Positions 1-64,000 of a DNA stretch of 64,000 bases are shown in pieces (the stretch's first letter is position 1; each line of letters starts with the position of its first letter). This DNA comes from Metallibacterium scheffleri. GTDB taxonomy: Bacteria; Pseudomonadota; Gammaproteobacteria; Xanthomonadales; Rhodanobacteraceae. The stretch is from the NCBI RefSeq assembly GCF_002077135.1, contig NZ_LDOS01000002.1:1947865-2011864 (forward strand), read 5' to 3'. The position numbers and the translations under genes were made by a program. The notes beneath the pieces were generated by a model. The model saw nothing but the letters and a program-made list of their open reading frames with translations. It had not been told where the DNA came from and ran no database searches.

Positions 1-1297
1 CGAACCACAATTCGAAGGCGTGGCCGCCCACGTGCTCGGCCGCGCGCAGGTGCAGGTTGTCCGGCCCCCAGACGAAGCTGGCCGCGCCGCCGGCCTTGTC
101 TAGCACCTGTATCCAATCGGCGGCGGCCTTGGGCGTGTCGAACGGCACCGACAGCAGCAAGTCGGCGCCATCGGCGCCGAGAAAGCGAAAGTGGAAATGC
201 CCGTCCTTGCCGCGGAAGGTCACGAAACGGCCGACGCGAGCTGAATCGTTGCGGCGCATCACCTGCGCCGATCCCGCCTGTGGTGCACGCAGACCGATGG
301 CTTGGCGCAGCCGCGCCAGCAGCGGCGCGGCCAACGTGCGTGCCTTGGCGGCGCCCTCCTGCAAGATTTCTTCGATCTGATTCGACTCGACGGTCAGCCT
401 GTCATAGCGCGCACGCATTGGTCCGATTTCGTCTTCGATCTGCGTGGCCAGGCGCTGCTTGGCCTCGCCCCAGGCCAGTCCCGCGCGCAGGTCGGCGGCG
501 TAGGCATCGCCCTGCGCGCGCGTGGCGAAGGCACGGTAGATCGCGCACAGTGCGTTGCTGTCCGGGTCTTTGGGCTCGCCGGGCCTGCGCGAGTCGGTGA
601 CGATGCGCGCGATGGCGTCCTCGAGCGCGCGCGGGCCGCCGGCGAACAACGGGATCGTGTTGTCGTAGCTCTTCGACATCTTGCGGCCATCGAGCCCGGG
701 CAGCGTGGCCACGTCTTCATCGACCACCGCCGCGGGCAGCGTCAGCAAATCCTTGCCGGCGCCGTAGAGGTGGTTGAAGCGCTGCGCGATGTCGCGCGCC
801 ATCTCGATGTGCTGCACCTGATCGCGGCCCACCGGCACGCGCTGCGCGCCAAACATCAGGATGTCGGCGGCCATCAGCACCGGGTAGCTGTACAGGCCCA
901 GGGTGACGCCAGCGTCGGCGTCCTCGCCCTGCGCGGCGTTGGCATCGACTGCGGCCTTGTAGGCGTGCGCGCGATTCATCAGGCCCTTGGCGGTGACGCA
1001 GGTCAGCAACCAGGTCAGCTCGGGAATCTCGGGGATGTCGGACTGGCGATAGAAGGTCACGCGCTGCCAATCGAGCCCGCAGGCCAGCCAGGTGGCGGCG
1101 ATCTCCAGGCGCGAGCGCGCGATGCGCTCGGGATCGTCGCACTTGATCAGCGCGTGGTAGTCGGCCAGAAAAAAGAAGGCATCGACATCGACAGCCTGCG
1201 CCATGCGCAAAGCCGGGCGGATCGCGCCGACGTAATTGCCGAGGTGTGGCGTGCCGGTGGTGGTGATGCCGGTCAGGACGCGGGTGCGTGCGCTCAT
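1..1297 (-). CDS. trpS: Tryptophan--tRNA ligase (3' end outside window)
   Basis: Class I aminoacyl-tRNA synthetase that charges tRNA-Trp. The ATG at 1295-1297 starts [15 protein letters not shown]. The HIGH-type motif TPHLGN is at residues 16-21 and GRKMSKS is near residue 205, so both ATP-binding signatures are intact. At least 432 codons are visible and no stop is reached at the window edge, so this is longer than the roughly 330-residue E. coli enzyme. The extra C-terminal part (from about residue 370, with [14 protein letters not shown] and a later DLLLSVPF) looks like a small beta-rich add-on. From memory, such extended TrpS forms occur in Xanthomonas relatives. It is transcribed divergently from the oxygenase gene across 156 bp. 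Confidence 0.95.
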
Positions 1298-1453
1298 GGA
1301 CAGCTCTGCGATGCGACAGCGCCACAGTGTAACGGCCCGGCACGCGCGGTTGCTGCATGGTGGCGGACGCGCGCGCCGGCGACCGCCGGCAGGATGGTGC
1401 GGCCGTGCGAACGCGCGCGATACTGCGGCGCCCGTCCCGACCGGTTGCCGCGC

Positions 1454-2545
1454 ATGACCGCCTTGCTCTCGCCCGCCGACCTCGCACCGCAGCCGCTCGA
1501 TCACGCGCTGGCGCTGCCGGCGCCGTACTACACCGATCCGCGTATGCCGGCACTGGATGCCGCCGCGGTGTTCACGCGCAGCTGGCAACTGGTGGGCCAC
1601 GCCGCGCAACTGAGCGGCGTCGGCGACCATCTGGTGGCCGAGGTCGCCGGCCTGCCGCTGCTGGTCGTGCGCAGCGACGCGACCACGATCCGCGCGTTTC
1701 ACAACGTCTGCCGGCACCGCGCCGGACCGCTGGCCACCTGCGCTGGACGCGGCGCCAGCGCGCTGCGCTGCCATTACCACGGCTGGACCTACGGACTGGA
1801 CGGCGTGCTGCGCGGCGCGCCGGAAATGGGTCGCACGCCCGATTTCAACCCGGCGGACATCCGCCTGCCCGAGGTCAGCGTGCAGGTCTGGCAGGGGCTG
1901 GTGTTCGCGGCCACCGGCGCGGCGCCAGCGTTCGCCGCATGCGTCGCCGGCATCGATGCACGCCTCGGGCCGCGACGCACGCTGGCCGGCCATGAGTTCC
2001 ATCATCGTGTCGGTTACGACGTGGCGTGCAACTGGAAGGTGTACGTGGACAATTACCTGGAGGGCTACCACGTCCCGCAGATCCATCCCGGCTTGAACAG
2101 CCTGCTCGATTACCGCAGCTACGTCACCGAGACCGCGGCTTGGCATTCGCTGCAGTACAGCCCGCTGGAAAGCGCACCCGAGCTCTACGGCAATGGCGAG
2201 GCGCTGTACTACTTCCTGTATCCGAACACCATGCTCAACATCCTGCCCGGGCGCCTGCAGACCAATCGCGTGCTGCCGCTGGGCGTGGACCGCTGCCGCG
2301 TGGAGTTCGATTTCTACTACGCACCCGATGCCGGCGCCGAGGCGCAGGCACGGCGCGCGCGCGATCTGGCCTTCAGCGACGAGGTGCAGCAGGAGGACGT
2401 GGACATGTGCGAGCAGGTGCAGCGCGGGCTGGCCTCGGGCTCGTACTGCGCCGGGCGCCTGAATCCGCTGCGCGAGAACGCCGTGCATCACTTCCACGAA
2501 CTGCTGCGCCAGGCCTACCGTCACGCATCCGCCGGCGACGCATGA
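1454..2545 (+). CDS. Rieske [2Fe-2S] ring-hydroxylating-type oxygenase, alpha subunit
   Basis: Predicted 363-residue terminal oxygenase. The Rieske cluster ligands are Cys86/His88 (CRHRAG) and Cys106/His109 (CHYHGW). The catalytic domain has EGYHVPQIH, giving iron ligands His206 and His211 with Glu203 as the likely bridge between centres, as in choline/carnitine monooxygenases. An acidic residue in the DEVQQEDVD stretch is the likely third ligand. This subgroup often demethylates or hydroxylates quaternary amines; the substrate here is inferred, not shown. No reductase gene is adjacent. The stop overlaps the start of the APC transporter by 4 bp (ATGA), so the two are almost certainly co-translated. 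The ATG at 1454 was chosen because it directly precedes the conserved N-terminus; no strong ribosome-binding site is visible. Confidence 0.85.
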
Positions 2546-3837
2546 ACGCACCCGCGCGCACGCTGGGCCTGTGGACGCTGATCGCGCTGGTGGTCGGCAA
2601 CATGATCGGCTCCGGCGTGTTCCTGCTGCCGGCGACGCTGGCCCCCTACGGCGCGGCCAGCCTGCTCGGCTGGGCGCTGACCCTGGGTGGCGCGCTGATG
2701 CTGGCGCTGGTCTACGCCTGGCTGGCACAAACCATCCGCAACCACGGCGGCGCCTATGCGTATGCGCGCCGCGCCTTCGGCGACAGCACCGGTTTCGTGG
2801 TGGCGTGGAGTTACTGGATCAGTACCTGGGTCGGCAACGCCGCGCTGGCGGTGGCCTTTGCCGGCAGCCTCGGCGCGGTCTGGCCGGCCGCCACCGCCAC
2901 GCCGCTGCATGGCGCCATCGCGGCACAGGGCGCGCTGTGGCTGCTCACCGCGGTGAATCTGACCAGCGTGCGCGAGGCCGGCCATCTGCAAGTGCTGCTG
3001 ACCTTGCTCAAACTGGTACCGCTGCTGCTGTTCGGCGTGATCGGCCTCGGCTGGATTCACGCCGGCGCCTACCAGCCATTCAACCCCAGCGGTCAGCCGT
3101 TGATCCCGGTGGTGACCGCCGTGGCCGCGCTGACCCTGTGGTCGATGCTGGGGCTGGAGTCCGCCACCGTGCCCACCGGCGTGGTGCGCGACCCCGAGCG
3201 CACGGTACCGCGCGCCACCGTGATCGGCATGCTGATCGCAGGCGTCGCCACCATGCTGGCCTGCACCGTGGTGATCGGCCTGCTGCCCGCCGACGTGCTG
3301 CGCGACTCGGCGGCGCCGGTGGCGGCCGCGGCCAGCCATCTGTGGGGCCCGGCGGCCGGCATCGGCATCGGCGTGGTGGCGACGATCTCCTGCTTCGGCG
3401 CGCTCAACGGCTGGGTGCTGCTGCAGGCGCAGACCCCGCTGGCCGCGGCGCAGGACGGATTGTTTCCGGGGTTCTTCGCGCGGCGCGACCGGCGCGGCAC
3501 GCCCTGGCAAGGGTTGTTGCTCAGCAGCGTGCTGACCAGCGCCTTGATCAGCACCCACTACAGCCAGTCGCTGGTCGCGCTGTTCACCTTCACTATCCTG
3601 TTGTCGACCGCGGCCAATTTGTTGCCCTATGCCGTCACCGTGCTGGCCTGGTGGCGCATCGATGCGTCGGCGCGCCGGGGCCGCAAGCTGGTCGCCGCGG
3701 GCGCGCTGGTCTACAGCCTGTGGGCGCTGATCGGCACCGGCGCCGAGACACTGCTGTGGGGCGCCGCGCTGCTGCTGGCCGGGTTGCCGCTGCTGCTCTG
3801 GCAACGCCACCGCGCCGCGGCTGCAACGCGGGGCTGA
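2542..3837 (+). CDS. APC-family amino acid/polyamine permease
   Basis: A 431-residue inner-membrane protein with about 12 hydrophobic segments. The N-terminal [19 protein letters not shown] carries the GS/AG substrate-backbone motif of the APC superfamily and is closest to the AdiC/PotE/CadB type of amino-acid exchanger. The substrate cannot be read from sequence. It overlaps the Rieske oxygenase gene by 4 bp, so uptake or exchange may serve the oxygenase substrate. The stop codon at 3835-3837 lies inside the left arm of a perfect 14-bp hairpin (3831-3867) that belongs to a dispersed repeat. Confidence 0.85.
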
Positions 3838-3929
3838 GAGGCTGTGAATTTTTCAGCCTCTCAGCCCGGCCATGGATGGCCGGACGCGAAGCAGCCACGC
3901 AATTGGCTGATTCGCGGAGGCTCTGAGCC
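3831..3929. repeat. MITE/REP-like element, copy 1 (short form)
   Basis: A perfect 14-bp stem (3831-3844 with 3854-3867, loop TGAATTTTT) is followed by a second palindrome with 8-bp arms (3866-3873 and 3876-3883, CCGGCCAT/ATGGCCGG). The element closes with AGGCTCTGAGC at 3918-3928, roughly the reverse complement of its start. The same sequence in inverse orientation lies at 11945-12104. It supplies the stop codon of the upstream permease and could act as a bidirectional transcription terminator. Confidence 0.75.
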
Positions 3930-4097
3930 GGGGTGCTGCCAGCAAATAGCCGGCACAAGGAACTTGCCTGACTGCTTCGACTCCAAATCCCGACAATGTT
4001 AATTCCACGATAAAAATCCTGTGGTGCATCTAGACTTTGAGCTTTCGCCAACCCGTCCTGATCCACCCCCGTCCGATCCATCCTCTGCGAGCGCTTC

Positions 4098-6245
4098 ATG
4101 CCCATCCTTGCCGCCCTGCCCCTGCTGCTGGCCAGCAGCCAAACACCCTTGCCCGCCAACGATCAGCCGCCGCTGACCCTGCCCAAGATCGAGGTCAGGC
4201 ATAACGCCGAACCCTTCTGGAAACCCAAACTGCAGTACCTGATGCCCGAGGTCGACGGCGCGCTGATCACGGTGACCACCAAGGCCACGGTCACGCACAT
4301 GGAGCAGATCCCCACGGTGGCGCAGGACAACCTCACGCAGTTGTTCGTGCGCACGCCCGGCATCATCGTCTCGCAGGAGCAGGATCCGCTGCGCGTGAAT
4401 CTGACCTACCGCGGCCTCGGTAATCCGCAGGAATCCGAATACGTGCTGGTGCTGCAGGACGGCATTCCCACCGAGCTGGACTGGATCGGCTTCCCGACCC
4501 TGTATTACCAGCCGCCGCTGCAGGGCATCCGCGAAGTCCAGGTGATCCGCGGCGGCAACAGCCTGCTGTACGGGCCGGAGCCGGCGCCGGTGATCAATTT
4601 CGTGTCCAAGGGCGCGGTGGCCGGCGCGCCGTTCGGCGCCAGCACCGAGCAGATGATTGGCAGCGACGGCGGCTGGCAGACCTACAACGTGGTCAAGGGC
4701 AGCGACGGCGACTTCGCCTACCGCGTGGCTGGCTGGATCAACCGCAGCGACGGTCCGCGCGCCAACAGTGGTTACAACGTCAAGGGCGTCGATGCCAACC
4801 TGCTGTGGACGCCCAGCACGGATTCGCAGTGGGGCCTCAACCTGCATCTGTATGACGCCGCCTCCAATGACGCCGGGCGTCTGACCTACCCGCAGTGGGC
4901 CGCCAATCCCGATCTCACCACCACACCGGCCAACCGCGAGTGGGCCAATCGCAACGTCGTGTCGCTGACCCATGAACAGCACTTCGGCGACCACTGGCGT
5001 TTCTACGGCAAGGCCTGGGTGGGCACCTCGGAGCTGACCCAGCGCGTGGCCAACCCGGCGGTGCCACCACAGCCGCAGCCAAGCGTCACCAACATCCAGG
5101 ACGCGCGTTTTCGCTATGTCGGCACCGACCTGCGCCTGCGCCACGACTTCGGCCCCGGCGACACGCTGACCTTCGGCACCACGCTGTATCACTCCGATGC
5201 GCCGCTGCGCGGTGCCAACTACACCGATCTGCTGGCCCCGCGCGATGCCACCGGCGGCGTGCCCACGCTGGTGCAGGGACGCCATTCCGACTACGCCTCG
5301 GTGTTCGCCAGCAGTCTGTTCCGCTTCGGCCCCGGACATCACTGGCACATCGTGCCTTCGCTGCGCTTCGATCACGAGAAGGTCAGCGTGTTCGAGACGG
5401 TGCGCCCACCCAACCTGTCGCGCCCGCTGCTCAATACCACCGTGTCGCGCAACGTGCCACTGTTCGGCCTCGGCATCGGCAACGACTTCTTCGACAACGG
5501 ACACCTCAACGAGACCTACTTCAACGTCTCCACCGGCTGGCGCCCGGTGCGCTTCTTCGACATCGGCTCACCGCACGCCAACATCATTCCGGGCACGGCA
5601 CCCGCGGTGCAGAAGGTGCTGTCCTACGAACTGGGTGTGCATGGCACCCCCGCCGACGGCCTGTTCTACGACGTCAGCGTGTTCTGGATGAATTTCCACA
5701 ACCGCATCGAAACCATCAACCTGAGCCCCATCGTCTCGATCGAGCAGAACTCGGGCGACACGCACAACGAAGGCTTCGAGGGCGAGCTGGCCTACGATTT
5801 CCTGCACGGCAACAGCGACCGCGAGCACCTCGAGCTGTTCACCAATCTGCAATTGCTGCACGCGCGCTTCGTCGCCAGCGCCATCCCCAACCAGATCGGC
5901 AAGGCGCCCGCCTACGCGCCGCGCTATCTGGCCAAGGCCGGCATCACCTGGCGCCGCGACGGCCACTACAAGATCGCCTTCACCGGCGTGTCCTCGGGCT
6001 CGCAATACTGGCAGGACAGCGATCAGGATCAACCCGGCACCGGCGGCAGCACGCTGCTGCCCGCGCGCATTCCGGCGTACTCGGTCTGGGATCTGGCCGC
6101 CAATTGGAACCTCACGCCGCGCGTCGAGCTGCTGGGCGGTGTCTCCAATGTGTTCAACCGCGTGTACTACTCGCGCGTGTGGACCTACGGCATCGAGCCG
6201 GCCCTGGGCCGCACCTGGTACGCCGGCTTCAAGCTGAGCCTGTGA
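4098..6245 (+). CDS. TonB-dependent outer-membrane receptor
   Basis: A 715-residue protein with a short signal peptide (MPILAALPLLLASSQ). A plug domain spans roughly residues 60-190, with IRGGNSLLYGPEPAPVINF matching the plug motif of siderophore/FecA-like receptors. A long barrel domain follows, ending ...YAGFKLSL. It imports a ligand across the outer membrane using TonB energy; the ligand is not identifiable. No FecR/FecI pair is adjacent. The neighbouring ECF sigma operon is convergent and encodes a different anti-sigma type, so a regulatory link is unproven. The 140 bp upstream is noticeably more AT-rich than its surroundings and probably holds the promoter. The ribosome-binding site is weak. 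Confidence 0.88.
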   Translation: MPILAALPLLLASSQTPLPANDQPPLTLPKIEVRHNAEPFWKPKLQYLMPEVDGALITVTTKATVTHMEQIPTVAQDNLTQLFVRTPGIIVSQEQDPLRVNLTYRGLGNPQESEYVLVLQDGIPTELDWIGFPTLYYQPPLQGIREVQVIRGGNSLLYGPEPAPVINFVSKGAVAGAPFGASTEQMIGSDGGWQTYNVVKGSDGDFAYRVAGWINRSDGPRANSGYNVKGVDANLLWTPSTDSQWGLNLHLYDAASNDAGRLTYPQWAANPDLTTTPANREWANRNVVSLTHEQHFGDHWRFYGKAWVGTSELTQRVANPAVPPQPQPSVTNIQDARFRYVGTDLRLRHDFGPGDTLTFGTTLYHSDAPLRGANYTDLLAPRDATGGVPTLVQGRHSDYASVFASSLFRFGPGHHWHIVPSLRFDHEKVSVFETVRPPNLSRPLLNTTVSRNVPLFGLGIGNDFFDNGHLNETYFNVSTGWRPVRFFDIGSPHANIIPGTAPAVQKVLSYELGVHGTPADGLFYDVSVFWMNFHNRIETINLSPIVSIEQNSGDTHNEGFEGELAYDFLHGNSDREHLELFTNLQLLHARFVASAIPNQIGKAPAYAPRYLAKAGITWRRDGHYKIAFTGVSSGSQYWQDSDQDQPGTGGSTLLPARIPAYSVWDLAANWNLTPRVELLGGVSNVFNRVYYSRVWTYGIEPALGRTWYAGFKLSL

Positions 6246-6291
6246 TGGGTCCGGCGTGGGCCGCGCCGCATGCGCGGCCCACGCCGATCGC

Positions 6292-7221
6292 TTAACCGCC
6301 TTGCTGCAGGCGGATATCGCCCGACAGGGTTTCCACGTGAATGTCGCCAGCGCCGGTGCCATAGCTGCCGCGCACGCTGTGTTCGCGCACGGTCACGCCC
6401 GCCGGCAGCGCGCCGCCGATGCTGCCGCTGAGGCTGCCGGCGTCCAGCCGCGCCGAAAGCTGCTTCGGCAGCGTCAGCCACGCATCGCCGCTGACCGAGT
6501 TCAAGCTCAGACTGCCGCCCGGCGCCAGTGCGGACAGCGTCAACCGCAACGTGCCGGAGATGCTTTTCAACCGTGCCTGGGTAACGCGGGCGCAACGCAA
6601 ATCGATATCGCCAGAAACCGTGGTGGCCTGCGCCTGCGCGCAACCGGTGTTGCCGCGCAGCGTGCCGGAAACGCTGTTGGCCTCAAGCCTGGCCACACCG
6701 GCATCCACCTGCAGCGAGCCGCTGACCGTGTGCAGCCTGGCCGCGCCGAGCGTGGCGTCGCCGAGCGTGATGCCGCCGCTGACGCTGTCGAAATCGAGCT
6801 TGCCGCCACGCAAACCCTGCACGCGCGCATCGGCGCTGACCGAGTGCAGATCAAGCTGCACGCCGCGCGGCACGCGCACCACCAGATTCACCGGCAGCAG
6901 CGTGGTCGAGCACGACACCACCAGCCAGCAGCGCTCCTGCTTGGCGCGGATGCGCAGCGCGAAGCGCCCCGCGCTGCTCTCGATCACCGGTGGCTTGGCC
7001 GCGGCCGGCTGCGTGCCTGTCACCTGCACCTCGGGCTGGTCCCAGGCCAATACCTGGATGCTGCCGGCCCCGTTGTCGATGCTGACCACGCCATCGGCGC
7101 TGATGGCGCGGGTAATGCTCAGTGGCATGGGCGCGGTACTGGCGGGAGCAGGCGCGGGGGCCGCCAGCGCCGTGGTGGCGGCGCACAGGCCGAGACAGAA
7201 CAGCATCACGATGCGGTACAT
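6292..7221 (-). CDS. DUF4097-type repeat protein, exported
   Basis: A 309-residue protein with a signal peptide (MYRIVMLFCLGLCAATTALA). At least eight repeats of the S-V/I/L-S-G type follow (DSVSGG, HTVSGS, NSVSGT, TTVSGD, KSISGT, NSVSGD, GSLSGS, ETLSGD), predicting a right-handed beta-helix as in the DUF4097 'putative adhesin' family. A GGAGAA ribosome-binding site sits just before the ATG. It is the third gene of an operon behind the ECF sigma factor and its membrane partner, so it is probably part of, or a target of, that envelope-signalling system. The molecular function is unknown. Confidence 0.75.
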   Translation of the reverse strand: MYRIVMLFCLGLCAATTALAAPAPAPASTAPMPLSITRAISADGVVSIDNGAGSIQVLAWDQPEVQVTGTQPAAAKPPVIESSAGRFALRIRAKQERCWLVVSCSTTLLPVNLVVRVPRGVQLDLHSVSADARVQGLRGGKLDFDSVSGGITLGDATLGAARLHTVSGSLQVDAGVARLEANSVSGTLRGNTGCAQAQATTVSGDIDLRCARVTQARLKSISGTLRLTLSALAPGGSLSLNSVSGDAWLTLPKQLSARLDAGSLSGSIGGALPAGVTVREHSVRGSYGTGAGDIHVETLSGDIRLQQGG

Positions 7222-7246
7222 GGTGGATTCTCCGTGCAGGTGGACA

Positions 7247-7666
7247 TTAACCGCCGCGCAGGCGGCGCTCGATGGCGGCGCGTTGCAGACCGGTCTGCAC
7301 GCGCAGCGCGTTGATGAAAGCGGCCTGCGGCTGCGCGCGCTGTGCGGCGCCGAGGCTGGCCTGCGCCTGATCGAGCTGCAGCAGCGCGATTTGCAGCGTG
7401 CGCAGCCCGGCGCCATCGTGCTGCGCCAGCGCGCGCGATTGCAGCGCCTGCGGCAGCAGCAGCACCAGTCCGGCGCCAAGCAGCAGCGCGGCGGCCAGCG
7501 CCGGCCACGGCATGCGCCATGCCAGGCGCGCCGGCGCAGCATCCGCTGCGGGCGCCAGGCGCGCGGCAATGCGCGGCCACAACGAGGCGGGCGGCGCCTC
7601 GTCCAGCGCCAGCGCGCGCAAATCGCGGCGCAGGCCCAGCACGTTCGACGGGTCAAGGTGATTCAT
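7247..7666 (-). CDS. Small membrane protein, probable anti-sigma factor
   Basis: A 139-residue protein. The N-terminal 50 residues are cytoplasmic-like, one transmembrane segment lies at about 52-74 (WPALAAALLLGAGLVLLLP), and a C-terminal periplasmic helix-rich part follows (ALLQLDQAQASLGAAQRA). Its ATG overlaps the stop of the ECF sigma gene (ATGA at 7663-7666), the usual arrangement for a sigma/anti-sigma pair. No zinc-binding HxxxCxxC motif is seen, so it is not a typical ZAS-type anti-sigma. The role is inferred from position and topology rather than from a recognised domain. Confidence 0.65.
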   Translation of the reverse strand: MNHLDPSNVLGLRRDLRALALDEAPPASLWPRIAARLAPAADAAPARLAWRMPWPALAAALLLGAGLVLLLPQALQSRALAQHDGAGLRTLQIALLQLDQAQASLGAAQRAQPQAAFINALRVQTGLQRAAIERRLRGG

Positions 7667-8253
7667 GCGCGATCCTCCAGATGCAGTTGCGCGCGCAGCA
7701 GCGCGCGGGCGCGGTGCAGGTGCGCCTTGCACGAGCCCGGCGCCAGATCCAGCGCGCGCGCGATCTCGGCGTGCGTCCAGCCCTCGATGTCGTGCAGCAC
7801 CAGCACGCTGCGTGCGCGCGGCGGCAGGTTCGCCACCGCGCGCTGCAGTTCGCTGCGTTCGACGGGACAGAACCCGGCGTCCGCCGCGGCGTCATCGACC
7901 CCGTCATCCGCGCTGCTCGTGGTGATGCGATGGCCCGTGGCGCGCACGCTGGCCAACGCACCATTCACCGCGATGCGATACAGCCAGGTGCCGAAGGCGC
8001 TGCCACCGCGAAACCCGGACAAGGCGCGCCACGCCTGCAGAAACGCATCCTGGGTCAGATCCTCGGCGCGCGCGCGGTCGTAGCCGGCCAGACGCAGCAG
8101 CACACCGAACACGCGCGGCGCATGGCGGCGATACAAGGTCTCGAATGCCGCTACCGAGCCACGCGTCGCCGCCGCGACCAGCGCCGCATCGGCATCATCA
8201 GACGAAGGCAGCGACATGGCAGGGCGCAGGCCGGGCAGGGTTCCGTCCATCAT
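7663..8253 (-). CDS. ECF-family RNA polymerase sigma factor
   Basis: About 196 residues. Region 2 shows ALVAAATRGSVAAFETLYRR and the core-binding DLTQDAFLQAWRAL. Region 4 is a helix-turn-helix (HDIEGWTHAEIARALDLAP) followed by KAHLHRARALLRAQL. It directs RNA polymerase to a small regulon, normally held inactive by the downstream membrane partner. The start is uncertain: ATGs exist at 8253, 8250 and 8217, and none has a convincing ribosome-binding site; starting at 8217 (MSLPSSDD) would still keep region 2 intact. Confidence 0.9.
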   Translation of the reverse strand: MMDGTLPGLRPAMSLPSSDDADAALVAAATRGSVAAFETLYRRHAPRVFGVLLRLAGYDRARAEDLTQDAFLQAWRALSGFRGGSAFGTWLYRIAVNGALASVRATGHRITTSSADDGVDDAAADAGFCPVERSELQRAVANLPPRARSVLVLHDIEGWTHAEIARALDLAPGSCKAHLHRARALLRAQLHLEDRA

Positions 8254-8339
8254 GCCGTGTTGGATGCGCTGGCGGGGCGGAGGGTTTAGATACTTGGAGC
8301 CGCGAGCCCCATGTCAGCGCAGAGCGTGCCCCACGCAGG

Positions 8340-8455
8340 CGACGGCGAGAAGCGCTTATTGAGAGCGAAGCTGGTCATCCATCGCTTCCTGAAGTCATTG
8401 CATCCCCCCCGCCTTCGTGGGGGCAGGCTCTGCGCGGGGATGACGAGCCAGAACG
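8340..8455. repeat. Dispersed intergenic repeat (GGGGATGAC family), copy a
   Basis: Lies in the gap between the sigma operon and the diguanylate cyclase. It contains GAGAAGCGCTTATTGAGAGC, GGTCATCCAT, then CCCCCGCCTTCGTGGGGGCA and GCGCGGGGATGAC. The same modules recur at about 25.8, 31.5, 34.2, 44.4, 56.7 and 57.7 kb. Confidence 0.7.
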
Positions 8456-8541
8456 ATCGGTTCGCGCTGCGTGTGCCCGCGCATGACGCGATCCATGCAA
8501 CTGCGCGCAACGCCCGGTCGCGAATCCTGCGCCGCAGTCTC

Positions 8542-10335
8542 TCAGCGCTCGAGTCCGCCCTGCCCGCTGCGTTCAGCCGCGCGGCGAGCCAGCAGATCGA
8601 GGTCGGCGCGTTTCATGGTCGCGTCGAAACTTTCATCGCCCTGACGGATCGCCCAGCCGGCCGACACCGCGAAACCAAGTTCCGCTTCGGAACGCGCCTC
8701 CAGCCGGTGCGCGATCTCGCGCAACGCGCCCTCGCTGGTATCCGGCAGGACCAGCGCGAACTCGTCGCCGCCCAGACGCACCACGGTGTCCTGGCTGCGG
8801 CAAGCGGCGCGCAGGAACTGCGCCAGCTTGCGCAGCATGGCGTCACCCTGCGCGTGGCCATGCACGTCGTTGTAGTGCTTGAAGCTGACCACATCGACCA
8901 CGATGCAGCCGAAGCGCTGCTCGCCGCTGCGCACGGCGAACTCGTCCAGATAACGGCGGTTGTACACGCCGGTCAATGGATCGCTCATGGTGCGCTCGCG
9001 CAACTGGCGGTCGTAGTTCTGGCGCAGGGTGATGTCCTGCGCCACCAGCAGCACCTGCGGCGGTGTGTCCTCGGGATACGCCAGGCTGTGATACTGCCAG
9101 GTGCGACGCTCGCCGCCGCGCCCACGCACGCTGATCACGCCAGTATCGCGGCGCCGGCTGGCGCTGCGCTCGAGCATGGCCAGCGCCGCGTCGTGATCCT
9201 CGGGCTCCATGAAATCGGTCAGCAGGTGCCCGATCAATTCCCCGGCATCGACCCCGAGCGCCGCGGCGACCGCACCGTTGGCCTGCACGACGCGACCATC
9301 GCGATCATGGCTCCACACCAGCCAGATGCCGGAGTCGATCAGATCGCGGTAGCGCCGCTCGTACAGCTCGCCTTCACTGGCCGCGCCCTCGCGCGGGCGG
9401 ATCAGCAGCAGGCGCGCGTCGCGGCGCGCATACAGCATGGGACTGGACGTGACCTGCACCGGCATCTGGCGCCCGTCGCGGCGCCGGTGCGTGGGGCCGC
9501 GCAGCAGGCTCAGCGCGGGATCATTGCCCGGCTCCACGGCGATGGCATTGGCACCCAGCGCCTGCAGATCCTCGGCGGCGTAAGCGTAAAAGCGCTCGGC
9601 GGCGGCGTTCACCGCCAGCAGCGCGCCGTCCTGCGCCATGATCAACGCCGGCAGCGGATGATCCTCGAACAGCGCGCGCCATTCGCTGTCGCGCTGTTCC
9701 TGGAACTGGCGCCAGGCGCGCTCGCCGCCCACTTCGCGGCCGATCTCCAGCAAACCGAACGCACGGCGCCGCGGCAGCGCCAGCGCCTGCTTGCTGACCA
9801 GGTATTCGCACATGCGCCCGTCCGGATCGGGCCCGCGCCGGCGCAGGGTGAGTCGTCCCGGCTCGGTGAGCAGCGCGGCGGTTTCGGCGGCACGCCCGGC
9901 GGCGGCCTCGGGATCGAGGAAATCGCCTTCCGTATAGCCCAGCACGTCGGCCGGCTCGGCGCCCAACATGGCCGCGGCCGGACGCGTGGCGAACAGAAAG
10001 CGACCCTGCGCGTCACGCAGGCTGACCGGTTCACGCAACTCGCCGGCGAAAGCCTGCAGCAGCGCCTCGGCGCGGCGCAGCGCGCGCCGGCGCAGCAGGT
10101 GGCCGTAGACCAGCAGCCCCAGCAGCAGCAGCGCGGCCGCCGCGCAGGCCAGCGCCGCGATCGGCAGCCACATGGCCAGCAGCCCGGCCGCGCCGGCCAG
10201 CAACGCGCCCAGCACGGCCAGCAGCGGCACCAGCGCCATCAGCGCGCGTCGGCGCCGTGCCCGCGCCGAGCCGGGCACGGCGCCATCCAGCGCGCTGCCC
10301 GGCACGGCGATGTCTTGAGCGGAATGTTTGAGCAT
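8542..10335 (-). CDS. Membrane diguanylate cyclase with PAS sensors (PAS-PAS-GGDEF)
   Basis: 597 residues if started at the ATG at 10333-10335. Two hydrophobic segments near the N-terminus (LMALVPLLAVLGALLAG and a second one) anchor it. PAS-like regions follow (for example LREPVSLRDAQGRFLF and SGIWLVWSHDRDGRVVQANG), then a C-terminal GGDEF domain with RLGGDEFALVLP. RSQD sits exactly five residues before GGDEF and forms the inhibitory I-site, so product feedback is expected. It makes cyclic di-GMP from two GTP. The frame stays open upstream to 10497, but that extension would run through a perfect CRP/Clp palindrome, so the shorter start is preferred. It lies downstream of arginase on the same strand. 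Confidence 0.87.
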   Translation of the reverse strand: MLKHSAQDIAVPGSALDGAVPGSARARRRRALMALVPLLAVLGALLAGAAGLLAMWLPIAALACAAAALLLLGLLVYGHLLRRRALRRAEALLQAFAGELREPVSLRDAQGRFLFATRPAAAMLGAEPADVLGYTEGDFLDPEAAAGRAAETAALLTEPGRLTLRRRGPDPDGRMCEYLVSKQALALPRRRAFGLLEIGREVGGERAWRQFQEQRDSEWRALFEDHPLPALIMAQDGALLAVNAAAERFYAYAAEDLQALGANAIAVEPGNDPALSLLRGPTHRRRDGRQMPVQVTSSPMLYARRDARLLLIRPREGAASEGELYERRYRDLIDSGIWLVWSHDRDGRVVQANGAVAAALGVDAGELIGHLLTDFMEPEDHDAALAMLERSASRRRDTGVISVRGRGGERRTWQYHSLAYPEDTPPQVLLVAQDITLRQNYDRQLRERTMSDPLTGVYNRRYLDEFAVRSGEQRFGCIVVDVVSFKHYNDVHGHAQGDAMLRKLAQFLRAACRSQDTVVRLGGDEFALVLPDTSEGALREIAHRLEARSEAELGFAVSAGWAIRQGDESFDATMKRADLDLLARRAAERSGQGGLER

Positions 10336-10476
10336 GGGCCGTCCCGCCCTTCCTCGATCGGCCACGACAGGTGACCGTTGTTGCCCGTCCTTGATGCACG
10401 AACCATGCACGGCGCGCGCATTCGCCACGCGCCGCGACAATTGTTCACTGGTGTGTCGGAAGGTGACGGAAGCCAC

Positions 10477-10496
10477 TGTGTGAATTGCATCACACA
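10477..10496. promoter_or_regulatory. CRP/Clp-type operator
   Basis: TGTGTGA-N6-TCACACA is a perfect palindrome containing the full consensus TGTGA-N6-TCACA. It lies about 150 bp upstream of the diguanylate cyclase start and just past the arginase stop. In Xanthomonas, Clp reads this consensus and is released from DNA by cyclic di-GMP. Confidence 0.7.
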
Positions 10497-10524
10497 TTGC
10501 ACCGGCGTGCTTGCCCGGCCAATC

Positions 10525-11475
10525 TCAACCGCGCATCAGCGTGGATTTGCCGAACAGGCTCTCGACCAGATCCACGGCCAGCAGCGCGGTGCGGTTGTGA
10601 TCGTCGAAAGCCGGGTTCAACTCCATGATGTCCAGCGAGGCCAGACGGCCGCTGTCGGCGATCATCTCCATCACCAGCTGCGCCTCGCGATAGTTCGGCC
10701 CGCCCGGTACCGTGGTGCCAACCCCGGGGGCGATGCCCGGATCGAGAAAATCCACGTCAAAGCTCACGTGCAGATGCGTGTCGGCGTCGAGTCCGGCGAG
10801 CGCCTCGCTCATCGCGCGTTTCATGCCCATCTCATCGACATAGCGCATGTCGAAAATGACGAGGCCGGCGTCGTGCACCAGGCGGCGCTCGCCGGGATCG
10901 ACCGAGCGGATGCCGATCTGGCGGATCTCGTCCGCGCGCAGCGCCGGCGCCGGGCCGGTCAACGTGGTCAGCTCGACCGGACCCTGACCGCACAGGCACG
11001 CCACCGGCATGCCGTGGATGTTGCCCGACGGGGTGATGGCATGGGTATTGAAATCGGCATGGGCGTCCAGCCACAGCACGCGCAAGTTGCGTCCCTGCGT
11101 GCGGCAATGGCGCGCGACCGCGCCGATCGAGCCGATCGCCAGACAATGATCGCCGCCGAGCAGGATTGGCAGCCGCGCCTGCGTCAGCTCCGCAGCGACG
11201 GCATCGGCCACGGTGCGCGCCCACGCCTGCACCTCGGGCAGATGACGATAGCCATCGCGCGGCGGCTGCCACGGATTCAGCGGCCCGGTCAGATTGCCGC
11301 GATCAAGCACTTCGAGGCCGCGCGCGCGCAGCGCTTCGGCCAGGCCAGCGACGCGCAGCGCCTCGGGGCCCATGGCCGCGCCGCGATGCCCTGCGCCGAT
11401 GTCGGTGGGCGCGCCGATCAGGCTGATGCGCGGCTGCGCGCGCGCGGTCGGGGTTTCAGCGATGCCAGGGCTCAT
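10525..11475 (-). CDS. rocF: Arginase
   Basis: 316 residues, the usual arginase length. It hydrolyses L-arginine to ornithine and urea in the cytoplasm. Manganese ligands are His110 (GGDHC), Asp137/His139/Asp141 (DAHAD) and Asp240/Asp242 (SFDVDFLDP). Asn143 and Ser150 fit substrate binding. These motifs separate it from agmatinase. It follows the HPt gene by 50 bp on the same strand, but no functional link is evident. No urease or ornithine-catabolism genes are in the window. Confidence 0.93.
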   Translation of the reverse strand: MSPGIAETPTARAQPRISLIGAPTDIGAGHRGAAMGPEALRVAGLAEALRARGLEVLDRGNLTGPLNPWQPPRDGYRHLPEVQAWARTVADAVAAELTQARLPILLGGDHCLAIGSIGAVARHCRTQGRNLRVLWLDAHADFNTHAITPSGNIHGMPVACLCGQGPVELTTLTGPAPALRADEIRQIGIRSVDPGERRLVHDAGLVIFDMRYVDEMGMKRAMSEALAGLDADTHLHVSFDVDFLDPGIAPGVGTTVPGGPNYREAQLVMEMIADSGRLASLDIMELNPAFDDHNRTALLAVDLVESLFGKSTLMRG

Positions 11476-11524
11476 GTCGTTCCCTCCGGTCGGGCGCGCG
11501 ATGCCTGTGGGCGCCGCGCGGAAA

Positions 11525-11851
11525 TCAGATCGCCTCGGGCGGCAATCCGAACGCGTCGAGCAGTGCGGCGACGGCCGCGGCGGCGCCGACGGCGGGCGTC
11601 GCCAGACGCGGGATCAGCAGCACATCCAGCGCGCGCGCGGCCTCGCCCAGCGCGATATAGCCATAGTTGTCCGCCGCGCCGCCGAGGCGGTGCGCCAGCG
11701 TGCGCAGCTCATCGCGTGCGCTGGCGTCACCGGCCTGCCAGGCGCGCCAGCAGCGTGCGATCGCGGCGTGCTTGTCCGCCAGACCCTGCGCGAACGCGGC
11801 CGCCAGCGCCGCCAGGCGCGCGTCGTAGTCGATTTCGGAGTAAGGGTCCAC
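11525..11851 (-). CDS. Histidine phosphotransfer (HPt) domain protein
   Basis: A 108-residue single-domain protein. AHRLGGAADNYGYIALGEAA matches the HPt phospho-histidine helix (H-R-L-x-G). The proposed start is GTG at 11849-11851 because AGGAAA lies at the right distance and the domain begins there; the frame remains open further upstream into the MITE-like repeat. It would relay phosphate between a hybrid kinase and a response regulator. No kinase is adjacent; the only hybrid kinase in the window (49468-53079) lacks an HPt domain and is a possible but unproven partner. Confidence 0.75.
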   Translation of the reverse strand: MDPYSEIDYDARLAALAAAFAQGLADKHAAIARCWRAWQAGDASARDELRTLAHRLGGAADNYGYIALGEAARALDVLLIPRLATPAVGAAAAVAALLDAFGLPPEAI

Positions 11852-11944
11852 GCGATTTCCTGCAAGCTGCGCCGGAACGGCGGCGGTCACCCGCGAATTG
11901 TACGTCCGCGGCGACGGCGCGCCACGCCGCGCCACGCCGCGCGA

Positions 11945-12104
11945 GCTCAGAGCCTGTGAAAAATTCCGCGTCGTGCGGAATTTTTCATCGGCGCATCCGG
12001 CACAGGTCCGTACGCGCCTGCGCGAAGCAGCCACTGGCGTGACCGCTTCGCGTCCGGCCATCCATGGCCGGGCTGAGGGGCTGAAAAATTCACAGCCTCT
12101 CAGC
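11945..12104. repeat. MITE/REP-like element, copy 2 (full form)
   Basis: A 160-bp unit with terminal inverted repeats. The left end is GCTCAGAGCCTGTGAA and the right end, read on the minus strand, is GCTGAGAGGCTGTGAA (14 of 16 identical). Inside are a perfect 12-bp stem (11958-11969 with 11975-11986, GAAAAATTCCGC) and the palindrome CGGCCATCCATGGCCGG. It is related in inverse orientation to 3831-3929. Its right end supplies the TGA of the J-domain gene. Confidence 0.8.
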
Positions 12105-12878
12105 GCCGCCGCCGTGGCGGCTTGGCCGGCGCCGCCTGGACCATCGCCGCGAGCAGTTCGGCGAACGCGTCATCCATCTCGAACTCGAACGATTGGCGCG
12201 CGCGGTCCTGCTCGCGCAGCCAGGCTTTCAGCGACTTGACCGCGCTGCCCCGGGCCAGCAGATCCTCGATTTCGCCGCACGCGCCGGCCAGAGCTTGCGC
12301 CAGCTCCTGCAGATCCTGGCGCACATGCTGCGGCGAGATGCGCCTGGCCGCTGGCCGCGACAGCAGTTGGCCCAATTCGAATTCGATGCTGGCCACCTGC
12401 GCTTCGGTATCGCGCAATTGCCGCCTCAGCGTCGCCGTCAATGCCTTGTATTCGGCATCCACGATGCCTGCCAGGCCGGGTGAATCCAGCAATCGCGCCT
12501 CCAACTGCAGGGACAGCAGGGCGTACAAATCATGCTGTGCATAGGCGGCATTGGCGCGCTTGAGCAAATCGGTATTGCGCGTGCGCAACTCGGGATCGGA
12601 TTCGCGGTCGGGATGCAGGGCGCTGGCCAACTGGCGGTAGATGCGGCGCAACTGCTGCGCGGAGTCGGCGCCTGCCGGAACCGCTCCGCGGCGCGCGCCT
12701 CGCACCCGGCCGCGGCATCCCGGATCGGCGGCGCCGGATCGAAGCCGAACAAGTCATCCATGCCTGCATCCGCCGCGCCAGTCGATGGCGCGCGGTGCCG
12801 CCGCCACACGGCCTGCAATTCGGCGTCCGCATCGACCGCCAGGATGACCTCGGCGATGGCCAGCAGGGTCGCGCGCAT
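12100..12878 (-). pseudogene. J-domain protein, split by an apparent one-base frameshift
   Basis: Two frames join into one plausible protein. The first runs from ATG 12878 (MRATLLAIAEVILAVDADAE, then MDDLFGFDPAPP, to AERF near 12680). The second runs from about 12700 to the TGA at 12100 and contains a DnaJ-like segment (QQLRRIYRQLASALHPDRE) with the HPD triad, followed by a helical C-terminus. Restoring one G in the run near 12677-12680 gives ...AERFRAGADSAQQLRR... in a single frame. The second frame alone could start at GTG 12703-12705 and would give 201 residues. The lesion is either a true frameshift mutation or an assembly/sequencing error. A J-domain suggests an Hsp70 co-chaperone; the family is otherwise uncharacterised. 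Confidence 0.6.
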
Positions 12879-12995
12879 GCGTGTGCGATCCGCGGCATTG
12901 AAGCGCGCATCCGCGTAACCGGCATCGGACCGGAGCAGGATGGCCGCGCAGGCGGTCGGGCCGTGACACCGCCACGCGGACGCCGACGCATGCGA

Positions 12996-13071
12996 TGGTG
13001 CCGCTTGTCCGACTCGAACGGACGACCTACTGATTACAAATCAGTTGCTCTACCAACTGAGCTAAAGCGGC
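12996..13071 (-). tRNA. tRNA-Thr (anticodon TGT)
   Basis: The minus strand folds into a full cloverleaf. The acceptor GCCGCTT pairs with AAGCGGC. The D-arm is GCTC-AGTTGGTA-GAGC, the anticodon loop TTTGTAA holds TGT, and the T-arm is GTCCG-TTCGAGT-CGGAC. The 3' CCA is encoded at 12996-12998. It reads ACA codons. Confidence 0.96.
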
Positions 13072-13138
13072 GTGGGCGCATTGTAACTGCCGCGGGCAAT
13101 ACGTCCGCTCGGCTGCAGCGAACTGGACGGCGCGCGTT

Positions 13139-13780
13139 TCAATCGCAAGGGCGTGCCTGCGCGTGCAGGATGTCGGCGTGCGCGACGTGGGCTTGCCAGA
13201 CAAAGCCCGCCGCGGCCGGCAACTGAAACTCGATGTAGTACTGCGGCACCTGCTCGACGCGCTGGCGCAACTGTGCGGGAAAACCCAGCGTGCGCAATTG
13301 CGCTTCGCGCCGCTGCGCGTTGCCCGGGTCCTGGAACAAGCCCAGCGAGATGCTGTTCTGCTGCTCGCCGGCGGTGATCACGTAGTAATCGCGCACGCCG
13401 TGCGCGGCCAGTGCGCGTGCCATGGTCAGCGCCTGCTCGCGTCCCGGCGCCGTCAGATACACCCACCAGCCGCGCGACACCGCGGACTCGGCCACGCGGT
13501 ACTGGATGCGCGGCACGTGCGCGACCAGCGCGGCGAAGGCCTGCTGCATCTCGGCCTGCGTGGTGAATGGGCCCACGCTGAGACATTGCGCGAGCGCACC
13601 CGGCGCGGCTGCCGGCACCTGCGTGGCGGCACGCGGCAGCGCTTCGTGCAGCAAGTGCAGCGTGGGCACGCCCGCCTGCGTGACCGCGATCGGCGTCGGC
13701 GCATGCCATGGCCACAGCCACCATGCCGCCGCGGCGAGGTTGAGCAGCAGCAGCAGCAGCACGATGCGGCGCAGGATCAT
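13139..13780 (-). CDS. SPOR-domain membrane protein
   Basis: 213 residues. One N-terminal membrane segment (ILRRIVLLLLLLNLAAAAWWLW) is followed by a periplasmic part whose middle shows a SPOR fold pattern (CLSVGPFTTQAEMQQAFAAL, then YYVITAGEQQNSISLGLF). SPOR domains bind denuded septal peptidoglycan, so a role in cell division or envelope maintenance is likely. It lies downstream of coaX on the same strand, but 246 bp away, with a repeat remnant between them. The birA-coaX-SPOR order is, from memory, conserved in related genomes. Confidence 0.75.
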   Translation of the reverse strand: MILRRIVLLLLLLNLAAAAWWLWPWHAPTPIAVTQAGVPTLHLLHEALPRAATQVPAAAPGALAQCLSVGPFTTQAEMQQAFAALVAHVPRIQYRVAESAVSRGWWVYLTAPGREQALTMARALAAHGVRDYYVITAGEQQNSISLGLFQDPGNAQRREAQLRTLGFPAQLRQRVEQVPQYYIEFQLPAAAGFVWQAHVAHADILHAQARPCD

Positions 13781-14011
13781 GCGGCGATTTTAGACACAGC
13801 GCCGGGCAAGAACGGTGACCGGGGGCGGATTCCCGACGCGCCGCGCACAGCGGCTGGGGAAAACTTCGACCGCCGTAGTGAGGGCGTCGCCAGGCGTGCG
13901 TGACCAGGTGCGTTGTGGGCACATTCGGGGAGTTGGGTGAGCCAAATGACCCGGATTTGCCCATGGCGCGCCGCCGGCACGGGCGTCTGCCGGCGATCGC
14001 AGCAGGTGGGC

Positions 14012-14029
14012 GATTTTTTCAGCCGCTCA
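14012..14029. repeat. Remnant of the MITE/REP-like element (copy 3)
   Basis: Read on the minus strand, CTGAGCGGCTGAAAAAAT matches the right end of the element at 12072-12090 (CTGAGGGGCTGAAAAAT). It again overlaps a stop codon, the TGA of coaX at 14027-14029. Only this end is recognisable. Confidence 0.5.
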
Positions 14030-14782
14030 GTCCGCATCGCGCTGCGCATCCGCGGCGATCGCCAGACCACGCAGCACCGCATCGGGGAACAATTGCGATG
14101 CGCCGCGCACCAGCGCCTGCAAACGCGGTGCGTCGCCACCGGCCAGCAGCAGCCGCGGCTGCGCATCCAGCGCCTGCGCGGACTCTTCGCTGAAACGCTC
14201 GACCAGTGCCGCCGCCGCCAGCCACGCGCCCGAGCTCAGCGCGTCCTCGGTCGTGTCGGCCATCCACACCACGCGACCCACGCTTTGCACGGACACGCGC
14301 GCGGCCGCGCCCAGCAAGGCCTGCTGCATCAGCGCGGGCGACGCGACGATCAAGCCGCCGCGATGCCGCCCCGCGGCATCCAGCGCGTCCAGCGTCAGCG
14401 CCGTGCCCAGGCTGGCCAGCACGCAGGGCGCATGGCCGGCGCCGCGCGCCGCGACCATGCCCAGCAGGCGATCGATGCCCAGCCGCGCCGGCTCCCGATA
14501 CGCGCTGTGCACGCCACACAGCGTCGCCACGCTGTGCTGCGCGCGTGGCTCGATGCGCAGCACACGCCGCACGCAGGCGAGCACTTGTGCCTCGCGCGCG
14601 GCGGCGGCCACCACCGCCATGTGCACGGCGCGTGGCGGCGGCAACGCGGCCAGCGCCGCATCCAGGCGCGACTCGAAATCCGGCGTGTCCCAGGCCAGCG
14701 CGCCGACCGCGCCTCGCACCCGCGCACCTTCGGCCAGCGTCCATTTCAGGCGCGTGTTGCCAAGGTCCAGCAGCAGATTCAC
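14027..14782 (-). CDS. coaX: Type III pantothenate kinase
   Basis: 251 residues. It phosphorylates pantothenate in the first step of coenzyme A synthesis. The N-terminal DLGNTRLKW is the phosphate-binding loop of the ASKHA fold, and GIDRLLGMVAA is the pantothenate-binding GxDR motif. The later motif reads SLGTALTLD, where many CoaX proteins have D-x-GTA, so Ser replaces the usual Asp there. The GTG start at 14780-14782 overlaps the birA stop by 4 bp, giving tight co-translation with birA. Confidence 0.9.
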   Translation of the reverse strand: MNLLLDLGNTRLKWTLAEGARVRGAVGALAWDTPDFESRLDAALAALPPPRAVHMAVVAAAAREAQVLACVRRVLRIEPRAQHSVATLCGVHSAYREPARLGIDRLLGMVAARGAGHAPCVLASLGTALTLDALDAAGRHRGGLIVASPALMQQALLGAAARVSVQSVGRVVWMADTTEDALSSGAWLAAAALVERFSEESAQALDAQPRLLLAGGDAPRLQALVRGASQLFPDAVLRGLAIAADAQRDAD

Positions 14783-15747
14783 GCGCGCACCGATACGTCG
14801 GCGCTGTCCAGCAGCAGGGTTTGCGCACCGCGCAGCACGCGCAGCGCACCGCGCGCATCGACGCCTTGCGCGCGCGCGCGGAACGTCTCGCCGCCGGCCT
14901 GCACGCTCAATTCGCGCCCGGCCAGTGCATCCAGCGCCACGTAGCGCGCGGCGAACGCGGCGAAGCCCGCGCGCGCGAATAGCGCCAGCGCCTCGGCCAG
15001 CGCCGCCAGCAGCGCCGCAGCCAGCGCGTTGCGCGCCGGCACCACGCCAGCGCAGGCATCCGCCAGATCGGCCACCGGCTGTCCGGCCCCGGCGCGCACG
15101 GACGCCGGCATGCACACGTTGAGGCCGATGCCGATGATCGCGTGGCACGGCCCCAGAAACTCGCCGCCCAGTTCCACCAGAATGCCGGCCAGCTTGCGGC
15201 CATCCTGTTGCACGTCGTTGGGCCACTTCAGCGCGATGCCCTGCGCGCCCTGTGCACGCAGCGTTTCGGCCACCGCCACGCCCACCGCCAGCGACAACCC
15301 CGCCAGCGCGGCGAAGCCGTGCTCGAAGCGCCATAGCAGCGAAAACGTCAACCCCAGCGCCGGCGGCGCCAGCCAGCTGCGTCCGCGCCGACCGCGCCCG
15401 GCAGTCTGGCGCTCGGCGAACACCGCACTGCCGGAAGGCAACGTGGACGCGCGCCGCTGCAGCTCACTGGAGGTCGAATCGAGTTGCCAGTGCACCTCGA
15501 TGCACGGCCACGCCGCGCCCGCGCCGCGCGGCAGCGCCTCACGCAGCGCTTCCACACTGAGCAATTGCAGCGGACATTGCAGCCGGTAACCGCGACCCGC
15601 TTGCGCCGCGATGGGCAGGCCGGCCCCGCGCAGGGCTTCGATCTGCTTCCAAACCGCGGCGCGGCTGACACCCATGCGCTGCGCCAGCGCCGCGCCGGAA
15701 TGCGTGGCGCCATCACCCAGGGTTGCCAGCAGCACGCGCTCGTCCAT
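14779..15747 (-). CDS. birA: Biotin--[acetyl-CoA-carboxylase] ligase / biotin repressor
   Basis: 322 residues. The N-terminal winged helix-turn-helix (HSGAALAQRMGVSRAAVWKQ) marks the bifunctional class II type that can repress biotin synthesis genes. The catalytic domain has GRGRRGRSW for biotinyl-AMP binding and KWPNDV, followed by a C-terminal SH3-like domain. It makes biotinyl-AMP and transfers biotin to the carboxylase carrier protein. It is the first gene of a birA-coaX unit and is transcribed divergently from cydAB across 437 bp. Confidence 0.95.
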   Translation of the reverse strand: MDERVLLATLGDGATHSGAALAQRMGVSRAAVWKQIEALRGAGLPIAAQAGRGYRLQCPLQLLSVEALREALPRGAGAAWPCIEVHWQLDSTSSELQRRASTLPSGSAVFAERQTAGRGRRGRSWLAPPALGLTFSLLWRFEHGFAALAGLSLAVGVAVAETLRAQGAQGIALKWPNDVQQDGRKLAGILVELGGEFLGPCHAIIGIGLNVCMPASVRAGAGQPVADLADACAGVVPARNALAAALLAALAEALALFARAGFAAFAARYVALDALAGRELSVQAGGETFRARAQGVDARGALRVLRGAQTLLLDSADVSVRA

Positions 15748-15963
15748 GCGCGCAGTTTAGCCGCGTGGCACGACCGGGTCGGATGGCCGTGTTCGTCCGG
15801 CTGCGGAGGCGGCAGGCAAAGCGCGGCCACCCCGGCAACAGGCGCATCGCACGGGTGCCTTGACCCCTGGCGCTGATGATTCCGGCCGGCGCCGGGCCAC
15901 GCAACCGGGCAACTGACCCGCGCATGACATGCGGCCACGCGCCACATCCGATTCAACTGACTT

Positions 15964-15977
15964 TTGATCTGGATCAG
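15964..15977. promoter_or_regulatory. FNR/Anr-type box upstream of cydAB
   Basis: TTGAT-CTGG-ATCAG matches the FNR/Anr consensus TTGAT-N4-ATCAA at nine of ten fixed positions. It sits about 210 bp before cydA in the 437-bp birA-cydA gap (15748-16184), where nothing else was recognised. Low-oxygen induction of the bd oxidase would fit. Confidence 0.6.
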
Positions 15978-16184
15978 AGCAGACTTCGCCGCGCTGTGAT
16001 GGTGCGGCGCACGCAAGCGCCGTCCTGATCGGGCTTTGCCGCAGCCGCGCGAAGCACCGCCCCCATGGTGTTCCGCACCGACCCCGGTGCCGGAATGCGC
16101 GGCTTCCATCGACAGGGTCCACGACACCCGGTGCTCACGCGCGCCGCGGTTCGACATTGCCTTGGCACTTGCAGGAGATCCGTC

Positions 16185-17612
16185 ATGGGCTGGCTGGAAA
16201 ACCCCGAATTTCTGTCGCGCATCCAGTTCGGCTTCAACGCCATGTTCCACATCCTGTGGCCGCCGCTGACCATCGGCCTGGCGCTGGTGCTGTTCGGCCT
16301 GGAGGCGGCGTGGGTGAAAACGCGCCAGCCGTTCTACTACCACCAGGTGAAGTTCTGGACCCAATTGTTCCTGATCAACTTCGGCGTGGGCGTGATCAGC
16401 GGCGTGCCGATGGAGTTCGCGTTCGGCACCAACTGGGCGCCATTCTCGACGGCATCCGGCGATTTCATGGGCAACATCCTCGGCTTTGAAACCGCCATGG
16501 CGTTCATGCTGGAGGCCGGTTTCTTGGGCGTGATGCTGTTTGGCTGGGAACGCGTGGGGCCGAAGATGCACCTGTTCGCCACCGCCATGGTGGCCTTCGG
16601 CAGTTCGCTGTCGGCGTTCTGGATCATGGTCGCCAATTCGTGGATGCAGACGCCGGCCGGGGTCAAACTGGTCGACGGCAAGTTCGTGATCACCAACTGG
16701 CTGCACGCGGTGTTCAATCCGGACCTGCCGTACGGCTTCGGCCACATGTTCGTGGCCTGCATCGAGCTGAGCCTGGTGGTGATGGCCGGGGTCAGCGCGT
16801 ATTACCTGCACCAGCGCCGCAACGCCGGGTTTTTCCAGCCGGCGTTCAAGTGGGCGGTGCTCGCGCTGGTGCTGGTGGCGCCGTTGCAGATCTTCATCGG
16901 TGACTCGGCCGGCGCCTTGCTGGCCAGAACGCAGCCGGCCAAGCTGGCCGCGATCGAGGCGCATTGGCACACCAACCAACCCGGCGTCGGCGCGCCGTGG
17001 GCACTGCTGGCGTGGCCCGATCAGGCACGGCAGAAAAACGACTGGGCGCTGACCATCCCCGATGGCCTGAGCATGATCGTCACCAAAACCATGACCGGCA
17101 AGGTGGTCGGCCTCACCCATTTCAAACCGGACGACCAGCCACCGGTGTGGATTCCGTTCTACGCCTTCCGCGTGATGGTGGCGGCGGGCGTATTCGTGGC
17201 GCTGCTGGCGCTGTGGACGGTGTGGCTGCTGTGGCGCCAACGCAAGCGCATGAGTCCCGCGCGCATCGGCGAAAACAAGTGGCTGCTGCGCGGCTGGATG
17301 CTGGGCATCCCGGCGATCTATGCGGCGCTGGAGGCCGGTTGGATGACGCGCGAGGTCGGGCGCCAGCCATGGATCGTGTACGGCATGATGAAAACCAGCG
17401 CCGGTGCCAGCAAGCTGCCGGCGGACGTGGTGCTGTGGTCGCTGCTGCTGTTCATGCTGTTCTACGGGGTGATCGGCTTCGCGGCGCTCAAGTTCATGGC
17501 GCGCGTGCTGCGCCGGGGTCCGGGCTTCGAAATACCGCCGGCGATTGCCACGCGGCACGAACGCGCGGCACCGGCACCGGCCAAACCGGCGATCACGCAG
17601 GGAGGCCACTGA
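16185..17612 (+). CDS. cydA: Cytochrome bd-type ubiquinol oxidase subunit I
   Basis: 475 residues, nine or so membrane helices. It holds the quinol site and haems b558, b595 and d. The N-terminus MGWLENPEFLSRIQFGFNAM has the conserved haem-ligand His just after it (FHILW), and GRQPWIVYGM is the conserved late motif. It is shorter than E. coli CydA (522), which fits the short Q-loop, cyanide-insensitive (CioA-like) branch. The ATG at 16185 follows AGGAGA at good spacing; an open frame extends to 16065 but has no family similarity. cydB begins 3 bp downstream. Confidence 0.95.
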   Translation: MGWLENPEFLSRIQFGFNAMFHILWPPLTIGLALVLFGLEAAWVKTRQPFYYHQVKFWTQLFLINFGVGVISGVPMEFAFGTNWAPFSTASGDFMGNILGFETAMAFMLEAGFLGVMLFGWERVGPKMHLFATAMVAFGSSLSAFWIMVANSWMQTPAGVKLVDGKFVITNWLHAVFNPDLPYGFGHMFVACIELSLVVMAGVSAYYLHQRRNAGFFQPAFKWAVLALVLVAPLQIFIGDSAGALLARTQPAKLAAIEAHWHTNQPGVGAPWALLAWPDQARQKNDWALTIPDGLSMIVTKTMTGKVVGLTHFKPDDQPPVWIPFYAFRVMVAAGVFVALLALWTVWLLWRQRKRMSPARIGENKWLLRGWMLGIPAIYAALEAGWMTREVGRQPWIVYGMMKTSAGASKLPADVVLWSLLLFMLFYGVIGFAALKFMARVLRRGPGFEIPPAIATRHERAAPAPAKPAITQGGH

Positions 17613-17614
17613 TC

Positions 17615-18640
17615 ATGGACTTCACCGATCCACAGTATCTGCACCATGTCCTGGCCAGCATCTGGTTTCTGATCATCGGCCTGTTCCTGGTGTTTTACGT
17701 GGTGCTCGATGGCTTTGATCTGGGCGTGGGCGTGCTGTCGCTGTTCGTCGATGAGCGCCGGCGCGCGGTGATGATGGCCAGCCTCGGCAGCATCTGGGAT
17801 GCCAACGAGACCTGGCTGGTGGTGATCGGCGGCACGCTGTTCGGCGCGTTTCCGCTGGCCTATGGGCTGATCCTGCACGGTTTGTACATCCCGGTGATCC
17901 TGATGCTGCTGGGCTTCATGCTGCGCGGGGTGTCGTTCGAGTTTCATGCGCTGTCGCGGCGCAAGGCGTTCTGGGGCGCGATGTTCGGCGCCGGCAGCCT
18001 GCTCGCCGCGGTCGCGCAGGGCTTCGCGCTGGGTGGCTTGCTCAACGGCATCAGGGTCGCCAACGACCTGTTCGCCGGCAGCATCTGGGACTGGCTGTCG
18101 CCATTCAGCATCATCGTGGTGCTGGGCGTGGTGGCCGGCTACAGCATGCTCGGCTCGGCGTATCTGATCATCAAGACCCAGGACGACATCCAGCGCGGCT
18201 GCTACCGGCGCGGGCAACTGCTGGCGGGGCTGATGCTGGCGGTCGGCGCGGTGGTCACGGTATGGACGCCGCTGCAGTTTCCGGCGATCGCCGCGCGCTG
18301 GTTCAGCACGCCGGGGCTGTATTTCTTCGCGCCGCTGCCGCTGCTGGCGCTGGCGAGTTTCGGCATGCTGCTGCGCGCGCTCAGGCGCCAGTTCGAGGTG
18401 GCGCCGTTCGTGTGGACCACGCTGATCTTCGTGTTTTCGTTCGCCGGGCTGGCGGCGACGTGGTTCCCGTACATCGTGCCCGGTTACGTGACCATCGATC
18501 AGGCCGCCTCGGACAGCAGCACGCTGGTGTTCATGCTCATCGGCATCGGCATGCTGATCCCGGTGATGATCGCTTACAACGTGTACCAGTACGTGGTGTT
18601 CCGCGGCAAGGTCGACCCCGACGCGCTGCACGGCTACTGA
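17615..18640 (+). CDS. cydB: Cytochrome bd-type ubiquinol oxidase subunit II
   Basis: 341 residues with about eight membrane helices. It starts MDFTDPQYLHHVLASIWF after a GGGAGG ribosome-binding site. The conserved GFDLGVGVLSLF and WDANETWLVVIGG are typical of CydB/CioB. With CydA it reduces oxygen to water using ubiquinol at high oxygen affinity. No cydX-like small ORF and no cydDC assembly genes are found next to it. Confidence 0.95.
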   Translation: MDFTDPQYLHHVLASIWFLIIGLFLVFYVVLDGFDLGVGVLSLFVDERRRAVMMASLGSIWDANETWLVVIGGTLFGAFPLAYGLILHGLYIPVILMLLGFMLRGVSFEFHALSRRKAFWGAMFGAGSLLAAVAQGFALGGLLNGIRVANDLFAGSIWDWLSPFSIIVVLGVVAGYSMLGSAYLIIKTQDDIQRGCYRRGQLLAGLMLAVGAVVTVWTPLQFPAIAARWFSTPGLYFFAPLPLLALASFGMLLRALRRQFEVAPFVWTTLIFVFSFAGLAATWFPYIVPGYVTIDQAASDSSTLVFMLIGIGMLIPVMIAYNVYQYVVFRGKVDPDALHGY

Positions 18641-18685
18641 CTGCCCTGCGGCGCACACCACAGGCCGTGGCGCGCGCCGGCGTCG

Positions 18686-19489
18686 CTAGGCCTGCAGCAG
18701 CGCCGGTGGCGCCAGCGGCTTGATGGTGTCGACCAGCGCCTTGCTCAGCGCCAGATTGCCGGCGACCACGTTGCCGCTGGCGGGCAGGCCCTCGCGCCCG
18801 GCGAAATCGCTGTAGCGGCCACCGGCTTCGTGCACCAGAAGGCAGCCAGCGGCCAGGTCCCAGGGCTTCAGCCCGATCTCGAAATAGCCGTCAAAACGCC
18901 CGCAGGCGACGTAGGCCAGGTCCAGCGCGGCCGAGCCGCTGCGGCGCAAATCCTCGGCCTCGGTGAGCATGGCGCGCAGCATCTGCAACTGCACATCGAG
19001 GTGCGCGCGCTGGCGCCATGGGAACCCCGTGGCCAGCATCGCGCCGGGCAGGCCTTCGCGCTTGCCGACGCGGATGCGGCGATCGTTGACGAACGCGCCA
19101 TCGCCCTTGCCGGCGATGAACAGGTCGTTGCGCATGGGATCGAAGATCACCCCGATCACCGGTTCGCCGCGCTCGAGCATGGCGATCGACACGCAGCAAT
19201 GCGGAATGCCGCGCAGATAATTGTGCGTGCCGTCCAGAGGATCGATCACCCAGGTCTGGCGGCCCTTGGCGACCTCGCCGGATTCCTCGGCGAGGATGCC
19301 GTGATCGGGATAGGCGCGGCGGATCTCGCGTATGATTTCGGCCTCGGCGAGGCGATCGACTTCGCTGGCGAAATCCATGCGCTGCTTCTCGACGATGGCC
19401 AGGCCCTCGACGCGGTTCTGGTAGCGCAGGATGACGTTGCCGGCGGCGCGCGCGGCGCGCACCGCAATCGTGATGGCGGGTCTGGGCAT
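18686..19489 (-). CDS. suhB: Inositol-1-monophosphatase family protein SuhB
   Basis: 267 residues. The metal-binding motifs of the inositol monophosphatase family are present: AEESGE, WVIDPLDGTHNYLRGIP and KPWDLAAGCLLVHEAGG. SuhB hydrolyses inositol phosphates and, in E. coli, also joins the rRNA antitermination complex. It ends convergently to cydB and is divergent from trmJ, the same suhB/trmJ neighbourhood seen in many gammaproteobacteria. Confidence 0.95.
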   Translation of the reverse strand: MPRPAITIAVRAARAAGNVILRYQNRVEGLAIVEKQRMDFASEVDRLAEAEIIREIRRAYPDHGILAEESGEVAKGRQTWVIDPLDGTHNYLRGIPHCCVSIAMLERGEPVIGVIFDPMRNDLFIAGKGDGAFVNDRRIRVGKREGLPGAMLATGFPWRQRAHLDVQLQMLRAMLTEAEDLRRSGSAALDLAYVACGRFDGYFEIGLKPWDLAAGCLLVHEAGGRYSDFAGREGLPASGNVVAGNLALSKALVDTIKPLAPPALLQA

Positions 19490-19594
19490 GATCGGATCGC
19501 AGTGGAAAAAGAACGGGGCCACGCCAAGCGTGGCGCACGCATTATGCCAGTTGCCGCGCCGGTCGCCGTATTGCGCTGGCGCTCGGGCGGCCGC

Positions 19595-20362
19595 ATGAAC
19601 GCGGCCATGGCGCGCATCGACTGCGTGCTGGTGCGCCCGCAGCATCCCGGAAACATCGGCGCGGCGGCGCGCGCGCTGCGCACCATGGGCCTGTCGCGCC
19701 TGCTGCTGGTGGCGCCGCGGCGCTTTCCCGATGCCGAGGCGAGCGCGCTGGCCGCGGGCGCCGATGCGCTACTCGATGCCGCGCCGGTGCATGCCACGCT
19801 GGACGCCGCGCTGGCCGGCTGCACGCTGGCGCTGGGCCTGAGCGCGCGCCGCCGTGGGGTGAGCCTGGACGAGCTCGACCCGCGCGCCGGCGCCACGCGC
19901 GCCTTCGCCCACGCTGCCGCCGGCGGGCGCGTGGCGCTGCTGTTCGGCAACGAGCGCACCGGTCTGGAGAACGACGAACTGGCGCGCTGCCACGCCATGG
20001 TGCGCATCCCCAGCGTGGACGACTTCAGCTCGCTGAATCTGGCGCAAGCGGTGCAATTGATGGCTTACGAGCTGCGCCTGTGCGCGCTGGCTGCCGCGCC
20101 GGACGCGGTGGCGACGGATGCGGCGCCCGAGCCACCGGCCGGGCTGCACGAAGTCGAGACGTTTTTCGCACACCTGTGGCGGACGCTCGATGCGATCGAC
20201 TTCCACAAGGGCCGCGCGCCGCATACGGTCGAACGGCGCCTGCGCCGATTATTCCTGCGCGCGCAACCCAGCCTGCGCGAGCTGCGCATCCTGCATGGCG
20301 TGCTGGCCGATGCCGAGCGCATGGCGCAACTGGCGCAGCCACGCAGCGCACAGGGCGAGTGA
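19595..20362 (+). CDS. trmJ: tRNA (cytidine/uridine-2'-O-)-methyltransferase TrmJ
   Basis: 255 residues, SPOUT-class SAM-dependent enzyme modifying position 32 of tRNAs. LVRPQHPGNIGAAARALRTM is the conserved first motif, FGNERTGLENDEL the second, and IPSVDDFSSLNLAQAVQLM the knot-forming third. A C-terminal extension (about residues 170-255) is typical of TrmJ dimers. Two starts are possible, ATG 19595 or ATG 19607 (MARIDCV); neither has a strong ribosome-binding site. Confidence 0.93.
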   Translation: MNAAMARIDCVLVRPQHPGNIGAAARALRTMGLSRLLLVAPRRFPDAEASALAAGADALLDAAPVHATLDAALAGCTLALGLSARRRGVSLDELDPRAGATRAFAHAAAGGRVALLFGNERTGLENDELARCHAMVRIPSVDDFSSLNLAQAVQLMAYELRLCALAAAPDAVATDAAPEPPAGLHEVETFFAHLWRTLDAIDFHKGRAPHTVERRLRRLFLRAQPSLRELRILHGVLADAERMAQLAQPRSAQGE

Positions 20363-20369
20363 GGCACGC

Positions 20370-20681
20370 ATGGCACACCGCATCCTCGGCCTCGCCGCGC
20401 TGTTGTTCTGGCTGTGGATGCTGCTGCACCTGCGCAGCTGGTTTCCGGGCCTGTGGCTGGTGCACGGCATCGGCATCCTGCGCGTGGCGCGCGGCGCTGG
20501 CCTGGTCGTGCTGATGCCGGTGGCCGGCGCGGCCATGCTGATTGCACCGGAATGGTTCGCCGACCGCTGCAGTCCGTATTCGCACGAGTCCGGCGAGCCG
20601 TATCTGGATCACAGCTTCTGGTTGCTGCTGGGTTATCTCACCCTGGGCATGGCCTGGGCGCTGCTGCAGTTGTTCCGTTGA
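20370..20681 (+). CDS. Small three-helix membrane protein of unknown function
   Basis: 103 residues with hydrophobic segments at about 5-25 (LGLAALLFWLWMLLHL), 38-60 (GAGLVVLMPVAGAAMLI) and 85-101. It starts 7 bp after trmJ with GTGAGG upstream, so it is likely co-transcribed. No family recognised; the central EWFADRCSPYSHESGEPY is a polar loop. Confidence 0.6.
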   Translation: MAHRILGLAALLFWLWMLLHLRSWFPGLWLVHGIGILRVARGAGLVVLMPVAGAAMLIAPEWFADRCSPYSHESGEPYLDHSFWLLLGYLTLGMAWALLQLFR

Positions 20682-20705
20682 GCGCCACAGGCCACGCCAC
20701 AGCGC

Positions 20706-21311
20706 TCAAAAAAACATCATGCGCAGGTAGTGCACGAGCGCGCCGCTGGCGCTGGCGAACACGCCGATGCCGAGCAGTGACAGCAGCCAGGCGGCCAGCA
20801 ACAGCGCACCGTCGCGCTCCATCAGTGCGATGCCATACAGCAGCAACAGCACGCCGATCGGCCAGTTGGTGAACGGGATCGGCAACGCCAGCAACACGCC
20901 GACGACCACCAGCAGCAACCCGCTGAACAAGCCCGCGCGGCGATGGGTGAGGATTTCCAGGCGCGGGCTCGCGAGCTTTTCCAGGCGCGTCAGCAACGGC
21001 TTGCTGAAGCCGAGCACCTTGCCCGCGCTGCTGCGCGCGAAGCGGTAATCGGCCACCCTGCGCGGCAGCCACGGACGCGATAGTCCGAGCAGCATCTGCA
21101 GGCCGACCAGCGCGGTCAGCACGCCCATCGGCGCGCCAATGCCGATCGGCACCGGCACGAAGTTGGGCAATGCCAGCACCAGCAGCAGAAATCCGAATGC
21201 GCGTTCGTGCAGCGGCTCAACCAGATCGCCGAGGCGGATCTGCTCGCCCGGCTGCGCGTCCAGCGCGGCTTGCAGCACCGCGCTGGTGCGCGGTGCATGC
21301 GCGCGGCTCAT
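20706..21311 (-). CDS. ExoD-family membrane protein
   Basis: 201 residues with four to five membrane segments. The N-terminal cytoplasmic part has IRLGDLVEPLHERAFGFLLL followed by ALPNFVPVPIGIGAPMGVL, the conserved signature of exopolysaccharide synthesis protein ExoD, first described in rhizobia. The biochemical role is undefined. It overlaps the upstream CorC-like gene by 4 bp (ATGA at 21308-21311) and is translationally coupled to it. Confidence 0.8.
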   Translation of the reverse strand: MSRAHAPRTSAVLQAALDAQPGEQIRLGDLVEPLHERAFGFLLLVLALPNFVPVPIGIGAPMGVLTALVGLQMLLGLSRPWLPRRVADYRFARSSAGKVLGFSKPLLTRLEKLASPRLEILTHRRAGLFSGLLLVVVGVLLALPIPFTNWPIGVLLLLYGIALMERDGALLLAAWLLSLLGIGVFASASGALVHYLRMMFF

Positions 21312-22627
21312 GCGGGCCGTCCCGGCGTGCCCAGGCTGAGCAGCACGCGATCGATGCGCGTGCCATCCAGATCGAGGATCTCGAAGCGCACACCCTGCCA
21401 CTCGATGATCTCACCGACGCTGGGGATGCGCCCGGCACGCGCCATCAGCAAACCCGCCACGGTGTGGTAATCCAGATCCGGTTCCTCGGGCAACTGCACG
21501 TTGCCCAGCAGCTCGCGCAGATCCTCGATCGATAGCGCGCCATCGACCAGGTAACTGCCGTCGGCGCGGCGCACGATCGGTGCATCGGCGGCGCCGGCAT
21601 CGACGACCGGCGCGGGGCGCCCGACCACGGCTTCGAGCAGGTTGTGAAAGGTCACCAGGCCTTCGATGTCGCCGTATTCGTCCACCACCAGCGCCAGCTG
21701 CGTCTCGGCGTCGCGGAACTCCTCGAGCAGATCCAGCGCGCGCGCGCTGCCCGGCACGTACAGCGGCTTGGCCAGGGTGCGGAACAGGTCCAGGCGCATG
21801 TCGCCGCGGGTCAACGGCTCGAGCAGCCTTTTCACCTCCAGCACGCCGAGGATGTCGCTTTCGCTGCCGCGATAAACGGGATACCGCGAGTACGGCGTCT
21901 CGCGCAGCACGGCGAGGTTTTCGTCCAGCGTCGCCGCGGCATCCAGCCAGGCGATGCGCGGCCGCGGCGTCATCACGCTGCCCACGGTGCGATCGCCCAG
22001 GCGCAGCACGCGGCTGACCATGGCGCGCTCGTCCTCGTCGAGCACGCCTTGCTCGGCGCTTTCCGCCACCAGCAGGCGGATTTCCTCTTCGGTGATGCGC
22101 TCGGGCGCGTTGTCGCGGCCCATGCGCAACAGGCGCAGCAGGCCGTTGCTGGAGGCGTTCAACACCAGCACGAACGGCGCGGCCAGACGCGCCAGCGCCA
22201 GCATCGGCGCACCCACGATCATGGCCAGTTTCTCCGGCGCCACCAGCGCCAGGCGCTTGGGCACCAGCTCGCCGATGACGATGTTGAGATAGGTAATCAG
22301 CGCGATGCCCAGCGCATAACCCAGCGGGCGCGCGTACGGCAGCAACACAACCCAGCCCAGCCCCTGCAGCCACAACGCCAGACGCTCGCCGATGTTGGCG
22401 CCGGTGACCACGCCGGTGAGGATCGCGATCAGGGTGATGCCCACCTGCACGGTGGACAAAAAGCGCTCCGGCGCCTCGGCCAGGCGCAGCGCCAGCGCCG
22501 CGCGCCGGCTGTTGCGCGCCATCTGCTTCAGACGCGAACGGCGCGCGGTGACGATGGCCATTTCCGACAACGCGAAAAAGCCGTTGGCCAGCGCCAGCAG
22601 CAGGACCAGTCCCAGTTCACTCAGCAT
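21308..22627 (-). CDS. HlyC/CorC family (CNNM-CBS) membrane transporter
   Basis: 439 residues. The N-terminal CNNM/DUF21 domain has membrane segments (ELGLVLLLALANGFFALSEM at the start and the conserved GELVPKRLAL). Two CBS repeats follow (VMTPRPRIAWLDAAATLDEN and the region around SRYPVYRGSESDILGVLEVK), then a C-terminal CorC_HlyC domain (GSYLVDGALSIEDLRELLG). Family members transport or regulate magnesium and cobalt ions. It is the first gene of a pair with the ExoD-like gene. Confidence 0.9.
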   Translation of the reverse strand: MLSELGLVLLLALANGFFALSEMAIVTARRSRLKQMARNSRRAALALRLAEAPERFLSTVQVGITLIAILTGVVTGANIGERLALWLQGLGWVVLLPYARPLGYALGIALITYLNIVIGELVPKRLALVAPEKLAMIVGAPMLALARLAAPFVLVLNASSNGLLRLLRMGRDNAPERITEEEIRLLVAESAEQGVLDEDERAMVSRVLRLGDRTVGSVMTPRPRIAWLDAAATLDENLAVLRETPYSRYPVYRGSESDILGVLEVKRLLEPLTRGDMRLDLFRTLAKPLYVPGSARALDLLEEFRDAETQLALVVDEYGDIEGLVTFHNLLEAVVGRPAPVVDAGAADAPIVRRADGSYLVDGALSIEDLRELLGNVQLPEEPDLDYHTVAGLLMARAGRIPSVGEIIEWQGVRFEILDLDGTRIDRVLLSLGTPGRPA

Positions 22628-22808
22628 TGCGGGGGAGCGATGGCACGCATGCGGGCGAGTGTAGCAAGCGGCCATGACCGCACGGACCTGGCCGCGGTCC
22701 CGGGGCGCATCCGCCAGCGCGAACCACGACGCCAACGCCTCAGAGAAAACCTGCGCACGCCCGGCAACCGGCAGCATGCGGCCACCCGCCAAACGCGCAC
22801 TACCCCGC

Positions 22809-23213
22809 TCAGTAGGCGTCGCCTTCCACGCTCAGCGCCTGTTCGAGCTGGTCGCCGAGCACGCCCAACTCGCGGATCAGGCGTTCGAGTTCGGGCAGCG
22901 AGAGAATGTCATACGGACGGTTTTCGCACAGGTGCAGGTAGGGCGAGCCTTCCAGATCGCTGATCGCCAGAAATCCGGCGCGCTGCTCCCAGTTGAAACG
23001 CAGGCAGCGCTCGGCATCCATGCCCACCACCGGGCCGACCGGGGTGGAGACGCGCAGGTACTTGCGCCCGTTCTCGCCCTCCAGCTCGACCAGGTAGACG
23101 CCTTGATGACGCGCGCGGCGCAGGTCCAGGTCGAAACTGATCAGGTACGGATCATTGGTGCGCAGCGTGTAGTGGCCGCCGATGTGCGAGCGGACGGTCT
23201 CGAAGTTCAGCAT
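22809..23213 (-). CDS. Conserved hypothetical protein (134 aa)
   Basis: A soluble alpha/beta protein with no signal peptide or membrane segment. It starts MLNFETVRSHIGGHYTLRTN after GGAAGA at correct spacing. The middle alternates strands (YLVELEGENGRKYLRVSTPV) and the end is helical (SLPELERLIRELGVLGDQLE), a layout reminiscent of the YbjN/secretion-chaperone fold; that comparison is weak. It is divergent from the alkyltransferase-like gene across 46 bp. Confidence 0.7.
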   Translation of the reverse strand: MLNFETVRSHIGGHYTLRTNDPYLISFDLDLRRARHQGVYLVELEGENGRKYLRVSTPVGPVVGMDAERCLRFNWEQRAGFLAISDLEGSPYLHLCENRPYDILSLPELERLIRELGVLGDQLEQALSVEGDAY

Positions 23214-23259
23214 GGCCGATCTTCCGTTCGGATGATGACGGCATGGTAGCTTGATTGGC

Positions 23260-23607
23260 ATGAGCGCTGAATCCGGATCGCTGGCCGCACGCACGGCCAT
23301 CCGCGCCGCGATCCGCGCCGTGCCGGCCGGGCGTGTCAGCAGTTACGGCGCGATCGCGGCGCGTGCCGGCCTGCGCGGGCGCGCGCGCCTGGCGGGACGC
23401 GTGTTGCGCGAGGGCGCCACGCCCGCCCTGCCTTGGCATCGTGTGCTGCACAGCGATGGCCGCCTCGCCGCGCCACCCGGCACGGCGCTGGCGCGCGAAC
23501 AGATGCGGCGCCTGGCCGCAGAGGGCGTGCCGGTGCGCAAGGGTCGCGTGGCGCGCGAATATTTCATCGACGGCGGCGATCTGGATGCGCTGTTGTGGCG
23601 CGGCTGA
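23260..23607 (+). CDS. Alkyltransferase-like protein (ATL), MGMT family
   Basis: 115 residues. It matches the DNA-binding half of O6-methylguanine methyltransferases (IRAVPAGRVSSYGAIAARAG), but the active-site PCHRV is replaced by PWHRVLHSDGR. The reactive cysteine is therefore a tryptophan, as in E. coli YbaZ. ATLs bind O6-alkylguanine without repairing it and hand the lesion to nucleotide excision repair. The ATG at 23260 was preferred over a TTG at 23251. Confidence 0.9.
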   Translation: MSAESGSLAARTAIRAAIRAVPAGRVSSYGAIAARAGLRGRARLAGRVLREGATPALPWHRVLHSDGRLAAPPGTALAREQMRRLAAEGVPVRKGRVAREYFIDGGDLDALLWRG

Positions 23608-23613
23608 AGACCT

Positions 23614-24303
23614 TCAGCGCTTGCCGCGCCGGCTCAGCAGGACCGGCACCAGGGCCAGGATCGCCAGCGCGCACAGCGGCAGCAATATGTGCGGTTCCAG
23701 CATCATGTGCATGCCGATCGGTTCGCCGCGCGCGATGGCCTCGCTCAGGCCTGCGCCGACCGCGCTCTCGAAGGCTTCCATCACCAGACCGCCGGCGGCC
23801 GTGGCGGCCATGAACAGCCACAGCGGGCAGCGCAGCCAGGCCAGGCCCAGGGTCACGCCGCCGAACGGAAACACCGGCACCAGCCGCAGGAACAGCGTGT
23901 AACTGGCGGGATGGTGCAGAAATCCCGCGCGGATTTTCTCGGCCAGCCGCGGCGCCGGCCGCTCGCCCGCGCCCAGTGCGTAGCGCGCAGCCAGAAACAG
24001 CAACAGCGAGCCCAGCACCAGGCCCAGCGTGGACAGCACGGTCGCCTCGACCATGCCGAAAATCAGCCCGCCGGCGATGGCGATCAGCACCAGCCCGGGC
24101 ACGCCGCTGGCCACCGCCAACACCATGATGCCGAGATAGCTCATGCGCGCCAGCCACGGTGATGCCGCCGCCAGATGGTGCAGGTGCGCGTGCTCGGCGG
24201 CGAGGTGGCGCGGATCGAGATGGCGCAGCGCGCCCGAGAAAAACAGCACGGCGCCGGTCGCGATCAGCAGCAGCAGGGGCAGCAAGGCGCGCAGGCGCTT
24301 CAT
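23614..24303 (-). CDS. TVP38/TMEM64 (VTT-domain) family membrane protein
   Basis: 229 residues with about five membrane segments. The VTT core is visible as GVPGLVLIAIAGGLIFG and FLRLVPVFPFGGVTLGLAW, the family's reentrant-loop motif. The proteins are DedA-like and linked in other bacteria to lipid scrambling and membrane homeostasis. It converges on the ATL gene with 6 bp between stops. Confidence 0.85.
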   Translation of the reverse strand: MKRLRALLPLLLLIATGAVLFFSGALRHLDPRHLAAEHAHLHHLAAASPWLARMSYLGIMVLAVASGVPGLVLIAIAGGLIFGMVEATVLSTLGLVLGSLLLFLAARYALGAGERPAPRLAEKIRAGFLHHPASYTLFLRLVPVFPFGGVTLGLAWLRCPLWLFMAATAAGGLVMEAFESAVGAGLSEAIARGEPIGMHMMLEPHILLPLCALAILALVPVLLSRRGKR

Positions 24304-24409
24304 CAAGGGCTTCCGCGTAAAAGCCGCGAGCATAGCGGCAAGCGCGGCGGCGTGGCCGGGTTCCCACGCCCCGCTCGACGTGGTGCAGCGGCTGCCGCCA
24401 CGCATGCGA

Positions 24410-25579
24410 TCAGAACCCGCCGTTCACGCGCAAGCCGATCTCCAGTGCGTGCGTGGCCTGCGGCGCCAGCGCCGGATGCAGGATGTATTGCACATCCGGT
24501 TGCAGGGTGAGGTGCGCGTCGATGCGCTTGCGCCAGGTCAGCTCGTAAGCGGTTTCGGCGCGCGCGTCACCGGGGTGGCGCAGGCGAAACGCCGAACTGA
24601 GCAGGGCGCGCGCCACGCCCACGCTCACGCGTCCGTGACGGCGCGTGCTCAGGCGCAGGCCGGCGCCGAGATAACGGCCGACCGCACTCTGGTAGGGCTG
24701 GGTCTGGCCCCATTGCACGAAGCCACCCAGGCGCCGCGTGCGACCGGCGCCGAGCAGGGCGATATCCGCCAGCGCATACACGCCGCGGTGCGCCTGCCGC
24801 GCCGCGCCGACGCGATGCAGCGCCCATGCACCCAACGCCAGCTTGTAGCGACCGTGTCGATCGAAGCCCAGTTCCAAGGCCTGCAGGCTGCCGTCGCCGC
24901 GGCGCGGCAGATTCCAGCCCTGCGGGATGCCCGGGTCGCGCGGCACGCCGCTCCACAGCCCGACCATCACGTAGAACGCATGCGGGTGCCAGCGCGCGCT
25001 GATGCCGGGCGCGGTCTGCGGCCAGATCGGCGTGCCCGCCTGCGAACTCGTGGGCATTTGTCCGAAAGATGAATTCAGCAGGTCGCCGCCGTCCGGCACC
25101 AGGCCGAACAGTTCGTCGTAACCCTGCCAGCCCAGCCGCAGTGACCAATGCTCGCGCACGTCGCCCACTTGCCAGAACGCGCGGTACAGGCGCCATGCAT
25201 GGCGCGCGGCCAGGTTGTCCAGGGTTTGCACGTCGCCGGCATCACGCGAGGGATTGCTGCCGAGGATGCGGATCAGATCGACATGCCAGTAGCTATCCAT
25301 GCCATCCTGCAGCTTGCCGTGCTTGGTCAGGCGCAGGTCGATCAGCGCCGGCGCCTTCCAGCCGCGCGCGCGGCCGCCGCTGGCGGCATCCATGGCATCG
25401 AATGCCCACAACAGGCGCACGCGCCACGGCCGTGCCGGCACGCTGGCAACGAAGGGAATCGGCGCGCGCGGATTGCTGCTGAGCGCGGCGGCAGCGTGCG
25501 TCAGCGGCGCCAGCAGCAGCGCGCACAGAACCGCGAGGTTGCGCCAACCCTGCTGGCTGCTGGCCGCGCACTTGCGCAT
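24410..25579 (-). CDS. Carbohydrate-selective porin, OprB family
   Basis: 389 residues, outer-membrane beta-barrel. The start at ATG 25577-25579 follows GGAGA and opens a signal peptide (MRKCAASSQQGWRNLAVLCA... up to an Ala-rich cleavage site). The conserved OprB features are seen: DLIRILGSNPSRDAGDVQTL, HSLRLGWQGY-type strands, NSSFGQMPTSSQAG, and the final ...ALEIGLRVNGGF with an aromatic last residue. It would permit diffusion of sugars. The frame remains open upstream, but that part is repeat sequence. Confidence 0.8.
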   Translation of the reverse strand: MRKCAASSQQGWRNLAVLCALLLAPLTHAAAALSSNPRAPIPFVASVPARPWRVRLLWAFDAMDAASGGRARGWKAPALIDLRLTKHGKLQDGMDSYWHVDLIRILGSNPSRDAGDVQTLDNLAARHAWRLYRAFWQVGDVREHWSLRLGWQGYDELFGLVPDGGDLLNSSFGQMPTSSQAGTPIWPQTAPGISARWHPHAFYVMVGLWSGVPRDPGIPQGWNLPRRGDGSLQALELGFDRHGRYKLALGAWALHRVGAARQAHRGVYALADIALLGAGRTRRLGGFVQWGQTQPYQSAVGRYLGAGLRLSTRRHGRVSVGVARALLSSAFRLRHPGDARAETAYELTWRKRIDAHLTLQPDVQYILHPALAPQATHALEIGLRVNGGF

Positions 25580-25759
25580 GGGCTGTCTCCATTCATCGCA
25601 CGCTTCGGGAAACCGTGGCCTGGCGCCAGCACGGTGCCGGCAATTGTGCCGCAGGTGACATCGACACCGTGGACGGAAAACCGTGCGCGATCCGTGAACC
25701 GGTACGTGTCGGCACTGGGCCTGCCGTCTGCGAACCCGCGTCGAGCCTGCACCTCCTTT

Positions 25760-25965
25760 TCCGTCATTCCCGCGCGGACGGGAATCGCTGTACAAGCGCG
25801 GAGCGGGTCATCCAGGACGTGAAACCATGCGGCGAAGTCACTGGATGACCAGCTTCGCTGTTGAGAAGCGATTCCCGTCCCCGACACAAGCATTCGGGGA
25901 TGACGTTCCTGCGCGGGGATGACGAGAACACAAGACCCGGCGCGGGAATGACGCAAGGCAAGACT
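25760..25965. repeat. Dispersed intergenic repeat (GGGGATGAC family), copy b
   Basis: The 498-bp gap 25580-26077 holds no gene. Its centre contains CGTCATTCCCGCGCGGACGG, GTCACTGGATGACCAGCTTC, GAGAAGCGATTCCCGTCCCC, CAAGCATTCGGGGATGACG and GCGCGGGGATGACGAG, partly in inverted order, so the repeat modules pair with one another. Confidence 0.7.
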
Positions 25966-26077
25966 GTCGTGGCGATCACGAACCAAGGGACGATGCGCCC
26001 AAACGACCCGGCCGCTCAAAGAATCCGATCTTGTCGAAGGCACCGATCAAGCACCGCTGTCGGGTATTGCCCGCACG

Positions 26078-26437
26078 CTACGGCGCGCGCTTGCCAGCCT
26101 CGCGATCCAGATGAAAGCGGTGCAACAGCCGGTGCGCGAAGGGCGCCAGCAGCACACCGGCGAGGAACACCACCAGCAGGCCGCAATACAGCGCGTAGGT
26201 GCCGGCAAAAAGCTTGGCGCCCAGCGTCACGGGCGTGGCCAGCGGGCCCATGCCCGACAGGATCATGGCGGCGTTGACGTAGGCATCGGCCCAGCCCAGC
26301 CGCGCGTAGTGGTGGTAGCCGAGCATGCCGATGCCCAGCGATACCGCGACCACCACCAGCGCGGCCAGCAGATTGCGCCCGACGCGGCGCAAAAACACGC
26401 GGCGTGGAGCCAGGGCGTCGCTGCGCCGTTCCCACAT
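26078..26437 (-). CDS. Small membrane protein of unknown function (119 aa)
   Basis: Two clear membrane segments (LLAALVVVAVSLGIGMLGY and AGTYALYCGLLVVFLAGVLL) flank a loop GMGPLATPVTLGAKL that could be reentrant. The N- and C-termini are basic. A GGGAG ribosome-binding site precedes the ATG. From memory, similar short proteins are annotated as conserved hypotheticals in related genomes; an ion-channel-like pore is only a speculation from the loop. It follows the thioredoxin gene by 31 bp. Confidence 0.6.
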   Translation of the reverse strand: MWERRSDALAPRRVFLRRVGRNLLAALVVVAVSLGIGMLGYHHYARLGWADAYVNAAMILSGMGPLATPVTLGAKLFAGTYALYCGLLVVFLAGVLLAPFAHRLLHRFHLDREAGKRAP

Positions 26438-26468
26438 CAGGGTGCTCCCGTCACTGTGGTCGCGGCCA

Positions 26469-27341
26469 TCAGAACAGCAGGCTGCTCATGCGCCGCCGTG
26501 CCTGCGCCACCAGCTCGGCATCGTCGCTCAGCGTGAACGCGGCGACCAGGCGCTGCTTGGCCTGGCCTTCGTTCCAGCCGCGCGCCTCGGCCAGCAGCGC
26601 TAGCCAGTCTTCCAGCGCGGCAGCTTCGGCCCCGCCCAGCAGGCGGCGCACGGCGCGCAGGTCGCGCGCGGCGTAATCCTTGGGATCGGCGGCGATGCGG
26701 CGCTCCAGTTCATCCAGCGCGGGCGCGCTGGCCAGCGCCTGGGCGAAATCCAGCTCGCCGCGCAGGCGCCGCGCGCGCGCATCGCTGGCGAGGTTGGCGG
26801 GCAGGCTGTCGAGCGTGGCGGCGGCGGCTTCAGCTTGGCCGGCGCGCATCTGCGCCACGGCCAGATCCAGCCGGAGTTCATCCTTGTCCGGCTGCGCGGC
26901 GACCGCGGCCTGCAACCGCGCCAGCGCGGCCCCAGGTGATTCCAGCGGTTGCGCGGGGGCCGCTTCGGCCTCGGCCGGCGCGCCGAGCGCCGGCTTGATG
27001 CCGTGGTCGTCGAGAAACTTGCGCACACCGCTCTCGGGCTGGGCGCCCATGAAACCGTCCACCGGCTGGCCATCCTTGATCAGCACCACGGTCGGCAGCG
27101 AGCGGATGCCGAACATGCCCGCCAGCGCCATTTCCTGATCGCTGTCGATCCGGGCCAGGCGGAACGCGCCGTTGTATTCACTCGCCAGTTTTTCCAGGAT
27201 CGGCTTGAGTTGTTTGCAGGGCGCGCACCAGCCGGCCCAGAAATCGATCAGCACGGGCTGTTGCATCGAGGCCTGCATCACCTCGCTATCGAAGTTGGCC
27301 TGGGTGACATCGAGGGCATGGGCGGTGGCGGTGGCGGTCAT
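26469..27341 (-). CDS. ybbN: Thioredoxin-fold chaperedoxin CnoX (YbbN family)
   Basis: 290 residues. The N-terminal thioredoxin domain has WCAPC at residues 38-42, so both redox cysteines are present, unlike E. coli CnoX, which has lost one. The C-terminal two thirds is a TPR-like helical region (ALARLQAAVAAQPDKDELRL and similar). CnoX holds unfolding proteins under chlorine stress and passes them to GroEL/DnaK; here thioredoxin activity is also possible. A CCGGAG ribosome-binding site precedes the ATG. Confidence 0.9.
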   Translation of the reverse strand: MTATATAHALDVTQANFDSEVMQASMQQPVLIDFWAGWCAPCKQLKPILEKLASEYNGAFRLARIDSDQEMALAGMFGIRSLPTVVLIKDGQPVDGFMGAQPESGVRKFLDDHGIKPALGAPAEAEAAPAQPLESPGAALARLQAAVAAQPDKDELRLDLAVAQMRAGQAEAAAATLDSLPANLASDARARRLRGELDFAQALASAPALDELERRIAADPKDYAARDLRAVRRLLGGAEAAALEDWLALLAEARGWNEGQAKQRLVAAFTLSDDAELVAQARRRMSSLLF

Positions 27342-27406
27342 GACGAGCTCCGGAAGGGATACCGCATGATTGGGGCAAGGCGCGGCGCGGACAAGGGCGC
27401 CGCGTG

Positions 27407-27829
27407 CTACATGTCGTGCTTGGCCAGCGTGTAGCCGCGCTGCTGGTAGGCGCGCCAGCGCTCGCGCGAACCGCTGCGCGCGTCGGCGTCGGCGGGTACC
27501 ACCTCGAGCAGCCGCTGGCACGCGCGCGCGCAGGGCTCGTCGCGCAGGTTGATGATCAGCGCGCGATCGGGCGTGTCGAGGCCGGGCGGCGCGATCAGCA
27601 CCGCGGTGTCGGCGTCGTCGTAGTCGCCGGCGATCTGGTGCGGGATGAAGGCGTCCTCGTCGAAGCTCCACAGCAACTCGTCCAGCGCCTCAGCCTGGCT
27701 GAAGTCGCGCGCCAGGATCAGCGTGGGCTGGCGCTTGTCATAAGCGCGCCGCGCCAGCTCGCACACCAGCAGCAGCGGCTGCTCGCGGAAGCGCGGTTTG
27801 TCGATCAGATAAAAGTCGGCTTGGGGCAT
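27407..27829 (-). CDS. holC: DNA polymerase III subunit chi
   Basis: 140 residues with the chi fold pattern: ADFYLIDKPRFREQPLLLVC at the N-terminus and FIPHQIAG, then ALIINLRDEP near the middle. Chi links the clamp loader (through psi) to single-strand binding protein. It is 33 bp downstream of the histidine kinase stop and probably shares its transcript. In many relatives holC sits by pepA; pepA is not next to it here. Confidence 0.9.
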   Translation of the reverse strand: MPQADFYLIDKPRFREQPLLLVCELARRAYDKRQPTLILARDFSQAEALDELLWSFDEDAFIPHQIAGDYDDADTAVLIAPPGLDTPDRALIINLRDEPCARACQRLLEVVPADADARSGSRERWRAYQQRGYTLAKHDM

Positions 27830-27862
27830 GGCCGCGACTTTACCCGCGCGCGCGGCACGCGG

Positions 27863-29182
27863 TCACGCGTCGCCGCGCATCGTGGCCGGCAGCAGCACGC
27901 GCACGCACAAGCCGCCGCCCTCGCGATTGATCAGCGCGACGCGACCGCCGTGTGCCTCGACGATCTCGCGCGCCAGTGCCAGGCCCAGCCCGCTGCCGCT
28001 GCGCTTGGTCGAATAGAACGGCAGCAGCGCCTGCGCCAGCACCGCATCGCTCATGCCGGGGCCGCGGTCGCGCACCTCGATGCGCCAGTGCGCGCCGCTG
28101 CGCTGCACCTCCAGCTCCACCGCCTCGGCCGGGCCGCCGGCTTCGTGCGCGTTCTTGATCAGGTTCAGCAGCACCTGCTCCATCTGCGCGGCATCGAAAC
28201 TGGCCAGCGCCTCGGGCACCGGGTACGGCACGCGGAAGCGGGCGTGCGCGGCCAGCGCCGCCACGAATGCCGGCCACTGCACCGGCTCGGGGCGCGGCGC
28301 GGGCAGCTTGGCGATCTGCGCGTAGTCGGCGATGAAACCGTGCAGATGGCGCGCGCGCTCGCCGATGCGCGCGAACACGTCCGGCAGGCGCTGCGCCTCG
28401 CCACGCCGCGCCAGCTCGGCGCCGGAATGCGCCAGCGAGGTGATCGGCGCCAGCGAGTTATTCAACTCGTGGCTGATCACGCGGATCACCTTCTTCCACA
28501 CCGCCACCTCGGCGCGCGCCAGCTCGCGTGTCATGCGCCGCAGCAGGTACAGCCGGTGCGGGCGACCGTGCAGGCGAAAGCCGCGCTGCGAGAGATGAAA
28601 ACTCTCCTCCATACCCTCCATTTCCAGCGAGAACAGACTGTCCTCGCCCAGCTCCAGCGCGCGCCGCAGGGCGTGCGGCAGGCTCGCCGCGAGGCGCTCG
28701 AAATCCAGCCCGATCAGGCTGCGTCCTTCACCCAGCAACTGCCGCGCGGACAGATTGGCCAGGGTCACGCGCCCGCCCGGATCGACCAGCAGCAAGGCCA
28801 CCGGCGAATGCTGCACGACCGTGTCCAGCAGCAGCTCGCGCTGCGCCAGGTTCTGCCGCTGCTCGCGCAGCGCGGCGCCGAGCGCGTTGTGGGTGTCGAT
28901 CAGCGCGCCCAGCTCGTCCTTGCGCCGCGCCGCGATACCGAAGCTGAAATCGCCGTCGCGATAACTGGCCACGCTGCTCTCCAGCGCGCGCAGCAGGCGC
29001 CGCAGCGGCTGCACCACCACATAGGCCAGCCACAGCGCGGGCAATGCCAGCGCCAGCCAGGCCAGCCACAGCGCGGCCGCGGGCAGCATCCAGCGCGCCA
29101 GCAGCAGTGCCAGCGCGGCGCCGGCCAGCGCCGCCAGCCACAGCAGCAGCGCCAACCGGCCGGTGGTGGAGAACACGCGCAC
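27863..29182 (-). CDS. NtrY-like membrane sensor histidine kinase
   Basis: 439 residues from GTG 29180-29182. Two membrane segments at about 8-30 and 35-55 are followed by a HAMP-like linker, a PAS domain (VVQHSPVALLLVDPGGRVTL), the H-box ISHELNNSLAPITSLAHS, and an ATPase domain with NLIKNAHEAGG (N box) and SGSGLGLALAREIVE (G2 box). The NN after the phospho-histidine glutamate is typical of NtrY relatives. Its start is 2 bp past the regulator's stop, so the pair is co-translated. There is no large periplasmic sensor, so it may sense the membrane or the cytoplasm. Confidence 0.9.
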   Translation of the reverse strand: MRVFSTTGRLALLLWLAALAGAALALLLARWMLPAAALWLAWLALALPALWLAYVVVQPLRRLLRALESSVASYRDGDFSFGIAARRKDELGALIDTHNALGAALREQRQNLAQRELLLDTVVQHSPVALLLVDPGGRVTLANLSARQLLGEGRSLIGLDFERLAASLPHALRRALELGEDSLFSLEMEGMEESFHLSQRGFRLHGRPHRLYLLRRMTRELARAEVAVWKKVIRVISHELNNSLAPITSLAHSGAELARRGEAQRLPDVFARIGERARHLHGFIADYAQIAKLPAPRPEPVQWPAFVAALAAHARFRVPYPVPEALASFDAAQMEQVLLNLIKNAHEAGGPAEAVELEVQRSGAHWRIEVRDRGPGMSDAVLAQALLPFYSTKRSGSGLGLALAREIVEAHGGRVALINREGGGLCVRVLLPATMRGDA

Positions 29183-29184
29183 CG

Positions 29185-30522
<1,338 letters not shown>

Positions 30523-30636
30523 CGCTGTTCCCCGTGTGCGTGGAGTGGTCGCGCGTCGGCTCCCAGGCACGCCGCACGGTCAGTGTAGTTCCGCGCCGAC
30601 CGCGTGCCGCATGGCCGCGCGCCGGGTGGTCGTTGT

Positions 30637-30705
30637 TTTATCCCTCTCCTCCCCGGGAGAGGGTGGCGCGCAGCGCCGGGTGAGGGTGCGCACTCGCGCA
30701 GGGAC
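30637..30705. repeat. GGGAGAGGG-type intergenic repeat
   Basis: TATCCCTCTCCTCCCCGGGA, then GAGAGGGTGGCGCGCAGCGC and CGGGTGAGGGTGCG form an imperfect inverted repeat of the widespread CCCTCTCC/GGGTGAGGG class. It separates the lipoprotein gene from the two-component system and may stop or weaken read-through. Confidence 0.6.
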
Positions 30706-30732
30706 TCGGCGTTGAAGCATGCACCGCACGGA

Positions 30733-31287
30733 TCAACTGTTGCTGGCATGCGCATTGACAAAGCAACTCTTGACCGAGCGCGGGTCGATGGCCGCATACG
30801 GCGCGAACGCGGGCAGCCGCGCCACGAGCTGATCCTGCGTGGCGCGGATCGCGCCGATCGCGCCGCACAGGCGATCCACCTGCCCATCGAGCCGCGCCGC
30901 CTGCGCGTGCGCGGTGTCGTTGATGATGCGTGAATCGTCGTGGAACAGCGCAGAGAACAGCGAGCCGACGACGCTACCGGCCATGTGCGCGCCGGCCCAT
31001 CCGGTCTGCTTGCCATCGAACACGATCACCTGCGCCTGCGTGAAATAGCGCGTGGTCAGCATGCGCTGCGCGGACGTCAGCGCTACCGATTCGCCGGCGA
31101 TGCGCAACGCGCCATTGGCCTCGATCTCGGCCATGTCACCGCCGCGGTCGCGAATCGAAACGCGGTCGGCGTGCACATGGATGGTTTGCCCATCCAGATT
31201 GATACGGGCGTCACCACCGCAGGCGCTCAGACCCAGCGTCAGCAGACCGATCAAGGCGATTCGTGCAGCGAGGGATTGAACGTGCAT
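30733..31287 (-). CDS. Putative lipoprotein, YggN/DUF2884-like
   Basis: 184 residues. The signal peptide ends in a lipobox LSAC with Cys23 as the lipid anchor. The mature part has INLDGQTIHVHADRVSIRDR and GALRIAGESVALTSAQRML, which resembles the core of YggN (DUF2884); the match is moderate. HMAGSVVGSLFSALFHDD is a small hydrophobic stretch. It lies on the same strand after the last permease, separated by a 330-bp repeat-rich gap, so co-regulation with the exporter is plausible but unproven. Confidence 0.65.
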   Translation of the reverse strand: MHVQSLAARIALIGLLTLGLSACGGDARINLDGQTIHVHADRVSIRDRGGDMAEIEANGALRIAGESVALTSAQRMLTTRYFTQAQVIVFDGKQTGWAGAHMAGSVVGSLFSALFHDDSRIINDTAHAQAARLDGQVDRLCGAIGAIRATQDQLVARLPAFAPYAAIDPRSVKSCFVNAHASNS

Positions 31288-31379
31288 GGCGTGCTCCCTT
31301 CAGTGGGCGGGCATGGGTCATGGAAGTGGAAGTCGGGAAGCGCGAGAAAGGAAGCAAAAAGAAGTCGAAAGTGCGTGGT

Positions 31380-31617
31380 CAAGCCCGGGGATGACGAGCG
31401 TGGGAATCCATATCACCAGCTCGTCATTCCCGCCATTGCTTGTTGAAGTCACTGGATCCCCGCTTGCGCGGGGACGACGACAGGGCGGAGGCATGAGCAG
31501 AATGCAGGCGGACTGGACCCCGCCCCCGCCTTCGCTGGGGGCAGGCTCTGCGCGGGGATGACGGCAAGCACGGCAATGGATCTCGATAGTCGGATGTGCG
31601 CGACGTCCATGCATGCC
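31380..31617. repeat. Dispersed repeat (copy c) plus duplicated permease 3' flank
   Basis: The 330-bp gap 31288-31617 holds no gene. It contains GGGGATGACGAGCGTGGGAA, CTTGCGCGGGGACGACGA and CCTTCGCTGGGGGCAGGCTC modules. The last 55 bp (from about 31563, GCAAGCACGGCAATGGATCT onwards) are the same as 34248-34302, and the identity continues into the permease coding sequence. Confidence 0.75.
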
Positions 31618-32826
31618 TCACGCCGCCCGCATCGCCGTGGTCGGCGGCACGCGCGCCGCGCGCAGCGCGGGGCCCAGCACGGCGAGCTGGCCCAGTAGCC
31701 ACATGGCCAGCGCGCCGAATGCCACGTACTGCAGCGGCAGACGCGGCTGCGCGAAGTGCTGCATCAGCAGCACGTTGAGGCCGATGGTGAGTGCCGCGCC
31801 CAGCGCCACGCCCATGCTGACGATGATCAGGTTCTCGGCCTGGAAATGGCGCAGGATCGCGCCGCGCGTGGCGCCCAACGCGCGCCGCGTGCCGATGTGG
31901 CGTGTGCGCTGCTGTACCCAGAAACTGGCCAGACCACTGACGCCCAGCGCCGTGACAATCAGCAGGATCGCGGTGATCGCCATGAGGATGCGGTTGATGG
32001 CGCGTGAACCGGCGAATGCGTGGGTGATGAACGCCTGCAACGAACTCGTCTGACCAACGACATTCCCAGGATTGGCTTTCTGCATCGCCTTCATCGCCAG
32101 CGGCAGCACGTGTGCCATCTGCCCGGATCGACTGCGAATCAGATAGAGGCCCCCTTCGATCACGTCATAGCGCTGTTCGATGAGGATTGAATCATTGTCG
32201 CTGCTGCGACCCGTAATCGCGCCGCGCAACGTGCCCACGATGCCAACGATGCGCATGCTGTGATTGCCGTCATACAGCACGCTGCCCAAGGCGTTTCGAT
32301 CCGGGAACAACCGGTGCGCGAGTTGCTGCGTGATCAGTGCCGGCACCAAGGTGTTGGGCGTGGCGGTTGTGGCATCCGGAATCTCGCCGGCAGCTGGCAA
32401 GTGCCCGGCAAGCAAATGCACACTCAGCGTCTGCGAATAGTCTTGCGCGCCACTGAAAACGAAGGCGTGGGCGACCATTCGGGTGCGGCTCGCATTGCTG
32501 TAGATCGGATTCCATCTGGCGCCCAGCATCGGCGTCGCCCCAAAGCTTGATGCGAGCACACCTGGCACCGTTCGCAGCACCGCAAGATTGTTCTTCACGG
32601 TATTCGCGTGCTTGGCGTCGCCGATAACCATGCTCTGAATCACCGCCACATCGTTTGCCGGCACTCCGGTTGACTCACGTTGGAGTACCGCGCTCCCATG
32701 CACGATGAACAGCAGATTGCCCAGCACCGCCATGGTCAGGGCGATCTCCAGCACCAGCAGCGTGACCGCGGCCTTGTGCCGGCGCAGGGCGGAAAAAATC
32801 GGGCGCAACGATGCGAACGGGTTCAT
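31618..32826 (-). CDS. MacB-like ABC permease, second subunit (pair 3)
   Basis: 402 residues. One N-terminal membrane helix (AAVTLLVLEIALTMAVLGNL), a large periplasmic MacB_PCD-type domain, then three C-terminal helices in an FtsX domain with SFWVQQRTRHIGTRRALGAT. This is the type VII mechanotransmitter fold with no transport channel of its own. It overlaps the partner permease by 4 bp. The final 27 residues (WLLGQLAVLGPALRAARVPP onwards) are identical to the other two second-subunit genes, although the rest differs. Confidence 0.88.
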   Translation of the reverse strand: MNPFASLRPIFSALRRHKAAVTLLVLEIALTMAVLGNLLFIVHGSAVLQRESTGVPANDVAVIQSMVIGDAKHANTVKNNLAVLRTVPGVLASSFGATPMLGARWNPIYSNASRTRMVAHAFVFSGAQDYSQTLSVHLLAGHLPAAGEIPDATTATPNTLVPALITQQLAHRLFPDRNALGSVLYDGNHSMRIVGIVGTLRGAITGRSSDNDSILIEQRYDVIEGGLYLIRSRSGQMAHVLPLAMKAMQKANPGNVVGQTSSLQAFITHAFAGSRAINRILMAITAILLIVTALGVSGLASFWVQQRTRHIGTRRALGATRGAILRHFQAENLIIVSMGVALGAALTIGLNVLLMQHFAQPRLPLQYVAFGALAMWLLGQLAVLGPALRAARVPPTTAMRAA

Positions 32827-34133
32827 AGCGATTTCACCACCAGGGCGGGGGCGATGCGCGCGGCGCGCCACGCCGGCCAGATGCCGGCCAGCAGGGTCGC
32901 CACGGCGGCCAGCAGCAGCGCGTACAACAACAGCAGCGGACTGATCTGCACCGTGGCCGCGTAACTCACCGGCTGCTGGCGGATCAGCCACAAACCCAGC
33001 CACACCAGCGGCAGGCCAACGACACCGCCGAGCAGGCCGATCAGCGCCGACTCGATCACGCACTGCGCGAACACATCGCGCTTGCGCGCGCCCAGCGCGC
33101 GGCGCACGCCGATCTCGCCGCCGCGGCGCAGGAACTTGGCCAGCAGCAGGCCCACCGCGTTGAGCAGGCAGATGACGAACACGCCGAAGGCGATCCAGGT
33201 CTGCATGCGCACGATCACCGGCACCACGTGCTTGTAGTTCAGCCATTGCATGACATCGTCCAGGCGCACATTGGGCGCGCGCTGGAACCGCCCCAGCGCA
33301 TGTTGCTGCTGGCTGTAGCGCAGCAGCAAATCGCGGTAGGTGCGCACCTGCACCGGCGTATTCAATTGCACCCAGTACTGCGCCCAGGTGCACTGCGCCG
33401 CCTTGGGGTTGTGCGTGCCGGCGCCGGGGTTGTCACCCCAGCAATCCATCGGACCCCAACCGAAATCCGCTGGTAGATGCAGCCAGGTGAAAAACGGCAG
33501 GTAGATCTGCGCGGCGGCACCATAGGCGCCATCGTCCAGATCCCAGAAATGCGGCTGCGGATTCCATGGCTTGATCACGCCGACGATGCGAAACAACTTG
33601 GTGGCGATGATCAGCTCGCGCCCCACGCTGTCGGCGCCGCCAAACAAGGTGTCGTTGAGCATTTGCGAGATCACCACCACCTGCGCGCGGCGCGTGTCGT
33701 CCTGCTCGCTCCATGGCGCGCCGTACTGAAACGGCACGTCGAACATCGGAAAGAACCCGCGCGTGGTCGCGCGCGTGGTTTCCATGCGCAGCGGGCTGCC
33801 CGCCACCGTGCTGCGCAGCGGCAGCCAGTTCGCGCTCATCAGCGCGCGCTGCCTGGCCTGATCGAGGTGATACAGGTTCAGCGCGTCGATGTAGGTAAGG
33901 TTGTCGGGCGGCGCGCGGCGCGCGCCCGGCAAGTCGGCCGGGCGCGGATCGACCTGCGGATGAAACACCTCATCGCCGCGCTGCGGCAGCGGATTGCCGG
34001 CCAGATTGTGCAACACCGTGAACATGCTCATCGCCACGCCGATGCCCAGCGCCACCGCCAGCACCATCAGCGCGGTCAGCACCCTGTTGCGGCGAAACCC
34101 GCGCAAGGCCAGTGTGAAGGCATAACTCAGCAT
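32823..34133 (-). CDS. MacB-like ABC permease, first subunit (pair 3)
   Basis: 436 residues, same architecture: helix 1 (VLTALMVLAVALGIGVAMSM), periplasmic domain, then FtsX helices with KFLRRGGEIGVRRALGARK. The periplasmic part has the family motif GRFQRAPNVRLDDVMQWL also found in pair 1, and cysteines in MDCWGDNPG and AQCTWAQ that could form a disulphide. It is translationally coupled to 31618-32826. The start lies beside a repeat-filled gap that separates it from pair 2. Confidence 0.88.
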   Translation of the reverse strand: MLSYAFTLALRGFRRNRVLTALMVLAVALGIGVAMSMFTVLHNLAGNPLPQRGDEVFHPQVDPRPADLPGARRAPPDNLTYIDALNLYHLDQARQRALMSANWLPLRSTVAGSPLRMETTRATTRGFFPMFDVPFQYGAPWSEQDDTRRAQVVVISQMLNDTLFGGADSVGRELIIATKLFRIVGVIKPWNPQPHFWDLDDGAYGAAAQIYLPFFTWLHLPADFGWGPMDCWGDNPGAGTHNPKAAQCTWAQYWVQLNTPVQVRTYRDLLLRYSQQQHALGRFQRAPNVRLDDVMQWLNYKHVVPVIVRMQTWIAFGVFVICLLNAVGLLLAKFLRRGGEIGVRRALGARKRDVFAQCVIESALIGLLGGVVGLPLVWLGLWLIRQQPVSYAATVQISPLLLLYALLLAAVATLLAGIWPAWRAARIAPALVVKSL

Positions 34134-34164
34134 GGCGTGCTCCCTTGCAGTGAGGTGTTTTATG

Positions 34165-34302
34165 GCTTCGTCATCCCCGCGCAGGCGGGGATCCAGAAAT
34201 CCTTCCGGACAGGTTGCCTACTGGATCCCCGCCTGCGCGGGGATGACAGCAAGCACGGCAATGGATCTCGATAGTCGGATGTGCGCGACGTCCATGCATG
34301 CC
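34165..34302. repeat. Dispersed repeat (copy d) plus duplicated permease 3' flank
   Basis: CATCCCCGCGCAGGCGGGGA and CCCCGCCTGCGCGGGGATGA are mirror copies about 50 bp apart, forming a large hairpin. The segment from about 34248 to 34302 duplicates 31563-31617. Confidence 0.75.
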
Positions 34303-34610
34303 TCACGCCGCGCGCATCGCCGTGGTCGGCGGCACGCGCGCCGCGCGCAGCGCGGGGCCCAGCACGGCGAGCTGGCCCAGCAGCCACAGCGCCACGGCAC
34401 CAATCGGCAGGTACACGATCGGCAGCCGCGGCACCGCGTAGTGCGCCATCAGCCACACGTTGATGCCGATCGCCGCCGCGCAGCCCAGTGCGATGCCGGC
34501 CGTCGCCAGCAGGAAGTTCTCGGTCTGGAAGTAGCGCAGGATGTCCACGCGCCGTGCGCCCAGCGCCCGCCGCACGCCGATCTGCCGCGTGCGCTGCTGC
34601 ACCCAGAAGC
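34303..34610. repeat. Near-identical permease 3' segment (matches 37646-37947)
   Basis: About 300 bp of nucleotide sequence, coding for the same C-terminal helices, are almost identical between the two genes, including third codon positions. The identity stops sharply near the start of the FtsX domain. This marks a recent gene-conversion tract. Confidence 0.8.
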
Positions 34611-35538
34611 CGGTCAGGCCCATGATGCCGATGAGGGTGACGATGAGCACCACGAGGGTGACACTGGACAGCAGCCATGCTGCCGCGCGGCGGCTGTTGA
34701 ACACCGCATCGCGCGCATGCTCGAAGGTCTGCACCTTGGGCTTGAGCCCACTCATGCGCATGTCCGCAGGAAATGCACGATCGATCACTGCCGGGATCGC
34801 CTTGAGCACACTGGCTTGCGCGCCTATCCTGCTACGCACCGCATACTGAATGAAGGGCATGCCGGAAACGCGCGCCGGCAGCAACATCACATTGCCGGCA
34901 TCGGCCTGGGTCTTGGCGGAAATGTCGCTGCGCACGAGATGGTTCAGCACGCCGACGACGACATGATCGTATGGATGGTTCTGGCCGATCCGCACCGATT
35001 GCCCCAGCGGGTTCTGGTGCGGAAACAGATGCCGCGCGAGGCTGCGCGTGAGTATCACCGGCGCGCTGGACTGCATTCCCATCGCGTTCTGCGCCGCGGC
35101 GTGCACCAGCTCGCTCGCGCGAAAATCGCGCCCGGCCACGATGTGCGCACCCAGGGTCGGCACCAGGTCGTCTCCGATCATGGCCGCCGAATTGACCGTG
35201 CGTTTGCCGCTGGCGTTCGACACGTTCCCGGTAATCCTGACCGACGTCAGCATGGGCAGGTTCACGCCCGAGGTGACCGCGACGATACCGGGGATGGCAC
35301 GCAGCGCATCCTCGCCCGCGCGCACCTGCGCACCGGTCCATGGCGCTGCCTGGCTGGCGATTTGACTGACCAGGATGAGTTGCCTGGCCGCCACGCCATC
35401 GGGCATGAGCAGCGGCGCCAGGCGCTGCTGCAGCAGCGCCAGCGTATTGCACAGGATGGCCGTGGCCAGCGCGATCTGCATGACCACCAGTGCCGGCATC
35501 AGGCGATGGCGACGGAAAGTCCTCAGCATGGGTTGCAT
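34303..35538 (-). CDS. MacB-like ABC permease, second subunit (pair 2)
   Basis: 411 residues starting at ATG 35536-35538 with GAGGGG upstream. It opens MQPMLRTFRRHRLMPALVVM with the first membrane helix, then a periplasmic domain and three FtsX helices. Its last 101 residues (from FWVQQRTRQIGVRRALGARR) differ from those of the pair 1 second subunit at a single position, while the periplasmic domains are clearly different. That pattern indicates recombination between paralogues. It follows its partner by 11 bp. Confidence 0.88.
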   Translation of the reverse strand: MQPMLRTFRRHRLMPALVVMQIALATAILCNTLALLQQRLAPLLMPDGVAARQLILVSQIASQAAPWTGAQVRAGEDALRAIPGIVAVTSGVNLPMLTSVRITGNVSNASGKRTVNSAAMIGDDLVPTLGAHIVAGRDFRASELVHAAAQNAMGMQSSAPVILTRSLARHLFPHQNPLGQSVRIGQNHPYDHVVVGVLNHLVRSDISAKTQADAGNVMLLPARVSGMPFIQYAVRSRIGAQASVLKAIPAVIDRAFPADMRMSGLKPKVQTFEHARDAVFNSRRAAAWLLSSVTLVVLIVTLIGIMGLTGFWVQQRTRQIGVRRALGARRVDILRYFQTENFLLATAGIALGCAAAIGINVWLMAHYAVPRLPIVYLPIGAVALWLLGQLAVLGPALRAARVPPTTAMRAA

Positions 35539-35549
35539 GGCTGCGCCCC

Positions 35550-36872
35550 TCAGTTGGTCTTGATTTGCAGTGCGGGCGACAGCATGCTCGCGCGCCAAGC
35601 GGGCAGCACACCCACGATCAGGCCCACGCCCACCGCCAGCACGAACAAGGTGATGAACATGGACAGGTTCAGATGCGCCGCGCTGCTATAGCCGAGCTTC
35701 TGCTGGCGCACCAGCCACAGGCCGAACAGGGTCAGCGGCACCGCCAGTGCACCGCCCAGCAGGCTGACGCCGCCCGCCTCGATCAGGTGCTGCGTGAACA
35801 CGCTGGCGCGCGTAGCGCCCAAGGTGCGCCGCACCGCCACCTCGTAGCTGCCGCGCAGAAACCGCGCCAGCAGCAGGCCCATCACGTTGACCATGCACAA
35901 GACCAGAAACGCCAGCGACAGCCACAGGTTGATATGCACGCTGCTGGGCACGCCATTGTTCTGCGCCACCCAATCGTCCATGCCGTGCAAGGCCACCTCG
36001 GGTGCGCGCGGGAAGCGGCCCGCCGCGTGCTGCGCCGTGGCGTAATCGAGCAGATAGCGGCGATACGACTGCACCTGCTGTGGCGTATCCAACTGCACCC
36101 AGGTTTCCAGCCAGCGGCAGTCGGCGGCGGGTGGACCGTAAACCGGCGCCTCTTGGCTGCTGTTGTCGCAAGGCCCGGGAGCAAACGGGCCGATGCCGGC
36201 TGCCATCGCCGATTGCAGCGGCAGCAGCATGCCGATCGTCAGCTTGCCCCGGAGATTCAACTCTTCGAGGTCAAAAAACTGTCTCCGCACGATCCAGTCG
36301 GCGGTGATGCCAACCACCCGGAACAGGTGGCCCTGGATACGCAGGCTGTGCCCCACGCCATCGGCCACACCGAAGAGCTTGCGACTCAGATGTTCGTCGA
36401 TCACCACCAGCGGCATGCGCGCGACGGCTTCGGCATGACTCCAGACGCGACCGTAGCGCAGCGGGATACCGAACAATGCCAGCGCCTGCGACGAGGTCAT
36501 CCAGGCGAACTGGCCACCAATCTGCTCTTTGCCATGGTTCGATGAGGCGGTGATGAATGCCGTTGCCAGATACGCCTGCCGCACCGCCTTGCGCGCATCG
36601 ACCAGCGCCTGCGCATCGCGCAGCTTGAGCAGGGTGGGCATCGACGGCGGTGCGTCGTGATCACCCGGCTTGGGCAGCGGCTGCGAATCCATCGACACCA
36701 GATACAAATACCGGCTGCCGTGCGCGATCGGATCGGCCGTCAGTGCGTTGAGGATCGTGTAGGCGGTCATGCAGGACGCGATGCCGATGGCCATCGTCAC
36801 GATGATCAGCAGCGTCTGCGCGCGATGGCGCAGCAGCCCGCGCAGCGCCAGTTGCAGGTCATAGCGCTTCAT
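35550..36872 (-). CDS. MacB-like ABC permease, first subunit (pair 2)
   Basis: 440 residues. Helix 1 is QTLLIIVTMAIGIASCMTAY. The periplasmic domain has GRFPRAPEVALHGMDDWV, a diverged form of the motif in pairs 1 and 3, and cysteines in GPCDNSS and ADCRWLE. The FtsX domain has ARFLRGSYEVAVRRTLGATR. It is the most divergent of the three first subunits. It lies downstream of a repeat gap after the PDZ gene. Confidence 0.86.
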   Translation of the reverse strand: MKRYDLQLALRGLLRHRAQTLLIIVTMAIGIASCMTAYTILNALTADPIAHGSRYLYLVSMDSQPLPKPGDHDAPPSMPTLLKLRDAQALVDARKAVRQAYLATAFITASSNHGKEQIGGQFAWMTSSQALALFGIPLRYGRVWSHAEAVARMPLVVIDEHLSRKLFGVADGVGHSLRIQGHLFRVVGITADWIVRRQFFDLEELNLRGKLTIGMLLPLQSAMAAGIGPFAPGPCDNSSQEAPVYGPPAADCRWLETWVQLDTPQQVQSYRRYLLDYATAQHAAGRFPRAPEVALHGMDDWVAQNNGVPSSVHINLWLSLAFLVLCMVNVMGLLLARFLRGSYEVAVRRTLGATRASVFTQHLIEAGGVSLLGGALAVPLTLFGLWLVRQQKLGYSSAAHLNLSMFITLFVLAVGVGLIVGVLPAWRASMLSPALQIKTN

Positions 36873-36964
36873 GGCTTACCTCTCTTCCTTTGTTGCCAGA
36901 CTCCGGGGATGCTCGACCCATGCCACGGACCTGCTTGCCACCCCGGCCACGGCACGCGACAAAC

Positions 36965-37100
36965 ACCCCCTTGTCATCCCGAGCGCCCTTGTCATCCTGA
37001 GCGCAGCGGAGGATCTCGGCGCGTGGTCGTGCGCCCGCGTCCATGCCGACATCACGCAGTCGTCCACGCCGAGATGCTTCGCCTGCCGGCTCAGCATGAC
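36965..37100. repeat. TCATCCTGAGCG-type intergenic repeat
   Basis: CTTGTCATCCCGAGCGCC and CTTGTCATCCTGAGCGCAGC, then GGAGGATCTCGGCG, are followed downstream by GAGATGCTTCGCCTGCCGGC and TCAGCATGACAAAC, an inverted partner. This repeat class is common between bacterial genes. It breaks the operon between PDZ and pair 2. Confidence 0.65.
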
Positions 37101-37149
37101 AAACACGTGATTGGGCTCCGCAAGACCAACACGCGCAGGTAATCGGCGT

Positions 37150-37617
37150 TCACTGCGTGCCGCCGTTCAGCGGTGGCAACGGTGGTGGCGGCAGCAGCGG
37201 CGGCAATGGCGGTGGCGGTGGTGCCGGCGGCAATGGCGGTTCGGGCGGCACCGGCTGTCGCACGATCAGGTCGATGAACGGTGCGATCTGCGCCTGGGTG
37301 AAATCCATGCGACGGCCCTCGCGCAACACGCCGAGGCGGACCTTCCCGCTGCGCGCCAGCACGCGCAATTGCCTGGTGAAAGCATCCGGTGTCCGCACCG
37401 GCAAGCCGTTGAGCGACACGATGCGATCACCCACGCGCAGTGGCGTGGCGACACCGAGATGCAGATGTTCGATCAGCACGCCCACGCAGGCTACCTGTGC
37501 ATGCCGTGCACAGGGCGCATCGCTACCCGCGACCAGCAGCACCTGCTGCGATCCACTGCGGATGGAATCGCGTTCACTGCTCATTTGCACGGTTTCGGTG
37601 GGTGGCAGGCTATGCAT
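37150..37617 (-). CDS. PDZ-domain protein with polyproline tail
   Basis: 155 residues from ATG 37615-37617, with GGAGAA upstream at good spacing. The middle is a PDZ-type fold: GVLIEHLHLGVATPLRVGDR, IVSLNGLPVRTPDAFTRQL, VRLGVLREGRRMDF. The last 35 residues are almost only Pro, Leu and Glu (PVPPEPPLPPAPPPPPLPPL and on), which would need EF-P for translation. No signal peptide is seen, so it may stay in the cytoplasm or be exported by an unusual route. It lies between permease pairs 1 and 2 in the same operon, 28 bp after pair 1. The function is unknown; scaffold-like binding to permease tails is a guess. Confidence 0.7.
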   Translation of the reverse strand: MHSLPPTETVQMSSERDSIRSGSQQVLLVAGSDAPCARHAQVACVGVLIEHLHLGVATPLRVGDRIVSLNGLPVRTPDAFTRQLRVLARSGKVRLGVLREGRRMDFTQAQIAPFIDLIVRQPVPPEPPLPPAPPPPPLPPLLPPPPLPPLNGGTQ

Positions 37618-37645
37618 CACGATGGTTTCTCCAGTGACATTGAAA

Positions 37646-37947
37646 TCACGCCGCCCGCATCGCCGTGGTCGGCGGCACGCGCGCCGCGCGCAACGCGGGG
37701 CCCAGCACGGCGAGCTGGCCCAGCAGCCACAGCGCCACCGCACCAATCGGCAGGTACACGATCGGCAGGCGCGGCACCGCGTAGTGCGCCATCAGCCAGA
37801 CGTTGATGCCGATGGCGGCGGCGCAGCCCAGCGCGATGCCGACCGTCGCCAGCAGGAAGTTCTCGGTCTGGAAGTAGCGCAGGATGTCCACGCGCCGTGC
37901 GCCCAGCGCCCGCCGCACGCCGATCTGCCGCGTGCGCTGCTGCACCC
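37646..37947. repeat. Near-identical permease 3' segment (matches 34303-34610)
   Basis: Second member of the conversion tract described for pair 2. The shared stretch runs from just before the stop codon to the codons for the CTGGGTGCAGCAGCGCACGC region. The downstream flank differs here (PDZ gene rather than the repeat). Confidence 0.8.
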
Positions 37948-38872
37948 AGAAACTGGCCAGGCCGACGATGCCGATGGCGGTGACGCCGAGCAGCGCGAGA
38001 ATGGTGGACACCAGCAGCCAGGCCATGGAGCGGTCGTCGCGGAAGTAATCACGGCGCATCTGCGACAGCGTGGCCTGCTTGGTGACGGTCTGCGTCGGAT
38101 GCATGGCCTGCAGCTTGGCCACCGCGGCCTTGAGCACGCGTTCGCGCGCGGCGGGCGCGGTGCGCAGCACATACGAGGCGCCAAGATTGGGGCCGACGCG
38201 AAACGGCAGGATGGCCGCGTAGAAATTGGCGGGGTCGGTGCCCGAATCACTCAACTGCGGGCGCACGATGTTGGACATCACGCCGACGACCTGGCCCTGC
38301 GCTTTCTGCACGTACAGCAGTTTGCCGACCGCGTTCCCTCCGGGCCACAGCTGCTCGGCGTAGGCCTGGCTCACGATCACCTGCGTGGGCTTGAAAAACG
38401 AGCTGAGCATGGTGGCCGGGGTCAGGTCGGTGTACTGGTCGCTGCTGAAGCCGCGCCCGGCCAGGATCTTCACGCCCAGCGTCGGCAGCAGGTCGCGGCT
38501 GCCGAGATAGATGGTGACCGGGTAAGGCGTCGCGTTCGGATCGGGGGTCTTGGCGAAACCCGAGTTCCAGGACGAATCGGTGAACGGCAACGAATTGACC
38601 GCGGCGGCCGCCTGCACGCCGGGGATGGCGCGCAGCGCGGCCAGATCGGCCTCGGCCGCGGGCACGCCGGCCTTGCCGGCCGAGCTGATCTGCAGGGTGA
38701 CCAGGTCGCGCTCATCGATGCCCGAGCGGATGTCCATGCGCTGCAGCCGCCCCATCACCAGGTACACGGCGTTGCTGACGATGGCGAAGGCCAGCGCGAT
38801 CTCCAGCACGATCAGGAACGCGGCGATCTTGTGCCGGCGCAGTGAGGACAGGATGGGACGCGGCGTCATCAT
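37646..38872 (-). CDS. MacB-like ABC permease, second subunit (pair 1)
   Basis: 408 residues (MMTPRPILSSLRRHKIAAFL). Helix 1 is AFLIVLEIALAFAIVSNAVY. The periplasmic domain includes GSRDLLPTLGVKILAGRGFS, the typical MacB_PCD strand-turn, and the C-terminal FtsX helices contain QQRTRQIGVRRALGARRVDI. ATG 38869 is an equally possible start. It lies 8 bp after its partner. Its 3' 300 bp match 34303-34610. Confidence 0.88.
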   Translation of the reverse strand: MMTPRPILSSLRRHKIAAFLIVLEIALAFAIVSNAVYLVMGRLQRMDIRSGIDERDLVTLQISSAGKAGVPAAEADLAALRAIPGVQAAAAVNSLPFTDSSWNSGFAKTPDPNATPYPVTIYLGSRDLLPTLGVKILAGRGFSSDQYTDLTPATMLSSFFKPTQVIVSQAYAEQLWPGGNAVGKLLYVQKAQGQVVGVMSNIVRPQLSDSGTDPANFYAAILPFRVGPNLGASYVLRTAPAARERVLKAAVAKLQAMHPTQTVTKQATLSQMRRDYFRDDRSMAWLLVSTILALLGVTAIGIVGLASFWVQQRTRQIGVRRALGARRVDILRYFQTENFLLATVGIALGCAAAIGINVWLMAHYAVPRLPIVYLPIGAVALWLLGQLAVLGPALRAARVPPTTAMRAA

Positions 38873-38880
38873 GGCGGGCC

Positions 38881-40182
38881 TCACGAGGATTTGAGCTGCA
38901 ACGCGGGTGCGATCAGGCACGCGCGCCATGCCGGCAGCAGCCCGGCGACGAGACTGGCGAGCAGCGCCAGCAGCAGGGTGGCGACCAGCATCGCCGGTTG
39001 CAGATGCGCGAGGCTGGCGTAGCTGGACGGCTGCTGGCGCACCAGCCACAGGCCGAGCCAGGTGAGCAGCAGGCCGAGCAACGCGCCGGCCGCGCCGATC
39101 ATGCCGGCCTCGATCAGCAGTTGCGCGAAGATCGCGCGGCGCGAGGCACCCAGCGCACGGCGCACGCCGATCTCGCCGCTGCGGCGCAGGAACTTGGCCA
39201 GCAGCAGGCCGACGGTGTTGACCACGCACACCAGCAGGAAACCCAGCGCCAGCCAGGCCTGCATGCGCACGTCCTCGGGCACCACGTGGTTGGTCGCCAG
39301 CCACTGCATCAGATCATCCAGGCGCACGTTGGGCTTGCGCTGGAAGCGGCCAGCGGCGTGCTGCTGCGCGGAGTAGTCGACCAGGAAGCGCTTGTATGCG
39401 GCGGCGGCATGCGCGCTGTCGAGTTGCACCCACATCTGGATGTAGCCGCAGGGCGAGGTATCGAGATTGCCGGTGGTCTGGCCAAAGCAATTGGTGGTGC
39501 CGTTGACGCCGATGTTCAGCGCGCGCGCGGTGTTGAACGGAATGAACACGTCCTCGACCTCGCCGTAGCGCGAGGAGTTGAGATCGTAGAAACGCGGCAC
39601 CGGGCGCCAGTGCGCCAGCACGCCGACGATGCGGAAGCTGTGGCCGCCGTAATTCAGCATGCGGCCCACGCTGTCGGCGCCGCCGAACAGCTTGTGGTCG
39701 AGCGACTGCGAGATCACCGCGACGTGCGCGGCGCCGGCGTCATCGGCGGCGGACCAGGGCGCGCCATAGCGGAACGGCACCTCGAACATGCTGAAGAAAT
39801 CCCGCCCGGTCAGGCGCGAAGTGACCGCGATGGGATGCAGCACCGAGCCCGCCGGCGGCTGCACCACGTCAGCGCCCTGGTACATCACCGCCGCGCGCGC
39901 GGCCTTGCCCTGATGCAGCAGGTTTTCGGCGTCGATGTAGGTGAGCAGGCTGGGCGGCCGCGAGTCGCCGTCGCCATTGCGCGCCAGCGGGAGCGGATCG
40001 ACCTGCGGGTAATACAGGTGCGCGCTGCGCCCCGGCAGCGGATCGCCGGAGAGCACGTGCAGCACGGTGAGCATGGTCATGCTGGCGCCGATGCCCACGG
40101 CCAGTGCCAGCACCATCAGCGCGGTCAGCACCGGGCTGTTGCGCAGCGCGCGCAGGGCCAGGCGCAGGTAGTAGGCGCCCAT
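38881..40182 (-). CDS. MacB-like ABC permease, first subunit (pair 1)
   Basis: 433 residues. Helix 1 is VLTALMVLALAVGIGASMTM. The periplasmic domain carries GRFQRKPNVRLDDLMQWL and cysteines in TTNCFGQTT and TSPCGYIQ. The FtsX domain has KFLRRSGEIGVRRALGASRR. It follows the ATPase gene by 3 bp, making it the core partner of that ATPase. Confidence 0.9.
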   Translation of the reverse strand: MGAYYLRLALRALRNSPVLTALMVLALAVGIGASMTMLTVLHVLSGDPLPGRSAHLYYPQVDPLPLARNGDGDSRPPSLLTYIDAENLLHQGKAARAAVMYQGADVVQPPAGSVLHPIAVTSRLTGRDFFSMFEVPFRYGAPWSAADDAGAAHVAVISQSLDHKLFGGADSVGRMLNYGGHSFRIVGVLAHWRPVPRFYDLNSSRYGEVEDVFIPFNTARALNIGVNGTTNCFGQTTGNLDTSPCGYIQMWVQLDSAHAAAAYKRFLVDYSAQQHAAGRFQRKPNVRLDDLMQWLATNHVVPEDVRMQAWLALGFLLVCVVNTVGLLLAKFLRRSGEIGVRRALGASRRAIFAQLLIEAGMIGAAGALLGLLLTWLGLWLVRQQPSSYASLAHLQPAMLVATLLLALLASLVAGLLPAWRACLIAPALQLKSS

Positions 40183-40185
40183 GGC

Positions 40186-40920
40186 TCAGCTCCGCGGCAG
40201 CGTGAGATCGCCCGCGGTGCGCTCGCGCAGGCCGGGATGGAAGCGCGGCTCCTCGCTGACCCCGGTGGCCATACCGTCGACGATGTGCACGTTGCGCTGC
40301 GCGCGCGCGGCCAGCTCGGGATCGTGGGTGACCATGATGATGGTGGCGCCCTCGCGGTGGATTTCCTCGATCAGCTCCATCACCCCGCGCGCCATCGCGG
40401 TATCGAGGTTGCCGGTGGGCTCGTCGGCGAGCAGCAGGCGCGGGCTGCCGGCCAGCGCGCGCGCAATGGCCACGCGCTGCTGCTGGCCGCCGGAAAGTTC
40501 GGCCGGATAGTGTTTCAATCGCGCCGACAGACCCACCCGCTCCAGCGCCGCCAGGGCGCGCTTGCGGCGCTCGCCGCCGGACATGTGGCGGTAGTGCAGC
40601 GGCACCTCGACGTTGTCCACCACGTTGAGGTCGGGGATCAGGTTGAAGGCCTGAAACACGAAACCGATCTTCTCGTTGCGCAGGCGCGAGCGCTGGTTGT
40701 CGTTCATGCCGTGCACGTTGACGCCATCGAGCAGGTATTCGCCGCGGGTGAAATCCTCCAGCAGCCCGGCGATGGTCAGGAACGTGGTCTTGCCCGAGCC
40801 CGACGGCCCGGTGACGGCGACGAACTCGCCCTCGTCGACCTTGAGCGAGAAGCCGCGCAAGGCGTGGGTCTCGACGGTTTCGGTGCGATACACCTTGGAC
40901 ACTTCGCGCATCTCGAGCAT
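40186..40920 (-). CDS. ABC transporter ATP-binding protein (MacB/LolD type)
   Basis: 244 residues. Walker A GPSGSGKTT, Q-loop FVFQAFNL, signature LSGGQQQRVAIARAL, Walker B LLLADEPTGNLD and the switch His in MVTHD are all intact. It energises the MacB-like permeases. The ATG at 40918-40920 follows GGAGA; a GTG one codon earlier is also possible. It is the only ATPase in an operon with six permease genes, so it probably serves all three pairs. Confidence 0.93.
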   Translation of the reverse strand: MLEMREVSKVYRTETVETHALRGFSLKVDEGEFVAVTGPSGSGKTTFLTIAGLLEDFTRGEYLLDGVNVHGMNDNQRSRLRNEKIGFVFQAFNLIPDLNVVDNVEVPLHYRHMSGGERRKRALAALERVGLSARLKHYPAELSGGQQQRVAIARALAGSPRLLLADEPTGNLDTAMARGVMELIEEIHREGATIIMVTHDPELAARAQRNVHIVDGMATGVSEEPRFHPGLRERTAGDLTLPRS

Positions 40921-40945
40921 CACGTTCTCCGGCAGTTAAAGGAAT

Positions 40946-42220
40946 TCAATGACTGATGACCACGCGCGGCGCGTCGTGGAAACTTTCGGCGCCGGCGACG
41001 ATGACGCGCTGGCCCGGCCTGAGCCCGGCCAGCACCTGCACGCGGTCGATGCTGCTGGGGCCGAGGCGCACCGGCGTGCGCACGGCCAGATCGCCGTGCA
41101 GCACGTACACCGCGCTGCCGCCATCGCTGTCCAGCGACGGGCCGCGCGCCACGGTGATGGCGTCGGCCACGCGCTGCAGCACCACGCGCACGCTCAGGCG
41201 CTGGTTCTGCCGCAGCCCGGCCGGCCGCGCGCTGGCGAAGCGCACGCGCGCGGCCACTTCGCCGGCCACCACCTCGGGCGAAATCGCGCCGACGATGCCC
41301 GGCCAGCGCTGGCCGTCGCCGCTGATATCGGCGTGCATGCCCGGCGCCAGATCGCGCGCGAAGCTTTCCGGCACCTTGATCTCGACTTCCAGCGCCGACA
41401 GATCCACCACGCTCAGCAGCGCCGCGTCCTTGACCACCTTGGTGCGGTCGGCCACCGCCAGTTGCCCGACCTGGCCGGTGACTGGCGCGCGCAGGGTCAG
41501 CGCATCGACCTGGCGCTGCAGGTCGGCGACGATCAGCTGCTGGCGCTCGGCGGTGAGACGCTTGCTGCGGATCTCGAACGCCACCATGCGATCGTCGAGC
41601 CCCTGATCCTGCTCGGCGTGACGCAGGGTGATCTGCGCCTTGTCCAGCGCGTTCTGCGCGCGCAGCACGTTGATCTGCGGCACCGCGCCCAGCTGGAACG
41701 CGCGCGTGTTGCGATCCAGATCGGTCTGCGCGGCTTTCAGGTCGATGCGCGCGTCCTCCAGTTTCTGGCGCGCGGCCAGGCGCTTTTTCTGCGCGTCGAG
41801 ATGGGCGTTCTCGTAACCGAGCTGCAGGCTTTGCAGTTGCGCCTGCTCCTGCGCCAGGCGGTTGGTCAGCTCGGGGCTGTCGACGATGCCCAGCACAGTG
41901 CCCTTGTGCACCGCGTCGCCAGCCTGCACCCGATAGCGCACCGTGCCCGCCGCCGCCGCGTACAGCGTGGGGCTGACCGCCGCGACCACGCGCCCGTCGG
42001 CGGCGATGTCGCGCACGAACGGACCCTGCTGCACCGTGGCCACTTCCAGGCGGCTCAGACTGACGCTGCCGGATGCGGCGAGATAGCGCGTGAACAGCAC
42101 GCCCAGCAGCACCACCACCAGCACCGCGCTGCCGGCATACAGCAGCCGCCGTTTGTGCCGGCGCCAGCCTTGCGCGGTCTCCAGCACGAAATCCTGCCCC
42201 TGTGTGTCGCGAAAATTCAT
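40946..42220 (-). CDS. HlyD/MacA-like periplasmic adaptor
   Basis: 424 residues. One N-terminal membrane helix (RRLLYAGSAVLVVVLLGVLF) is followed by a split lipoyl domain (VQAGDAVHKGTVLGIVDSPE and LRAPVTGQVGQLAVADRTKV), a long coiled-coil hairpin between them (about residues 115-230), a beta-barrel and a membrane-proximal domain. It would connect the inner-membrane ABC complex to an outer-membrane exit duct; no TolC-like gene is in the window. It is the first gene of the exporter operon and sits directly behind the sigma-54 promoter. Confidence 0.9.
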   Translation of the reverse strand: MNFRDTQGQDFVLETAQGWRRHKRRLLYAGSAVLVVVLLGVLFTRYLAASGSVSLSRLEVATVQQGPFVRDIAADGRVVAAVSPTLYAAAAGTVRYRVQAGDAVHKGTVLGIVDSPELTNRLAQEQAQLQSLQLGYENAHLDAQKKRLAARQKLEDARIDLKAAQTDLDRNTRAFQLGAVPQINVLRAQNALDKAQITLRHAEQDQGLDDRMVAFEIRSKRLTAERQQLIVADLQRQVDALTLRAPVTGQVGQLAVADRTKVVKDAALLSVVDLSALEVEIKVPESFARDLAPGMHADISGDGQRWPGIVGAISPEVVAGEVAARVRFASARPAGLRQNQRLSVRVVLQRVADAITVARGPSLDSDGGSAVYVLHGDLAVRTPVRLGPSSIDRVQVLAGLRPGQRVIVAGAESFHDAPRVVISH

Positions 42221-42252
42221 GCCCGCCCCGTCGAGTGCACTCCCCCATACAA

Positions 42253-42269
42253 GGCAAGGTGCGTGCCAG
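42253..42269 (-). promoter_or_regulatory. Sigma-54 (RpoN) promoter of the exporter operon
   Basis: On the minus strand the sequence is CTGGCACGCACCTTGCC. It matches the -24/-12 consensus YTGGCACG-N4-TTGCW with both invariant GG and GC at the correct spacing. Transcription would start near 42243, giving a 5' leader of about 23 nt before the HlyD start. It fits the sigma-54 activator encoded at 29185-30522. Confidence 0.8.
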
Positions 42270-42332
42270 CCGCGGGCCGCACTTGCAAGCCTGCACGTTC
42301 AAGCAGTTGCGCGCGCAGCACATGGCCAAACC

Positions 42333-42357
42333 GTGTCCGCGGACAGCTCGCGGACAC
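42333..42357. promoter_or_regulatory. Candidate activator (UAS) palindrome
   Basis: GTGTCCGCG-N7-CGCGGACAC is a perfect 9-bp inverted repeat, with TGTCCGCGGACA nested at its left side. It lies about 65-105 bp upstream of the sigma-54 promoter, the usual range for an NtrC-type enhancer. The rest of the 315-bp gap 42221-42535 shows no other signal I recognise. Confidence 0.6.
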
Positions 42358-42535
42358 TCGCGCGGCGGGCGTTCGCGGCTGGGCTCGGCGCTGGTCAGCG
42401 GCCGGCTTGGCGGCACGACCGAGCCTGCGCGTCCGCCTGCGCATGCAGCGCGGGCGATGTCGCCGGCGTCGATTCCACGGCTACGATGCGCGCACCGCAC
42501 GTCCCTCCACGCCGATCCCGCGAGACCCGCCCACC

Positions 42536-44349
<1,814 letters not shown>

Positions 44350-44351
44350 CC

Positions 44352-44425
44352 CGCTTCGCTGATGCAACGCGATTCACGCCCCGCCTTTGCGGGGGCAGGC
44401 TCTGCGCGCGGATGACGAGCATGCG
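44352..44425. repeat. Dispersed intergenic repeat (GGGGATGAC family), copy f
   Basis: CCCCGCCTTTGCGGGGGCAG and GCTCTGCGCGCGGATGACGA fill the gap between the convergent tgt and aldo/keto reductase genes. The hairpin could end transcription from both sides. Confidence 0.65.
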
Positions 44426-44465
44426 GACTTCGCGGGATGGCGCGCCAGCAACATACCGCTCTGAC

Positions 44466-45455
44466 TCAGTTGCGCACGCTGCGCATCATCGCCTCGGGAT
44501 AGCGCTGGCCGCTGGCGGCATCCGGCGGAAACAGCGCGTCGATGCGCGCCAGCTCGGCGGCATCGAGCACGACATCCAGCGCGCCGAGGTTTTCCTGCAA
44601 CCGCGCCAGGCGGCGCGTGCCGGGAATGGGCACGATGTGCGGATCGCGCGCCAGCAGCCAGGCCAGCGCGAGTTGCGCGGGCGTGCAGCCTTTGGCCGCA
44701 GCAAGTGCACGGATCTGCTCGACCAGCTGCAGATTCTTCTGGAAATTCTCGCCCTGGAAACGCGGGCTGTTGCGGCGATAGTCGTCGGCCTCGAAGTCAT
44801 CCACGCTGCGGATGGCGCCGGTGAGAAAGCCGCGCCCCAGCGGGCTGTAGGCCACGAAGCCGACGCCAAGACGCGCGCAGGCGGCCAGCACGCCATCTTC
44901 CGGGTCGCGCGTCCACAGCGAGTATTCCGTTTGCAAGGCGGTGATCGGATGCACCGCGCAGGCGCGCGCCAGCGTCTCCGGCCCGGCCTCGGACAGGCCC
45001 AGGTAGCGCACCTTGCCGGCGCGCACCAGATCGGCCATGGCGCCGACGGTATCCTCGATCGGCGTGCCGGTATCGACGCGGTGCTGGTAGTACAGGTCGA
45101 TATGCTCCACGCCCAGGCGCTTGAGGCTGGCGTCGCAGGCGCTGCGCACGTACTCGGGACGGCCGTTGATGCCGCGCCGTGTCGGATCGCCCGGGTCGCG
45201 CTGGATGCCGAACTTGGTGGCCAGGAACACCTGCGCGCGGCGCCCCTTGATGGCGCGACCGACCAACTGTTCGTTGGTGAACGGGCCGTACATGTCGGCG
45301 GTGTCGAGGAAATTCACTCCGCGATCCAGCGCCGAGCGGATCAGGGCTTCCGAAACGGCATCGTCATGGCTGCCGTAGAAATCGCTCATGCCCATGCAGC
45401 CCAGGCCCAGCGCGGAAACCTCGGGGCCATTGCGGCCCAGGCGACGTGTTTGCAT
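44466..45455 (-). CDS. Aldo/keto reductase
   Basis: 329 residues, TIM barrel, NADPH-dependent carbonyl reductase. It opens [20 protein letters not shown] and has the catalytic Asp and Tyr in [10 protein letters not shown], Lys in FLATKFG and His in LYYQHRVD. The C-terminus is the NADPH-binding [15 protein letters not shown]-like stretch (here VPIPGTRRL). It is close to the YajO/pyridoxal reductase-type group by overall look; the substrate is unknown. A GAGGAGA ribosome-binding site marks the start. It is divergent from the ClC channel gene. Confidence 0.9.
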
Positions 45456-45616
45456 GATCGATCTCCTCGAAGCAATGATGACGAGATCGCATGGTAGTGA
45501 GGCCGTCAGCAACGTGCCGTCAACACTGTGCTGCCCAGGTCAGGTGATCGCTGCGGCGGGTTCGCCGCAGAAGTGAATGTTTGCCGCGCGGAACAGTCGG
45601 ATACTTGGACCCTGAC

Positions 45617-47032
45617 ATGCACAAGCCACACCTGCCCTCCCTGCGACCCCGCGCCATGGGCAGCGATGCCTACGCGCGGCCATGGCGCATGCTGCTGCTC
45701 AGCCTGCTGCTCGGCACCTTCGGCGGGCTGGGGGCGGTGGTCTTTCTGGACATGCTGGCACTGGCGCAACGCGGCTTTCTGGGCGTGCTGGCCGGCGTGT
45801 ATCCGCTCGACATCGCGCAGGCGACGCATCTGCACGCCTTGCCGCCCACGGCGCACTGGAATGTCTGGATTCTCCTGTCGACCACGCTGGGCGGATTGAT
45901 CGCCGGCCTGCTGGTGTACGGTTTCGCGCCCGAGGCCGAGGGCCATGGCACCGACTCGGCGGTGAAGTCGTTCCATCAGCTCAAGGGTTACATCCGCGCG
46001 CGCGTGATCGTGGTCAAGAGCATCGCCTCGGCGATCACCATCGGCTCCGGCGGCGCGGCGGGCCGCGAGGGACCGACCGCGCAGATCGCCGCGGGCATCG
46101 GCTCGCTGCTCGGGCGGCGGCTGCGGCTCAGCGACGACGAAAAGCGCCTGATGGTGCTGGTCGGCATGGCGGCGGGCCTGTCGGCGATCTTCAAGAGCCC
46201 GCTGGGCACGGCCATCTTCGCCGTCGAGGTGCTGTATGCGGGCCTGCATTTCGAGGGCCGCGCGCTGCCATTCACCCTGGCCGGATCGGCGGTGGCCTAT
46301 GCGGTGGTCTGCCTGTTCACCGGCTGGGGCACGCTGTTCAACGTGCCGCTGCACGTCGATTTCGACCACCCCCAGCAGTTGCTGTGGTACGCGCTGCTGG
46401 GCGGCGTCTGCGGCGTGATGGGCACGCTGCTGCCGAATGTCTTCTACGGCGTGCGCGACGGCTTTCGCAAGTTGCCGCTGCCCAACCCCATCAAGCCGGC
46501 CATCGGCGGCTTGCTGGTGGGCCTGATCGCGCTGGTATTTCCGCAGATTCTCGGCGGCGGCTACGGCATCATGCAGCTGGCGGTGCAGGGCACGCTGGGC
46601 GCGGGCATTTTGCTGCTGCTTCTGCTGTCGCTGTTCAAGGTGGTGGCACTGGCGCTGACCGTGGGTTCGGGCGGATCGGGCGGCGTGTTCGCACCCAGTC
46701 TGTTCGTCGGCGCGCTGCTGGGCGCGGCGTTCGGGCTGTTGCTGCAGCGGCTGGGCATCGGCCACGCGCCGGTCGCCGGCATGGCCCTGGTGGGCATGGC
46801 CGCGGTGTTCGGTGCGGCGGCGCGCGTGCCGCTGGCGACCACGGTGATGGTCGCCGAGATGACCGGCGGCTACACCCTGATGGCACCCACCATGCTGGCG
46901 GTGGCCATCGCCTATCTGCTGCAGGTGGCGCTGGCGCGCTACACACCCTATCCCAGCCTGTACGAGGCGCAAATTTACGTGCGCAGCGCGAGCCCCCCGC
47001 GCGCGGACGATGCGCCGCCGCCGATGCCCTGA
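45617..47032 (+). CDS. ClC-type chloride channel/transporter
   Basis: 471 residues with ten or more membrane helices. The chloride-selectivity motifs are GSGGAAGREGPTAQ (with the gating glutamate) and GSGGSGGVFAPS. These are the ClC core motifs, and the protein may exchange 2 Cl- for one H+ as E. coli ClcA does. No C-terminal CBS domains are present. An in-frame ATG at 45581 exists but would add 12 polar residues; ATG 45617 is preferred. Confidence 0.9.
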   Translation: MHKPHLPSLRPRAMGSDAYARPWRMLLLSLLLGTFGGLGAVVFLDMLALAQRGFLGVLAGVYPLDIAQATHLHALPPTAHWNVWILLSTTLGGLIAGLLVYGFAPEAEGHGTDSAVKSFHQLKGYIRARVIVVKSIASAITIGSGGAAGREGPTAQIAAGIGSLLGRRLRLSDDEKRLMVLVGMAAGLSAIFKSPLGTAIFAVEVLYAGLHFEGRALPFTLAGSAVAYAVVCLFTGWGTLFNVPLHVDFDHPQQLLWYALLGGVCGVMGTLLPNVFYGVRDGFRKLPLPNPIKPAIGGLLVGLIALVFPQILGGGYGIMQLAVQGTLGAGILLLLLLSLFKVVALALTVGSGGSGGVFAPSLFVGALLGAAFGLLLQRLGIGHAPVAGMALVGMAAVFGAAARVPLATTVMVAEMTGGYTLMAPTMLAVAIAYLLQVALARYTPYPSLYEAQIYVRSASPPRADDAPPPMP

Positions 47033-47103
47033 TCCCGCGCAGCCGCACCCACCCGTCGCGCGCCGACTTGGGCATGTCATGAATGCGGCGTAATATTCAT
47101 GTA

Positions 47104-48831
47104 ATGAGCGGCATCACGATCAAGCGATTGCTGGCCGGGCTGGCCACGCTCGCCTTGTTGGTCACGGCGCAGGGCGCGCTGGTGCATGTCCATGCTGGTG
47201 AGCTGGAGGCCGTCCGCCTGCGTTATGCGGCGCTCCCGGCGGGGGTTGATCCCGCTGCCGCGGCGGTGCGTGCAGGCCGGCTCGATGCCGCGTTCCAGCC
47301 GCTGAGCGAGGATGCACTGCGCTTCGCGCAAGGCGCCGCGCGCTGGTATCGCCTGCGTCTGGACTCGGATTGGCGCGCGCACAGCGCGCCGCTGCTGGTG
47401 ATCCGCAACGCACGGTTCCAGCCGGTGACGCTGTACGCGGCGGGTGACCCGCGCGAGCAGGCGCAGGAGCACGCGCAAAGCGGGCGCGACGCGCGCTTCT
47501 CGCGGCGCGCGCTGGTATTCGAGTTGCCGCGCGATCTGCGCGCCGGGCAAAGCCTGTACCTGCGCATGCCCGCGTCGACGAAACCCAGGCCGTTTTCCGC
47601 GCGGGTCTACCCGGAAGAGGCCTACCACGTCGACGACGTTGGCTGGGTGCGCGTGATGACCTTCTTCGAGTCGGTGCAATTCACCATGATCCTGGTCGGG
47701 CTGACGCTGTGGCTGGCGTTGCGCGATCGGCTGTACGGGTATTTCGTCGGCTATCTGGTGCCGCAGTTTTTCTATCTGCTGATCGCCAGCGGCGACATGT
47801 ATTCGTTGCCAGGCACCGGCTGGCTGGAGCCGCTGGGCATCCGCGCGCTGTGGTTCGTGGCGGCGCTGAGCACGCCGTTCGCGCTGTCGTTCATCATCGA
47901 GTTCTGCGAGATGCGGCGCATCGCGCCGCGCCTGGCGCGAGTCCTGTCCTGGTTGCGCTGGCCCTGGGCAGTGCTGGCGCTGACGTCCTTGCTGCCGCTG
48001 GCCTGGCATGCGCACAACAGCCTGCAACCGGATGTCGGCAACGCACTGTTCCTGCTCTGCTCGCTGGCCGCGATCGTGGCGGTGATCGTGGCCTGGCGGC
48101 GCGGCAGCGTGGCAGCCGGCGTGTTCCTGCTGGCGTGGATCCCGCAGTCGATCTTCACCGCGCTGCGCGCGCTGCAATTGCTGCTGCAGTTGCCGCTGCC
48201 GGGCTGGCTGGAGTTCGGCCTGCCGGCGGCGCTGGCGCTGTCCAGCCTGGTGCTCACCCTGGGGCTCGGGCTATCGACGCTGCAGGCGCGGCGCGAGCGT
48301 GACGATGCGCGCGACGAGGCGCGGCGCGACCCGCTGACCGGCGTGCACAATCGTCGCGCACTGATGGCGCGCATCGCTGAGGCGCTGACCGAGGCGCGCC
48401 AGCAGCACGCGCCGCTGTCGCTGATTTTCCTGGATCTGGATCACTTCAAGGCGATCAATGATCGTCACGGGCACCTGATCGGCGATGCCTGTCTGCGCAT
48501 CCTCGCCGAGCGCGTGCAATCCGAGCTGCGTCCGGGTGACACGCTGGCGCGCTGGGGCGGCGAGGAATTCGTGGTGCTGCTGCCGGCCACCGCGCTGGGC
48601 GAGGCCACGCTGATCGGCGAGCGCATCCGCCGTCGTGTCGAAGCCGATCCGTTCATCGCCAGCGGCGTCGCGGTGGCGATCACCGTCAGTCTCGGCCTCT
48701 CCGGCCACACGCGCGCCACCATCGAGTCGCCCGAACAACTGATCGAGCAGGCCGACGCCGCGTTGTATCGTGCCAAGGCCGCGGGCCGCAACCGCCTGAT
48801 CGTGCACCCGGCGTTCGCCGCGGTGCCGTGA
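47104..48831 (+). CDS. 7TMR-DISM diguanylate cyclase (GGDEF)
   Basis: 575 residues. A signal peptide/first helix is followed by a periplasmic 7TMR-DISMED2-like domain (ARWYRLRLDSDWRAHSAPLL), seven membrane helices (about residues 190-400), and a GGDEF domain with ARWGGEEFVVLLP near residue 485. RPGD precedes GGEEF by five residues, so the I-site is intact. It should make cyclic di-GMP in response to an extracellular ligand. It is the second diguanylate cyclase in the window. Confidence 0.88.
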   Translation: MSGITIKRLLAGLATLALLVTAQGALVHVHAGELEAVRLRYAALPAGVDPAAAAVRAGRLDAAFQPLSEDALRFAQGAARWYRLRLDSDWRAHSAPLLVIRNARFQPVTLYAAGDPREQAQEHAQSGRDARFSRRALVFELPRDLRAGQSLYLRMPASTKPRPFSARVYPEEAYHVDDVGWVRVMTFFESVQFTMILVGLTLWLALRDRLYGYFVGYLVPQFFYLLIASGDMYSLPGTGWLEPLGIRALWFVAALSTPFALSFIIEFCEMRRIAPRLARVLSWLRWPWAVLALTSLLPLAWHAHNSLQPDVGNALFLLCSLAAIVAVIVAWRRGSVAAGVFLLAWIPQSIFTALRALQLLLQLPLPGWLEFGLPAALALSSLVLTLGLGLSTLQARRERDDARDEARRDPLTGVHNRRALMARIAEALTEARQQHAPLSLIFLDLDHFKAINDRHGHLIGDACLRILAERVQSELRPGDTLARWGGEEFVVLLPATALGEATLIGERIRRRVEADPFIASGVAVAITVSLGLSGHTRATIESPEQLIEQADAALYRAKAAGRNRLIVHPAFAAVP

Positions 48832-48940
48832 TCCGGCCGCGCCCGCGGGCACGGCTGATCGCGAATCCCGAGCGCACGCATGCTGATGCGGTGCCAACCC
48901 GATTCACATGCACCGCAAGCGCGCTGCGGGGAAATGCCGA

Positions 48941-49423
48941 TCAGCGCGTCACCGCATAGCGCGGCGGCGTGATCGCGCTGACGCCCGCCACGTGCGCCAG
49001 TGCATCCAGATCCCGTGGCGCCACCCAGCCCTGCACCACGTCCAGTGCCGGCACCGCGCTGGTTTGGCGCAGGCCGGCTTGTTCCAGCGCCGCGACCAGG
49101 GCCGGCGTCACCGCGTCGGCATGCACGTAAACCTGCAAGCGTCCACTGGCGTCGGCGCGCACACTGCCACGCGCGTAGTCGGCAGGCGCCGCGCCGCCAA
49201 GCAACGCGGCCGCGGCGGCACGCAGCGCTGGCGCGACGGGCGCCGGTACGCGCGTCGTCGCAGCACGCGGATCCATCGCGTTCAACGCCGCCGCCGGGGG
49301 CGCGGGACGCTCGGGCACGGCGGGCACGGCACAAGCGCCCAATGCACCGAGCAGCATGAACAGCAGCGGCAGGCGCGCGCACTCATGGGCCATGCGCAAG
49401 TACGCCAACTTTTTCTTCGGCAT
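48941..49423 (-). CDS. Small putative lipoprotein (160 aa)
   Basis: A signal sequence ends at a lipobox LGAC (Cys31 if started at 49423, which has GGAGA upstream). The mature part is rich in Ala and Pro up to residue 80. It then reads RLQVYVHADAVTPALVAALE and DVVQGWVAPRDLDALAHVAG, ending in ITPPRYAVTR. This alternating strand/helix unit recalls the inhibitor-like pro-regions found before some secreted proteases and repeat proteins, but here it stands alone. It lies 44 bp downstream of the hybrid kinase on the same strand. The function is unknown. Confidence 0.6.
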   Translation of the reverse strand: MPKKKLAYLRMAHECARLPLLFMLLGALGACAVPAVPERPAPPAAALNAMDPRAATTRVPAPVAPALRAAAAALLGGAAPADYARGSVRADASGRLQVYVHADAVTPALVAALEQAGLRQTSAVPALDVVQGWVAPRDLDALAHVAGVSAITPPRYAVTR

Positions 49424-49467
49424 CGCGGGTCTCCATGCACCCCAGTCTAGGACCTGGAAGCAGCGCG

Positions 49468-52400
49468 CTATGACGCAGCGCGCTGCATGAGCGTGACGAG
49501 CGCCTCGGCCAGCACCGCGCCGGTGATGGGCTTGCGCAGGAAACCGTCCATGCCGGCCGCGGCGGCAAGCTCGGCCTCGTCGCCGCCCGAACGCGCCGAG
49601 ATCGCCAGAATCGGCAGGTGCGCGCCCGCGGCTTCGCGCGCGCGCAGCATGCGCGCCACCGCGAAACCATCGACGCCAGGCAGATCCAGATCCAGCAGCA
49701 GCGCATCGGGTTGCCAGTCGTGCAGCAGACTCAGCGCCGCGAGGCCATCGGCCGCGTGGCGCAACCGGTGACCTTGCGCTTCAAGCAAACCCTGCAGCAC
49801 GGCGACCACGGTGGGGTCGTCCTCGACCAGTGCCAGTTGCAGCGGCGGCATGCCGGCAGCGTCGCGGATCACGACACCCGGCTGCGTCAGCGCGCGCTGC
49901 AGCGGCAGGCGCAGGCAGAAGCGGCTGCCTTGCCCGGGCTGCGATTCGAGTTCCAGCGCACCGCCCATCAACTCGGTCAGCTCGCGACTGATGGCCAAGC
50001 CCAGCCCGCTGCCGGCACTGCGCTGCGGCCCGTCGGCCTGCTCGTAGCGGCGGAACAGGCGTGTGCGCAGCTCGGCATCGATGCCCGGCCCGGTGTCGGC
50101 CACGGTGAAACACAGCTGCCCGTCGGCGACGTGCAACCCCAACCGCACCTCGCCGCGCACGGTGAACTTGAGCGCGTTGCCAAGCAGATTGAACAGGATC
50201 TGCTTGACGCGCAGCACATCGCCCAGCACGCGGTGCGGCAGCGTGGCCGGCTGCATGTCCACGAGGAAGTCCAGGCCCTTGGCCGTCGCCAGCGGGCGCT
50301 CGGCCTCGGCCAGCTCGAAGATCAGCAGCAGCGGATCGTAGGCGGTGATCTCGAGCTGCATGCGCCCGGCCTCGATGCGCGCCAGATCCAGCGCGTCATT
50401 GACCAGCTTTTGCAGCAGGCCGCCGGAGCGCGCGATGGCCTGCGCATAGCCGCGTTGCCGCGCATCCAGATCGGTGCCCAGCAGCAGCTCGCTCATGCCC
50501 AGCACGCCGGTCATCGGGGTGCGGATTTCGTGGCCGAGCTCGGCCAGGAAACGCGTCTTGCCGGCACTGGCCTGCTCGGCCACGCGGCGGCGCTCCTCGG
50601 CGAGCAGCATGCGCTGCTGCTGCGCCAGACGCCGCCGCCACAACAGCGCCAGCGTCGCCAGCAACAGCAGCGCCAGCAACACATAACCGGCCCACGCCCA
50701 CGGCGTCGCCCACGGTGGCGCGGCCACCTCGACACGCAATGGCGCGGCCGCGCCCCATGGACCACCCTCCATGACCTGTGCCTGCAGCTCCAGTTGATAA
50801 CTGCCTGGATCGAGACGACCGAAATTCTGCGTGCCCTCGGCGCCCACCAGGGTCCAGTGGCGGCTCCATGGTTGCAGGCGAAAGCGATAGCGCACGCGCG
50901 CCGGACTCAGGTACGACAGCGCACGCGCGGTGGCACCGAGCTCGCGTGTGCGCCAACCCACGTGCACGACGCCGTCGACCGGCAACAGCTCCTGCGCGTG
51001 GCCCTCGCCACTGGCCACGATGCGTGTCAAGCGCGGTGTCGGCGCCGTCACCGCGGGGGCGTGGCGCAAGGGCGCGAAGCCGAGCAGGCCGTCGCGCACC
51101 GCCGTGAACAGGCTGCCATCGGCGCCGCGCACGAAACCGGGCGCGCTGGCGCGCAGCCCGGCCAGCGCGGACTCCTCGTCGAAGCGATCGACACGCCCGT
51201 CGCGCGGGTCGTAGCGCATCAGGCCGCGCAGCGTCGACGCCCACACGCGCCCGGCGGCATCCACCGCCAGCGCCAGCACGCGCGCGCCCGGCCAGCCCTG
51301 GGCCGCAGCGACGTTGGCGCGCAACCGCGCGCGGCCATCGGCGCCCAGCCGGTACTCCTGCAGGCGTCCCTTGCGCGCCAGCCAGAAACCGCCAGGCGTG
51401 AACGCGATGGCATCGACCACGCCCGGCGCGACGCCGGGCATGGCGCGCAGCGCGCCGGCGGCATCCATGCGATCCAGCCCGGCCACCGAGGCGCGCCACA
51501 GGCGTCCGTCATGCACCGCCATGGCCTCGGTTTGCTGTTCGGCCGTGCCGGGGCCCGGTGTCGCCACCGCGCTGACCGCCAGCGTGCGCAAGTCCACGCG
51601 CCCGACGCCGTGGATCGGATCGGCGAAATACAACGCGCGTCCGCCATCGAGCACGATCTGTCCGATTCCCGAACCGGCCGTCAGCGGCCACGGCAGCGGC
51701 AGCTTCTGCCAGGATCCCGTGCGCCGACGCACGTACAACTCTCCACCCGCACTGAGCCACAGGCGGCCGCGCACGTCTTCGGCCAGCGCGTCAACGCGCT
51801 GCGATCGCGACAGCGGCGATGGCAGGCTTTGCACGCTGCCCGTGGCCGGATCGAGGCGGCCGATCCAGCCCTGCGCGTTGCCCAGCAGCACGCTGTGGTC
51901 GCTGCCCTTGCACAACGCGGTGAAAGCGCCGAAGGGCAGGCTGCGCGGATCATCGGGCAGATGCCGGAACAGACTGAAGGCGTGCCAATCCGGCGGCAGG
52001 TAGGCCAGCCCGCCGCTGTTCGAGCTCAGCCACAGACCGCCTTCGCGATCACGCAGCAACCCGATGATGCGCCCCTCCAGCAAGCCGCCGCGCAGTTGCG
52101 GCTGCGCCGGAAACACGCTCCAGCGGCCCGCCGCATCGCGGTAGCGCAGACCATCATTGCAGGCCAGCCACAGCCCGCCTTCGCCATCGGTGACGCTGCT
52201 GTAGCACACGCCGCCGCCGCCGGGCACCGGCAACGCGCGCGGCGTGGCGCCAGCGCTCGCGCCGGCCTGCTCGATCAGATACAGGCCGCGCGTGGTCACC
52301 GCGCGCAGGCTCGCCCCCTGCCCGGCGATCGACAGCACCACCGCGCGCTGGCCATCGGGAAATCGCACGTGCTGGATGCGGCCATCGGGGCGACGCACAT

Positions 52401-53079
52401 CGAGCCCGGCCAGGGTGCCGATCCACAGACTCCCGTCCGGCGTGGCATGCAGGCTGAAGACGACATCCGACACCAGACTGTCCGCATCACCCTTGCGGTG
52501 ACGCAGTTGCGTGATGTGACCGCGCGGTCCCAGCCGCGCCAGACCGCCGGCGTAGGTGCCCACCCAGATCGCGCCATCCGGGGTCTGCGCCAGCGCGAAC
52601 ACGTCGTTGGCGCCGAGGCTGTGCGCATCGCCGGGTAGGTGCACCCAGCGCTGAAAACCGTAGCCGGGGATGTAGTGCAGCAGTCCAGTGCCCTCGCCGC
52701 CGGCCCACAGCCCTCCCCTGGCGTCGATCAGCAGCGCCGAGATGTCATTGCCGGGCAGCGAATGCGGATCACTGGTGTCGTGGCGGAATACCCTGAAGTG
52801 CACGCCGTCATAGCGCACCAGTCCATCGCGCGTACCAATCCAGATGAACCCGGCGTGGTCCTGCACGGCCATGTAGGTGCCGGCGTCGGGCATGCCTTGG
52901 CGGCGGCCGTAGTCGCGGAATTGCGGAATCGGCAGCAGCGCGCGCGGCGGTGCGGCGAGAACGCCCGCAGGCGCAGGCGCCGCAGCGGTGACCTGCGCGC
53001 TGGCCAGCATCCATGCCAGCAGGCACGCGGACAGCCACGTCCCGCATCCTGCCCGGCGCTTGAGCCACGATCCGTTCAT
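49468..53079 (-). CDS. Hybrid sensor kinase with two-component propeller domain
   Basis: 1203 residues. The signal peptide (to about residue 33) is followed by a two-bladed seven-fold beta-propeller made of Reg_prop repeats ([56 protein letters not shown]), a Y_Y_Y domain, one membrane helix near 793-812 and a histidine-kinase core with [18 protein letters not shown] near residue 850. HATPase motifs follow ([23 protein letters not shown]) and a C-terminal receiver with the phospho-Asp in [15 protein letters not shown]. It resembles the carbohydrate-sensing hybrid systems of Bacteroides and Xanthomonas, but has no DNA-binding output. A GGGAGG ribosome-binding site marks the start. A separate HPt protein must relay the signal. 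Confidence 0.92.
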
Positions 53080-53217
53080 GGAGCCTCCCCGCGCCGCATG
53101 ATGCCATCACCCATGCCGCGCCGCGTGAGCGCCAGCGGCGTGTCGTGAAAACACTGTTCACCGCCCGCGCACGCTGGCGTGGCCATAATGCAGGCGGTTT
53201 CGGCGACTGGATTCGTG

Positions 53218-53850
53218 ATGCGCGTGTCGATACTGCGCGGCCTGCTGTTGCTTGGTTGCGTGCTGGCGCCGCTGGCGCAAGCCGCCGAGTACCGTTTCGA
53301 CCCGGTGCACAGCGCCGTGGTGTTTTTTGTCGATCACGACGGTTACAGCGACTCGGTGGGACGCCTGAAAATCGCGCGCGGCTGGTTCCGCTTCGACCCA
53401 AAAGACTGGGCCGATTCCAGGGTGGTGGCCGATATCGCGCTGGGCTCGGTGGACATGGACGACGAGGACTGGGATCGCGTGGTGGCCGGTGCGGATTTCC
53501 TCGACGCCCGCACGCACCCCTACGCGCATTTCGTCAGCACCTCGGTGGAGAAAACCGGGCCGGACACCGGCATCCTGTACGGCCAGCTCAGCCTGCGCGG
53601 TCACACCGAGGGCATCGCATTCCCGTTCCGCTTCAACAAGCGCGCGTTCACCATTTTCGGCCTGCACACGGTGGCCGGATTCACCGGCATCGCCACGCTG
53701 GACCGCAAACTGTGGGGCATGCGCGCGTTCGACAGCGTCATCGGGGTGCGGGTGAAGGTGCTGCTGGAGATCGAAGGCATCGCTGATTCCAGCGCCGAAC
53801 GCGACTACCAGCGCGCCGTCGTGGCAGCGCAACCGGCCGCCGCGCGATGA
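53218..53850 (+). CDS. YceI-family periplasmic protein (first)
   Basis: 210 residues. The signal peptide (ILRGLLLLGCVLAPLAQAAE) precedes a YceI beta-barrel: YRFDPVHSAVVFFVDHDGYS, then DFLDARTHPYAHFVSTSV. YceI proteins bind isoprenoid-type lipids in a lipocalin-like cavity. The start was placed at ATG 53218, which fits the signal peptide. Its stop overlaps the cytochrome gene by 4 bp, forming an operon of three. Confidence 0.88.
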   Translation: MRVSILRGLLLLGCVLAPLAQAAEYRFDPVHSAVVFFVDHDGYSDSVGRLKIARGWFRFDPKDWADSRVVADIALGSVDMDDEDWDRVVAGADFLDARTHPYAHFVSTSVEKTGPDTGILYGQLSLRGHTEGIAFPFRFNKRAFTIFGLHTVAGFTGIATLDRKLWGMRAFDSVIGVRVKVLLEIEGIADSSAERDYQRAVVAAQPAAAR

Positions 53851-54431
53851 ACTGGCGCAGCACCGCGCACCGCTGGGGCGTCATCGCCAAGGCCTTCCAC
53901 TGGCTGGTGGCGCTGGGCATTTTCGCGCTGGCCGGCATCGGCCTGTACATGGTCGACATGCCGCTGGGCATGGCCCAGCTCAGGCTGTTCCTGCTGCACA
54001 AGGCGCTGGGCGTGACCGTGCTGGCGCTGGTCGTGCTGCGCCTGCTGTGGCGCCTCATCGACCGCCACCCGCGCTATCCGGCGGACATGCCGCGCTGGCA
54101 GGTGGGCGCGGCGCACGCCAGCCACGCGCTGCTATACCTGCTGTTGCTGCTGATCCCGATCTCCGGCTGGGTGTACAACTCGGCATCCGGTTTTCCGCTG
54201 CCCTGGTTCGGGCTGCTGCAACTGCCGGCGCTGGCGCCGGTGTCCAAGCCGCTGGCGCGCGTGGCGCTGGACGTGCACGAGATCGCGTTCTGGGTGCTGG
54301 CGGCGGTGCTGCTGCTGCACGTCACGGCGGCGCTGGATCACCACTTTCGCCATCGCGACACGGTGCTGCTGCGCATGCTGCCGTGGCGCACCCGCGCGCG
54401 CGCCACCGACACCCCAGGAGACACACCATGA
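53847..54431 (+). CDS. Cytochrome b561
   Basis: 194 residues, four membrane helices. The haem-ligand histidines are in AKAFHWLVALGIF, LLHKALGVTVLAL and DVHEIAFWVLAAV, the arrangement of prokaryotic b561 (YodB/YceJ). It probably moves electrons between quinol and a periplasmic acceptor such as the flanking YceI proteins. It overlaps both neighbours by 4 bp. Confidence 0.92.
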   Translation: MNWRSTAHRWGVIAKAFHWLVALGIFALAGIGLYMVDMPLGMAQLRLFLLHKALGVTVLALVVLRLLWRLIDRHPRYPADMPRWQVGAAHASHALLYLLLLLIPISGWVYNSASGFPLPWFGLLQLPALAPVSKPLARVALDVHEIAFWVLAAVLLLHVTAALDHHFRHRDTVLLRMLPWRTRARATDTPGDTP

Positions 54432-55003
54432 AACCGCTCTTGATCCGCTCTTTGACCACGGCGCTGGCCGTGCTGCTGGCCGCGCTGCTGGTGCCCGTCG
54501 CCCAGGCACAAACCTGGACGCTGCAAGCGGGCAGCACGCTGGGTTTCAGCAGCACCTTCGAGGGCGCGGCGTTCAGCGGCCGCTTCAAGCAGTTCAGCGC
54601 GACGATCGCATTCGACCCGGCCAAGCCGCAGGCCTGCACGCTGCGGGCGAGTATCACGCTGGCCAGCGCCGATACCGATAACCCCGACCGCGACAAGATG
54701 CTGCCGACGGCGGATTTCTTTGACGTCGCGCGGTTCCCGCAAGCGCATTACCAGGGCGGCGATTGCCAGCCCGACGGCCCCGGACGCTACCGCGCGCAGG
54801 GCACGCTGACGTTGCGCGGGGTGAGCAAGCCGGTGCCGCTGCTGCTGCACTTCAGCGTCAACGGCGCCGATGCGCTGCTGACGCTGGACGCCAGCGTGCC
54901 GCGCCTGGCATTCGCCGTGGGCGGCGGGCAATGGGCCAGCGCCAGCGCGATCGGGCTGGACGTGGCCGTGCACGGCGTGTTGAAGCTGGCGCCGGCGCCG
55001 TAG
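54428..55003 (+). CDS. YceI-family periplasmic protein (second)
   Basis: 191 residues with signal peptide (LIRSLTTALAVLLAALLVP). YceI core: LGFSSTFEGAAFSGRFKQF and DFFDVARFPQAHYQGGDCQP. It is a divergent paralogue of the gene at 53218 and completes a YceI-b561-YceI operon. In E. coli yceI and the b561 gene yceJ are likewise paired, here with one more YceI. Confidence 0.9.
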   Translation: MKPLLIRSLTTALAVLLAALLVPVAQAQTWTLQAGSTLGFSSTFEGAAFSGRFKQFSATIAFDPAKPQACTLRASITLASADTDNPDRDKMLPTADFFDVARFPQAHYQGGDCQPDGPGRYRAQGTLTLRGVSKPVPLLLHFSVNGADALLTLDASVPRLAFAVGGGQWASASAIGLDVAVHGVLKLAPAP

Positions 55004-55012
55004 CGGCGTTGC

Positions 55013-55519
55013 TCAAGGCACGGGCAGACGCCGCAGACATGTGCCGCTGAGGCGATCATGCAATGTGCGCCGCATGCGATCGAACGGCATGGCCGCGTAG
55101 TCGATCAGCCACAGCGCGGCGACCGCGAGCACCGCCGTGCGCGGTGGTGCCCAGTAACCCAGCAGCAGCGCCAGCAACGGCAGCGCCGCGCACAGCGCGC
55201 GCAGCAGCGCACGCGACAGGTGCAATGCGCCGCCGCCCTGCGTCGCGAGCACGCGCAGGCGCCAAGCGCGCGCGCCGATGGTCTGTCCGCCCAGCGTCCA
55301 CGACAGCACGAAGTACGCGCACACCACGCCCATCTGCAGCAGTTGGTACAGCAGCGGCACCTGCGCATGGCCGGCGTGCAGTGCGATGAGCTGCGCACGC
55401 GTGGCCAGCTGCGCCAGCAGCGCCACCACCAGCAGCAGCGCCAACGCGATCAACAGGTCATACAGCAGCGCGGCAAGGCGGCGCGGCATCGTGGCGGGCT
55501 GCGGGGCGTGACTCGACAT
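55013..55519 (-). CDS. RDD-family membrane protein
   Basis: 168 residues, three membrane segments. The RDD signature is in PRRLAALLYDLLIALALLL (Arg and Asp in the first helix), followed by TIGARAWRLRVL and FDRMRRTLHDRLSGT, the C-terminal D-x-x-S-G type motif. The function is unknown; some RDD proteins act as sodium/proton antiporters. It is convergent with the YceI operon and divergent from xerD. Confidence 0.85.
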   Translation of the reverse strand: MSSHAPQPATMPRRLAALLYDLLIALALLLVVALLAQLATRAQLIALHAGHAQVPLLYQLLQMGVVCAYFVLSWTLGGQTIGARAWRLRVLATQGGGALHLSRALLRALCAALPLLALLLGYWAPPRTAVLAVAALWLIDYAAMPFDRMRRTLHDRLSGTCLRRLPVP

Positions 55520-55566
55520 GCCGGAACCGGCTTGCGGCGCGCGCGCGCCGGGGCCAGCATCCTGCC

Positions 55567-56523
55567 ATGGAATACCACGCACCTCGACCACGGAAATCGC
55601 GCGGCAGGCCCGCGGCCGCCGCGCTGGCACCGGCCGATCACGCCAGCATCGAGCGTTTTCTCGAACAACTGTGGGCAGAGGACGGGCTGGCCGACCGCAC
55701 CCTGGCTGCCTATCGCAACGATCTGGGCGGCTTCGCGCGCTGGCTGGCGCCGCAGCGCATCGCGCTCGGCGCGGCCGGACGCGAGGCGATCCTGCGCTAC
55801 CTCGGCGAGCGCGGTGCCGCCGGCATCAAGGCACGCAGCAACGCGCGGTTGATCTCGACGCTGCGCCGCTTCCACGCCGCGCGCCTGAAGGCCAACGGCG
55901 GCGGCGAGGATCCCACCGCGCTGCTGGATTCGCCCAAGCTGCCGCGCGGCCTGCCCAAGGCGCTGGGCGAACGTGAAATCGAGGCGTTGCTGGCCGCGCC
56001 GGATGTATCCACGCCGCTGGGCCTGCGCGACCGCACCCTGCTCGAGTTGATGTACGCCTGCGGGCTGCGCGTCAGCGAACTGGTGAACCTGCCGCTGGCC
56101 GCGCTCAATCTGCGCCAGGGCGTGCTGCGCATCCAGGGCAAGGGCGGGCGCGAGCGCCTGGTGCCGATTGGCGAGGTGGCGCTGGACTGGCTGGAGCGCT
56201 ATCTGCGCGAGGCGCGCCCGCTGCTGGCTGGCGCGCGCCAGCCCGAGGCGCTGCTGCTCACGCGCCGCGCCAGCGGCATGACCCGGCAGATGGCGTGGAC
56301 GCTGATCAAGCGCCACGCGCGCAGCGCCGGCATTCCCGCGCAGCGCATCTCGCCGCACGTGCTGCGCCATGCCTTCGCCACGCACCTGCTCAACCACGGC
56401 GCCGACCTGCGCGTGGTGCAGATGCTGCTTGGCCACGCCAGCCTGTCGACCACGCAGATCTACACCCTGGTCGCGCGCGAGGGACTCAAGCGCTTGCATG
56501 CGCGGCATCATCCACGCGGGTGA
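55567..56523 (+). CDS. xerD: Tyrosine recombinase XerD
   Basis: 318 residues. It resolves chromosome dimers at dif with XerC. The N-terminal SAM-like domain has ERFLEQLWAEDGLADRTLAA. Catalytic residues are Arg in GLRVSELVNL, Lys in GKGGRERLVP, HVLRHAFATHLL (His/Arg), LGHASLST (His) and Tyr in QIYTLV. IYTLV is a small variation on the usual IYTHV. No dif site was recognised nearby. Confidence 0.95.
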   Translation: MEYHAPRPRKSRGRPAAAALAPADHASIERFLEQLWAEDGLADRTLAAYRNDLGGFARWLAPQRIALGAAGREAILRYLGERGAAGIKARSNARLISTLRRFHAARLKANGGGEDPTALLDSPKLPRGLPKALGEREIEALLAAPDVSTPLGLRDRTLLELMYACGLRVSELVNLPLAALNLRQGVLRIQGKGGRERLVPIGEVALDWLERYLREARPLLAGARQPEALLLTRRASGMTRQMAWTLIKRHARSAGIPAQRISPHVLRHAFATHLLNHGADLRVVQMLLGHASLSTTQIYTLVAREGLKRLHARHHPRG

Positions 56524-56624
56524 CGCGCGATCGACACGGAACAGCCACTACGCCCGGCTCGGCGCCGTGTACCGACCGCGATGACCAAGGCGCAAAGGCG
56601 CGCCCCATTTTTTGCCGTCAGTCC

Positions 56625-56760
56625 CACGCAGGAACGTCATCCCCGAGTGCTTGTGTCGGGGACAGGAGGCGCTTCTTGACAGCGAAGCGGGTCATCCAGT
56701 GGATCTTGCGTGGCGTCTGTGTGGATCCCGTCCCTGCGGGCCATCCGGGATGACGCAAGA
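56625..56760. repeat. Dispersed intergenic repeat (GGGGATGAC family), copy g
   Basis: The 335-bp gap 56524-56858 between convergent xerD and maiA holds no gene. It contains AACGTCATCCCCGAGTGCTT, GGAGGCGCTTCTTGACAGCG, AAGCGGGTCATCCAGTGGAT and GCCATCCGGGATGACGC. Confidence 0.7.
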
Positions 56761-56858
56761 AAGAAGGCGGGCCGCCCAAGATGACCTCACGGCGCGGGCT
56801 CGACTGCGGAGTACGCGCGCAACAGGCCCGTTCCGGACCATGCAGGCGTCGCGTGGAC

Positions 56859-57524
56859 TTACCCGCGCGGCGCGTCCGGTTGCGCGTCCGGCGCGGCGCG
56901 GCGGAACGCCTCCAGCGCCATGCATGCGGCGTGGATGCGGCGCACGGTGGGGAACGGCGCCAGGTCCACGCCCCAGCGCTGCGCGCTGAACACCTGCGGT
57001 ACCAGGCAGCAATCGGCCAGCGTGGGCCGGTCGGCCTCGCAGAAACTGCCGGTGGATGGATGCTCGGCCAGGGTCGTTTCCAGCGCCTCGAACCCGCTGC
57101 CGATCCAGTGCTGCATCCAGCGCTGGCGTTCCACTTCGGGCACGGCGAATTCGCGATCGAGGTACTTCAGCACGCGCTGATTGCCCAGCGGGTGCATGTC
57201 GCAGGCGATGCCCAGCGCGATGGCACGCACGCGCGCGCGGTCGCGCGCCACCGGTGGCAGCAGCTTGGTCTCGCCGTCGTAGGCTTCGTCCAGATACTCG
57301 ATGATCGCCAGTGACTGGCGGAACACGCGTTCGCCATCGAGCAGGGTCGGCACCAGGCCCTGTGGATTGAGACGCCGATAGTCGGCGTGGTGTTGTTCGC
57401 CCTCGCCGGCCACCAGATTGACCGTGCGCAACTCGTAGGCCAGACCCTTGAGGTTGAGCGCGATGCGCACGCGAAACGCGGCGCTGGAACGCCAGTAGCT
57501 GTACAGGACCAGCGGACTGCTCAT
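56859..57524 (-). CDS. maiA: Maleylacetoacetate isomerase (zeta-class GST)
   Basis: 221 residues. The N-terminus LYSYWRSSAAFRVRIALNLK carries the zeta-GST motif SSxxxRVRIAL, where the second Ser binds glutathione. The interior PQGLVPTLLDGERVFRQSLA and the C-terminal helical domain agree. It isomerises maleylacetoacetate to fumarylacetoacetate in tyrosine/homogentisate breakdown. hmgA and fahA are not adjacent; another maleyl substrate is possible. Confidence 0.9.
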   Translation of the reverse strand: MSSPLVLYSYWRSSAAFRVRIALNLKGLAYELRTVNLVAGEGEQHHADYRRLNPQGLVPTLLDGERVFRQSLAIIEYLDEAYDGETKLLPPVARDRARVRAIALGIACDMHPLGNQRVLKYLDREFAVPEVERQRWMQHWIGSGFEALETTLAEHPSTGSFCEADRPTLADCCLVPQVFSAQRWGVDLAPFPTVRRIHAACMALEAFRRAAPDAQPDAPRG

Positions 57525-57714
57525 GCATCACCTCGGACGGAAACGGCGCCGGCGCCGCACAACCCGCATTGAATCACGTGCGCGCCGCCGGCGGCAGGGG
57601 CATTTGCAGTTGCACCGCAGCAATTGCGAGACTGCGTGCCCTGTGCCCGCCGCGCAGGCCCGAACGTCACGCCAAAGCACGCTGGGCCATCCTTGATCGT
57701 CCGGCAGCGACAGA

Positions 57715-57742
57715 CACTGGATCCCCGCTTGCGCGGAGATGA
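57715..57742. repeat. Dispersed intergenic repeat fragment, copy h
   Basis: CACTGGATCCCCGCTTGCGC followed by GGAGATGACGAA is a truncated member of the GGGGATGAC family, just upstream of the pgk leader repeats. Confidence 0.55.
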
Positions 57743-57784
57743 CGAACCATCAATGCCGCGCAACTCCCATCCCGGAAATCGCCC

Positions 57785-57877
57785 ATGAACTTCCTCCGCA
57801 TGACCGACCTCGACCTGCGCGGCCAGCGCGTGCTGATCCGCGAAGGCGAGCCGGCGGCTGTGCGCGCGCTGCCTTGA
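57785..57877 (+). pseudogene. pgk-derived mini-ORF 1 (30 codons)
   Basis: It encodes the first 20 residues of Pgk followed by [10 protein letters not shown] and a TGA at 57875-57877. The stop codon lies in the loop of a perfect 10-bp hairpin (57864-57873 with 57880-57889, GCGCGCTGCC). It has the same upstream sequence as pgk itself, so it is likely translated. Confidence 0.75.
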
Positions 57878-58001
57878 AGGGCAGCGCGCCGCCGGCGAGC
57901 GCACGGCCAGGACGGCCGCGCCGAGCGCCGCACCAGGGATGGTTGCTTGCGCAAACCCACGCGCTGACCCTGCCCCGATCCACCCCACCCGGAAATCGCC
58001 C

Positions 58002-58094
58002 ATGAACTTCCTCCGCATGACCGACCTCGACCTGCGCGGCCAGCGCGTGCTGATCCGCGAGGGCGAGCCGGCGGCTGTGCGCGCGCTGCCTTGA
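58002..58094 (+). pseudogene. pgk-derived mini-ORF 2 (30 codons)
   Basis: Same peptide as mini-ORF 1 with the stop at 58092-58094, again in the loop of the hairpin 58081-58090/58097-58106. The differences from copy 1 are a synonymous change and a base in the loop. A further small palindrome (GGCC-N5-GGCC) follows each hairpin. Confidence 0.75.
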
Positions 58095-58218
58095 ATGGCA
58101 GCGCGCCGCCGGCGAGCGCGCGGCCAGGACGGCCGCGCCGAGCGCCGCACCAGGGATGGTTGCTTGCGCAAACCCACGCGCTGACCCTGCCCCGATCCAC
58201 CCCACCCGGAAATCGCCC

Positions 58219-59397
58219 ATGAACTTCCTCCGCATGACCGACCTCGACCTGCGCGGCCAGCGCGTGCTGATCCGCGAAGACCTCAACGTGCCGCTCAAGG
58301 ACGGTCGCATCACTTCCACGCAGCGCCTCGATGCGGCCCTGCCCACGCTGCGCGCGGCGCGCGATGCCGGTGCATGCGTGCTGGTGCTCTCGCATCTGGG
58401 CAGGCCGAAAGAAGGCGTGTTCGAGTCCAGCGAATCGCTGGCGCCGGTAGCCGCATGGCTTGCGCATGCATTGGGTCAGCCGGTGCCGCTGCTGCGCGAT
58501 TACCTGGACGGCGTCGCGGTCGCGCCCGGCGAGGTGGTCCTGCTGGAAAACTGCCGCATGAATTCCGGCGAGGGCAAGGATGACGCCGCGCTGGCGGCGA
58601 AGTACGCCGCGTTGTGCGACATCTTCGTCATGGATGCCTTCGGCACCGCGCACCGCGCGCAGGCCTCGACGCACGGCGCCATCCTGGCGGCGAAAATCGC
58701 CTGCGCCGGACCGTTGCTGGCAGCCGAACTCGACGCCCTGGGCCGCGCGCTGCTCAATCCGGCCAAGCCACTGCTGGCCATCGTCGCCGGCAGCAAGGTG
58801 TCGACCAAGCTGACCCTGCTGGAAAACCTCATCGGCAAGGTCGATCAGCTCATCGTCGGCGGCGGCATCGCGAATACGTTTCTCGCCGCGCAGGGCCTGC
58901 CGGTGGGCAAGTCGCTGTGCGAGCCGGACCTGCTCGCGGCCGCGCGCCGCGTGCTGGCCAGCGCGCAGGCGCGCGGCGCGGATGTGCCACTGCCGGTCGA
59001 TGTCGTGGTGGCGCCGCGCTTCGCCGCCGACGCGCCGGCCACGGTCAAGCCGGTGGCCGCGGTGGGCGCGGATGACATGATCCTCGACATCGGCCCGCAA
59101 ACCGCGGCGCACTATGCGGCGCTGATCGCGCGCGCCGGCACGGTGGTATGGAACGGCCCGGTCGGCGTGTTCGAGTTCGAGGCCTTCGGCAAGGGCACCG
59201 AAACGCTGGCGCGGGCGATCGCCACATCGCCGGCGTTTTCCATCGCTGGCGGCGGCGATACCCTGGCCGCGGTGGACAAGTACGCCATCGCCGATCGCGT
59301 CGGCTACATCTCCACCGGCGGCGGCGCGTTTCTGGAGTTCCTCGAAGGCAAGGAGCTGCCCGCAGTGGCCGCGCTGCGCCAGCGCGCGCGGGGCTGA
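58219..59397 (+). CDS. pgk: Phosphoglycerate kinase
   Basis: 392 residues, normal length. It converts 1,3-bisphosphoglycerate and ADP to 3-phosphoglycerate and ATP. Features: [13 protein letters not shown] at the N-terminus, [32 protein letters not shown] and the nucleotide-binding [11 protein letters not shown], all intact. The usual partners gap and fba/pyk are not adjacent. It is preceded by two tandem copies of its own beginning, and is followed by a HAD phosphatase gene 3 bp later. Confidence 0.95.
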
Positions 59398-59400
59398 ACG

Positions 59401-60081
59401 ATGCGCCCCGGCCTGTGGCTGTTCGATCTGGACGGCACGCTGATCGATTCCGCGCCGGGCATCCACGCCAGTATCGACCACGCGCTGACCGCGCTGGGCC
59501 TGGCGCCGCTGCCCGTTGCGCAATTGCCGCAGTGGATCGGGCCACCGCTGCGCGAGAGCTTTGCGCGCGTGCTGCCCGATGCCGCGGTGGTGGAGAGCGC
59601 CGTCGCGCGTTACCGCGAGCACTACGCCGCGCGGGGCTGGGCCGCGCATCGCGTGTATCCGGGCATTCCCGAATTGCTGCGCCAGCTCGTCGACGGCGGC
59701 GCGCAATTGGCGATCGTCACCAGCAAGGTCGAGCGCTATGCGCGGCAGATCGTGCAGGCGGCGCACTGGGGCCAGCATTTCCACGCCGTGTACGGCGTCG
59801 GCGAGGCCAGCGCGCATTCCGAAAAAGTCGCGCAGATCGCGCGGGCAATGCACGACTTCGCGGTTGCGGCGGGCGCCTCGACGATGCTGGGCGATCGCCA
59901 TTACGACATCGCCGGCGCGCGCGCCAACGGCGTGCAGGCGCTGGGCGCACTGTGGGGCTACGGCACACGTGCGGAACTGCTGGACGCCGGCGCCGACGCG
60001 GTGTTCGCCACGCCCGCCGCGCTGGCACAATGGGCCACTTCGGGCGCGACGCGCGCCAGCGCACAGGATCTTCACCCATGA
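59401..60081 (+). CDS. HAD-superfamily phosphatase (phosphoglycolate phosphatase-like)
   Basis: 226 residues. Motif [11 protein letters not shown], motif II IVTSKVE, and motif [20 protein letters not shown] match the HAD_2/Gph group; the cap domain includes [11 protein letters not shown]. Phosphoglycolate is a likely but unproven substrate. It overlaps rfbB by 4 bp and starts 3 bp after pgk, so glycolytic and sugar-nucleotide genes share a transcript. Confidence 0.85.
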
Positions 60082-61139
60082 CGACATGGCTCGTGACCGG
60101 CGGTGCCGGCTTCATCGGCGGCAACTTCGTGCTCGAAGCGCTGCGCCAGCCGGGGCTGCGCATCGTCAATCTGGACAAACTCACCTACGCCGGCAATCCG
60201 GACACGCTGGCCGCGCTGCGCGACAACCCGCAGCACGTGTTCGTGCACGGCGATATCGGCGACGGCGCGCTGGTGGCGCGGCTGTTGCGCGAGCACGCGG
60301 TGGATGCGGTGCTCAACTTCGCCGCCGAATCACACGTCGATCGCTCCATCGACGGCCCGGCCGAATTCGTGCACACCAACGTGGTCGGCACCCTCGCCCT
60401 GCTCGAGGCGGCGCGCGACCACTGGAAAGCGCTACCGCTGGACAAGCAGGACGGTTTCCGCTTCCTGCACGTGTCCACCGACGAGGTATACGGCTCGCTG
60501 GGTCCGCTCGGCGCGTTCTCCGAAACCACGCCGTACGCGCCCAACTCGCCCTACTCGGCGTCCAAGGCCGCCTCGGATCATCTGGTGCGCGCCTTCCACC
60601 ACACCTACGGGCTGCCGACGCTGACCAGCAACTGCTCGAACAACTACGGGCCGTACCAGTTCCCCGAGAAACTCGTCCCGCTGACCATCCAGAAGGCGTT
60701 GGCCGGCGAGCCCCTGCCGGTGTACGGCGATGGCCGCAACGTGCGCGACTGGCTGTATGTAGGCGACCACTGCGCCGCCCTCCGCCGCGTGCTGGAAGCC
60801 GGACGCGTGGGCGAGACCTACAACATCGGCGGCAACAGCGAGCGCGAGAACATCCAGGTGGTGCGCGGCATCTGCGCGCTGCTCGACGAACGTCGTCCGC
60901 TGCCCGGGGGCAAACGCCGCGAGGCCCTGATCAGCTTCGTCAAGGATCGTCCCGGCCACGACCGCCGCTACGCCATCGACGCCGGCAAGCTCAAGCGCGA
61001 ACTGGGCTGGGCGCCGACGCACACGTTCGAGCACGGCCTGGCGCGCACCGTCGACTGGTACCTCGAGCACCAGCCCTGGGTACGGCGCGTGCTGGACGGT
61101 AGCTACCGCATGCAACGCCTCGGCGGAGCCGCGGCATGA
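60078..61139 (+). CDS. rfbB: dTDP-glucose 4,6-dehydratase
   Basis: 353 residues, short-chain dehydrogenase fold. The NAD-binding [11 protein letters not shown] is at the N-terminus; [10 protein letters not shown] and [12 protein letters not shown] (Tyr/Lys catalytic pair) follow, with [11 protein letters not shown]. It converts dTDP-glucose to dTDP-4-keto-6-deoxyglucose, second step of dTDP-L-rhamnose synthesis. First of the rfbBACD block; each gene overlaps the next by 4 bp. Confidence 0.96.
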
Positions 61140-62029
61140 GCGCCGCCACGCGCAAGGGCATCGTCCTCGCCGGCGGCTCGGGCACGCGCCTGTATCCGAT
61201 CACCCAGGCGATCAGCAAACAGCTGCTGCCGGTGTACGACAAGCCGATGATCTACTACCCACTGGGCACGCTGATGCTGGCGGGCATCCGTGAGGTGCTG
61301 ATCATCAACACGCCGCACGAGCAGGCCATGTTCCAGCGTCTGCTGGGCGACGGCAGTCAGTGGGGCATGCGCATCGAATATGCCGCGCAGCCCGCGCCCG
61401 ATGGCCTGGCACAGGCCTACCTGATCGGGCGCGAATTCGTCGCCGGGCAGCCCTCGTGCCTGATCCTCGGTGACAATCTGTTTTACGGCCACGGCTTCAC
61501 CGGGCAACTGCAGGCAGCCGGCGCGCGCACCCTGGGTGCCACCGTGTTCGGCTACTGGGTGCGCGACCCCGAGCGCTACGGCGTGGCCGAGTTCGATGCC
61601 GCCGGGCGCGTCGTCGGACTGGAGGAAAAACCCGCGCAGCCGCGCTCCAGCTACGCCGTCACCGGGCTTTATTTCTACGATGGCCGCGCCAGCGATTTCG
61701 CCGCCAGCCTGAAGCCCTCGCCGCGCGGCGAGCTGGAAATCACCGACCTCAACCGCTGCTACCTGCGCGACGGCACGCTGATGCTGGAGAAACTCGGTCG
61801 CGGCTACGCCTGGCTGGACACCGGCACGCACGAGTCGCTGGTGCAGGCGTCCAACTACATCGAAACCATCGAGAACCGCCAGGGCCTGAAGGTGTGTTGC
61901 CCCGAGGAAATCGCCTACCTCAACGGCTGGATCGATCACGCGCAGCTCGAGCGTCTGGCCCGGCCGCTGGCCAAGACCGGCTACGGCCAGTACCTGCTGG
62001 CGCTGGCCGCGGAAGGCCCGCGCGCATGA
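61136..62029 (+). CDS. rfbA: Glucose-1-phosphate thymidylyltransferase
   Basis: 297 residues. The nucleotidyltransferase loop [20 protein letters not shown] and [13 protein letters not shown] are conserved, as are [10 protein letters not shown] and the acidic metal-binding [12 protein letters not shown] context. It makes dTDP-glucose from dTTP and glucose-1-phosphate, the first step and feedback-controlled enzyme of the pathway. Confidence 0.96.
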
Positions 62030-62583
62030 AGCGCATCGACACCGAACTGCCCGGCGTGTGCATCCTCGAACCCGACGTGCACGGCGACCCGCGCGGCTAT
62101 TTTTTCGAAAGTTTCCACGCCGCCAAGTTCGCCGCGCTGGGGCTGGATCTGCAGTTCGCGCAGACCAACGTCTCGCGCTCGGCGCGTGGCGTGCTGCGCG
62201 GTCTGCACTACCAGTGGCCCGATCCGCAAGGCAAGCTGGTCGGCGTGCTGGACGGCACGGTGTGGGACGTGGCCGTGGACATCCGCCGCGGCTCGCCCAG
62301 CTTCGGCCGCTGGACCGCGGTCGAGCTGAGCAGCGACAACCATCGCCTGTTCTGGATTCCGCAAGGCTACGCGCACGGCTTTTGCGTGCTCAGCGCGCAC
62401 GCCACATTCATGTACCAGTGCACCGCCCTGTACGTCGCCGCCGCTGACGCCGGGGTGCGCTGGGACGACGACGACATCGGCATCACCTGGCCGCTGGCCA
62501 CGCCCATCCTTTCGGCCAAGGACAGCATCGCCCCGCGCCTGCGCGAGATCGACCCCGCGCGCCTGCCCGTCTACGTGCCATGA
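62026..62583 (+). CDS. rfbC: dTDP-4-dehydrorhamnose 3,5-epimerase
   Basis: 185 residues, cupin fold. [10 protein letters not shown] and [19 protein letters not shown] hold the catalytic His; [14 protein letters not shown] and the [13 protein letters not shown] motif follow. It epimerises C3 and C5 of the keto sugar. Overlaps rfbA and rfbD by 4 bp each. Confidence 0.96.
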
Positions 62584-63518
62584 AGATCCTGCTGCTGGGC
62601 GCGGGCGGCCAGGTCGGCTTCGAGCTGATGCGCGCCCTGGGTCCGCTGGGCGCGCTGAGCGCAGCCACGCGCGACGGCAGGCTGCCCGGTGGCGCACGCT
62701 GCCGCGTGGCCGATCTCGGCGCCGGTGCCACCGCGCTGCGCGCGCTGCTGGATGAGGACGCGCCGGATGTGATCGTCAACGCCGCCGCCTACACCGCCGT
62801 CGATCGCGCCGAGGACGAACCCGCGCTGGCGCAGGCGGTCAACGCCACCGCGCTGGACACGCTGGGGCGCTGGGCGGCCGCGCGCGGTGTGCCGGTCATC
62901 CACTACTCCACCGACTACGTGTTCGGCGGCAGCGGTGCGCGCGCCTGGCGCGAGGACGACACACCCGCGCCGCGTGGCGTGTACGCCGCCAGCAAACTGG
63001 CCGGCGAGCAGGCGCTGCGCGCCAGCGGCGCGCCGCATCTGATCCTGCGCACCGCCTGGGTGTATGCCGCGCGCGGGCACAACTTCCTGCGCACCATGCT
63101 GCGTCTTGCGGGCGAACGCGACACCTTACGCGTGGTCAACGACCAGTTCGGCACGCCCACGCCGGCGCGGCTGATCGCCAACGCCACGGCTGCGATGCTG
63201 GCGCGCATGACCCCACGCGGCGGCTTTGCCGGCGATGCGGCCTGGGGCACGTATCACCTCACCGCCAGCGGCCATACCAGTTGGCACGGCTTCGCCGAGG
63301 CCCTGCTGCAGGCCGCGCAACGCGCCGGCCTGATCACGCGCATGCCCGCGGTGCTGGCCATCGCCACGACGGATTACCCGACCCGCGCGCAACGCCCGGC
63401 GTGGTCGGTGCTGGATTGCACGCGCGTGCAGGATGTCTTCGCCCTGCGCCTGCCGGACTGGCAGACCGCTCTCGATGCGGTGATCGGTGAGTTGGCCGGC
63501 TGCGGCGCGCAGCGCTAG
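62580..63518 (+). CDS. rfbD: dTDP-4-dehydrorhamnose reductase
   Basis: 312 residues. Rossmann start LLLGAGGQVGFELMRAL, then NAAAYTAVDRAEDEP, YSTDYVFGGSG and the catalytic YAASKLAGEQ. It makes dTDP-L-rhamnose, the rhamnose donor for lipopolysaccharide or exopolysaccharide. Last gene of the rfb block; the next 272 bp have no gene. Confidence 0.96.
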   Translation: MKILLLGAGGQVGFELMRALGPLGALSAATRDGRLPGGARCRVADLGAGATALRALLDEDAPDVIVNAAAYTAVDRAEDEPALAQAVNATALDTLGRWAAARGVPVIHYSTDYVFGGSGARAWREDDTPAPRGVYAASKLAGEQALRASGAPHLILRTAWVYAARGHNFLRTMLRLAGERDTLRVVNDQFGTPTPARLIANATAAMLARMTPRGGFAGDAAWGTYHLTASGHTSWHGFAEALLQAAQRAGLITRMPAVLAIATTDYPTRAQRPAWSVLDCTRVQDVFALRLPDWQTALDAVIGELAGCGAQR

Positions 63519-63790
63519 CACGCTGACGCGGGACGGTCCGCATGGGGCGCTGGCGCTGGCGCTGGCGCGGACGATCGCTTTTGCCTTGAACTGCGCAAGA
63601 GCCAGCGTTCAAGCGCGGCGCGCGGTCAGGCCAGAGCGCGCCCTCGCGATGGAGAAGGAACACATCATCATCCGCGGGAGGAGATAGGCGGGGCCTCTGG
63701 CGAGGTTCGGTATGTCAACCGCAAGGCTTCCGGCGATACGCGCACCGCCCCCTGCTGGCAGAATGCGCGGGTCACGCGCCGAGCGAACGG

Positions 63791-64000
63791 ATGGAACGCA
63801 TCACTGCCCGCCAGTTGTTCGAAAAAGTTAACGAGCGCCTTGCGCTGCGTTGGATCGCCGGCGTGCGCGGCGAAAGCCGCATGCTCGAGCCCAGCGCCGG
63901 ACGCGAACGCCGGCCCTCGCTTGTGGGATATCTCAATCTGATCTACCCCAACCGCGTGCAGATCGTCGGCAGCGAGGAACTGGCTTATCTCGACGGCCTG
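63791..64000 (+). CDS. hprK: HPr(Ser) kinase/phosphorylase, N-terminal part
   Basis: The first 70 codons only; the window ends inside it. [20 protein letters not shown], then [20 protein letters not shown] and GSEELAYL match the N-terminal regulatory domain of HprK. The P-loop region is outside the window. In proteobacteria it often lies by rpoN/ptsN and controls the nitrogen PTS; here it follows rfbD after a 272-bp gap with no recognised gene. Confidence 0.85.

Follow-up and report, generated by a model that had tools for sequence, protein, structure and literature searches.

A candidate sigma-54 enhancer–promoter in front of a MacB-like exporter operon in Metallibacterium scheffleri and its relatives

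What controls the exporter operon whose first gene, encoding an HlyD-type adaptor, starts at position 42220 of this stretch, and does the two-component pair at the far end of the same operon take part? The window, by which we mean the whole stretch of 64,000 nucleotides that was analysed, carries a -24/-12 promoter and an upstream palindrome between positions 42253 and 42357. Judging from sequence comparison, this region is very probably a sigma-54 enhancer–promoter worked by the operon's own NtrC-type regulator.

The promoter and the elements upstream of it

Sigma-54 promoters follow the consensus TGGCAC-N5-TTGC. The predicted promoter TGGCACGCACCTTGC (42254–42268, minus strand) matches it exactly, with GG at -24 and GC at -12 at exact spacing, and it is the sole exact TGGCACN5TTGC in the window. 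An earlier note on this DNA had placed a -24/-12 promoter of exact spacing upstream of HlyD, and the match bears it out. Counting from the -12 element at 42255, the transcript is predicted to start at 42243, giving a predicted leader of 23 nt to the HlyD ATG at 42220, in agreement with the leader of about 23 nt that had been proposed. The genome contains one RpoN gene. The statistics of the window alone make a weak case for promoter and palindrome, because the window is GC-rich and neither element lies far above chance. About 0.37 exact promoter matches are expected by chance per window, and when up to one mismatch is allowed there are 11 matches in the window against 9.2 expected, which is background level. 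When the 317-bp intergenic region was shuffled, 12.6% of the shuffled sequences contained a perfect 9-bp inverted repeat with a loop of 0–20 bp; in the whole window there are 59 repeats of this kind.

The earlier note had described the palindrome as a 9-bp inverted repeat. That repeat, GTGTCCGCG-N7-CGCGGACAC, is present exactly at 42333–42357, and the pattern GTGTCCGCGN{0,20}CGCGGACAC has this place as its single match in the 3.76-Mb genome. It had been mis-parsed, however: it pairs outer half-sites, and what is conserved is the inner 12-mer together with a half-site. We therefore rejected the 9-bp repeat as the binding unit. The core site, a putative activator-binding site, is the perfect palindrome TGTCCGCGGACA (42334–42345), which begins 77 bp before the T of TGGCA. 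This 12-mer has a single exact copy in the whole genome (3.76 Mb), and 21 further places match it with one mismatch. On the operon strand the layout is TGTCCG-N5-TGTCCGCGGACA: a direct half-site, TGTCCG (42351–42356, in the stretch 42346–42356, minus strand), lies 11 bp, or one helical turn, upstream of the core.

Between the core and the promoter there is an IHF-like site, GTTCAAGCAGTTG (42297–42309, plus strand), with two mismatches to WATCAANNNNTTR, which we take to be the IHF consensus. The earlier note had missed it. Among family regions, 58/112 have an IHF-like match with 0–1 mismatch between core and promoter, compared with 3.4 expected from base shuffles and 0/112 in upstream stretches; the window's own site, with two mismatches, is unlike these 58.

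Conservation within and beyond the family

HlyD homologs at E ≤ 1e-40 were found in 217 of 233 family genomes, and the upstream regions of 123 family genomes from 25 genera, the window's genome included, were compared. Genome and genus codes (G numbers, g1–g26; family f1) are labels of the dataset used. The window's HlyD is 98% identical to that of a Rhodanobacter MAG, and another relative is a 'Lysobacteraceae bacterium' MAG. In 122/123 family regions the promoter pattern TGGCAN6TTGC is found no more than 200 bp from the HlyD start, which rules out chance for the family. The lone exception, G117, has TGGCACGGTCCCTGC, one base off. As controls, the same pattern was found in 2/123 at -640 to -200 and in 0/123 on the other strand.

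In all 123 regions we scored the core by the closest match to TGTCCGCGGACA in the 200 bp ahead of the promoter. It is exact in 109 of them (22 genera), has one mismatch in two and two mismatches in one (G209), and differs at three or more positions in 11. Since G129 has Ns and G012 ends early, nine of these 11 can be judged. These nine (g4, g5, g21, g24) have the same half-sites spaced apart, as has G209 by eye, all ten being without the contiguous 12-mer, and in g4 and g5 genomes without the 12-mer a dyad spaced like the 42333–42357 repeat could also be seen by eye. Additional half-sites are frequent in the relatives at -10 to -13 and -18 to -21 from the core, the commonest being YGTCCG at -10 to -13. 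Relative to the T of TGGCA, 89 of the 109 exact cores start at -75 to -81 and 17 at -66 to -70, with two at -87, one at -57 and none between the classes. Neighbouring classes differ by about one helical turn; they are a description and not a probability, as the sequences are related.

Identity between genera was calculated for 45 genomes from 9 genera, chosen because their core is near-exact and sits at a single spacing. This choice raises the values for the core (99.6%) and the promoter (87.3%). The IHF region reached 56.6%, the two linkers 29.5% and 34.2%, and the DNA far upstream 28.5%. The linkers and the far-upstream DNA have drifted between genera while the elements stayed.

Conservation in relatives had been set beforehand as a test that could refute the proposal, and promoter, binding site and regulator do recur together across the family. 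They are also present in other families of the order and, in looser form, in a few genomes beyond it. Regulator matches at E ≤ 1e-140 occur in 210/233 family genomes and in 258/398 genomes of the order, own family included; at E ≤ 1e-120, 8/369 genomes spread over the class have one. In another 20 genomes of the order we examined 12 kb of sequence lying upstream of the regulator; six genomes were added for the promoter test. The order HlyD–ATPase–P1–P2 is found in 18/20, the contig of G645 being too short and G617 giving no match. Outside the family, TGGCAYN6TGC lies upstream of HlyD in 22/24 genomes (control 0.5%), and in 19/22 the 120 bp ahead of the promoter contain TGTCCG or CGGACA one or more times (control 8.5%). 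In G618, one of the 3/22 without a half-site, the tested stretch was shortened, and TGTCCGGACA is present there. G476 and G572, which are without the promoter pattern, have TGGCACGAAT and divergent GGACA/TGTCC half-sites. The operon has one permease pair in 23/24 of the genomes outside the family and four in G397.

The exporter operon and its two-component pair

All genes of the operon lie on the minus strand. An HlyD/RND-type periplasmic adaptor (40946–42220; PF16576, PF13437 and TIGR01730 above cut-off) is followed by a DarD/LolD/MacB-like ABC ATPase (40186–40923; PF00005, best NCBIfam model DarD, under cut-off), which is the sole ATPase gene seen in the operon. Three pairs of permeases come next. 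Both MacB_PCD and FtsX domains were found in P1 (38881–40182) and P2 (37646–38878, start approximate) of pair 1, in P3 (35550–36872) and P4 (34303–35598, start uncertain) of pair 2 and in P5 (32823–34133) of pair 3; its partner P6 (31618–32817, start approximate) was recognised by FtsX and by tblastn to relatives. The odd-numbered permeases match the first half of the ADOP model TIGR03434 and the even-numbered ones the second half. A small ORF between pairs 1 and 2 (37150–37617) has a PDZ-like domain, based on weak PDZ matches under cut-off, and a proline-rich tail. The 3' ends of P2 and P4 (37646–37999 and 34303–34656) share 354 bp at 94% identity while the remainder of the two genes has diverged, which suggests gene conversion between them. 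No outer-membrane efflux (TolC) partner was noticed in the window's operon. MacAB, ADOP and DarBCDE were rejected as names for the exporter, with scores far below curated cut-offs. The distance from the last permease to the regulator is about 1.1 kb, with another gene between, for a lipoprotein-like DUF2884 protein (30733–31287, minus strand; PF11101, 45.1 bits against a cut-off of 30.6) that is present also in G130 and G134.

In the relatives that were counted, the operon has one HlyD, one ATPase and 1–11 tandem MacB-like permease pairs, the window having three. Pairs were counted in 20-kb stretches from 20 family genomes, with further pieces for some, and extra genomes were picked for long distances. 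One pair was seen in G107, G139 and G130, three in G145, four in G063, G046, G082, G001, G091 and G215, five in G096, G100 and G003, six in G101, seven in G067 and G102, and nine in G206 and G142 once further pieces were added. For G084 (at least five) and G156 (at least six) the operon runs beyond the stretch. Among the genomes picked for long distances, G193 has eight pairs, G172 and G202 have nine, and G205 and G195 have eleven, that is, 22 permease genes with one adaptor and one ATPase gene seen (L174–L177). An outer-membrane efflux protein gene (PF02321) lies between the ATPase and the first permease in G205, and ORFs similar to it were seen by eye in G195, G172 and G202. In G172 a DUF885 protein (PF05960) is encoded ahead of the regulator, and several other genomes have similar ORFs (by eye).

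The earlier note's NtrC-type activator and kinase are found downstream of the permeases, co-oriented at the end of the operon. The regulator (29185–30522, minus strand) has a receiver (PF00072), an AAA+ sigma-54 domain (PF00158) and a Fis-type HTH (PF02954), all above cut-off. Its receiver Asp, GAYTGA loop and Walker motifs, which we take to be those named for such regulators (the loop being of the GAFTGA type), are intact, and the positions are largely conserved among 29 aligned sequences including the window's. In the kinase (27863–29182, minus strand) we recognised two transmembrane helices with a short loop, a HAMP-like region whose match falls just below cut-off, PAS and HATPase domains, both found, and a SHELNN H-box that is conserved in relatives. 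Hydropathy gives a topology of two helices with an inter-helix loop of a few residues; in some relatives this loop is roughly 30–40 residues long (by eye). Regulator identities as NtrC (330 of 558.6 bits needed), AtoC (341 of 714), ZraR (280 of 760) or PrsR (PEP-CTERM regulator, 334 of 502.6) were rejected, as the NCBIfam scores lie far below curated cut-offs. The best NCBIfam model for the kinase, AtoS, gave 110 of 646 bits needed.

HlyD and regulator lie 4.7–33.3 kb apart on the same contig in at least 101 family genomes among the matches listed, and the distance rises by 2.77 kb per permease pair (r = 0.99, n = 21). The two genes are separated by about 220 kb in G171 and by about 1.2 Mb in G208, and in G130, where about 18 kb past the HlyD start could be seen, the regulator is on a different contig from HlyD. 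Linkage of HlyD and regulator is therefore not universal. G130 also has an oppositely oriented regulator–kinase pair, 35% and 29% identical, after its short operon (L059, 6665–9646).

The elements, their order, spacing and conservation, and the intact motifs of regulator and kinase can all be read from the DNA, and from them we infer binding, activation, IHF action and co-transcription as follows. The kinase at the far end of the operon would phosphorylate the NtrC-type regulator, which would bind TGTCCGCGGACA and the phased half-site about 90–114 bp upstream of the start. Such binding to the TGTCCGCGGACA site is suggested by the co-conservation of the two. With the intervening DNA bent by IHF, the AAA+ domain would open RpoN-RNA polymerase at 42254–42268, and the adaptor, one ABC ATPase and three MacB-like permease pairs would be transcribed. 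Regulator and kinase are probably co-transcribed with the exporter, which would amount to positive feedback. More speculatively, the pump may remove or export compounds that act on the envelope, antimicrobial peptides for instance, each permease pair may confer its own specificity on the common ATPase–adaptor core, and the short-looped kinase may sense within the membrane.

Promoter and enhancer could be real and have another activator as their main regulator, with the adjacent regulator controlling something else. The genome has six strong sigma-54 activator genes, so another of them could bind the site, and the operon promoter is still present in two of the genomes with an unlinked regulator, G130 and G208 (that of G171 being the third unlinked one). 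Against this, the adjacent regulator accompanies the operon consistently, both within the family and in other families, and we consider control by a different activator unlikely. It is less likely still that the palindrome binds a repressor or has some other role than that of an enhancer, such as a TetR- or LexA-like operator would have, and stands before a sigma-54 promoter by coincidence. Two inverted half-sites that form a short perfect palindrome would also fit a homodimeric repressor, but an enhancer is favoured by the helical spacing from -24, by the IHF-like site in between, by the extra direct half-sites and by the recurrence of the same site before other sigma-54 promoters.

The remaining alternative is a chance match in GC-rich DNA, the operon being transcribed from an ordinary promoter. 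Taken alone, the elements are as unremarkable as that account expects (0.37 promoters per window, 12.6% of shuffles, 11 matches against 9.2). Promoter retention in 122/123 regions, in surroundings that otherwise share about 28% identity between genera, leaves coincidence with next to no probability.

Related systems and sites in front of other genes

NtrC-type two-component sigma-54 systems such as NtrBC, AtoSC, ZraSR and PrsKR share general features, and the locus has these in common with them: a kinase, a receiver–AAA+–Fis regulator, a -24/-12 promoter, an upstream inverted-repeat enhancer and an IHF-like site. It differs from them in its site, TGTCCGCGGACA with direct half-sites, and in its target, an exporter. 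With MacAB-TolC exporters, including MacABCsm of Stenotrophomonas maltophilia, which the window's exporter presumably resembles, and with DarBCDE, it shares an HlyD-type adaptor, MacB-like permeases and a LolD/MacB-like ATPase; G205 has an outer-membrane efflux gene, the further MacAB-TolC component, in its operon, as do G195, G172 and G202 by eye. MacB is a homodimer with a fused N-terminal ATPase, whereas here the ATPase is a separate protein, the permeases form non-identical pairs at 1–11 per ATPase, and the PRK10535 score is far below cut-off. ADOP (TIGR03434) is matched in its two halves by the paired permeases, but these are two genes, scoring 135–195 of 622.3 bits each, and are linked to an ATPase and an adaptor.

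The BceAB-BceRS modules of Firmicutes also have FtsX-like permeases and a proposed role in peptide defence, and their kinase has a short inter-helix loop like that of the window's kinase, though not like the longer loop of some relatives. Bce modules use an OmpR-type regulator and a BceAB-type permease with a large extracellular domain, in contrast to the NtrC-type regulator with sigma-54, the MacB_PCD permeases, the periplasmic adaptor and the permease arrays found here. Because a MacB/ADOP-like permease lies beside a short-looped kinase, Bce-type peptide detoxification is our preferred guess for the function.

The earlier note had called the circuit self-contained. This holds for the window's genome, which has one copy of the core 12-mer and in which the circuit therefore looks dedicated to one target, but not for many relatives, in which the same module stands before further genes. 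The pattern TGTCCGCGGACAN{42,72}TGGCAN6TTGC occurs in 182/233 genomes, with up to seven matches in one, and the reversed site–promoter pattern gave 0 matches among those listed for the 233 genomes searched. We inspected 20 second sites and then 20 more that were nearly all of one recurring type; both sets were chosen, not random. Seven of the first 20 precede orphan permease pairs or single members (L148, L149, L160, L161, L163, L166 and L167; by eye), the orphan permease G070c being confirmed as MacB_PCD/FtsX, and by eye no own ATPase or adaptor was noticed beside the orphan permeases in the stretches seen. Six precede micropeptides. Three stand before a secreted protein ahead of a response-regulator gene (by eye; DUF4097-like in G016), two before a PCMT methyltransferase gene with one for an outer-membrane efflux protein behind it (by eye; a methyltransferase–tolC pair, confirmed in G004) and one before an alpha/beta hydrolase. 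The 20 additional sites (L188–L207) comprise 19 in front of a peptide such as MKFETLMLNSFFAACVAICVSTLAAMLA and one in front of an orphan permease.

The micropeptides that follow this enhancer and sigma-54 promoter form a family of 27–70 aa, membrane-like (MKFETLMLNSFFAAC...) and sometimes in tandem. Neither Pfam nor NCBIfam has a model that matches them at cut-off. A profile built from 16 of them has matches in 148/233 genomes (E ≤ 0.01), and the profile search gave none in the 13 genomes of the window's genus. The best 30 loci by score (L224–L253), some of which had helped to build the profile, all have [TC]GTCCGCGGACA and the promoter upstream.

These observations raise the possibility of an order-wide envelope-defence regulon, in which one adaptor and ATPase would serve up to 11 exchangeable permease pairs as well as orphan permeases under a single dedicated sigma-54 activator, and in which the micropeptides (27–70 aa) would be a pump accessory or a signal. 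Such a regulon would be the sigma-54 equivalent, in Gram-negative bacteria, of the Bce flux-sensing modules, its specificity widened by permease duplication and gene conversion. We offer this picture tentatively, as possible rather than probable. A genome-wide prediction (PMC12316311, PLoS One 2025) reports COG0577 permeases as enriched among predicted sigma-54 targets in gamma-Proteobacteria and claims the first evidence linking sigma-54 to FtsX-like permeases; its passages on this link do not mention, for such a case, an operon, a binding site, a regulator, an array or a micropeptide. In the open-licence literature, searched by title and abstract start, we found no description of the binding site, the regulator, the permease arrays or the micropeptides, and absence there is not proof.

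A conserved site, a regulator and a target make a directly testable circuit, and the 12-bp site with its promoter predicts a regulon. The arrays pose an unusual transport puzzle, namely how a single ATPase and a single adaptor could work with so many different permease pairs. Should the pumps act on antimicrobial peptides, the length of an array would tell of the chemical conflicts that its lineage has been through.

Copies of the micropeptide that lack the site were considered at 20 candidate loci (L303–L322), 18 of them absent from the site matches listed and two, of G113 and G201, in genomes outside those listed. A motif search found the peptide in 17/20; the motif was not found at L312, L313 and L320. 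By eye, 16 of the 17 have the one-base variant CGTCCGCGGACA with a sigma-54 promoter, so that copies without a site were rejected for these 16 loci, and the remaining one, L322, is a tandem copy lying downstream. One of the first 20 second sites is of another kind: in G017 (L164), a kinase fragment joined to a transposase-like ORF lies behind the enhancer and promoter, and this locus is likely a relic of a deleted operon.
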